Positions 1-33,246 of a stretch of DNA of 33,246 nt are shown here, one piece after another. The DNA is taken from NCBI GenBank assembly GCA_026413945.1, contig JAOAJX010000002.1:85536-118781 (forward strand), written 5' to 3'. The position numbers and the translations under genes were made by a program. Below the pieces are notes generated by a model. That model ran no database searches. It worked only from the letters and a program-made list of their open reading frames with translations, and was not told the origin of the DNA. The stretch is from Candidatus Iainarchaeum sp. (GTDB lineage: Archaea; Iainarchaeota; Iainarchaeia; Iainarchaeales; DTGL01). Every line of letters begins with the position of its first letter. The first letter of the stretch is position 1.

Positions 1-1
1 C

Positions 2-61
2 GAACCTCTGGAGACAATAGTACCTTGCCCAGACATATGTGAGAATGGTGCATGTCGCTAA
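2..61 (+). CDS. C-terminal tail of a Cys-rich protein (5' truncated by window edge)
   Basis: Only the last 19 codons are inside the window, in the frame starting at base 2 and ending with TAA at 59-61. The tail contains three cysteines in the pattern CPDICENGAC followed by a terminal Arg. Short Cys-rich tails of this kind are common on secreted or membrane-anchored archaeal proteins, and the protein at 22994-23431 ends in a similar style. The other two forward frames stop early (at 40-42 and 18-20), which supports this frame. The function cannot be told from so little sequence. Confidence 0.45.
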   Translation, partial: EPLETIVPCPDICENGACR

Positions 62-83
62 ATATTAAGCATGGTGAATTTTT

Positions 84-1325
84 TTGAGAAAAAAGAATAA
101 ACTCAAGGAAATAGACCAAACAATGTATACGCTTCTGCTTCGCGAAAAGAAAAGGCAAATGCAAGGCCTTGAGCTTATTCCCAGTGAAAATTTTGTAAGT
201 AAAGCTGTGCTTGAAGCTTTGGGCAGCGTTGCTACTAATAAGTACAGTGAGGGCTATCCGGGAAGGCGATATTATGGCGGAAATGAGATAATTGATGAAA
301 TAGAGTTACTTGCAATTGAACGCCTGAAAAAACTATTCTCTGCTCAGCATGCTAATGTGCAGCCATTAAGCGGTGCACCAGCGAACATGGCTGCTTTTTT
401 TGCATTAATGGAACCTGGTGATAAGTTTATGGCCTTAAAGCTTGATATGGGTGGCCATCTTACGCATGGACATTTGGCAAACTTTTCAGGAAAGCTCTTC
501 AAGCCTGTACATTACTTACTTGACCCAAAAACCGAGATGCTCGATTATGATGCCATTGAAAAATTAGCCATTGAAGAAAAGCCAAAACTTATCTTGGCTG
601 GTTATACAGCATATCCACGTGCAATTGATTTTAAGAGAATAAAAGAAATTGCTGATAAGGTTGGTGCCTATTCAATGGCAGATATTGCACATATTGCTGG
701 GCTTTGCTGCACAGGCGTGCATGAAAACCCTGTACCTTATTTTGATATCATTACCACGACTACGCACAAAACGCTCCGTGGTCCAAGGGGCGCAGCAATA
801 ATGTGCAAAGAAGAGTACGCGAAAAGTGTTGATAAGGCAGTTTTCCCTTTCTTGCAAGGTGGACCTCATGAAAATGTGATTGCGGCAAAAGCCGTAGCTT
901 TCAAGGAAGCATCTACTGAAAAATTCAAAGAATATGCAAAGCAAATAGTCAAAAATTCTAGAGCATTAGCTGACGAACTTATTGCTCTCGGCTTTAGGCT
1001 AGTTTCCGGTGGCACAGACAATCATTTGCTGCTTGTTGATCTCACAAACAAGAAAATAAGCGGGGGCGAAGCCCAAAACGTTCTTGAAAAAGCAAAAATA
1101 TACTGCAATAAAAATGCAATTCCTTATGACAAGCGCTCACTTTTTGATCCAAGTGGAATACGCTTGGGAACACCTGCGCTCACTACAAGAGGAATGAAGG
1201 AAAATGAAATGAGGGAAATTGCCTCTCTTATTGCTCGCGTGCTTGCTAAGCCACAAAGCGGAGCCAACATAAAAGAAGTGGCAAAAGAAGTACAGCAATT
1301 ATGCCAAAGCTTTCCATTTTACTAA
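84..1325 (+). CDS. glyA: Serine hydroxymethyltransferase
   Basis: PLP enzyme that interconverts serine and glycine while moving a one-carbon unit to or from a folate or methanopterin carrier; cytoplasmic. The 413-residue product is normal length. It shows the LIPSENF motif near residue 31, the NKYSEGYPGRRYYGG block at 52-66, and the PLP-binding motif TTTTHK with the Schiff-base Lys at 229. The start is a TTG at 84, chosen because the family needs the helix before residue 30 and no ATG or GTG is available in frame; a GGTG ribosome-binding motif lies at 73-76. An ATG at 71 is out of frame and opens only a nine-codon peptide. It follows the truncated Cys-rich gene by 22 nt and converges on the next gene. 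Family assignment is secure; the C1 carrier is not known. Confidence 0.96.
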   Translation: MRKKNKLKEIDQTMYTLLLREKKRQMQGLELIPSENFVSKAVLEALGSVATNKYSEGYPGRRYYGGNEIIDEIELLAIERLKKLFSAQHANVQPLSGAPANMAAFFALMEPGDKFMALKLDMGGHLTHGHLANFSGKLFKPVHYLLDPKTEMLDYDAIEKLAIEEKPKLILAGYTAYPRAIDFKRIKEIADKVGAYSMADIAHIAGLCCTGVHENPVPYFDIITTTTHKTLRGPRGAAIMCKEEYAKSVDKAVFPFLQGGPHENVIAAKAVAFKEASTEKFKEYAKQIVKNSRALADELIALGFRLVSGGTDNHLLLVDLTNKKISGGEAQNVLEKAKIYCNKNAIPYDKRSLFDPSGIRLGTPALTTRGMKENEMREIASLIARVLAKPQSGANIKEVAKEVQQLCQSFPFY

Positions 1326-1344
1326 TTAAGCAAAACTTTCTGGC

Positions 1345-1905
1345 TTACTTTTGCTTTCCCTTTTCATTTTTTTGAGCATTGTCTTCAACATGTTTCTCTG
1401 CTTCGCTCTTAGTTTTGTCAAAAACAGCCGCTGTTTCTTTATCAAAGAAAAGCAGGTATATAATTATGCCACCACCAACCAACAAAAGAATGCCAAATAT
1501 GCTGAGAAAAACCAAAATGCCTGGAATAAGCATTCCGAAAATTACTGACACAAGACTCAAATAACGTGACCAGTTTTTGCCTTTGTATATGAATATTGCA
1601 GACAAAAGGCTTATTATTGAAATTATAAACATTAATGCACCAACAATTGTAAACGTTGTACCAAGCATGGGAAGTACATCCACTAATATTGCTTCTGTGT
1701 TTTTATCCTCAGTTTTTAGAAGTGCCATGAATTCCGGGTTTGATTCTAGCTCTCGAACCATTTGGTTGAATAGTTCATCTCCAGGCTTGAGCGAAGCTAG
1801 AATTGGCCCACTAAATATAAAAATGACTCCAAAAATGGCTAAAAATACAAAATGAATCGCTAATAAAATTATTGAAATAATCTGCCCTCTGGACAAAATT
1901 TGCAT
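1345..1905 (-). CDS. Multi-pass membrane protein of unknown function
   Basis: 186 residues. A first membrane helix spans about residues 9-33, followed by an external or loop segment rich in acidic residues (about 40-70). Three further hydrophobic stretches follow at about 78-107, 113-133 and 134-155. The C-terminal 30 residues are highly charged and end in a Lys-rich tail, presumably cytoplasmic. A Gly-Gly-Gly-Ile motif lies in the last helix. The ATG start has a TATA-like TTTTTAAAG about 27 nt upstream on the minus strand, so the transcript is probably leaderless. It ends 19 nt from glyA (convergent). I do not recognise a named family; the layout resembles small DUF4064-like four-helix membrane proteins, but that is only a resemblance. 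Confidence 0.75.
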   Translation of the reverse strand: MQILSRGQIISIILLAIHFVFLAIFGVIFIFSGPILASLKPGDELFNQMVRELESNPEFMALLKTEDKNTEAILVDVLPMLGTTFTIVGALMFIISIISLLSAIFIYKGKNWSRYLSLVSVIFGMLIPGILVFLSIFGILLLVGGGIIIYLLFFDKETAAVFDKTKSEAEKHVEDNAQKNEKGKQK

Positions 1906-1999
1906 ATTACAAAGTAATTACAATAGCTTTAAAAATCTCTGCTTTTTATATGTGCAGTAAGTTTAATAAACCCCTAAAACTATCATTAGTAAGATCTAT

Positions 2000-2470
2000 A
2001 TGCTCAAAGGCAGGGGCAAACTTCTATTGTTGCTTATTTTTGCGTATTTTGGCTTAGCTTCAGCAAGGGTTTCTATAAGCGATACGAATGTTATCATAAC
2101 AGACACAAACAAAGTAACGTTGCATGTTGAATGTTATGATGAGAATGGCAACAAAGTAAGCTCAAGCACAAATGTTAGATATTCGATATATGAAGAGACC
2201 AACTGCAATGATATCAATTATATTATCTCCCAGTCAACAGTCGGATGCAACACATCGGCAGACATTGGTGAATATGGGCCAGGATTACATTGTTTAGTTA
2301 TTGAGACGGTTGGAAGTGAAGCTTATATTCACACAACTTTTTTTAACATAAACAAGCCAAGAGTGGATTATACAAGCATTGACGAAGGCGGTGTTTTGAC
2401 TGCAATTTTGGTTGTTCTGATGTTATTTACAGTTTTAAGCGTTAAAGATAAAGGTAAAGAAGGCCGGTAG
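2000..2470 (+). CDS. Secreted, C-terminally anchored protein of unknown function
   Basis: 156 residues. The N-terminus has basic residues followed by a Leu-rich core and an Ala-Ser-Ala motif near 20-22, typical of a Sec signal peptide. The mature part (about 23-130) is rich in Thr, Ser, Asn and Val, with four cysteines, and looks like a beta-sandwich of the Ig-like or carboxypeptidase-regulatory kind. A single hydrophobic helix at about 131-147 precedes a short basic tail, so the domain is probably displayed outside the cell and tethered to the membrane. A TATA-like TTTAATAAA at about 1961-1969 places the transcription start close to the ATG. Divergent from the membrane gene at 1345-1905. No named family recognised. 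Confidence 0.75.
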   Translation: MLKGRGKLLLLLIFAYFGLASARVSISDTNVIITDTNKVTLHVECYDENGNKVSSSTNVRYSIYEETNCNDINYIISQSTVGCNTSADIGEYGPGLHCLVIETVGSEAYIHTTFFNINKPRVDYTSIDEGGVLTAILVVLMLFTVLSVKDKGKEGR

Positions 2471-2568
2471 GAGGAGCACAGCGTATAAACTCGCTTTTAG
2501 GTTTTGCGATAAGTAAATTGGCTTGCTGAATTATTGTATTTGGGAGTCGCCAAGGCAAACAAAATTGT

Positions 2569-3237
2569 TTACTTGAAATCAGTGATCCTCTTCTGAAGTT
2601 TAGATTCCAGTGTTTTTATTGCTGGATCCCATAAAGATCTTGCAAATGGTGGCAGTTTGCCATTTTCCTCAACATATTTTTCTATAAATTTTTTTGTAGC
2701 CGGATCATGCCAATATCCTGAGCCAATATCGCCATATTTATTGACATATTCTGAAATCTCCGCGTCTCTTTCAACCTTTGCAAGTATAGAAGCTGCGCTC
2801 ACAACAGCATATTTGCTGTCTGCGAAATGCTCTGACTTTATAAGAGGTCTGTAACTAAGATATTTTTGAATTCTTTTTCCATAATTTTCTTGAATTACAT
2901 CTGGAGCATCAACAATAACAATCTCTGGCCTTGGCCTTAATTGTTCTATTATTTGTGCAGCTTTAAATGCTTCAATCTCGTTGAGTGATTTTGTTGGCAT
3001 AAGATTATTAAGTTCAGCTGCGCTTATTTTTACTATTGCGTAATCCTGAACAATATTTTTTATTTTTGAAAACATTGAGCTTCTCTTTTTTGGGCTCAGC
3101 TCTTTGGAATCTCTAACTCCAAGTTCAATAAGCTGCTCCTCTTGCTCTTTGCTTGCGAGTGCGCCACAGATAACTAAAGGGCCTAACACGGGGCCACGAC
3201 CTGCTTCATCTATGCCAGCAACAAAAATTTTCTTCAT
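2569..3237 (-). CDS. rnhB: Ribonuclease HII
   Basis: Endonuclease that cuts the RNA strand of RNA-DNA hybrids and removes single ribonucleotides from DNA; cytoplasmic, metal dependent. The 222-residue length is typical of archaeal RNase HII. The N-terminal motif GIDEAGRGP carries the acidic pair Asp10-Glu11. DSKEL follows near residue 43, then IVDAPD, and the SAASILAKVERD block that supplies the last metal ligand; the GSGYWHDP motif is also present. The ATG start is probably leaderless: a TATA-like TTTTAAATTTAA lies 20-30 nt upstream. It is divergent from the L35Ae gene, and the two share one AT-rich promoter region. Confidence 0.97.
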   Translation of the reverse strand: MKKIFVAGIDEAGRGPVLGPLVICGALASKEQEEQLIELGVRDSKELSPKKRSSMFSKIKNIVQDYAIVKISAAELNNLMPTKSLNEIEAFKAAQIIEQLRPRPEIVIVDAPDVIQENYGKRIQKYLSYRPLIKSEHFADSKYAVVSAASILAKVERDAEISEYVNKYGDIGSGYWHDPATKKFIEKYVEENGKLPPFARSLWDPAIKTLESKLQKRITDFK

Positions 3238-3301
3238 TGAAACAAATCACTTTGATTAAATTTAAAAATGCTTCATTGGAAGATATTTAGTGCTGATTAA
3301 C

Positions 3302-3562
3302 ATGGAAGGTATCATAAAGAACTATCGACGTGGCCGAAGGACGCAAAACACAAGGCAGGCAATAATATTACTCCCCGGGGTAGATAAGAAAGCCAAAGCA
3401 TATGCCTTTATGGGAAAAAAGGTCGAGTACAAAACAGAATGTGGTAAAAAAATCTGTGGGAAAATAGTAGATGCGCATGGCGATAAGGGTGCTGTCCGTG
3501 CAATATTTGAGAAAGGCCTGCCAGGCCAAGCGATAGGAAGCAAAGTTTTAATACAAGGTTAA
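3302..3562 (+). CDS. rpl35ae: Large ribosomal subunit protein eL33 (L35Ae)
   Basis: Small basic protein of the archaeal/eukaryotic large ribosomal subunit. The C-terminal half carries the family signature GAVRAIFEKGLPGQAIG, followed by a short terminal strand. I prefer the ATG at 3302 (86 residues) because family members begin with a hydrophobic strand and YRRG just after Met. A GTG at 3290 would add four residues. A TATA-like TTTAAAAAT at 3261-3269 puts the transcription start near 3290, so the leader would be about 10 nt or absent. Divergent from rnhB. Confidence 0.95.
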   Translation: MEGIIKNYRRGRRTQNTRQAIILLPGVDKKAKAYAFMGKKVEYKTECGKKICGKIVDAHGDKGAVRAIFEKGLPGQAIGSKVLIQG

Positions 3563-3653
3563 GAACTATTTCGCATTTTGAAGAGTTTTAGTTTTACACT
3601 AGTAAGAGCCAAAGAAGTTATTGTAAGATTAGATAATTGAAAATAACTAAAAA

Positions 3654-3953
3654 TTAACCAATCTTTGTGGGAAATGCTCTGTTTACTTGATCAACCGTGC
3701 GATCGCACTTACGGCACATTTCATACAAATCCTTGCAATAGCGCATATTTCCCCACGCTTTTTTGATCTCCTCTGCACTTGCGTTTTTTGCCCTTAAGTC
3801 ATCATATAGATTGCCGTAATAAGCGATCATTTCCTTTAAAGCACTCTCGACTTCCTTGCGCTCTGACTCATCATTTTTTATTGTTCTTCGCGCGTAGCAT
3901 AGGGGGCATTTCTTTTTACATATCTTTACTAGTACTGAAATCCTATCGTCCAT
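3654..3953 (-). CDS. Small Cys-rich protein, putative metal binder
   Basis: 99 residues, charged and mostly helical. Cysteines cluster at both ends: C12, C16 and C19 (CKKKCPLC), then C73, C79 and C82 (CKDLYEMCRKC). The middle is a helix of about 45 residues rich in Glu, Lys and Ala. Two CxxC pairs separated by a helical segment suggest a zinc-stabilised hairpin. I recognise no family. It stands alone between L35Ae and tfb, with about 90 nt of AT-rich sequence on each side. The ATG start opens directly into the coding frame. Confidence 0.65.
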   Translation of the reverse strand: MDDRISVLVKICKKKCPLCYARRTIKNDESERKEVESALKEMIAYYGNLYDDLRAKNASAEEIKKAWGNMRYCKDLYEMCRKCDRTVDQVNRAFPTKIG

Positions 3954-4050
3954 AGTATTCTATTTATGAGGCATGGTTTTTTAAAGCATCAAGAAATAGT
4001 GTTATGCGCATACATTTAAAAATAGGAAAAATTAAAAAGAAAAAAGTTGC

Positions 4051-4959
4051 TTATGCAGCCACATCTATGCCAAGTTCTTTTTTAAGTTCTCTATATCTGT
4101 TTCTTATGGTAACTTCTGTTACGCCAGCCACATTAGCAACTTCTTTCTGTGTCCTGCGCTCAGCCAATAGCAAGCTCGCTATGTAAACTGCGGCCGCCGC
4201 TACGCCTGTAGGGCCGCGACCGCTTATAAGGCCTTTCTTTATCGCCTTTTCTATGATCTCTCGGCCTTTCTCTTGAACTTCGCCGCTTAGGTTAAGCTCT
4301 GTTGCAAACCTTGGTATGTAATGCACAGGGTTTGTCAAAGGCACGTCAAACTTTAGCTCCCTCACAAGGAACCTATAAGTTCTGCCTATTTCCTTTTTTG
4401 TCAATCCTGATGCCTCAGCCATTTCGTTGAGGGTTCTCGGAACCTGATATGTTCTACAGACAGCGTAGAGGATTGCTGCAACAACTGCTTCAATAAGGCG
4501 TCCCCTTATGAGTCCTTTTTCAACGGTTTTTCTATAAAGGAGGGCTGATGCTTCAACCAAAGACTCGGGGATGTTTAGGTAGCTAGCTATTCTTCGCAGC
4601 TCAGTCAACGCGATGCTTAAGTTTCTTTCCATAGATGAGCTTACTGAAGTGCGCTTATGCCACTTTATAAGCCTATACATTTGGGCTTTACCTTGAGTTG
4701 AAAGCTTGTTCCCGCGCAAATCTCTTCCTTTCCTGTCTATCATAGTAACAAGACCTTTATTGAGCTTTACATACTTTTTAGGAGATCCAGCTCTTGCACG
4801 TTTTTCAAATTGGTCAGAATCAAATGAACGCCAATCTTTGCCTAAGTCAATAAGATCTTCTGAAATTACAAGGCCACATTTGCCACAGATTACTTCGCCT
4901 CTGCTTTCATCCTTCTTGAGCTTTGTTGATCCACATTCTGGGCACTTTGTTGCTTCCAC
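4051..4959 (-). CDS. tfb: Transcription initiation factor IIB (TFB)
   Basis: General transcription factor that binds TBP and the BRE next to the TATA box and recruits RNA polymerase. From the GTG at 4959 the protein is 302 residues: an N-terminal zinc ribbon with Cys6, Cys9, Cys25 and Cys28, a B-reader/linker segment containing the conserved DWRSF, and two cyclin-fold repeats (about 105-200 and 205-300). The second repeat includes GLISGRGPTGVAAAAVYIAS. The GTG start is preferred over an upstream TTG (4983) because a GGTG motif lies exactly 5 nt upstream, as for other genes here, and it places the ribbon at the usual distance from the N-terminus. The upstream region is shared with a divergent gene. 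Other paralogues may exist elsewhere. Confidence 0.97.
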   Translation of the reverse strand: MEATKCPECGSTKLKKDESRGEVICGKCGLVISEDLIDLGKDWRSFDSDQFEKRARAGSPKKYVKLNKGLVTMIDRKGRDLRGNKLSTQGKAQMYRLIKWHKRTSVSSSMERNLSIALTELRRIASYLNIPESLVEASALLYRKTVEKGLIRGRLIEAVVAAILYAVCRTYQVPRTLNEMAEASGLTKKEIGRTYRFLVRELKFDVPLTNPVHYIPRFATELNLSGEVQEKGREIIEKAIKKGLISGRGPTGVAAAAVYIASLLLAERRTQKEVANVAGVTEVTIRNRYRELKKELGIDVAA

Positions 4960-5037
4960 AAAATCACCTTCCCATACACCCAACTCAAAAATAATATTTC
5001 AAAATCTAGTCCAAAAATTTGCCTCGAAAAAAGATAA

Positions 5038-5049
5038 CTTTATATAAGT
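5038..5049. promoter_or_regulatory. Symmetrical TATA element between tfb and the 5215 operon
   Basis: The stretch ctttatataagt is nearly its own reverse complement. Read to the right, it would start transcription near 5070, leaving a leader of about 145 nt before the gene at 5215. Read to the left, it would start near 5016, leaving a leader of about 57 nt before tfb that contains its GGTG. A 12-bp palindrome, aaaaccggtttt, lies at 5150-5161 and a GCATAAA/TTTATGC inverted repeat at 5105-5138, both upstream of a second TATA-like stretch (about 5173-5184). These could be operator or RNA elements, but nothing proves it. Confidence 0.4.
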
Positions 5050-5214
5050 AACTGCTGCGTACCTACTATTTAATACTATCGTTTTAGAATTCAGAACCTG
5101 CTGGGCATAAAAAATGGCAAAAAGCACGAAATTTATGCTTAATGCTTACAAAACCGGTTTTTTGCGTGGGCAAATTATTTTAACTTCTACGATACACACA
5201 AAATATAGGGCATT

Positions 5215-6162
5215 ATGGCAAAAATATACAAAAAAGATTCTTCTGTTGCTTATGAGCTTCCAGATGAGATTGCTTCAGGTCTTGGCCTTAGCCAGAATTC
5301 AGATTACGAGCTTGTGGAGCTAAGTCCTGGGTCTTATGCGCTGATTGAAAAAAAATTTCCTGGTGAAATATCAAGGCATACTGAAACAGACAAGAAAATC
5401 TTCAAAATGATTGAAGAAAAGTCATATGCAGAAAGAGTGGAAGGCAAGTTTGAGAAGCTTTTAAGCAGCGAAGAACTAAAAAGATTTAAGGAGCTTTTAA
5501 AAGAAGGCAAGATCGTTCTTTACAAATCATCTGACAAGTATAAAAAAGCAATATACAAGCTTTCAAGTGGGCTTGCGAGTGGAATTGCAAGTGTTGGCAA
5601 AGAGGTGGGCAAAAAAATAATGGAGACGTCGCAGAGCATAGAGGAAGCCGCCGCAAGAGCCAAAATGGAGCAAAAAAAAGAGGAAGCTTCAGAAAGTCCT
5701 ACTCAAATTGAAAATAGAGCCATAAAGGAAAAGATAACCTATAGTGCAAGTGACGCTGATTACAAGAAAAAGCAATATAGCGGTGCGCCGAGCAAAATTG
5801 CAGAAAATTTGGTTGTTCCGAGTACTGAAGAAACAAGACTTATTAAGCAAGAATATGCGATAGTAAGGGATGAAAATGTGGCAAAAGCTTTATCTGCAAG
5901 GCTCAGCGATGATATAAAGCGAAAAGAAGTCTTGGGAATAAAGACATTTGACGGTGAATATTTTATAATTAAGAGGCCTCTTTACGACAAGTGTTCGCCA
6001 ATAATATTACAATATATAATAGCGCACAACACATGCACCATAGAGGCTATCTCAAATGACCTTGGGTTGGATAAGGATTTAGTAAAAATAGTGTGTGAGT
6101 TTTTAAGAGAAAGCGGTGAAATTACGGAAAGAAGAAAAGGAATATATGAATACATAAGTTAG
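5215..6162 (+). CDS. Putative regulator: AbrB-like N-terminus and winged-helix C-terminus
   Basis: 315 residues. Residues 1-48 resemble a SpoVT/AbrB swapped-hairpin domain: a strand, a Leu-Pro-Asp-Glu-Ile turn, a short helix ending in GLGLS, and a strand with Asp-Tyr-Glu-Leu. Residues 50-200 are highly charged and helical. The last 75 residues form a likely winged helix: a helix at KCSPIILQYIIAHN, a recognition region at IEAISNDLGLDKDLVKIVC, and a wing ending in RRKGIYEY. This suggests a DNA-binding or adaptor protein. The USP-like gene follows after 8 nt, and its GGTG overlaps this gene's TAG stop, so the two are probably translationally coupled. Domain calls come from pattern reading only. 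Confidence 0.7.
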   Translation: MAKIYKKDSSVAYELPDEIASGLGLSQNSDYELVELSPGSYALIEKKFPGEISRHTETDKKIFKMIEEKSYAERVEGKFEKLLSSEELKRFKELLKEGKIVLYKSSDKYKKAIYKLSSGLASGIASVGKEVGKKIMETSQSIEEAAARAKMEQKKEEASESPTQIENRAIKEKITYSASDADYKKKQYSGAPSKIAENLVVPSTEETRLIKQEYAIVRDENVAKALSARLSDDIKRKEVLGIKTFDGEYFIIKRPLYDKCSPIILQYIIAHNTCTIEAISNDLGLDKDLVKIVCEFLRESGEITERRKGIYEYIS

Positions 6163-6170
6163 GTGTTTTG

Positions 6171-6551
6171 ATGCATGCGATGCTTCCGATAATTTCAGGA
6201 GAGGAAGCAAGCATAGAAATATTTGGAAAAATTTCAAAAGGCATAAAAAAGTTAACAGTTCTAATTGTTGTTGACACTGAGATTAAAAAAACATCTTATG
6301 AAGCTACAAGCTTTCTTTCAGAAGCGCAGAGAAAAGCAGAAGAGATTTGCGAAGCCTTTGGAAAAAAGAGGAAATCCTGCGAAGTGATTGTAGAATGGGG
6401 TGACCCTATAAGCAAAATCGATAGGAATGCAAGGCTAAAAGGCGTTAGAAAGATTTTCATAGTTGAAAGTGAAAGTGAATTTGTGAAAAAGGCAGTTGAG
6501 GAGCTCAAAAAAAGAAAGGAATATGCTGTTGAGATAATAAAGACTAAATAA
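6171..6551 (+). CDS. USP-like alpha/beta protein
   Basis: 126 residues from the ATG at 6171, which has GGTG exactly 5 nt upstream; an in-frame TTG at 6168 is less likely. The fold pattern is strand (KKLTVLIVVD), long helix, strand (CEVIVEWGDP), helix, strand (VRKIFIVES), helix, strand. This resembles the universal stress protein superfamily, including a WGDP turn where USPs often carry a similar G-D-P. A clear nucleotide-binding G-x2-G-x9-G(S/T) motif is absent, so it is likely a non-ATP-binding member or a distant relative. It is the second gene of a two-gene operon with the AbrB-like/winged-helix protein, which suggests a shared function, perhaps stress signalling (inference). Confidence 0.65.
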   Translation: MHAMLPIISGEEASIEIFGKISKGIKKLTVLIVVDTEIKKTSYEATSFLSEAQRKAEEICEAFGKKRKSCEVIVEWGDPISKIDRNARLKGVRKIFIVESESEFVKKAVEELKKRKEYAVEIIKTK

Positions 6552-6606
6552 TCATAGACAAATAAAAATAAATAGACATTTATTCTAATTATGGCAAGGT
6601 GTCGGT

Positions 6607-7710
6607 ATGGATTTTGATGTTTTTGGGCCTGAGTTCTCATTGACAGTTTATAATCCAAAGGTTGGTCTTAAGGGTTTTGTTGTTATAGACAACACAGCTT
6701 TGGGTCCTGGAAAAGGAGGTATAAGGCTTACTACAAGTGTCACGCTTGAAGAAGTTGCAAAGCTTGCAAGAGGCATGACATGGAAATGTGCAATGGCTGA
6801 TCTTCCTTTTGGTGGTGCCAAGGCAGGGATTGTTGCAGATTCTGACTTTATGACAAAAGAAAGAAAAGCAGAACTTATAAAGGCCTTTGCAGAAAAGCTT
6901 GATGGGATAGTACCGCAGAGATACATTGCTGGCCCGGATATGAACACAACACAAGAAGAAATGCGAGTTTTTGCAGAAACCCTAAAAACAGAAAAAGCAT
7001 GCACAGGCAAACCAAAAGAAATGGGCGGCTTGCCGCATGAGCTCGGAAGCACTGGGTTTGGCGTTTTTCATGCAGCAAAAATTGGGGCTGAATTTGCAGG
7101 CATTGAAATTGCAGAGGCCAAAGTCGCAATAGAAGGCTTTGGAAATGTTGGTAGTTTTGTTGGAAAATTTCTTAACGAAGCTGGTGCAAAGCTTGTTGGC
7201 ATATCAGATATAAAAGGCCTTGTTTTCTGCGAAGATGGGCTAAACTACGAAAAGCTTATGGAAGCAATTAAAAACACTCGCTCGGTAACTGGCTATGATG
7301 GTAATGCTAAGTTGATGGACAAGCATGAGATAATAGGCCTTGATGTCGACATATTAGTAACAGCTGCTGTACCTGACCTAATAAAAATCAACGAGATTAA
7401 TGTAGTGAAGGCAAAACTTATAGTAGAAGGTTCAAATATTCCAATGACTCAGGAAGTTGAAGAAGCATTAGCTGCCAAAGGCAAGGTAATAATTCCTGAC
7501 TTCGTTGCTAATGCTGGTGGTGTTATATCAAGCTATGTTGAATATAAAGGCGGAGATGCTAATGAAATGTTTAAGATTGTCAAAAAAAAGATTACCAACA
7601 ATACTAAGTTAGTTTTGGAGCGTGCTGGAAAAAAAGGAAATACAAGGGCGGTAGCAAACGAAATTGCAAAGGAGCGAGTGCTTAAGAAATGCACATGGTG
7701 CAAGATTTAA
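6607..7710 (+). CDS. gdhA: Glutamate dehydrogenase-type Glu/Leu/Phe/Val dehydrogenase
   Basis: NAD(P)-dependent oxidative deamination of an amino acid, most likely glutamate to 2-oxoglutarate and ammonia; cytoplasmic. The product is 367 residues, about 50 shorter at the N-terminus than typical archaeal GDH and close to Leu/Phe dehydrogenase length. It has the LPFGGAKAGI signature (catalytic Lys72), Lys60 in MTWK, the GPDMNT motif with Asp111, and the Rossmann fingerprint GFGNVG at 177-182. The DLPFGG sequence favours glutamate over leucine. The C-terminal three Cys/Trp/Cys residues are unusual. The start has GGTG at 6598-6601 with a 5-nt spacer, and an A/T-rich TATA-like stretch at about 6560-6575. 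Substrate and cofactor are not certain. Confidence 0.9.
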   Translation: MDFDVFGPEFSLTVYNPKVGLKGFVVIDNTALGPGKGGIRLTTSVTLEEVAKLARGMTWKCAMADLPFGGAKAGIVADSDFMTKERKAELIKAFAEKLDGIVPQRYIAGPDMNTTQEEMRVFAETLKTEKACTGKPKEMGGLPHELGSTGFGVFHAAKIGAEFAGIEIAEAKVAIEGFGNVGSFVGKFLNEAGAKLVGISDIKGLVFCEDGLNYEKLMEAIKNTRSVTGYDGNAKLMDKHEIIGLDVDILVTAAVPDLIKINEINVVKAKLIVEGSNIPMTQEVEEALAAKGKVIIPDFVANAGGVISSYVEYKGGDANEMFKIVKKKITNNTKLVLERAGKKGNTRAVANEIAKERVLKKCTWCKI

Positions 7711-7724
7711 GCATTTCTCTTACT

Positions 7725-8822
7725 TCATTGCTTTTGTTTTTTTCTTTTTCCAAAGACAATCTTTGTTGCAATTGGCTCTTTCTCTTTTACCTTCTTTTGG
7801 TGCTCCTTGAGGAAGCCATTTAAAAACTCTATTGTAAGCTTTTTTGTTTCTCCACAAAGACGAGCGCCTTTTTTGCATGAGAAAACTATTTCCTGCAATT
7901 CTTGCGTGTTTGGATAGTGGAACTTCAATATTTCGCAAACTTTGCATATTTCTGGCTTTCCGCCGAGCTTTCTTTGCATTTCAGCAGTTTCTCTGCCTCC
8001 AGTAAAAGCATTTGATATTTTAGCTTTAACTACTTCTGGAGAATCGTTTAGGAATATGGCACTATCAGGCATTGAACTGCTCATCTTTGTGCCTTGCAAA
8101 AGACCTGATTGGTGCATTATATGAATAAAGGATGGCACTTCCATATTATAAGGAAGCCGTTTCGCAACATCCCTTGCAATCCTTGCATGTGGATCTTGAT
8201 CTATTCCTATTGGCGTAATGCTTGGCATTTTTCCCTCAAAATCTTCAAGTTGAGGATGCAAAATGTCGGCGTATTGCAAAAGCGCTGAGCCCATCTTGCC
8301 GAGATCTACATGGCCATATGTTGCTTCAAATGCCCTTTTTGTTATCTTTTTGCTTATCTCAAAAGCTAACTCATAATAGCGCGGCTCATAGCAGCTCTGC
8401 AAGTAGATATCCTCTTCGTCAAGACCTAATGCTAGAAGATGCGCAATGTTATTTGCAGCAATTTTTCTTGCTTGATCCATAGTTTCAATATTTTCTCTGC
8501 TAGCATATGCCTCAATATCTGCGATGCAAAAATAGTTTCTAGCACCAAGATTTTTGAAAACTAGGAAAAGGTCTATCACTGCTTTATGGCCAAGATGCAT
8601 GTTGCCGCTTGGTGCAAGACCAGTAATGTTAATGAATGGCTGCCCTTTTTTTATGCAATTTGCAATCTTTTCAAAATCCCTTTGGCCAACAACTATGTTG
8701 CGCTCTAAAAGATAATGGTTCAAAAGCTTTTTCCAAGAATCTTTAAGCTGTGAGACCCCAAACTCCTTGAAAAGAGCTTCTGAATCGAGCTGCTTTGAAG
8801 ACCAAGGGTCAAATTTCTGCAT
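7725..8822 (-). CDS. trpS: Tryptophanyl-tRNA synthetase
   Basis: Class I aminoacyl-tRNA synthetase charging tRNA-Trp. The 365-residue protein has the archaeal/eukaryotic TrpRS N-terminal DPW motif at 5-7, the HIGH-class motif as HLGH at 76-79 within TGLAPSGNMHLGH, the TrpRS-specific GIDQDP near 206-211, and KMSSS at 246-250. The C-terminus has the archaeal TrpRS pattern of TGG, LGG and a paired Cys region before FLKEHQKK. These features separate it from TyrRS. The tail is very Lys-rich. The ATG start is probably leaderless, with a TATA-like TTTAAAAGA about 20 nt upstream on the minus strand. Divergent from endA; converges on gdhA with a 14-nt gap. Confidence 0.96.
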   Translation of the reverse strand: MQKFDPWSSKQLDSEALFKEFGVSQLKDSWKKLLNHYLLERNIVVGQRDFEKIANCIKKGQPFINITGLAPSGNMHLGHKAVIDLFLVFKNLGARNYFCIADIEAYASRENIETMDQARKIAANNIAHLLALGLDEEDIYLQSCYEPRYYELAFEISKKITKRAFEATYGHVDLGKMGSALLQYADILHPQLEDFEGKMPSITPIGIDQDPHARIARDVAKRLPYNMEVPSFIHIMHQSGLLQGTKMSSSMPDSAIFLNDSPEVVKAKISNAFTGGRETAEMQRKLGGKPEICKVCEILKFHYPNTQELQEIVFSCKKGARLCGETKKLTIEFLNGFLKEHQKKVKEKEPIATKIVFGKRKKQKQ

Positions 8823-8883
8823 ATTGCATCACATGTATCTTTTAAATTAATTTGTAAGCATTTTAATTTAAAAACAGAAGGCA

Positions 8884-8887
8884 GGTG
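8884..8887 (+). promoter_or_regulatory. Ribosome-binding GGTG that defines the endA start
   Basis: GGTG at 8884-8887 followed by the 5-nt spacer tcaat and then ATA at 8893-8895. This is the same spacing seen before the starts of gdhA, glutaredoxin, the cDPGS-family gene, tfb, PGI/PMI and others in this window, so it is evidence that translation begins at the ATA. Confidence 0.6.
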
Positions 8888-8892
8888 TCAAT

Positions 8893-9420
8893 ATAAGCAA
8901 AAAACCAGAAAAAGTTGCAATACTTTTAGAAAACAAAGCAATAGTGGAAAATCCAAGGTTTAGGGATGAACTTTTGCAAGAATCTTTTGGTGAATTAATA
9001 GAAAGGAAGCTTGTTCTTGACCTCAACGAAGCGCTGTATCTCCTCAAGAAAGGTAGAATAAAAATTAAACATGGAAAAAAAGACTTGACAGAAGAAACAC
9101 TCTTAAATATGGGGATTTCGGAGGATAAAAGATTTTACACAAAATATCTTGTTTTCGAGGATTTGCGCAGCAAAGGTTACGTTGTAAAAACTGGCTATAA
9201 ATTTGGCTTTGATTTTAGGGTTTACCCAAAAGGCAAAAAACCAGGTGAAGCTCACACGCAATATGTTGTAAATGTTTGTAAACAAAATGATGTTTTTAAA
9301 ATGCATGAAATGAGCAGAATGATCCGCCTCAGTGGCAATATTAATACTTTATTAGTACAAGCAGTAGTTGACTCTGAAAACCACATCAACTATTACCAAA
9401 TAATACGTTCCCAGCCATAA
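8893..9420 (+). CDS. endA: tRNA-splicing endonuclease, probable ATA start, catalytic Lys replaced
   Basis: Cuts pre-tRNA introns at bulge-helix-bulge sites. No ATG, GTG or TTG exists between the in-frame TAA at 8869-8871 and the GTG at 8944. Yet the codons from 8893 encode the conserved N-terminal strand (KVAILLENKAIV) of EndA. An ATA at 8893 sits 5 nt after GGTG and gives 175 residues, close to the 179 of the Methanocaldococcus enzyme. Against my recollection of that sequence the C-terminal halves align without gaps: Tyr111 matches Tyr115 and His121 matches His125, but Thr152 replaces the catalytic Lys156. It may therefore be a structural subunit or need a partner. A start at 8944 would remove the first beta strand. 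Divergent from trpS. Confidence 0.9.
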   Translation: MSKKPEKVAILLENKAIVENPRFRDELLQESFGELIERKLVLDLNEALYLLKKGRIKIKHGKKDLTEETLLNMGISEDKRFYTKYLVFEDLRSKGYVVKTGYKFGFDFRVYPKGKKPGEAHTQYVVNVCKQNDVFKMHEMSRMIRLSGNINTLLVQAVVDSENHINYYQIIRSQP

Positions 9421-9434
9421 ACAAAAAGATAAGT

Positions 9435-9478
9435 AAAGACAAAAAGAAAAAATAAAGGGCTTTTACAAATCAAAGCCC
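9435..9478 (-). terminator. Hairpin plus U-tract terminator of the histone-fold gene
   Basis: On the minus strand a 7-bp stem GGGCTTT/AAAGCCC (9472-9478 with 9457-9463) and an 8-nt loop are followed directly by a T-rich run (about 9435-9456). The hairpin spans the end of the coding sequence and its stop codon. Confidence 0.55.
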
Positions 9479-9636
9479 CTAAGTGTTTTTCTGCCGTTTT
9501 CTTTGGCTCTTTCAACTGCTTTGTCAAGTTTGTACTGAATAACCTTATTAAGGCCATCGAAGAAGTCACCAGCAATCCTTATATCTTTGCTCTTGGCATA
9601 TTCCTTTATTTTGGATTTAACCACATAATCCTCCAT
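9463..9636 (-). CDS. 57-residue histone-fold protein (DUF1931-like)
   Basis: A short gene beginning with ATG at 9636 and ending with TAA at 9463-9465. A strong ribosome-binding sequence AAGGAGGCGA lies just upstream. The product starts MEDYVVKSKIKEYA (helix 1), continues with AGDFFDGLNKVIQYKLDKAV (long helix 2), and ends with NGRKTLRGFDL. The RKT...D pattern is the loop that precedes helix 3 in histone folds, and the protein stops there, so helix 3 is missing or minimal. This matches the short archaeal DUF1931-type proteins as I know them. It probably dimerises and may bind DNA, but this is inference from the fold. Monocistronic, with a hairpin terminator at its end and TATA-like sequences near 9680-9710. 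Confidence 0.8.
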   Translation of the reverse strand: MEDYVVKSKIKEYAKSKDIRIAGDFFDGLNKVIQYKLDKAVERAKENGRKTLRGFDL

Positions 9637-9773
9637 CTAATCGCCTCCTTTTTGAAGAACATTGTTTATATGTTTAAAAAAATGCACAAACCTATATTTA
9701 AACCTATGGGATAAGAGTTTTATAGGAAAAATTAAAAAAGTGATGTTTTGGCACGAACGGTATTGCAAAGAGC

Positions 9774-10550
9774 TCAAAAAGTTGAAAATATTGGTTCTTT
9801 AAGCTGCTTCTTATCGCTTTTCTGATTTGAAACTAATTTTGATTCAATTAGTTGTGGCTCCTTAAAATTGCGCCTCAAGCCTGAAATTAGTTCAAGTATT
9901 GCTTTTCTAATATCTTCGCCCTTTCTTCCTTCTGCAGCCTTAAGTGGGGTGATAAAATACTCTGGCATACTGCTTGAAAGCCAATTACTAAAATCATGGT
10001 TAGATGCATGGTGCTCCACTGAGTTTATTGGTGCTTTTGCAATTGCTTGTTCAAACTCTGCCAAATTGCCTGCCTTAAGGTCGCAATACCAGAAGTAAAA
10101 GACAGGCAGCTGTTTGCCAAAGAAATCTTCTTTTTGAACAGCTGCGCTGCCTTTATCACGCACCTCTAAAGCTTTGTTTTCCAAAGGGGGGGCTTCAACT
10201 GCTTTAATTTCCTTTTTGGCATTTTCTTCCGGTTGTGTGCCTTTCATTCTTTTTGTAACCTGTAATGGCTCTTCTTTTGGCTCAGGCACTGCTTTTTTTG
10301 GTTTATTTTTTTCAATTTCCAACTCTTTAAAGTCAATTTCTTCGTGAATTTGCTCCTTTTTAGGTAAATCCTTTTTCTGTGATTTGCTCTCAAGAGCTCT
10401 TATTTCTTCTGCGAGACGTTCAAGCTCTTTTGTCTCATCAATAGTATTTCCTTTGTTGCTGAATAGTCCAATTGCTTTGCGCATTTCCTCTTTTTTCTTT
10501 TCAAGGTCGCTTTTCCTTGTAAAAGGAAGTATGATATCTTGAATACCCAA
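9774..10550 (-). CDS. Protein with C-terminal DUF5752-like domain and charged linker
   Basis: 258 residues from a TTG at 10550, supported by GGTG 5 nt upstream. Residues 1-70 are charged and helical, with likely coiled coil. Residues 70-145 are a low-complexity Lys/Glu/Pro linker. Residues 147-225 resemble DUF5752: FYFWYCDLKAGNL, then SVEHHASNHDFSNWL, with His and Asp-Phe-x-x-Trp in the expected places, and a helical end. The C-terminal 30 residues are basic and presumably disordered. I know of no biochemical function for this domain. It is divergent from the first uridine-kinase-like gene, sharing a 71-nt intergenic region. Confidence 0.7.
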   Translation of the reverse strand: MGIQDIILPFTRKSDLEKKKEEMRKAIGLFSNKGNTIDETKELERLAEEIRALESKSQKKDLPKKEQIHEEIDFKELEIEKNKPKKAVPEPKEEPLQVTKRMKGTQPEENAKKEIKAVEAPPLENKALEVRDKGSAAVQKEDFFGKQLPVFYFWYCDLKAGNLAEFEQAIAKAPINSVEHHASNHDFSNWLSSSMPEYFITPLKAAEGRKGEDIRKAILELISGLRRNFKEPQLIESKLVSNQKSDKKQLKEPIFSTF

Positions 10551-10621
10551 ATTTCCACCACCGAGAATTTAACATAATAGATACTAAGTAATATTTAAAC
10601 TTTTGCAATTAGGCATTAATT

Positions 10622-11338
10622 ATGGCCTTACCAAAAGGTTACAAAGCACCTCCGCACTACACCCAAAGAATGCTAAAAGAAAGGATAGCAAGAATTAAGG
10701 AGAGGGAGCAAAAGTTAAGAAAGCGTTACGAGGATAAGTTCAGAGCTATCCCAAAGCTTAGACTGGTACCAGCGATGGAGGAGATAAAAAGAATTGTCAC
10801 ACAGTCGCAAAGGCCTTACATTGTTGCCATTTGTGGCCCAAGCACTTCCGGAAAAACAAGCTTTGCGAAGAGGCTTGCAAGAGACCTCAACGCAGGTTTA
10901 ATATCAACAGATTCTTACTATAAAACAATAGATTATGTTGCAAAGCTGCCGCTTTATTTCGATGATGTGCGCTCTGTTGACATAAGATCAATTGCAGAGG
11001 CCATGAAAGAATGGAAGATGGGAAAAAGCATCATAGTTCCAGTGCATGACCCAATAAAACATGAAAATGTGGGATCAAAAGTTGTGCCACACACTGGAAT
11101 CCTTATCTTAGAAGGCATAGTTGCATTCCATCCAAAGTTGATTAAGTTTGCCGATTTAAAGGTATATTTTGAGTCTTCTCCGCAAAAGCGCCTTAAAAGG
11201 AAATATAGAAGAGATGTTAAAGAAAGGGGCAGGAGCATAGCATATGCCAGGGATAGATTTTATTCAACGGTTGAAGAATCTAGGCTCCAGTATATGGAAC
11301 AGCAAAGACACAAAGCAAATCTAATTGTGCTAGCATAA
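10622..11338 (+). CDS. Uridine kinase/phosphoribulokinase-family P-loop kinase, paralogue 1
   Basis: 238 residues. The first 60 are a basic helical extension not usual in Udk. The kinase domain follows: Walker A GPSTSGKTS at 72-80, STDSYYK (the Udk DSYY motif), PLYFDD, a VPVHD strand, LILEGIVAFH (Walker B-like), and the RRDVKERGR lid region with several arginines. This matches the uridine kinase/phosphoribulokinase family, which phosphorylates a nucleoside or sugar. The actual substrate cannot be read from sequence. The start is ATG with a TATA-like ATTTAAAC about 25 nt upstream, so the transcript is likely leaderless. A paralogue follows 38 nt downstream with its own TATA-like element. Confidence 0.82.
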   Translation: MALPKGYKAPPHYTQRMLKERIARIKEREQKLRKRYEDKFRAIPKLRLVPAMEEIKRIVTQSQRPYIVAICGPSTSGKTSFAKRLARDLNAGLISTDSYYKTIDYVAKLPLYFDDVRSVDIRSIAEAMKEWKMGKSIIVPVHDPIKHENVGSKVVPHTGILILEGIVAFHPKLIKFADLKVYFESSPQKRLKRKYRRDVKERGRSIAYARDRFYSTVEESRLQYMEQQRHKANLIVLA

Positions 11339-11376
11339 AAATTATATTAAAAATATTACAAATACAAGATTTTATT

Positions 11377-12087
11377 ATGCCGTCATACAGATTACCAAAA
11401 CATTTTTCTCAAAGGGCACTAAGAAAAAGAAAACTTGAAATAAAAGCTAAAGAAGAAAGAGTTAAGAAAAGGTATGAAAGCCTTGTCTCGAATATTCCGC
11501 GCTATAGGCTAACAGAAGGTTTCTATGAGCTGAAAAGAAGGATTGGAAGCATGCAAAAGCCAACAGTTGTTGTTCTTATATGCGGCACAATGGGCTCAGG
11601 AAAAACATCATTTACAACGAGGCTTGCAAAGGAGTTTGGCGCAGCAGTCATTTCAACTGACTTATATTTTAGGGAGCAAAGCGTGGCTGAAAAATACCCG
11701 CTCTATTATGACGATCCGCGTGCAGTTAAGCTTGATCTAATGGCGGAGCATATAAAAGGTTGGCGTGAAGGTAAGCCAATAACTATGCCGGTACATGACC
11801 TTGTCACACACAAAGAACTTGAGCCAAAGCAAATACCTCACACAAGAGTGCTTTTTGTTGAAGGAACTATGGCCTTTCACCCTAGAATAAGACATCTTGC
11901 AGACATAAGGGTTTACTTTGAGTCTTCACCCAATAAAAGGTTAAAGAGACGTTACAGAAGGGATGTTAAAATCAGAGGTAGGACCACTGCATATGTGCGC
12001 GATAGGTTTTATTCAACGCTCGAGCCAGCAAGAATAGCACTACTCGAGCAGTGGAAGCACCACGCTGACATGATTATAATTACATAG
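11377..12087 (+). CDS. Uridine kinase/phosphoribulokinase-family P-loop kinase, paralogue 2
   Basis: 236 residues, collinear with the preceding gene from the basic N-terminal extension to the end, so the pair arose by tandem duplication. Walker A differs: GTMGSGKTS at 70-78 instead of GPSTSGKTS. The DSYYK motif has become DLYFR, while PLYYDD, the PVHD strand, VEGTMAFH, YFESSPNKRLKRRYRRDVK and the YVRDRFYST tail are kept. Changes in the substrate-proximal motifs suggest that the copies differ in substrate or that one is regulatory (inference). An A/T-rich promoter (ATTATATTAAAAATATT at about 11341-11357) lies between the genes. The stop nearly abuts the GmhA-type gene, giving a possible three-gene unit. 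Confidence 0.82.
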   Translation: MPSYRLPKHFSQRALRKRKLEIKAKEERVKKRYESLVSNIPRYRLTEGFYELKRRIGSMQKPTVVVLICGTMGSGKTSFTTRLAKEFGAAVISTDLYFREQSVAEKYPLYYDDPRAVKLDLMAEHIKGWREGKPITMPVHDLVTHKELEPKQIPHTRVLFVEGTMAFHPRIRHLADIRVYFESSPNKRLKRRYRRDVKIRGRTTAYVRDRFYSTLEPARIALLEQWKHHADMIIIT

Positions 12088-12095
12088 GGTTGGTT

Positions 12096-12677
12096 ATGAG
12101 AAAAAAAGATTTTGCTAAAAATGCTTTTGATGAGCACCTTCTTGTGCTGAAAAAAATAGCTGAGCCAAAGAGCTTACAAAACATAAGGTTTTGCGCAAAA
12201 AAAATAGCCGATTGTTTCAAAAGAGGAAACAAGGTGCTTATCTTTGGAAATGGTGGATCAGCAGCAGACTCAGAACATTTCGCAGCAGAGTTGATTGGAA
12301 AATTGACGAAAAAAAGGAAGCCTTTGCCAGCCATTGCATTACCAAGCTGCGCACCAATTATTACAGCAATATCAAATGACTTCGGTTTTGAAGATGTATT
12401 TTCAAGACAACTTGAGGCCCTTGCAAAAAAAGACGATGTTGTGATAGCTATAAGCACTTCTGGCCTATCGAAGAATGTTATAAAAGGAGTCCTAAAGGCC
12501 AAAGAGAAAGGAGCATATACTATAGCGATAACATCAGTCAATGGCAGGCTTAAGAGCATTGCCGACAATTCAATTTGTATAGATTCTAAAAATACTCAGC
12601 GGATACAAGAGATGCATATCTTTGTTATCCATTTGCTTTGTGAGTTTACACAAGAGTTATGTAAAAAAACAGCATAA
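12096..12677 (+). CDS. gmhA: SIS-domain sugar isomerase, phosphoheptose isomerase (GmhA) type
   Basis: Isomerase of the GmhA family, which converts sedoheptulose 7-phosphate to D-glycero-heptose 7-phosphate for surface glycans. From the ATG at 12096 the protein is 193 residues, typical for the family. It has the GNGGSAADSEHFAAE signature at 51-65 (with the metal-site His and Glu), the ISTSG phosphate-binding loop, and the C-terminal RIQEMHIFVIH pattern with the conserved Glu and His residues. An in-frame TTG at 12090 is possible but lacks support. It follows the second kinase by 8 nt. With the glycosyltransferases downstream, it points to heptose-containing glycans (inference). Confidence 0.88.
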   Translation: MRKKDFAKNAFDEHLLVLKKIAEPKSLQNIRFCAKKIADCFKRGNKVLIFGNGGSAADSEHFAAELIGKLTKKRKPLPAIALPSCAPIITAISNDFGFEDVFSRQLEALAKKDDVVIAISTSGLSKNVIKGVLKAKEKGAYTIAITSVNGRLKSIADNSICIDSKNTQRIQEMHIFVIHLLCEFTQELCKKTA

Positions 12678-12716
12678 AACATGAAGTATTAAATTTAGTA
12701 TCACTCTAATTATAAG

Positions 12717-14012
12717 ATGCCTCTAAAAAGGGAACTGACGCTAGTTGAAGCGCTTTTCAGCGGCATAGGAATCATAATAGGCGCAGGCATATATGCAATA
12801 ATAGCTCAAGCAGCTTCTATTGCAGGAAATGGAATTTGGCTTTCTTTTGTTTTTGCGGCTTTTGTCGCAGCAACCGCTGGATTAAGTTATGCGGAACTTT
12901 CATCAATGTTTCCTAAAGCTGGTGCAGAATATGATTACATAAAGCCAGCATTTGGACATAGATTTGCTTTTATTGTTGCTTGGCTTGCAATATTTGCCTC
13001 TTTTGTTGGCATTACCACGGTAGCGATGAGTTTTGGTGGCTACATTTCAGCAATATTCTGCCTCAGTTGCACTTTGGGAATTCAAGAAAATCCGAACATT
13101 GCTAATTTTGATTGGCTTTTCTGGGCTGCTATGCTCATAATTTTCTCTGCATTGGTTCTATTAACGGGTGTTAAAAAATCAGCCGAATTGGCTGTTGCTA
13201 TTACTACACTGAGCATAGTTGGGCTTCTCATAGTTATCGGCATGGGTTTACCTCATGCTACAAAGGTTGATCTTTTCGAAATTAAATCTATTGGTGGGAT
13301 TTTTAGCGCGGCTGGTTTGGTCTTTTTTGCTTATATAGGTTTTGAAGAGATAGTGCGCTTATCCGAGGAAACGAAAAATCCTGAAAAAAACATACCTTTG
13401 GCGGTTTTACTTTCAATATTACTTACATCAATATTATATGTTCTTGTATCTATTTCAGTCCTTGGATTGGTTGAGGCTGAAGAGCTTGCCTCAACTCAAA
13501 ACCCAATGGCTGTTGTGGGGGGCATAGTTTTCGGAAGAGAAGGCCATCTTTTGCTTTCACTGATAGCTCTTTTTGCTACCTCAAGCACTGTGCTTTTAAT
13601 AATGCTTGCAACCTCAAGGATACTTTATGGGATGAGCAGCGAGGGGGCGCTGCCATCATTCCTTCAAAAAGTATCTAAAAATGGTGTTCCTAAGGCAGCT
13701 GTCTTTACAACTGCACTAATATCGATGGCTTTTCTTTCTTTTGCCTCAATAGAATTTGTTGCAAGCACAGTTAACTTTTCTATTTTCCTTATATTCCTAA
13801 TTGTAAACTTCGCACTTATTAACTTGAGAATGAAGCTACCTGCTAAGCACAGGCCTTTTAAAGTGCCTTTCAGCCTTGGCCCTGTGCCTTTGCCAACATT
13901 CATTGGAATTATAGTCACAATGCTTTTATTATTAAGCATAGATCACGAAGCAGTACTTTTCGGGACTATTGCTTTAGGCTTTGGTTTCTTATTATCTATT
14001 TTTTATACCTAG
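12717..14012 (+). CDS. APC-family amino acid/polyamine permease
   Basis: 431 residues with about 12 hydrophobic helices, a standard APC-superfamily size. The first helix carries GIGIIIGAGIYA, the unwound substrate-binding Gly-rich motif of APC transporters. YAELSSMFPKAGAEYDY follows in the helix 2-3 region, and a FFAYIGFEE motif lies near helix 6. The likely role is uptake of an amino acid across the cytoplasmic membrane, consistent with a host-dependent or scavenging lifestyle; the substrate is not determinable. TATA-like ATTAAATTTAG lies at about 12689-12699. Its 3' end overlaps the convergent gene by 17 nt. Confidence 0.92.
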   Translation: MPLKRELTLVEALFSGIGIIIGAGIYAIIAQAASIAGNGIWLSFVFAAFVAATAGLSYAELSSMFPKAGAEYDYIKPAFGHRFAFIVAWLAIFASFVGITTVAMSFGGYISAIFCLSCTLGIQENPNIANFDWLFWAAMLIIFSALVLLTGVKKSAELAVAITTLSIVGLLIVIGMGLPHATKVDLFEIKSIGGIFSAAGLVFFAYIGFEEIVRLSEETKNPEKNIPLAVLLSILLTSILYVLVSISVLGLVEAEELASTQNPMAVVGGIVFGREGHLLLSLIALFATSSTVLLIMLATSRILYGMSSEGALPSFLQKVSKNGVPKAAVFTTALISMAFLSFASIEFVASTVNFSIFLIFLIVNFALINLRMKLPAKHRPFKVPFSLGPVPLPTFIGIIVTMLLLLSIDHEAVLFGTIALGFGFLLSIFYT

Positions 14013-14682
14013 GTTTAGCATAAGGTGTTTTAATTTTTTTGTTTCTTTGTGCTCTTCTCTCTAAACGTCGCCTTACAAGTTTTTCTTTTATAAGAAGATC
14101 TCCACAAATTTTTTTATCAACAAAAGCCATCTTGGGATTAAGAAGCAGTCTTAAGTTGTTTATAACTGTTTGTACACAACCTGTGCTAATTTCACCACCT
14201 GCTCTAAGAACAAAATCTCTGCTAAGGGCAACTTTTTTTCTAGCAATTATGCTCACTAATCTTTCACAATCTTGCTTAAGCTCATTCAAGCCGGGAGAAT
14301 TTATTACGATAAGGCGCCTACCAAGAATTTTTTTTGCAAATCCTATTAATCTCATGGCATCATTGAATTCGGAATTCTTCAACAGAGTTTTGTCTTTTTC
14401 TATTATTGCTTTATAGTTTCTTAAGCCCATGGGGACTGCAAATATTGCTACCATTGCTTTGGGGTTTTTTGCTGCTTCAATAATTGCACGGCCATAAATT
14501 GCAAACATGGCTTTCCTATAGCGCTCCCAATCAATAGCTTCTTGGTGACCCTTCGAGTAAAGATTCTTTGTTAATTCAATGGTGCGGTGCTTTTGCAAGC
14601 CAAATTCGGTTGCGTAATTGAGCCAGTTTGGATGTACAAGAACAAGAAGCTCATTGTAAGGCCCTTTGTGATCTGTCTCCAT
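13996..14682 (-). CDS. Orphan archaeal alpha/beta protein with basic tail
   Basis: 228 residues. It begins with a strand-like LLVLVHPNW and alternates hydrophobic strands (AMVAIFAVP, RLIVINSPG) with helices, suggesting a Rossmann-like alpha/beta fold. A Gly-Gly-Glu followed by a Cys-Val at about 167-174 and KMAFVDKKICGDLL are further recognisable patches. The last 30 residues are strongly basic (RRRLERRAQRNKK), suggesting nucleic acid or membrane contact. I do not recognise the family. It starts 14 nt after the DUF368 gene and probably forms an operon with it, although a TATA-like TTTTTAATAAC lies inside the end of that gene. Overlaps the 3' end of the permease by 17 nt. Confidence 0.65.
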   Translation of the reverse strand: METDHKGPYNELLVLVHPNWLNYATEFGLQKHRTIELTKNLYSKGHQEAIDWERYRKAMFAIYGRAIIEAAKNPKAMVAIFAVPMGLRNYKAIIEKDKTLLKNSEFNDAMRLIGFAKKILGRRLIVINSPGLNELKQDCERLVSIIARKKVALSRDFVLRAGGEISTGCVQTVINNLRLLLNPKMAFVDKKICGDLLIKEKLVRRRLERRAQRNKKIKTPYAKPRYKK

Positions 14683-14696
14683 TGTAATTTATCCGT

Positions 14697-15578
14697 TTAA
14701 AAGTTATTAAAAAGGTTTTTTCTGCTAGGGCTTTTCCCAGATGCTTTTTTCTCTAGTAAGAGCAAGAGTGAAAAACCAAACAATGCGGAGATAATTATCA
14801 AAAGATAATTATCCGGCTGTGAAGCAATAATCTTTTCAACCGGCACTCTAAGAGAGCCGAGCACGAGCCCGGCAAGAGATGCAAAAACGCGCGCCTTGTG
14901 TCTTTTCAGCATCAATGCTAAGAGTTTAGAGAAACCAATTAGGCCTATAAGCATTCCCATTGAGCAGTAAACAAGTGGCGGCAAATCTAATCTGTTTAAA
15001 GCATCAAGCAAATACTCATATTGCCCAAGAACTACTAAAACATATGCACCTGAGATGCCTGGCAAAAGCATTGTGCATGCGGCAGCGATACCTGATAAAA
15101 ACAAAACCATTGGGCTGTGATCTATCAGCAATGTTGGTATAGAAACAAAGAAATAAGCAAATAATAAAGATGCGAAAAATATTAGGAAAGTTGCGATTGA
15201 GTCTTTTTTTGAAATATTTACTACTAAAGCTTGTCTTATGACTAAAGCTACAGATCCAGCAACAAGACCAAAGAAGAATGAATAAGTGAGGGCGGTATAG
15301 TTCTCAAGCATGACCTTTACAAAACCAGCCGTAAGCAAAAAAGATAAAAGAATGCCGCTAAGCAACGGTAAAAAAAATTCAAAATCTATTTTGGAGAATC
15401 CGGCACTCAAGTTGTTTATAGCATATATGAGGCGCTCATATATTCCTGTTATTAATGCAATTGTTCCGCCTGAAATTCCTGGCAATATATTGGCGGCACC
15501 CATTAAAACTCCTTTCAGGAATATGCTAAAAAACTCGCGTAAGGCCATAAAATCCACTAAAAACTTAAAACCACTCAT
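14697..15578 (-). CDS. popT: DUF368-family polyprenyl-phosphate transporter (PopT type)
   Basis: 293 residues with about eight to nine hydrophobic helices. Two repeated motifs mark the family: ANILPGISGGTIALITGIYE near residues 29-48 and MLLPGISGAYVLVVLGQYE near 168-186, consistent with an inverted-repeat architecture. In bacteria DUF368 proteins (PopT) flip undecaprenyl phosphate back across the membrane for reuse. The archaeal protein would be expected to act on a dolichyl or other polyprenyl phosphate (inference). A UppP homologue lies 4 kb away, supporting a carrier-recycling role. The first ATG is used; an internal ATG at residue 11 is possible. Confidence 0.9.
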   Translation of the reverse strand: MSGFKFLVDFMALREFFSIFLKGVLMGAANILPGISGGTIALITGIYERLIYAINNLSAGFSKIDFEFFLPLLSGILLSFLLTAGFVKVMLENYTALTYSFFFGLVAGSVALVIRQALVVNISKKDSIATFLIFFASLLFAYFFVSIPTLLIDHSPMVLFLSGIAAACTMLLPGISGAYVLVVLGQYEYLLDALNRLDLPPLVYCSMGMLIGLIGFSKLLALMLKRHKARVFASLAGLVLGSLRVPVEKIIASQPDNYLLIIISALFGFSLLLLLEKKASGKSPSRKNLFNNF

Positions 15579-15626
15579 TTTTTAAATAGTTGGCAGGAGA
15601 GATTAATAAAAAAAGTGAAAAGGAAG

Positions 15627-15770
15627 ATGGGTTGTGAGGCTGATTCTAAGTTTGTTGGAAAGCCATATTTTGGGAAAAATTATGCTGAAATGGGCTTTAA
15701 ATGCTTCTTTGCTTTTAACACCCAAAAAGGAGTTAAAAGGGTTGCATTTAAACCCTTTTCAATAGTGTAA
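15627..15770 (+). CDS. Possible 47-residue protein upstream of the zinc microprotein
   Basis: An ATG at 15627 opens 47 codons ending in TAA at 15768-15770, 12 nt before the next ATG. Upstream are a TATA-like TTTTTTAAATAG (15580-15591) and a purine-rich leader (AAAAGGAAG). The product has two cysteines and many aromatic residues (PYFGKNY, CFFAFN). The 3' part overlaps an inverted repeat and a TATA-like element, so this may be non-coding upstream sequence instead. No family recognised. Confidence 0.3.
   Translation: MGCEADSKFVGKPYFGKNYAEMGFKCFFAFNTQKGVKRVAFKPFSIV
15735..15759. repeat. Inverted repeat covering a TATA-like element
   Basis: Perfect 9-bp arms AAAAGGGTT and AACCCTTTT are separated by GCATTTA. 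The spacer and right arm include a TATA-like ATTTAAA about 25-30 nt before the probable transcription start of the zinc microprotein at 15783. Its position makes it a candidate operator; as RNA it would form a hairpin inside the preceding small frame. Confidence 0.5.
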
Positions 15771-15782
15771 AGGAGTGAGAAA

Positions 15783-15947
15783 ATGCAAGACAAATTTGGC
15801 AGAACTCTCTACAAGGCAATCTGCAGCGAATGCGGAAAAGAGACCGATGTGCCATTTCAGCCGGACGGCACAAGGCCGGTCTATTGTAGAGACTGCTTTA
15901 TGAAAAGAAAAGGCGGCAACAGAAGGTTTGATAGGAGAAGGGAGTAG
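15783..15947 (+). CDS. 54-residue zinc-ribbon microprotein
   Basis: ATG at 15783 with AAAGGAGTGA ribosome-binding sequence; stop TAG at 15945-15947. The product has two CxxC pairs, C14/C17 and C35/C38, in the pattern CSECGKETDVPF then RPVYCRDC, followed by a basic tail (KRKGG and RRFDRRR). This is the small zinc-ribbon type with a VPFxPDGxRPVYC core that I know from archaea and candidate bacterial phyla, usually annotated as zinc-binding or DNA-binding. A role in nucleic acid binding is plausible from the basic tail but not demonstrated. T-rich terminator-like runs follow the stop, so it is probably monocistronic. Confidence 0.82.
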   Translation: MQDKFGRTLYKAICSECGKETDVPFQPDGTRPVYCRDCFMKRKGGNRRFDRRRE

Positions 15948-15982
15948 AGCTTTTTTTGGCTTAAAATCCTCAAAATCCTATC

Positions 15983-16003
15983 CTTTTTTTATTTTTTATT
16001 TTT
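15983..16003 (+). terminator. Poly-T terminator after the zinc microprotein
   Basis: A run of about 21 bases that is almost only T (ccttttttta then ttttttattttt) in the gap before the glutaredoxin gene. Archaeal RNA polymerase terminates at such U-tracts without needing a stable hairpin. Confidence 0.5.
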
Positions 16004-16037
16004 CAAATTATTATAGCTATTTTGTGGAGGTGGGCTT

Positions 16038-16286
16038 ATGCCTAAAAATAGCAAAAACAAGGTAGTAGTCTATTCTACGCCTACTTGCCCTTATTGCATC
16101 ATAGCAAAGAAATTCCTAAAAGAAAATGGCGTAGATTACGTTGAATACAACGTTGCTGCAGACAAGGAAAAAGCAATGGAAATGTATGAGAAAAGCGGCC
16201 AGCTTGGAGTTCCTGTTATTGATATAAATGGCAAAATAATTGTTGGTTTTGACAAAGGAGCAATACTCAAGGCACTTTCAGCATAG
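16038..16286 (+). CDS. grx: Glutaredoxin
   Basis: 82-residue thiol-disulfide oxidoreductase of the thioredoxin fold. It has the dithiol active site CPYC (Cys17 and Cys20) after strand 1 (VVVYSTPT), the cis-Pro motif GVPV, and a terminal helix after GFDKGAI. The size matches the short glutaredoxin/NrdH type found in archaea, which may be reduced by a thioredoxin reductase rather than glutathione. The start has GGTG at 16029-16032 with a 5-nt spacer. Its TAG stop overlaps the GGTG of the next gene, so it is translationally coupled to the cDPGS-family gene; perhaps it protects or regulates that Cys-rich protein (inference). Confidence 0.92.
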   Translation: MPKNSKNKVVVYSTPTCPYCIIAKKFLKENGVDYVEYNVAADKEKAMEMYEKSGQLGVPVIDINGKIIVGFDKGAILKALSA

Positions 16287-16294
16287 GTGTCCTT

Positions 16295-17626
16295 ATGGCA
16301 AAGTCAAAGAAAATTATAATTATGGGCGCGGCTGGACGCGACTTCCACAATTTCAATATTTTTTTCAAAAATAATCCAGAATATAGGGTTTTAGCATTCA
16401 CGGCTACGCAAATACCTTACATTGAAGGTAGAAAATACCCTCCAGAGCTTGCTGGAAAGCTTTACCCTAAAGGAATACCAATATTTGGAGAAGAGGACTT
16501 GCCTAAGCTTATCAGTGAGTACAATGTTGATGCAGTAGTGTTCTCTTACTCAGACGTTTCGCACAATTATGTAATGCAAAGGGCAGCACTTGTTAATGCC
16601 TGCGGAGCATCTTTTTGGCTTCTCGGTGCAAAACAAACCATGTTGAGAGCCAAAAAGCCTGTAATAGCAGTGTGTGCCGTGCGTACTGGTTGTGGAAAAA
16701 GCCAGACAACTAGGTATGTGTGTGAAATACTCAAAAAAATGGGCAAGAAGGTTGCAGTTGTAAGGCATCCAATGCCATATGGAGATCTAAAAAAGCAGGT
16801 TGTTCAAAAGTTTGAAACCTACTATGATCTCAATAAGCACAAATGCACGATAGAAGAGCGCGAAGAATATGAACCACACATAGAATCAGGCAACATTGTT
16901 TTTGCAGGTGTTGATTACGGCAAGATACTTAAAGAGGCTGAGAATTGCGCAGATGTTATCTTGTGGGATGGTGGCAATAACGATCATAGCTTCTATTTTG
17001 CCGATCTTTATATAACGGTTGCAGACCCTCACAGAGTTGGACATGAGCTATCGTATTATGCGGGCACAACAAATGTTATGCTTGCTGATGTTTTCGTTAT
17101 AAATAAAGAGGATACAGCAAGCAAAGAAAATATAGATAATGTTGAAAAAAATCTTAGATGTGCTAATCCTAAAGCAAAAATAATACACTGCGAATCACCT
17201 GTAAATGTCAAAAATCCAGATCTAATAAAGGGCAAAAGGGTTCTTGTAATAGAAGATGGCCCAACGCTCACCCACGGTGAAATGAAGTATGGCGCAGGAA
17301 TTGTTGCTGCAAAAAGATTTGGAGCAAAAGAGATTGTAGATCCAAGAAGGTATGCCGTGGGTGAGATCAAAAAAACATTTGAAAAATATCCTTTAATAGG
17401 AGCTTTGCTTCCGGCAATGGGATATTCTGAAAAGCAGATTAAAGACTTGGAAAAGACAATAAATAGCTGTGATTGCGACTCAGTTGTTGTGGCAACACCA
17501 ATAGATCTTGGCAGGTTACTTAGAATAAACAAACCGTATACAAGAGTTACATATGAGCTAAGAGAAAAATCAGGCCAAAAATTAAGTGAATTAGTTGCAA
17601 ACGCAATTGGAAGGTGTAATAAGTGA
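16295..17626 (+). CDS. cpgS: Cyclic 2,3-diphosphoglycerate synthase family P-loop protein
   Basis: 443 residues. The N-terminal Rossmann part begins with IIIMGAAGRDFHNFN, diagnostic for this family (COG2403). Walker A is VRTGCGKSQTT at about 129-139, followed by VVRHPMPYGDL, an ILWDGGNND segment near 226, and a C-terminal GALLPAMGYS region. The founding enzyme in Methanothermus makes cyclic 2,3-diphosphoglycerate, a thermoprotectant, from 2,3-diphosphoglycerate and ATP. Many homologues outside methanogens are called only GTPases, so the reaction here is uncertain. It lies between glutaredoxin (coupled by GGTG over the stop) and a GT2 glycosyltransferase whose GTG start overlaps its TGA by 4 nt. 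Twelve cysteines make it unusually Cys-rich. Confidence 0.85.
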   Translation: MAKSKKIIIMGAAGRDFHNFNIFFKNNPEYRVLAFTATQIPYIEGRKYPPELAGKLYPKGIPIFGEEDLPKLISEYNVDAVVFSYSDVSHNYVMQRAALVNACGASFWLLGAKQTMLRAKKPVIAVCAVRTGCGKSQTTRYVCEILKKMGKKVAVVRHPMPYGDLKKQVVQKFETYYDLNKHKCTIEEREEYEPHIESGNIVFAGVDYGKILKEAENCADVILWDGGNNDHSFYFADLYITVADPHRVGHELSYYAGTTNVMLADVFVINKEDTASKENIDNVEKNLRCANPKAKIIHCESPVNVKNPDLIKGKRVLVIEDGPTLTHGEMKYGAGIVAAKRFGAKEIVDPRRYAVGEIKKTFEKYPLIGALLPAMGYSEKQIKDLEKTINSCDCDSVVVATPIDLGRLLRINKPYTRVTYELREKSGQKLSELVANAIGRCNK

Positions 17627-18318
17627 TATCTGTTATTGTTCCAACGCTTAATGAGGAAAAATTCATTGAAAAGACATTGCTTGCACTCAAAGACCAAACA
17701 ATGCCAAAGAATGAGTATGAGATAATAGTAAGCGATAGCTCAAGCAGTGACTCTACAGTGGAAATAGCAAAGTCACTTGCAGACAAGGTTGTTGTTTGTG
17801 AGCGCATAAGCGCTGGTTACGGGCGCAATTTTGGCGCAAAGCACGCAAAAGGCAGTAAGCTTGCATTTGTGGATGCAGATACAATTGTGTCACCGAGTTA
17901 TATTGAAGGCGTAAAAGAAGCGCTTGATAAGGGCATAGCTGCCACGGGACCTATGAGAGCTCTTGAAAAAGACAGCTTAAAGATAAGGGCTTTTTACAGA
18001 TGGTGGAGCTTACAATCAAGAATATCCATTCTTACAAAAAAGCCGATATTTCCTGGCTTCAATTTTGCTGTCACAAAAAAGGCATTTGAAGATGCTGGCG
18101 GTTTCAGACCTGACCCGATAACAAACGAGGATATAGACCTTTCATTCAAGCTTGCAAAAAAAGGGCGACTTGTTTTCAGCAAAAAAATGCTTGTTTATAC
18201 ATCTACAAGGCGGCTAAAGGAGATAAGCATCCCACAATATGTAATGAATGCTGTTGATTTTGCACTTTTTAATAGATCTAGGCATTGGAAAGAGCACAGA
18301 AAAGATTATGAAAAATAG
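17623..18318 (+). CDS. Family 2 glycosyltransferase, copy 1
   Basis: 231 residues, GT-A fold. VIVPTLNEE at 4-12 opens the nucleotide-sugar domain; SDSSSSDST follows, and the metal-binding DAD motif is at 84-86 (FVDADT). The acceptor half has PGFNFAVTKKAF and the general-base region TNEDIDL. It transfers a sugar from a nucleotide donor, probably to a lipid carrier or surface glycan. The GTG start overlaps the upstream TGA (gtga), so translation is coupled. Codons for the first 113 residues are almost entirely a perfect 329-bp repeat of the next gene, whereas the acceptor half is only moderately similar. No membrane helix is evident. Confidence 0.92.
   Translation: MISVIVPTLNEEKFIEKTLLALKDQTMPKNEYEIIVSDSSSSDSTVEIAKSLADKVVVCERISAGYGRNFGAKHAKGSKLAFVDADTIVSPSYIEGVKEALDKGIAATGPMRALEKDSLKIRAFYRWWSLQSRISILTKKPIFPGFNFAVTKKAFEDAGGFRPDPITNEDIDLSFKLAKKGRLVFSKKMLVYTSTRRLKEISIPQYVMNAVDFALFNRSRHWKEHRKDYEK
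17632..17960 (+). repeat. 329-bp perfect direct repeat, copy 1
   Basis: Bases 17632-17960 are identical, base by base on reading, to 18353-18681 (offset 721). The identity ends abruptly after the codons for Pro-Met-Arg, where the two glycosyltransferases diverge. Confidence 0.95.
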
Positions 18319-18334
18319 GAATCAAAATGGTTTT

Positions 18335-19039
18335 ATGCGCGAAAAAATTTCCGTTATTGTTCCAACGCTTAATGAGGAAAAATTCATTGAAAAGACATTG
18401 CTTGCACTCAAAGACCAAACAATGCCAAAGAATGAGTATGAGATAATAGTAAGCGATAGCTCAAGCAGTGACTCTACAGTGGAAATAGCAAAGTCACTTG
18501 CAGACAAGGTTGTTGTTTGTGAGCGCATAAGCGCTGGTTACGGGCGCAATTTTGGCGCAAAGCACGCAAAAGGCAGTAAGCTTGCATTTGTGGATGCAGA
18601 TACAATTGTGTCACCGAGTTATATTGAAGGCGTAAAAGAAGCGCTTGATAAGGGCATAGCTGCCACGGGACCTATGAGAGCATACAAAACAGATAAATTA
18701 AAGCACAGGATTTTTTATAGGGCTTGGAGTGGCCTCACAAGATTTACAGTAATGATTCAATATCCTTTAGTGCCTGGGTTCAGCATGGCTGTAAAAAAAA
18801 GCGTTTTTGATGATGTAGATGGCTTCAGAAAAGACAAGGTTACAACAGAAGACTATGAGTTTTGCATGCGAATAAAAAAGCACGGCAGTTTTGTTTTTAG
18901 CAATAAAATGCTAGTGCATACATCAGCTAGAAGGTTCGAAGAAATTGGGTACCTGCCTTATATAGCGAATGGTATTAACTTCCTTCTATTCAAAAAAAGC
19001 TGGACATGGGAAAAGCACCGCAAAGATTACAGCAAGTGA
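18335..19039 (+). CDS. Family 2 glycosyltransferase, copy 2
   Basis: 234 residues from the ATG at 18335, 16 nt after the stop of copy 1; earlier in-frame ATGs (18308) would overlap that gene. The donor half, including VIVPTLNEE and the DAD motif, is identical to copy 1. The acceptor half differs: AYKTDKLKHRIFYRAW, PGFSMAVKKSVF, TTEDYEF and a HTSARRFEEI tail, roughly 40-50 percent identical to copy 1. Both end in a KHRKDY motif. The same sugar donor but different acceptor specificity is the natural reading (inference). Last gene of the operon that starts with glutaredoxin; converges with the orphan at 19044. Confidence 0.92.
   Translation: MREKISVIVPTLNEEKFIEKTLLALKDQTMPKNEYEIIVSDSSSSDSTVEIAKSLADKVVVCERISAGYGRNFGAKHAKGSKLAFVDADTIVSPSYIEGVKEALDKGIAATGPMRAYKTDKLKHRIFYRAWSGLTRFTVMIQYPLVPGFSMAVKKSVFDDVDGFRKDKVTTEDYEFCMRIKKHGSFVFSNKMLVHTSARRFEEIGYLPYIANGINFLLFKKSWTWEKHRKDYSK
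18353..18681 (+). repeat. 329-bp perfect direct repeat, copy 2
   Basis: Second copy of 17632-17960 with no mismatch seen. It covers the donor-binding half of the second glycosyltransferase. Confidence 0.95.
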
Positions 19040-19043
19040 TTTA

Positions 19044-19325
19044 TCAGCGCTTAAGTTTTGGAATTTGTGTATTTATAAAGCCAATAACATCCATATCAGT
19101 TATCCTTGAAGCGCCAGGGCGATTTTCAAGTATTTTCAAGGCAAGTTCTATGTCTCCTCTTGAATAACCATCCCTAACAAGATTATCAATAAAATGTTGT
19201 CTGATTAGTTCACTGCCACCATATCTATACTGCTTGCCACCTTGCCTTATCTTAAGTTCCAGCCTTCTAAGTCTGTTAGTACTTTTAGGTGGCTTTGGCC
19301 TATTAATGTGTGGTTTTGGACCCAT
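19044..19325 (-). CDS. Small basic orphan protein
   Basis: 93 residues. The N-terminal 30 are Pro/Lys/Arg-rich (HINRPKPPKS, NRLRRLELKIR) and probably disordered or nucleic-acid binding. The rest is helical, with GYSRGDIELALKILENRPG and TDMDVIGFINTQI, a pattern like a small helix-turn-helix or UBA-like bundle. A similar Gly-Tyr-Ser-x-Ser/Gly-Asp motif occurs in the orphan at 26038. No family recognised. Divergent from uppP with a 50-nt AT-rich gap; its 3' end faces the second glycosyltransferase with 4 nt between stops. Confidence 0.6.
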   Translation of the reverse strand: MGPKPHINRPKPPKSTNRLRRLELKIRQGGKQYRYGGSELIRQHFIDNLVRDGYSRGDIELALKILENRPGASRITDMDVIGFINTQIPKLKR

Positions 19326-19375
19326 AAAATCGAAATATTTTATGTGCTTTCCTCTTAATTAATCTTTCGGATATA

Positions 19376-20164
19376 GTGGATTATATGGATTTTCTTCAAG
19401 CATTAGTTTTAGGTCTTTTGCAGGGCATTTTTGAATGGCTTCCAGTAAGCTCGCAAGGCCAAATAATGGCTATTTCCATGGCTTTTTTTGGCATTAGTGC
19501 AGAAAATGCAACAAGGTATGCGATAATGCTGCATATCGGAACTCTTTTGTCAGCGATTGTATATTTCAGAAAAGAGCTTACAAAGGCTTGTACCTTAAGA
19601 GATACAAATACAATTAACTTTTTGGTAATTGCAGTTTTTGCTACAGCCATAACGGGAATTCCTTGCTACTTGATATTAAAGAGTATTACGAAAATAGAAA
19701 GCAATTACTTGGTTGCAATTATCGGCACTGCTCTTGTAGCAATGGGTGCTTTGCTTATATTTATAGGCTATATTAAAAAGGCTTCCAACAGAAAAAATCC
19801 GACTAGCAAAGATGCAATTCTCACTGGCCTAGCACAAGGCCTTAGTGTGCTTCCTGGCATAAGTAGGAGCGGAATAACTGTTGCTGCCCTCCTTATACAA
19901 AAATTTGAGGCAAAGCAGGCGCTAAAACTTTCCTTTTTGCTTTCAATACCAAGCATAGCTATTGCTGAGATAATGTTCTATGCGGTTGAGCCATTTGCAT
20001 TTGATTTAAATGCGCTTGCTGGAATGGTTGCAGCATTTTTATCAGGCCTTTTATTGATCCATCTAATGATCAAAGTCGCTGAAAAAATAAACTTTGCTTC
20101 ATTTTGCCTTTTTTTTGGAATTGCATATATATCAATTTCCCTATTTGATCTTTTGATATTATAG
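19376..20164 (+). CDS. uppP: UppP/BacA-family polyprenyl-diphosphate phosphatase
   Basis: 262-residue membrane protein with about eight hydrophobic segments. Removes a phosphate from a polyprenyl diphosphate so that the lipid carrier can be reused in glycan synthesis. Motif 1 reads QGIFEWLPVSSQGQ at 16-29 and motif 2 is LPGISRSGIT with the catalytic Arg. Relative to E. coli UppP, the (E/Q)xxxE motif is kept as Gln16/Glu20 and Ser26 is kept, but His30 is Gln29. I believe this Gln is seen in archaeal members. The start is GTG 19376, with ATG 19385 as an alternative. With the DUF368 gene and the glycosyltransferases it fits a carrier cycle. Confidence 0.92.
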   Translation: MDYMDFLQALVLGLLQGIFEWLPVSSQGQIMAISMAFFGISAENATRYAIMLHIGTLLSAIVYFRKELTKACTLRDTNTINFLVIAVFATAITGIPCYLILKSITKIESNYLVAIIGTALVAMGALLIFIGYIKKASNRKNPTSKDAILTGLAQGLSVLPGISRSGITVAALLIQKFEAKQALKLSFLLSIPSIAIAEIMFYAVEPFAFDLNALAGMVAAFLSGLLLIHLMIKVAEKINFASFCLFFGIAYISISLFDLLIL

Positions 20165-20186
20165 TATTATGTAAAGTTGCCTTTTA

Positions 20187-20840
20187 CTATGTTTTTTGTC
20201 GATATTGCGCCAAAAGAACCTTTTTGCATTTTGCAAGGGCATTCTCAACCATCTTCTGCACAGGCATTTTTTTCTCTTCTTCAAGAACTTTCTCCAAAGA
20301 AGCTTTAGTTACTGGATGCTTCGGGCCTAAAGCATCACAATACTCTGGCCCTTTGCTTGCTTCAAATGTTTTGATTTTGTGTGCAATGCGCACAATCTCA
20401 TCCTTTTCCATACAGAGCAAAGGCCTTACTAAAGGAATCATAACCGCTAGTGAAATGACAGACATGTTTTGCAGTGTTTGGCTCGAAACCTGCCCTATAG
20501 ACTCTCCGGTAACAACAAAACTGCAATTTTCCTTCTTTGCAATCTCTTCAGCAACTCTTAGCATAAATCTTCTCATCAGCACGAAGTAATATGCGTGCTT
20601 GCACTTGCTTGCTATCTCAATAAGCTCATCGCTTATATCAACAATAAATAGCTTTTTTATTCTGAGAATTCTGCATAGCTTGATGCTTTTGTTTATGCTC
20701 TCCTTGCCTGTAATTTTCTCGCTTGCGAAATGCAAAGCCACAACTTCAGCGCTTTTCATTGCAATATGGCCGGCAACTGGACTGTCGATGCCACCACTCA
20801 GAAGCAGTAATGCTTTTGGCTTTGCTTTGGCTTTTTGCAT
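20187..20840 (-). CDS. thiI: Stand-alone ThiI-type PP-loop (AANH) domain
   Basis: 217 residues. ThiI adenylates uridine-8 of tRNA and transfers sulfur to make 4-thiouridine. The PP-loop LLSGGIDSP at 13-21 opens the protein, and TGESIGQVSSQTLQN plus RPLLCMEKDEIVRIA are typical ThiI motifs; YCDALGPKHPVT corresponds to the C-terminal Cys/PKHP segment. The N-terminal ferredoxin-like and THUMP domains of full ThiI (together about 170 residues) are missing, and no THUMP gene is adjacent. The upstream region encodes AlaX on the other strand, so this is not a misplaced start. It may work with a separate THUMP protein or act on another substrate. Leaderless start likely. Confidence 0.85.
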   Translation of the reverse strand: MQKAKAKPKALLLLSGGIDSPVAGHIAMKSAEVVALHFASEKITGKESINKSIKLCRILRIKKLFIVDISDELIEIASKCKHAYYFVLMRRFMLRVAEEIAKKENCSFVVTGESIGQVSSQTLQNMSVISLAVMIPLVRPLLCMEKDEIVRIAHKIKTFEASKGPEYCDALGPKHPVTKASLEKVLEEEKKMPVQKMVENALAKCKKVLLAQYRQKT

Positions 20841-20892
20841 AAAGAATTGGCTTCTCCAAAACTTTTAAATCATATTCCACAACAATAGCAAT

Positions 20893-21597
20893 ATGACAGA
20901 GCTTCTTTATCTCAAGGATTGCTACTTGAAGGAATTTGAAGCTTTTGTGACAGATGTTTGGGGAAGCCGTGTCGAGCTTGATAAAACTGCTTTTTACGTT
21001 CATGGCGGTGGGCAGCCTTCCGACACTGGCACACTTTTTTCCGGAGAGTTAAGTTTCAAAGTTTTGGAAGTAAAGCGCGATCAGGGAAAAATATGGCATA
21101 TTTTGGATTCTGGGGGTTTAAAAAAAGGCGATAAGGTAAAGGGAAAGATTGATTGGGCTAGACGCTACAAGCTTATGCGAATGCACACTGCTGCCCATAT
21201 ATTAACAAAGGCAGTGCAGTCATTTTATCCGCAAGCTCTTGTAACAGGCGGGCAACTAGATCTGGAAGAATCAAGAGATGATTATTCCATAGGAGAAATA
21301 AATGAGGAATCAGTCAAGATGATTGAAGAAAAAGCAAACGAAATTGTGAGAGCAAACTTGCCTGTAGAGATAGGTGAGATGCCACGCCAAGAAGCATTAA
21401 AAATACCTTCAATATTCAAGCTAAGGGATGTGATGCCAAAGAACATTCCAATGATTAGATATGTAAAAATAGGCAATGACCACAATGCATGCGGCGGAAC
21501 CCATGTTTCAACTACTGGTGAAGTTGGAAGGATTGAAATAACAAGAGCCATTAACAAGGGAAAAGATAATAAAAGGCTATACTTTAGGGTTCAATGA
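20893..21597 (+). CDS. alaX: Alanyl-tRNA editing protein AlaX (AlaX-M type)
   Basis: Trans-editing hydrolase that clears Ser (or Gly) wrongly attached to tRNA-Ala. 234 residues, matching AlaX-M: an N-terminal beta-barrel like the AlaRS editing-associated domain (with VHGGGQPSDTGTL at 37-49) and the editing domain. Zinc ligands are visible as HTAAH (His98, His102) and CGGTH (Cys200, His204). The start ATG is preceded by a TATA-like CTTTTAAATCAT about 25 nt upstream, so the transcript is likely leaderless. The same TATA-like stretch, read backwards, suits the divergent ThiI-like gene, so both tRNA-quality genes may share a promoter. Confidence 0.95.
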   Translation: MTELLYLKDCYLKEFEAFVTDVWGSRVELDKTAFYVHGGGQPSDTGTLFSGELSFKVLEVKRDQGKIWHILDSGGLKKGDKVKGKIDWARRYKLMRMHTAAHILTKAVQSFYPQALVTGGQLDLEESRDDYSIGEINEESVKMIEEKANEIVRANLPVEIGEMPRQEALKIPSIFKLRDVMPKNIPMIRYVKIGNDHNACGGTHVSTTGEVGRIEITRAINKGKDNKRLYFRVQ

Positions 21598-21649
21598 GGT
21601 TTTCTTGGGCTAAAAAATATTGGGTTTGATTTAAAAAGATGGGAATTCT

Positions 21650-22405
21650 ATGGGAAGCGGAACAAGATTTTTAAAAAGACCGCCTGCTTCTGGCTCAATG
21701 GAAGCTGAGTTGAGGAGCAAGCTACCACCAAAGTTAAGAAACAGAGCATATCCACCAGAACTTATGTTGGAGATTCTTAAGTATAGGGCTGAGCCAATTT
21801 CTTCACATGTTATCTCACAAAAAATTGGTGGGCGCCTCACTGCAAAACAGGTTGAAAGAATATTGCGCCTTGGCGGTGGAAGGCCACCAGAGGTGCTTGA
21901 TGGGCTAAAACGGGGAATTGGTTCAAAAGAAAGAAGCAGAAAAACAAAGGTTGGACTTGCTCTAAGTTGGAGAGACGTTTTTTTTGGCCAGGCGCTAACA
22001 AGGTACGGAACTCAACCTTTGGATAAGTTGCTTAAGACAAGAAGACAACTTATGAGTAAATTAAACTCATTAAAAGCCAAGCTAAATAAAGAAATGCAAA
22101 TAGATAACTATGAAAAAACCACTGGCTTGCGCAGAAAAATAACAAAAATGCAAATAGAGCTTAAGGCCATCAACGAAGCCATAAGAAGGGAAGAAGCACT
22201 TAAAGAATGGGGCCTAAAGGCTGATCCTAAAGAAATTGAAGGTGAGATTAAGTACAGGCAAGAGCTTTTGCGCGGCCTTTACGAGCAAAAGGAAATAAAC
22301 AGAAGAATTGGAAAAAAAGCTAGCAACGCAATGGAAAAAGAAATTAGAAGGTTGAGCATTGAAATTGCAATTTTGATGGAAGTTGCTAAGAAAAGAGGCT
22401 TATAA
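21650..22405 (+). CDS. Basic coiled-coil orphan protein
   Basis: 251 residues. Residues 1-110 are basic and contain RPPASGS, LPPKLRNRAYPPELMLEIL and a possible helix-turn-helix (SSHVISQKIGGRLTAKQVERIL). Residues 118-250 are a nearly continuous helix with heptad-like Leu/Ile spacing and many Lys/Glu, so a long coiled coil. This suggests a DNA- or RNA-binding structural protein, but I recognise no family. The nitroreductase follows 12 nt downstream with GGTG between, so the two genes are probably co-transcribed, although their functions appear unrelated. Confidence 0.65.
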   Translation: MGSGTRFLKRPPASGSMEAELRSKLPPKLRNRAYPPELMLEILKYRAEPISSHVISQKIGGRLTAKQVERILRLGGGRPPEVLDGLKRGIGSKERSRKTKVGLALSWRDVFFGQALTRYGTQPLDKLLKTRRQLMSKLNSLKAKLNKEMQIDNYEKTTGLRRKITKMQIELKAINEAIRREEALKEWGLKADPKEIEGEIKYRQELLRGLYEQKEINRRIGKKASNAMEKEIRRLSIEIAILMEVAKKRGL

Positions 22406-22417
22406 GAGGTGATTATT

Positions 22418-22984
22418 TTGGAAAACGAGATTGCTAAAATAATTGTAAAAAGGTCTTCTGTCAGGGCTTTTGACAACAGCAAAAAGATTCCAAAGACAAA
22501 AATAATGAAAATACTTAAGGCTGGGACTCTTGCACCGTCTGCCCGCAATTCGCAGCCATGGCGATTTTATGTTGCCATTAGTGAAGAAGCAAAAACGAAA
22601 GTTTGTGAAGCCATGGCTGAAAGAAACCCGTGGGCAAAGGAGGCTAACGCAATAATAGTGCTGCTCGCTGACAAGAACTTTGCGGTAAGACCTGATGAGA
22701 AAAAATATTACATCGACATCGGCCTTTGCCTTGAGAATATTTTGCTTGAAGCAGTAAACCAAGGGCTTGGTGCATGCGCTTGCACCGCATTTGACAAAGA
22801 GCTGCTCACAAAGGCGCTTGGCTTGCCTGAGCATTTAGAGGCAGTTGTTGTAGTGCCTCTCGGATATGAAGCCAAAGGAAAAAAATTTGCAGAAATGAAA
22901 AGAAAATATGGGGAAATTGTTGAGCGCAGAGACCACAAAGATGGAACAAAAAAGCTTGAAGAGTGCATAATTAATTTGGCTTGA
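22418..22984 (+). CDS. Nitroreductase-family flavoprotein
   Basis: FMN-dependent NAD(P)H oxidoreductase of the nitroreductase fold. From the TTG at 22418 it is 188 residues: KRSSVRAFDNS near the start (the FMN-phosphate Arg/Ser motif), APSARNSQPWRF (second FMN motif), IDIGLCLENILLEAVNQGLGACAC (core helix), and a C-terminal VVVVPLGYEAKG. A GTG at 22409 is in frame, but it is part of the GGTG ribosome-binding motif (22408-22411), so the TTG 6 nt further is preferred. The physiological substrate is unknown. Second gene after the coiled-coil orphan. Confidence 0.9.
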   Translation: MENEIAKIIVKRSSVRAFDNSKKIPKTKIMKILKAGTLAPSARNSQPWRFYVAISEEAKTKVCEAMAERNPWAKEANAIIVLLADKNFAVRPDEKKYYIDIGLCLENILLEAVNQGLGACACTAFDKELLTKALGLPEHLEAVVVVPLGYEAKGKKFAEMKRKYGEIVERRDHKDGTKKLEECIINLA

Positions 22985-22993
22985 GCAAAAGGC

Positions 22994-23431
22994 TTAATTA
23001 CGCGCTCGCCAGCAAATACATGTGCCTTGATTGCAGCTGGCCTGCATTTTGGTGCATACTATATCCCCTCCAAACATGAAAAAAAAGAAGTTTTCTTGGG
23101 TTACTGAAATGTAGTTTTTGCTTATACAGCCAGTTCCGCAAGCAAACCTACAATCTGAATCTTTCTCGCAAGCCTTTCCATAGTGGGAGTTATAAACTTC
23201 AGCCACAGCATACAAAACTGTGGAAAGCAAAAGAGTTATTGAAAGAAACAAAAAAATGGCTCTCGCAGCATCTTTTTTCTGATTATAGCTACGCTTAGAA
23301 ACTAATGCTGCTGGAAAAGCCAATAAAAGCAGAGTAAAAGGCATTACAAGGAAAAGAATTAGCAATATTATAAGCATTATAGAAGCCAAAAACAGAATTA
23401 CAAGATTCTTATTTGAAGCCTCCGTTGGCAT
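22994..23431 (-). CDS. Membrane protein with Cys-rich external domain
   Basis: 145 residues. Hydrophobic helices span about 9-31, 32-45 and 56-78. After residue 82 a Cys-rich domain follows with ten cysteines (CEKDSDCRFACGTGCISK, then VCTK, ASC and GTCIC), probably disulfide-linked and outside the cell. The pattern recalls the short disulfide-rich tails of other archaeal surface proteins, and the truncated gene at the window start ends similarly. No named family. It converges on the nitroreductase gene with a 9-nt gap. The ATG is preceded by a TATA-like and GGT-containing sequence. Confidence 0.6.
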   Translation of the reverse strand: MPTEASNKNLVILFLASIMLIILLILFLVMPFTLLLLAFPAALVSKRSYNQKKDAARAIFLFLSITLLLSTVLYAVAEVYNSHYGKACEKDSDCRFACGTGCISKNYISVTQENFFFFMFGGDIVCTKMQASCNQGTCICWRARN

Positions 23432-23547
23432 AATTATACCACTAATCAGAAAGCATTTTTAACTTTTGCTAATTTGGTTGCGGATGAACGAAATTACTGA
23501 AGGAAATTTGGGCAATTCTCTAGGAGGGCCGATCATCTCATATTAGT

Positions 23548-23932
23548 TTACTCCTCGAAGCCCTTTACATAATATTTCCTGCCTTTTTTAATGATTGTAT
23601 GCCTTTCTTTCTCAAGAAGTTTTTTCTGTTTTTCTGCCCACCCAGGTATTTCTCATTTAGTTTGCCGCTGTTTTTTATCGTTCGCCATTAGGGCACGTCA
23701 CTTTCAGTTTCTTCTGCAGCATTGCGGCAGTCACAACGAAGATGCCGGTGGTTAGGGTACAGCAAAACTTAGTTTTATGTTTTTTGGCTAATTTCTTGCA
23801 AATCTCATTTAAGGTGATAAGTTTGCTTTCTGGCACTTTCTTCATTATCTCATTCACTTCCAATGGTGGCACTAATACAACACTATCTCCAGGCTTTGCC
23901 CCCATTGTTTCCATTGCTTTTCCACAGGGCAA
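23548..23932 (-). pseudogene. Decayed MGMT-like (alkyltransferase-fold) gene
   Basis: The first frame (from about 23932) reads LVPPLEVNEIMKKVPESK, LITLNEICKKLAKKH and TTGIFVVTAA, matching the MGMT-like winged-helix proteins of archaea. Homology then continues through three lesions: a 1-nt loss near 23722 moves the frame to AAEETESDVP; a TAA at 23688-23690 replaces the Tyr of the PYW motif before WRTIKNSGKLNEKYLGG; and a 1-nt loss near 23637 moves to AEKQKKLLEKERHTIIKKG, ending at TAA 23548-23550. The protein would have been about 130 or more residues, and the normal N-terminus also looks damaged. Either a true pseudogene or clustered sequencing errors. Function lost or moved elsewhere. Confidence 0.8.
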
Positions 23933-24043
23933 TTTCGTGGTTTATTTTTTCTTTTGATAAAACCTTAAGCGAATATTTTTTCAATCAATATCGCAAATTA
24001 GAAAGATTAATTAAAATAAGTTAGCGGGGCCTTGCACCGAAAA

Positions 24044-24055
24044 AAATATATATAG
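24044..24055 (+). promoter_or_regulatory. TATA box of the 24084 membrane protein gene
   Basis: The stretch aaatatatatag is the strongest TATA-like element in the window and lies about 30-40 nt before the ATG, with GGTG at 24075-24078 in between at the standard 5-nt spacing. The leader would be very short. Confidence 0.5.
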
Positions 24056-24083
24056 AATAACCATATTCCTTTAAGGTGAAGGC

Positions 24084-25175
24084 ATGTTGAATCTTCACGA
24101 CAAGGAAAAAATTATTGAAATAAGAACATGGGCTTTTGCGATAGCTTTGCTTTTTTTAGTTTGGTTTGTTATTTCTGCCATCAATTTTCAAAATATTTGG
24201 AATGGCTTCCTTTATAGTTTCAAGAATATTGGTTTTGTAAATTTGCTGCCATCACGCCCGCCTATTTTCTTGTTATTCATTGTTATTATGCCAATAGTTT
24301 ATTTTATCGTAAATAAATACTCAAAGAACGAAACTATAAAAAGAATTGCAATAATCAATGCAATTTTGCTGCCAACTTTGCTATTTTTTGAGTATGCATT
24401 GAATGATATGGGCAACCCTGATTTGACATCTGTTGGCTACTTTCCAAACAATCTTTTGGAATCGTTACTTTATTCATACGCTTTTGGCACGATGTCTTTC
24501 TACCTGTGGGTTCTCTTCTTGCTGCTTATAATATTTGCCTTGCTTTCACCAATAGTTGAGAATGCAAAAATGCAAAGAAAAACAATTTTAGATTCGCTTG
24601 CGGTTAGCTTTGGCTTTGTTTTTATCCTTTTTTCAATCTGCCTTTCTAACTTTGTGTCTCTCTCACAATACGCGGTTACAGTCGATCAGGCAAGACTCTA
24701 CTGCTATGAAAAAACCAATATGGCATACCCATCAAAAGCTTATCCGGAAATCTATGATGTGTGTTATTGGGATGGCAAACCTGGAACTGAAAAACTACAA
24801 AATATAATGAATGCTAGAGAATATTTTAACCGCTGCTTCACATCAAAGCTCCCAATTTCTGATCAGGATATTAGGGAAAGGTCACTCGCGCTCAGCTCAC
24901 TACTTATGGCAATAATTTGCTTGGTTTTGGGCTTTGGGATTTTCAGAACAGGCCGCCTGAAAAACGAAATGATAGGCAAAGGCACGATAGTTGCATCATT
25001 TTTATTCTGGTTCATAAGCTATGATGCTTTGCAATCTTACATTCCAATCCAGGACCATCCGTTTTTAATCGCAATGTTAGCATTTGCATGCTGGTTTGCG
25101 ATCTACTATCTGCTATTTTGGCTTGCCTCAAAGATTTTTATAAGTAGAAAGCAGAAATCGGGTAAGGGCAAGTAA
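24084..25175 (+). CDS. Large multi-pass membrane protein of unknown function
   Basis: 363 residues. Hydrophobic helices lie at about 14-33, 58-78, 87-106, 137-158, 168-190, 265-287, 299-318 and 324-349, so about eight spans. A Cys-containing hydrophilic loop of about 75 residues (195-265) carries three or four cysteines and could be external and disulfide-bonded. A short basic tail ends the protein. It has a strong TATA box and GGTG 5 nt before the ATG, so it is probably expressed. No family recognised. It lies in a cluster of orphan membrane genes with the pseudogene at 23548 and the frameshifted gene at 25190-25941. Confidence 0.7.
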   Translation: MLNLHDKEKIIEIRTWAFAIALLFLVWFVISAINFQNIWNGFLYSFKNIGFVNLLPSRPPIFLLFIVIMPIVYFIVNKYSKNETIKRIAIINAILLPTLLFFEYALNDMGNPDLTSVGYFPNNLLESLLYSYAFGTMSFYLWVLFLLLIIFALLSPIVENAKMQRKTILDSLAVSFGFVFILFSICLSNFVSLSQYAVTVDQARLYCYEKTNMAYPSKAYPEIYDVCYWDGKPGTEKLQNIMNAREYFNRCFTSKLPISDQDIRERSLALSSLLMAIICLVLGFGIFRTGRLKNEMIGKGTIVASFLFWFISYDALQSYIPIQDHPFLIAMLAFACWFAIYYLLFWLASKIFISRKQKSGKGK

Positions 25176-25189
25176 AGTGCAGTTTGCAA

Positions 25190-25531
25190 TTAAGGATGCA
25201 ATGCAGTTTTAAATGGGTTATAACCATGGAAGATGGAGCCCTTAAAAAGTATCTTGTAAAAGCCTAGTATGGGGGAGCCAACAAACAGGTTTGCTATTAG
25301 CTTAGCTAGCTCCATTTTGCTAAATTCTAGCACTGGCTCTTTAAGGTAACTAAACATCATAGAAAAAGAACAAATAAATATTAAAGCCAAGACAGGCACT
25401 AAAAGCAAATATATCTTTTTGTTCTCATCAAACAGACAAATCTTTTCGCCTATGAACGAGACAATTAAAACAATGATAATAATGGGCGTGAGAAAGCAAG
25501 CATAAAGTAGTAAATAATAATTGAGCACCAT
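25190..25531 (-). CDS. Membrane protein fragment, probable 3' part of a frameshifted gene
   Basis: 113 residues with hydrophobic helices at about 4-28 and 40-62 and a third near 82-95. Its ATG at 25531 lies inside the end of the upstream frame (25465-25941), giving a 67-nt overlap, long for two real genes, and there is no ribosome-binding motif before it. Joining the two frames inside the overlap gives one continuous membrane protein of about 250 residues. I therefore read it as the distal half of that gene; an independent small membrane protein is the alternative. Confidence 0.45.
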   Translation of the reverse strand: MVLNYYLLLYACFLTPIIIIVLIVSFIGEKICLFDENKKIYLLLVPVLALIFICSFSMMFSYLKEPVLEFSKMELAKLIANLFVGSPILGFYKILFKGSIFHGYNPFKTALHP

Positions 25532-25941
25532 TGATACATTGATAATGCCAGATCAAGATCAAACGAATCTGCTATTTTAAGATATAAACTGCTTTTATCA
25601 ACTAGGTCAAAATTTACTGTTAGCAAAATTAAGAACACAAATGGAATGCCAACTGAAGCACCAAAATCAGCTATTTCTCTTAGAATTAAATGTCCAAACT
25701 CTTTACTACCTCTTACTTCAAGAGAAAAAAAGCGGGCGCTCAGGGGTAGCCTATGTTCTTTCTTTCTGAGATGTGTAACATAAATCGCTATTCCGAGTAT
25801 GAAAACAAAAAATTCGATTATGTTTGGCTTAATAACGAAGTTAATCAAGCAAATGAAGCTAAGAATACCCAAAAAGGTGGCGATTGAATAAAAAGTAGTA
25901 TCGATAACTATTCCAAGAAAAATCTTGCTAAGAGTAAGCAT
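25465..25941 (-). CDS. Membrane protein, probable 5' part of a frameshifted gene
   Basis: 158 residues. Two helices at about 5-35 and 40-57 are followed by a basic loop (LRKKEHRLPLSARFFSLE), a helix at about 95-112 and a last one at about 134-150. The frame ends in SRPLLSLF just after entering the region where the next frame continues as a hydrophobic segment. Both frames in the overlap encode hydrophobic residues, so the exact shift point cannot be fixed. ATG start at 25941. No family recognised; perhaps DUF-type four- to six-helix membrane proteins. Confidence 0.5.
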   Translation of the reverse strand: MLTLSKIFLGIVIDTTFYSIATFLGILSFICLINFVIKPNIIEFFVFILGIAIYVTHLRKKEHRLPLSARFFSLEVRGSKEFGHLILREIADFGASVGIPFVFLILLTVNFDLVDKSSLYLKIADSFDLDLALSMYQWCSIIIYYFMLAFSRPLLSLF

Positions 25942-26037
25942 TAGCTCTGTTTTTTTTGTGTTTTTTATCCTTATCTAGATACATAAACAAATGGATATTT
26001 CTTTTCCTTAATAAATATTTCGCAACAGATTCAATTT

Positions 26038-26751
26038 ATGGCAAAAACAAGAAGGGTTCGTCTGATCGAGGCAATAAACTCTGCAATACAAAGCAGAGAA
26101 GGTCAGCAGCTGGGTTTTGAGTTTGTAAAGCCAAGAGGCTTAAGCAGGATGGAACTCATAGAAATAGCAATACAATGTGCAGTCAAACTTGGCAGCACAG
26201 GCTATTCAAAAAGCGACAAAGCGGATTATCTTGCAGAAGTGCTTACATTGTCACAACTTACAGGAAAAGGCATCGGCTTTATCTCACAGAAAGCTGTTAC
26301 TGGTGGCAAGCACTACCGTGGAGTTGCAGAGCATCTTAGGGCATTAGAAAAAGCTGGCGTTGACATTGCTCATTTAACAAAAATATTGCTTACAAGCAGT
26401 GGAGATATAAGGGCTATAATGCAGCGATTACCCCCCACATACGCTGAGAAAAAGAAGAGAGCTATTGAAAGAGAAATAAGTAAAATATTATTTTGGCATA
26501 GAAAGAGGCTGGAAGGGCACGAAAGGATGCAAATTTTAATTGGTTGGCTACGAAGAAAGCATGAAAGTTTGTATGGAACAAAAGTTGAAAACGCTATGCT
26601 CACAAGGGAAGATGTTTTAGAACTGCTCAGCAAAGGGGTACCAAGAGAAGATATTGAAAGGATTTTAAGAGCCAAATACACGAACAATAAAACAAAGAAT
26701 TATGTTCCGAGGCCAAAAAAAGTTAATAGGATTAACAGAAAGCCAATTTAG
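26038..26751 (+). CDS. Basic helical orphan protein
   Basis: 237 residues, almost all helical, with basic ends (MAKTRRVRLIEA at the start; a Lys/Arg/Asn-rich tail of about 30 residues). Recognisable stretches are GLSRMELIEIAIQCAVKLG, GYSKSDKADYLAEVLTLSQLTG, LRALEKAGVDIAHLTKILL and LTREDVLELLSKGVPREDIERIL. The last resembles a small UBA-like or helix-turn-helix segment and is reminiscent of the orphan at 19044. Likely nucleic acid or ribosome associated by charge, but no family recognised. A TATA-like CCTTAATAAATAT lies about 25 nt before the ATG, so the transcript is leaderless. Confidence 0.65.
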   Translation: MAKTRRVRLIEAINSAIQSREGQQLGFEFVKPRGLSRMELIEIAIQCAVKLGSTGYSKSDKADYLAEVLTLSQLTGKGIGFISQKAVTGGKHYRGVAEHLRALEKAGVDIAHLTKILLTSSGDIRAIMQRLPPTYAEKKKRAIEREISKILFWHRKRLEGHERMQILIGWLRRKHESLYGTKVENAMLTREDVLELLSKGVPREDIERILRAKYTNNKTKNYVPRPKKVNRINRKPI

Positions 26752-26770
26752 TTTGGCCAATTCTTTAGTT

Positions 26771-27670
26771 TCATTTTTTCTGTTCTCTTCTGTTCTCAAA
26801 AACCAGCATTGCAGCGCCTATTGCTGGAGCATCTTCACCTAGTTTTGCCCGAAGTATTTTTGTATCATTTCTTACTAGCTTGTATTTAGAAAGCTCTTTT
26901 TTTGCCGTATCCAAAAGCAGCCCTATTTCTGAAAGCCCACCACCAACAATGATTGCATCTGGGTCAAAGATGTTTATAATATTTACAAAGCCAACTGCCA
27001 AATGCTTAGAAACATCTTTTACTGCTTCAATAGCTCTTATATCATCTCTCTTGAGGTAATAATGCAACTCTTCATTGCTCTTTATTTTAAGGCCTTTTTC
27101 CATTGCCTTTTCAAAAAGGGCTTTTCCATTGCAATGCGCCTCAAAGCAGCCGATGTTTCCACAGCCGCAAATCTTTCCTGATGAATGGTCAATAATCATA
27201 TGGCCAAGTTCAGCACCTAGCCCTTGACCTTTCACTAAAAAGCCATTGCATATTATTCCACTGCCAACACCTGTGCCAAGAGTAATTCCAATGATGTTTT
27301 TGTATTTTCGCTTATAGCCGACAGCATACTCCGCCAAAGCAAATGCATTGGCATCGTTTTCAAAAAAAAGTTCTTCATTGAAACTTTTCTTAAGATATGA
27401 ATTAATGTTAACTCCATTTATCCAAGGCATATTTGGCGAAAATTGGATAATCCCTGTGGAGCTGTCAATGAAGCCGGCAAAATCAAGCCCTATGCCTTCA
27501 ATTTTTTCATTGCCTTTAATATCATTGATACCATCAACAAGAGTTTTAAGAAATGGTTTTTTATCTGTTGGAGTAGCCAACTTTTTTCTTTCTAGAATTT
27601 TCCCCTGGTGATCCAAAAGCAAAAAAAGCATCTTTGTTCCGCCAACATCAACTCCAATGGCCTTTGCCAA
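26771..27670 (-). CDS. glk: ROK-family sugar kinase (glucokinase-like)
   Basis: Phosphorylates a hexose, probably glucose or another aldohexose, with ATP. From the TTG at 27670 it is 299 residues. The N-terminal phosphate motif is AIGVDVGGTK, then DFAGFID, the catalytic Asp in ENDANAFALAE, LGTGVGSGI, GAELGH with the sugar-binding Glu and His, and the zinc motif CGCGNIGCFE. The first in-frame start (TTG 27685) is rejected because the second TTG has GGTG exactly 5 nt upstream. That GGTGA also holds the TGA stop of the PGI/PMI gene, so the two are coupled. Product and neighbour form consecutive steps: hexose to hexose 6-phosphate to fructose 6-phosphate. Confidence 0.93.
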   Translation of the reverse strand: MAKAIGVDVGGTKMLFLLLDHQGKILERKKLATPTDKKPFLKTLVDGINDIKGNEKIEGIGLDFAGFIDSSTGIIQFSPNMPWINGVNINSYLKKSFNEELFFENDANAFALAEYAVGYKRKYKNIIGITLGTGVGSGIICNGFLVKGQGLGAELGHMIIDHSSGKICGCGNIGCFEAHCNGKALFEKAMEKGLKIKSNEELHYYLKRDDIRAIEAVKDVSKHLAVGFVNIINIFDPDAIIVGGGLSEIGLLLDTAKKELSKYKLVRNDTKILRAKLGEDAPAIGAAMLVFENRREQKK

Positions 27671-27674
27671 AAAA

Positions 27675-28676
27675 TCACCCTGCAAGTATTCTTTTTAGCT
27701 TTGTGATGTTCTCATTTTCGCTTGGATCTTTTTTATTATGCAGGGCAAGATAATAGCTTGCAAAGTCTCCAATCATAATACCATAGAAGAGCCTTTCCAC
27801 AATTGTTTTGCCTTTTAGTCCGATATCTAGAACCTTGCTGTTTTTGCTTACAATCTTTCTTGTGAATTCAAAGCGCTTTTTCATCTTATCACTCTCGCAG
27901 TAGTCTCTGAAAAACAAAAAGGCAAGCTGTCTCTCATAATACCTGAAGCCAACAATCTCGTTGTGGTTCATCTCCGGCAGAACATTGCAATGAGAAAAAA
28001 TTCCGGAATTCTCTGCAAGCTGCCCATGAATTCTCCAAACTAGTGAGGAATAACAATCAGAAGCATAGAGCACCGGAATCTTTTTGTAAATGCTCTTAGC
28101 TATCTTTTTGCCAATTTTCTCTGCAGTGTAGGATTCATTAGCTAAGAAATCAATTGCTGCTGGAAGATTCAGTGGAAAGCTTAGAAGCCCAATGCGCTCA
28201 ACCATTGCAAGAATTGGTATTGTCAAATAGCCAAGCATGTTCCTTGGAAGGTTGCCCGCTGGAACTTTAATGCAAAGGGGACACTCTTTAAGCAACTTAC
28301 CGCCTGAACTTATTCCAATTATTTTTGCATTGCGTTCTTTTGCCTTTGAGAAGGCAGCAAGTGTCTCTTCTGTGTTTCCAGAATAGCTGACAAAAAATGC
28401 TAGCGTTTTATCATTTACGAACTCTGGAATGTCATAGCTGTTGCTCACATAAATAGGCAGCTTGCAAACACCCCTTAGAAGATCCCTTGTTATTGCGCCA
28501 CTTATGCCACTGCCCCCCATCCCTTGTATAAAGATGTTTGAGCAATTATCTCTTTGAAAACTCACGGATATTTTGCTTGTAATCTCGAGTGCGTCCCTAC
28601 AATGCTCAGGAAAAGCGCGCATATAGGAAAGCATATTTTCCTTATCATATTTTACGATTAACTTTTTGTAATCCAT
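27675..28676 (-). CDS. pgi: Bifunctional phosphoglucose/phosphomannose isomerase
   Basis: 333-residue SIS-domain isomerase of the archaeal PGI/PMI type, linking glucose 6-phosphate, mannose 6-phosphate and fructose 6-phosphate. The first SIS domain shows QGMGGSGISG near 51-60 and SYSGNTEET with the phosphate-binding Ser/Thr cluster. The second part carries LPEMNHNEIVGF with the catalytic Glu and His neighbourhood typical of the family. The length is normal (about 300-335). The ATG has GGTGA 5 nt upstream in the 21-nt gap after gatE. Third gene in the minus-strand operon with the ROK kinase downstream. Supplies fructose 6-phosphate for glycolysis and mannose 6-phosphate for glycans. Confidence 0.93.
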   Translation of the reverse strand: MDYKKLIVKYDKENMLSYMRAFPEHCRDALEITSKISVSFQRDNCSNIFIQGMGGSGISGAITRDLLRGVCKLPIYVSNSYDIPEFVNDKTLAFFVSYSGNTEETLAAFSKAKERNAKIIGISSGGKLLKECPLCIKVPAGNLPRNMLGYLTIPILAMVERIGLLSFPLNLPAAIDFLANESYTAEKIGKKIAKSIYKKIPVLYASDCYSSLVWRIHGQLAENSGIFSHCNVLPEMNHNEIVGFRYYERQLAFLFFRDYCESDKMKKRFEFTRKIVSKNSKVLDIGLKGKTIVERLFYGIMIGDFASYYLALHNKKDPSENENITKLKRILAG

Positions 28677-28697
28677 CTAATCACCATCAAGAGCATA

Positions 28698-30599
28698 TTA
28701 AAAATTCTTATCAATCAATTCCATAAGCTCCTTTTTTAAATTAAGGGCAACTTTACTAGAGTCTGCTTTGCCCTTCAATTCTTTCATCACATCGCCCATC
28801 AATGCATTCAAGCAGCGCTCCTTCTTTTCCATTACTAATGCCTTATTTTTCTTTAAAATTTCCTTTATTATTTTTGCAATCTCCTCATCAGAAACCTTTT
28901 GATAAGAAAATTCCCTTATTATTTCTTTGATTTTTTTTGACGGATTTTTTGCCTTTTGCTTGAGGGCTTCAACAGTATTTTCCTTATTTAGACCACTCCT
29001 TTCGGCCTCCAAAACAGCTAGAATATCTTCATCACAGATATTTTCAACATCAAAACCTTCCCTTTCTAAGCGTTTTAGTTCTTCCAGCAATATTACGGCA
29101 CACCTTTTGCCATCAATGCCTTTTTGTATCGCTTCTTCGAAAAGACAGGCGTAGTTGCTTAGCTTCATCTCTTCTGCGAGTTTATTGCTTAAGCCAACCT
29201 TTTTGTAAAGCGTTAGGCGTTCCTCTAAACCTAGTGGCAGCTTTTTTTGCAGCTCTTTAAGGTAAGATTTATGTATTATTATTTTCGGAAGATCTGTCTC
29301 GGGATACATGCGAGCTGCACCTGGCAAAGGCCTTAAATAGTGCGAAGTTCCATCAGGCAATGCCTCTCTTGTCTCTTCAGGAATTGAGTTAAGAGCAGTT
29401 AGGCAGCGCTCAGCGACACTTGCGAAAGCTTCCTTCGCCTTGTTTTCATCGGCCACAACCAACACAAAAGCATCCCTCTCAGAAACATTCAAGTCAGCCT
29501 TTACAGAGTCGACCTCTTCTTCGGTTATGCCATATTTTGGCAACTCATCACTGTGGAAAAGCCCTGAAAGCGCGTGCCTTGCCCTAAGATAATCAGCCAC
29601 TTCAGTACCAAAGCGCCTTCCTGGTTGTACTTCTGTACCAAATATACCAGCAAAGCCACAAACCTTTAAACCAAATACGTGCTTTTTGCTCTTAAGTGCT
29701 TCTGTGATTATCCTGCAATTGCTTTTAACAAAAATGTAATCAAGTTCCTTAAATGATGCTGAAATGTTTTCTGCCCTTACTTTTCTTTCTTTCAGCACAT
29801 CTTTTATGCGCAAAAGCGCTAACTGTCTCTGAACTTCCATTTCTACACATTTGTCAATCATTTCAAGTTCCTGAACACCTTTAAGCTCAACCCTTGCGCC
29901 ATTGGCTATGCTAATATTTATATCTTGCCTTATCGTACCAAGCCCGCGCTTTGCTTTGCATGTCCTCCTTATGAGTTCGCCAATCTTTATGGCACATTCT
30001 TTTACTTCTTTCGGTGTTTGAAGAGCTGGTGCAGTTGCAATCTCAATTAATGGAATGCCGAGCCGGTCAAGAGAATAAATAGTCTTTTCAGAATTCTTTT
30101 GCACAGGCCTTGCTGCATCTTCCTCAAGCACTATTGTTTGAATAGGCACTTTCTTATTTTGAATATAAATTTCGCCGCCAGTAGCAAGCAAGACGGTGCG
30201 TTGGTATCCTGATACATTCGAACCATCAAGAACTATTTTTCGCATCACGCAAGCGGAGTCAAATATATTAGCATTGCACATCAGAGCTATTTGAAGAGCT
30301 ACTGAAAGAGCTTGAGAATCTATGCTAGAAGGAGGTTCTTCATCACATTCTACAAGACAACAGCAATCATTGAAAAAAAGATATTCATAAGTTATTTTCT
30401 TATGTGCTTGCTCCATTGCTGCTCGATCAAACTCACCAAGCTCAGAAGCGCTCAGGCTTAATTTTCTTGTAAATGAGAAGTCTGCACTATTTGACTTGAG
30501 CTTTGATGGACATCTGCAAAAAAGCTTGCCAGTATCAAGCTGTTGGTGCACCTCAAGGCCTGCCTTTAGGCCAATTGCCTTATAATCAATCTCTGACAT
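28698..30599 (-). CDS. gatE: Glutamyl-tRNA(Gln) amidotransferase subunit E
   Basis: Kinase/tRNA-binding subunit of the archaeal GatDE complex, which converts Glu-tRNA(Gln) to Gln-tRNA(Gln); with no GlnRS this makes all Gln-tRNA. From the ATG at 30599 it is 633 residues, the usual GatE size. LKAGLEVHQQLDTGKLFCRCPS at the N-terminus (residue 10 onward) is diagnostic, then the GatB-like cradle (LDGSNVSGYQRT, IVLEEDAARP, RLGIPLIEIAT), an AspRS-like insertion (about 270-410), GAARMYPETDLP, and a C-terminal YqeY-like helical tail. An upstream TTG at 30689 would add 30 residues not found in the family. GatD is not in the window. Operon partner of the glycosylase gene upstream. Confidence 0.97.
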   Translation of the reverse strand: MSEIDYKAIGLKAGLEVHQQLDTGKLFCRCPSKLKSNSADFSFTRKLSLSASELGEFDRAAMEQAHKKITYEYLFFNDCCCLVECDEEPPSSIDSQALSVALQIALMCNANIFDSACVMRKIVLDGSNVSGYQRTVLLATGGEIYIQNKKVPIQTIVLEEDAARPVQKNSEKTIYSLDRLGIPLIEIATAPALQTPKEVKECAIKIGELIRRTCKAKRGLGTIRQDINISIANGARVELKGVQELEMIDKCVEMEVQRQLALLRIKDVLKERKVRAENISASFKELDYIFVKSNCRIITEALKSKKHVFGLKVCGFAGIFGTEVQPGRRFGTEVADYLRARHALSGLFHSDELPKYGITEEEVDSVKADLNVSERDAFVLVVADENKAKEAFASVAERCLTALNSIPEETREALPDGTSHYLRPLPGAARMYPETDLPKIIIHKSYLKELQKKLPLGLEERLTLYKKVGLSNKLAEEMKLSNYACLFEEAIQKGIDGKRCAVILLEELKRLEREGFDVENICDEDILAVLEAERSGLNKENTVEALKQKAKNPSKKIKEIIREFSYQKVSDEEIAKIIKEILKKNKALVMEKKERCLNALMGDVMKELKGKADSSKVALNLKKELMELIDKNF

Positions 30600-30648
30600 G
30601 TGTTCTCTAAACTTAAGCCAAAAAAGGTTTATTTTGTTATCGCTTAAC

Positions 30649-31080
30649 TCAAGCAATTTTTTCCCAAGGCTCAATGCCACCATGGACAATTTTGAACACT
30701 GGGTTTGGCTCTATTTTGCGCACCAAAAGGCATTTTTCATAGGCACTTTTATCACGAACCAACAGCTTATTCTTCAAGTGCTTGAATTCGTATTCGATCT
30801 GCCCTTTCTTAACAGGAATTATACTGCGCATTTCCATAGCTGTTATTTTATCCTTCCTAAACCTATAGTCTCTTTTTTTAGCTTCCTCAAAAACATAAGT
30901 TAAGTAAGAATTTATAGCATCTAATGGGCGCCTATATCTGAGAAACCTGAAAAGTTGAGGGTGGTTTTTGTAACCATTAGTTTTGCCCAACAGCACCTTC
31001 TTTGCAAGAAGGCCTTCGCGCCATAATGCAACCAAGCCTTTTGAATCTAGATACTTTGGACTTATACTCCACAAACGCAT
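30649..31080 (-). CDS. Pyrimidine dimer DNA glycosylase/endonuclease V family protein
   Basis: 143 residues from the ATG at 31080. Members of this family (T4 endonuclease V-like, Pyr_excise) remove UV-induced pyrimidine dimers using the N-terminal amine. The start motif MRLWSISPKYLD is followed by LVALWREGLLAKKVLLG, where the Glu aligns with the catalytic Glu23 of the T4 enzyme, and by GYKNHPQLFRF. The ATG is chosen over a GTG at 31089 because that GTG is part of the GGTG ribosome-binding motif (6-nt spacer). The N-terminus must be exact for catalysis in this family. First gene of the minus-strand operon to gatE (49-nt gap), PGI/PMI and ROK kinase. Confidence 0.88.
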   Translation of the reverse strand: MRLWSISPKYLDSKGLVALWREGLLAKKVLLGKTNGYKNHPQLFRFLRYRRPLDAINSYLTYVFEEAKKRDYRFRKDKITAMEMRSIIPVKKGQIEYEFKHLKNKLLVRDKSAYEKCLLVRKIEPNPVFKIVHGGIEPWEKIA

Positions 31081-31134
31081 TTTGTTCACCAGAATAACAA
31101 CAATATTTAAAAAGAAAATATTATTATTTAGGTT

Positions 31135-31722
31135 ATGCTTGATATAATAAGCATTCCATTAATATTACAAATATTTGTGCTTATAAACCCACTTTCATCT
31201 TTGCCTGTGCTTGTTGCAGCTTATTCAAAACAGATGAAGGTAAAAGACATAGCATTAAGGGCAACCATGATAGCATTTGCATTAGCAGTGACAATAATAT
31301 TGATTGGCCCATTTCTGTTTGATATTTTCAATGTAAGTGTGCCATCATTCAGGGTTGCTGGTGGAATAATACTGCTTATGCTTGGCATAAGCACAGCCAG
31401 AAAAAGTGATGACATGAAATCAAGTCCAGACACTGCGGAAGCGCTTAGTTCGCTGATAGCAACACCATTGCTTACAGGCCCTGCAACCATTTCTTTCCTG
31501 ACAATAAAAACATATGAGCTTGGAATACTGACAATATTGCCAAACACAGTGGTAGCGTTCATACTTGTAGGCGCTGTTTTTACAATATTTGCAGCACTAA
31601 TACCGAGAATAAACACAAAAATTGTTGGTATCGCATCTAGGATTCTTGGTTTATTTCTAACAGCAGTTGCAATAGAGATGATAAGCGCTGGAGTTAAAGG
31701 GCTTTTTGGATTGGCTTCATAA
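31135..31722 (+). CDS. MarC-family integral membrane protein
   Basis: 195 residues with six hydrophobic helices (about 3-27, 40-60, 70-86, 105-124, 134-155 and 166-192). Family motifs are LINPLSSLPVLVA near 17-29, FRVAGGIILLMLG near 73-85 and TPLLTGPATIS near 109-119. MarC proteins have no settled function; the name comes from an old antibiotic-resistance locus. The ATG has TATA-like AATATTTAAAAAG about 25-30 nt upstream, so it is probably leaderless. Divergent from the glycosylase operon; its stop overlaps the convergent R15P isomerase stop by 6 nt. Confidence 0.93.
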   Translation: MLDIISIPLILQIFVLINPLSSLPVLVAAYSKQMKVKDIALRATMIAFALAVTIILIGPFLFDIFNVSVPSFRVAGGIILLMLGISTARKSDDMKSSPDTAEALSSLIATPLLTGPATISFLTIKTYELGILTILPNTVVAFILVGAVFTIFAALIPRINTKIVGIASRILGLFLTAVAIEMISAGVKGLFGLAS

Positions 31723-32676
31723 ATAAGGTTTTATCAACTCTTCCAATGTCTTGTATTTTTTTCCTTTAAGTTTAAGCTTTTTTGCCATAAAAATGCCGAA
31801 ATTCTTTGGCTTGAAGACGCCTTGTTCACAGATTATTGCCTTCACAAGTTCTGCTTCAGTTATATCAAAGGCAGGGTTTCTTATTTGCAAGTTAACCGGT
31901 TTTTCGGGCCAGACTTCATTGTAACCACGCTCTTCAATCTCTATTTTTTTGCCATAGTATGTGGCAGGATCAAAACATTGTGAAACTGTAGCAACGTAGT
32001 GCGGCACTTTTTTTCTCTTTGCTGCAAGCGATATCATTGAGGTGCCAATCTTGTTCACAATTGAGCCATTATAAAAAACAGCATCACATCCAGTCAAAAA
32101 GGCATCTGCTTCGCCAATAAAAGCCCTTGCTGCAGAGTCAACAATCATTGTGCAATTTATTCCTGCCTCTAAAAGTTTGGCTGCGGTTATCCTGCCTTGA
32201 AACAAAGGCCTTGTTTCAGTACAAAGCACACGCTTTAGGTGGCCCTTATCATGTAGTGTTTTAAGTATTCTTTCAACTGTGCTTGAGTGGCAATGTGTGA
32301 AAATGGTTTCACACTTTTTTAATTCTCGCTCAGCATTTTTACAGATCTTTTGCATTGATTTTTCACGATTTTGCTCATGAGCCTCGCAAGCTATTACAAT
32401 TTCATTCTTCATTTTCTCTACAGGTATCTCTTGCTCAGCTATTTTCCAAATTTCAACAAGAGCATTTCTTGTCTCTGGCTCAGTCGGCCTTGCTTCTGCA
32501 AGTAAAATTATGTTTCTGCCGAGTTCAGCCCTAAATCTTTTCAAGCTTGTGACCTTGCTTTGCAGAACACTTTCTTTTATCGCAAAGATCACGGCTTTAC
32601 GCACATTGCTCGAGCCTTGTATTTCAAGAGATTTTATCTTGCGCACGGTTTCAAGAACGATTTTGTTGAAGACCAT
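31717..32676 (-). CDS. Ribose-1,5-bisphosphate isomerase (eIF2B alpha-like family)
   Basis: 319 residues. Converts ribose 1,5-bisphosphate to ribulose 1,5-bisphosphate in the archaeal AMP-degradation route that feeds form III RuBisCO. The helical N-terminal domain (1-115) leads into a Rossmann-like half with IFTHCHSSTVE, TETRPLFQG and GCDAVFYNGSIVNKIGT. Cys129 and Asp198 line up with catalytic Cys133 and Asp202 of the Thermococcus kodakarensis enzyme (constant offset of 4), which separates it from regulatory aIF2B homologues. No AMP phosphorylase or RuBisCO is in the window, so they should be elsewhere. The ATG start has a weak ribosome-binding motif. Confidence 0.88.
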   Translation of the reverse strand: MVFNKIVLETVRKIKSLEIQGSSNVRKAVIFAIKESVLQSKVTSLKRFRAELGRNIILLAEARPTEPETRNALVEIWKIAEQEIPVEKMKNEIVIACEAHEQNREKSMQKICKNAERELKKCETIFTHCHSSTVERILKTLHDKGHLKRVLCTETRPLFQGRITAAKLLEAGINCTMIVDSAARAFIGEADAFLTGCDAVFYNGSIVNKIGTSMISLAAKRKKVPHYVATVSQCFDPATYYGKKIEIEERGYNEVWPEKPVNLQIRNPAFDITEAELVKAIICEQGVFKPKNFGIFMAKKLKLKGKKYKTLEELIKPYL

Positions 32677-32883
32677 AAAGAATCACTAGTTCGGCTTTTT
32701 TAAAATATTTTCGGTCAGATTCAATAAGATTGTTTGCAAATGTATTTTAATCTTTTTCAGGGAAAGTTATTTTAGAGGCAAAAAAATAATTTGGCTTTGG
32801 CAGAATGCAAACAAAAAGGTTTTAAAGGGTTTCAGAGGAAAAATTCGTTTAATATAATTTTTTAACCTAAAAGGGGGATTTTT

Positions 32884-33246
32884 GTGGAATCGGTCATAAG
32901 GAAAGCAATTAAAAGAGCACAATTAGATGAAGATGCTCCAAAGAAGCCGAAGAAGCTTGATTTTATAGAAGAAGAAGAGCTGCAAAAGATACTAGAGAGC
33001 TCTAGGGCTAAAATAAAAGTATTTGGAGTTGGCGGTGGTGGAAGCAACACTGTGGAAAGAATGCATGAGGTTGGCATTGTTGGAGCTGAAACCTACGCAA
33101 TTAACACAGATGCTCAAGACCTTATAAACACTGTTGCTGACAAGCGCATACTCATTGGCAAAGAAACAACAAGAGGCCTTGGTTCTGGATCAGAGCCACA
33201 GGTTGGTGAAGCCTCGGCAAGAGAAAGCGTAGATGAGCTTGCCGAA
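32884..33246 (+). CDS. ftsZ: Cell division protein FtsZ (3' truncated by window edge)
   Basis: The first 121 codons of the tubulin-like GTPase that forms the division ring. A GTG start at 32884 follows AAAAGGGGGAT. The first 40 residues are a charged extension (Lys-rich, then EEEEL) typical of archaeal FtsZ. The GTPase domain starts IKVFGVGGGGSNTVERM at about 41, with AINTDAQDL and LIGKETTRGLGSGSEP (nucleotide-binding loops). The catalytic T7 loop lies beyond the window. Upstream 207 nt contain TATA-like TTTAATATAATT (about 32849-32860) and no other gene. Confidence 0.95.
   Translation, partial: MESVIRKAIKRAQLDEDAPKKPKKLDFIEEEELQKILESSRAKIKVFGVGGGGSNTVERMHEVGIVGAETYAINTDAQDLINTVADKRILIGKETTRGLGSGSEPQVGEASARESVDELAE

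Follow-up and report, generated by a model that had tools for sequence, protein, structure and literature searches.

The window, a 33,246-nucleotide stretch of a Candidatus Iainarchaeum contig, carries on its forward strand a gene for EndA, the tRNA-intron lyase (8893..9420), whose reading frame (8893-9417) translates into an alpha-type protein of 175 residues. The N-terminal PF02778 domain (52.0 bits) and the catalytic PF01974 domain (91.2 bits) both score above the cut-off, and the NCBI equivalog model TIGR00324 (endA) gives 105.1 bits (cut-off 59.6). An AlphaFold2 model calculated with an input of 74 relatives has a pLDDT of 96.3, and its best match in the PDB is M. jannaschii EndA (1a79), with TM values of 0.90/0.92 and an rmsd of 1.8 Å over 171 columns. 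The protein is an archaeal EndA by homology, with both domains and the EndA fold. Its gene is single and short, as in the alpha4 type (a single gene of ~180 residues, whose product forms a homotetramer), and its one repeat sets it apart from the fused two- or three-unit proteins of the alpha'2 and epsilon2 types. The start region (8884-8946) has no ATG, GTG or TTG at the start, where codon 8893 reads ATA. This ATA aligns with the ATG start of EndA in relatives of the same genus and is preceded, at a distance of 5 nt, by a GGTG Shine-Dalgarno-like site; the alternative start, GTG 8944, would yield a protein 17 residues shorter. The start codon is probably ATA 8893.

The alignment with the M. 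jannaschii enzyme contains a single gap near residue 60 and is gapless thence to residue 171, as the first-pass annotation had assumed for the C-terminal half. That annotation had also read Tyr115 and His125 of M. jannaschii as conserved and Lys156 as replaced by Thr, and the codons and alignment confirm each assignment. Tyr111, in the place of the general base, is encoded by TAC (9223..9225) and His121, in that of the general acid, by CAC (9253..9255), both on the forward strand. Counting from Y115 and H125 identifies K156 with the first Lys in HSVRKKLL of M. jannaschii, and Thr152 (9346..9348, forward strand) is the residue paired with it. The Thr codon, ACT, is two base changes away from any Lys codon, and independently assembled relatives of the same genus also have Thr at this position. 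Beyond the Lys at residue 136, which lies 16 residues upstream of Thr152, the protein has none in its final 39 residues, so that no alignment shift could provide one at this site. A neighbouring lysine (155 or 157), considered as a stand-in, is not conserved, the relatives having Lys/Arg/Asn/His and Lys/Thr/Glu/Leu, respectively. The window EndA thus lacks one member of the canonical Tyr-His-Lys triad, Tyr and His being present and Lys absent. It is, as had been suggested, a full-length protein that matches neither a standard active subunit nor a structural subunit in decay.

The named neighbours place the genome in the Diapherotrites (GTDB Iainarchaeota). Among 87 genomes of this phylum searched whole, 73 have EndA, with one match each, and column counts were taken over 70 distinct sequences. 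All 70 have both Tyr and His, and the Lys156 position is occupied by Thr (63), Ile (4) or Ala (3) and in no case by Lys. One record labelled Diapherotrites (L114) does have the Lys; it groups in the tree with L100 outside the phylum, and its label is therefore probably wrong. The loss recurs in the Aenigmatarchaeota, where none of 54 alpha-type EndA domains with Tyr and His retains Lys (Ala 43, Ser 7, Thr 4). Lys is present in 33/33 EndA sequences of Nanoarchaeota, in 7/7 of other archaea, and in 7/7 of the separate 400-residue epsilon2-type enzymes found in some Aenigmatarchaeota genomes. Free trees need 3-4 changes to account for the loss, but grouping every Lys-less sequence in one clade is also acceptable (p-AU 0.85), so both single and multiple losses are compatible with the data. 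On these sequences, the Lys-less EndA is a genuine variant of a known enzyme, one that extends through a whole archaeal phylum and recurs in the alpha-type EndA of a second; the first-pass annotation had seen neither the phylum-wide extent nor the recurrence.

Other arrangements are also found. In Aenigmatarchaeota (L273-L277, L282) there are tandem EndA genes, both copies Lys-less and one mostly without the catalytic His (K/R/E/G/T), which are an independently evolved alpha-beta type. Fused EndA proteins of 364-372 residues (L270, L271, L272) have Ser at the Lys position of both repeats, with Tyr and His kept in both.

The residues associated with RNA binding are retained. Arg172 (9406..9408, forward strand as for all residues below) is the probable second Arg of the bulge tweezer, presumably the equivalent of A. 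fulgidus R302, and is Arg in 68 of the 70 phylum sequences. Lys103 (9199..9201), eight residues before the catalytic Tyr, corresponds to the phosphate-contacting K228 of ARMAN-2 and K239 of TSEN34. Arg145 (9325..9327), conserved in 70/70, corresponds to the bulge-recognising Arg (A. fulgidus R280, ARMAN-2 R275), a role taken from PMC12397907.

The tRNA genes of the organism, which the first-pass annotation had proposed to check for introns, provide ordinary substrates. A total of 39 tRNA genes were read, and every anticodon represented, CAT apart, has a single gene. Seven of them, Ile(TAT), Arg(TCG), Arg(CCT), Ser(TGA), Ser(CGA), Pro(TGG) and Asp(GTC), bear an intron at position 37/38, and all seven introns form the canonical bulge-helix-bulge (BHB) motif with an anticodon stem of 5 bp, a bulge of 3 nt on each strand and a complete central helix of 4 bp; the mature lengths are 72-75 or 85-86. 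Shuffled introns reached the motif in at most two of the seven in 2000 trials. Only one tRNA-Asp gene was detected in the genome, that for Asp(GTC), which bears a 79-nt intron; no intron-less copy was seen. In the relative G019 at least ten tRNA matches are long, and almost all of these show this motif. The suggestion that intron cleavage may differ is therefore supported in part: the difference probably lies in the catalytic chemistry or the layout of the active site and not in the target. The intron-bearing tRNA-Ile gene with anticodon TAT (L173, G000:C14:148290-148382) has a counterpart in G019 (L186); this tRNA is rare in archaea, where AUA is usually read by a modified CAT anticodon.

A near-complete Aenigmatarchaeote (G130), with a Lys-less protein as its only EndA, has BHB introns in tRNA-Ile and tRNA-Asn. 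It was taken in place of the intron-rich Aenigmatarchaeote G087, which was rejected as proof of activity because a Lys-bearing epsilon2 enzyme is also present in that genome. The large assemblies of G130 and G126 show only 11 and 16 tRNA matches, respectively, many with long insertions, and their tRNA genes are probably very intron-rich or split.

These observations suggest, with a probability of about 0.8, that the window EndA is the organism's only splicing endonuclease, an alpha-type enzyme that forms a homomultimer and is active despite the replacement of Lys156 by Thr; the absence of the residue, its fixation across the clade, the single gene, the canonical introns, RtcB and the joint loss of the pathway in one genus are observed, and from them we infer the activity and the homomultimeric state. 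The fold and the RNA-binding residues are intact, and the loss of Lys in 70/70 sequences with invariant Tyr and His is a pattern that a decaying gene would not show. Evidence to the contrary comes from ARMAN-2 EndA, whose complex places Tyr236 opposite the 2'-OH, His251 opposite the leaving oxygen and Lys282 opposite a non-bridging oxygen, and in which Ala at any of the three, the triad Lys included, abolishes cleavage (PMC12397907). In the proposed mechanism, canonical BHB introns would be recognised through the retained arginines, Tyr111 would deprotonate the 2'-OH, His121 would protonate the leaving group, and something other than Lys156 would stabilise the transition-state charge. The exons would then be ligated by RtcB.

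The best candidate for the stabiliser, though a speculative one, is a lysine in the loop between Tyr and His: Lys115 (9235-9237) within PKGKKPGEA (9226..9252) in the window EndA, and the inserted loop, typically [KR][KR]GPK, in the alpha-type EndA of Aenigmatarchaeota. In a comparison of columns, only that of Lys115 is conspicuous as a lysine both new and specific to the phylum (66/70, versus 0/41 of the Lys156-bearing sequences). Some Lys lies between Tyr and His in 70/70 phylum sequences, as it does in most Lys156-bearing EndA. The window EndA has no loop insertion of the crenarchaeal or ARMAN type. The Tyr-His loop of ARMAN-2 abuts the ASL, whose Lys161 touches the RNA at the scissile site and is itself essential (PMC12397907), which makes relocation of the lysine to the loop plausible. 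Two DPANN phyla may thus have a rebuilt active site in their splicing endonuclease, Iainarchaeota and Aenigmatarchaeota each having moved the role of the lost triad Lys to a Tyr-His loop lysine along a sequence route of its own, a proposal that we hold tentatively. About equally likely is that no replacement lysine is needed: catalysis would depend on Tyr and His, with backbone amides, Lys103 and the arginines stabilising the transition state, perhaps at a slower rate. The varied residues at the Lys156 site (Thr, Ala, Ser, Ile) suggest that no particular side chain is required there, and Lys115 is not fully invariant, four of the 70 sequences having another residue in its column. A dispensable Lys is harder to reconcile with its retention elsewhere (41/41) and with the group-specific lysine in the loop.

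It is improbable that the window EndA is a structural partner of a diverged subunit that escaped detection and supplies a Lys-bearing active site, although Crenarchaeota and Nanoarchaeum do have (alpha-beta)2 enzymes, tandem EndA genes or a further, Lys-bearing epsilon2-type gene occur in some Aenigmatarchaeota, and the assembly is 92% complete. A PF01974 search at E <= 10 returned one match each in this genome (G000), in G018 and in G019, a relative assembled as a single 1.24-Mb contig that is 99% complete, and each of the 73 genomes of the phylum with EndA yielded no more than a single match. A PF02778 search of the genome also gave one match and no second EndA-like gene. Pairing with a second subunit, which the first-pass annotation had raised, was accordingly rejected for this genome, which shows no second gene of the kind that defines the (alpha-beta)2 type. 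Structural subunits, moreover, lose the catalytic His, as in the partner copies of Aenigmatarchaeota (K/R/E/G/T), whereas Tyr and His are invariant here.

Slightly less probable still is that EndA lacks activity or has some other role, the tRNA introns being removed by an unrelated nuclease. The inactivation of ARMAN-2 EndA by mutation of the triad Lys speaks for this reading; the conservation of Tyr, His and both bulge arginines and the persistence of the EndA recognition motif in the introns speak against it, as does the distribution of the pathway. The RtcB ligase is present in this genome and in 47/53 relatives, and BHB introns and RtcB together are what is expected for functional tRNA splicing. 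In the genomes of one genus, g22 (G025, G034 and G040; 94%, 96% and 86% complete), neither EndA nor RtcB was found, and all 119 tRNA matches are of intron-less tRNA length (<= 85 nt), an apparent joint loss of EndA, RtcB and tRNA introns. The presence and absence of introns, Lys-less EndA and RtcB thus coincide, and removal of the introns by the Lys-less enzyme is the simplest explanation. The three genomes are incomplete and, belonging to a single genus, count as one event, which is support and not proof. In seven genomes (G001, G002, G004, G016, G019, G035, G041) RtcB is interrupted by an insert several hundred residues long, giving open reading frames of ~1000 residues; these insertions are probably inteins at one site. 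Finally, a sequencing error or misalignment as the source of the missing Lys is ruled out by the two base changes required, the agreement of dozens of independent genomes and the Lys-free C-terminus.

According to reviews, Tyr, His and Lys are conserved in every one of the four EndA types (PMC6379350). A 2026 study, which used the same Pfam models to find EndA, took normal function for granted throughout (PMC12918454). No published description of a Lys-less EndA was found in the literature searched, which covered few subscription journals. If the Lys-less enzymes splice, which is very probable for the tiny archaea of the Iainarchaeota and probable for the Aenigmatarchaeota, they would constitute a large natural exception to the three-residue catalytic rule. 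Annotation models such as TIGR00324, which scores the window EndA above its cut-off, call such enzymes ordinary EndA and so mask the change. As a natural set that provides the sole EndA in at least one phylum, with the sole detected tRNA-Asp to process, they would make the long-debated role of the lysine directly testable, and likewise the role of the extra loop lysines (CSL, ASL).

Among known systems, M. jannaschii EndA (alpha4, PDB 1a79) shares with the window EndA its domain order, length, fold, Tyr, His and single gene; the two differ in Lys156 versus Thr and in the Tyr-His loop, ERGANIDKE versus PKGKKPGEA. The epsilon2 enzyme of ARMAN-2 (PDB 4fz2, 9w2k) shares Tyr-His and the arginine for bulge recognition, and its further essential loop lysine beside the triad, K161 (PMC12397907), is a parallel to the candidate loop lysine of the window EndA. 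It differs in being a three-unit fusion that keeps Lys282, whose replacement by Ala is inactivating, and in having its loop (ASL) N-terminal to the catalytic unit, an insertion that the window EndA lacks. The (alpha-beta)2 enzymes of Nanoarchaeum equitans and Crenarchaeota have a homologous fold divided between two genes, one of which is catalytic with the full triad, whereas the window genome has one gene. The alpha-type EndA of Aenigmatarchaeota (e.g. L254, L236) also lacks the Lys (Ala/Ser/Thr) and keeps Tyr and His; it differs in having mostly Ala at that position and a longer loop with [KR][KR]GPK, and some of these genomes, unlike that of the window, carry a Lys-bearing epsilon2 enzyme in addition.
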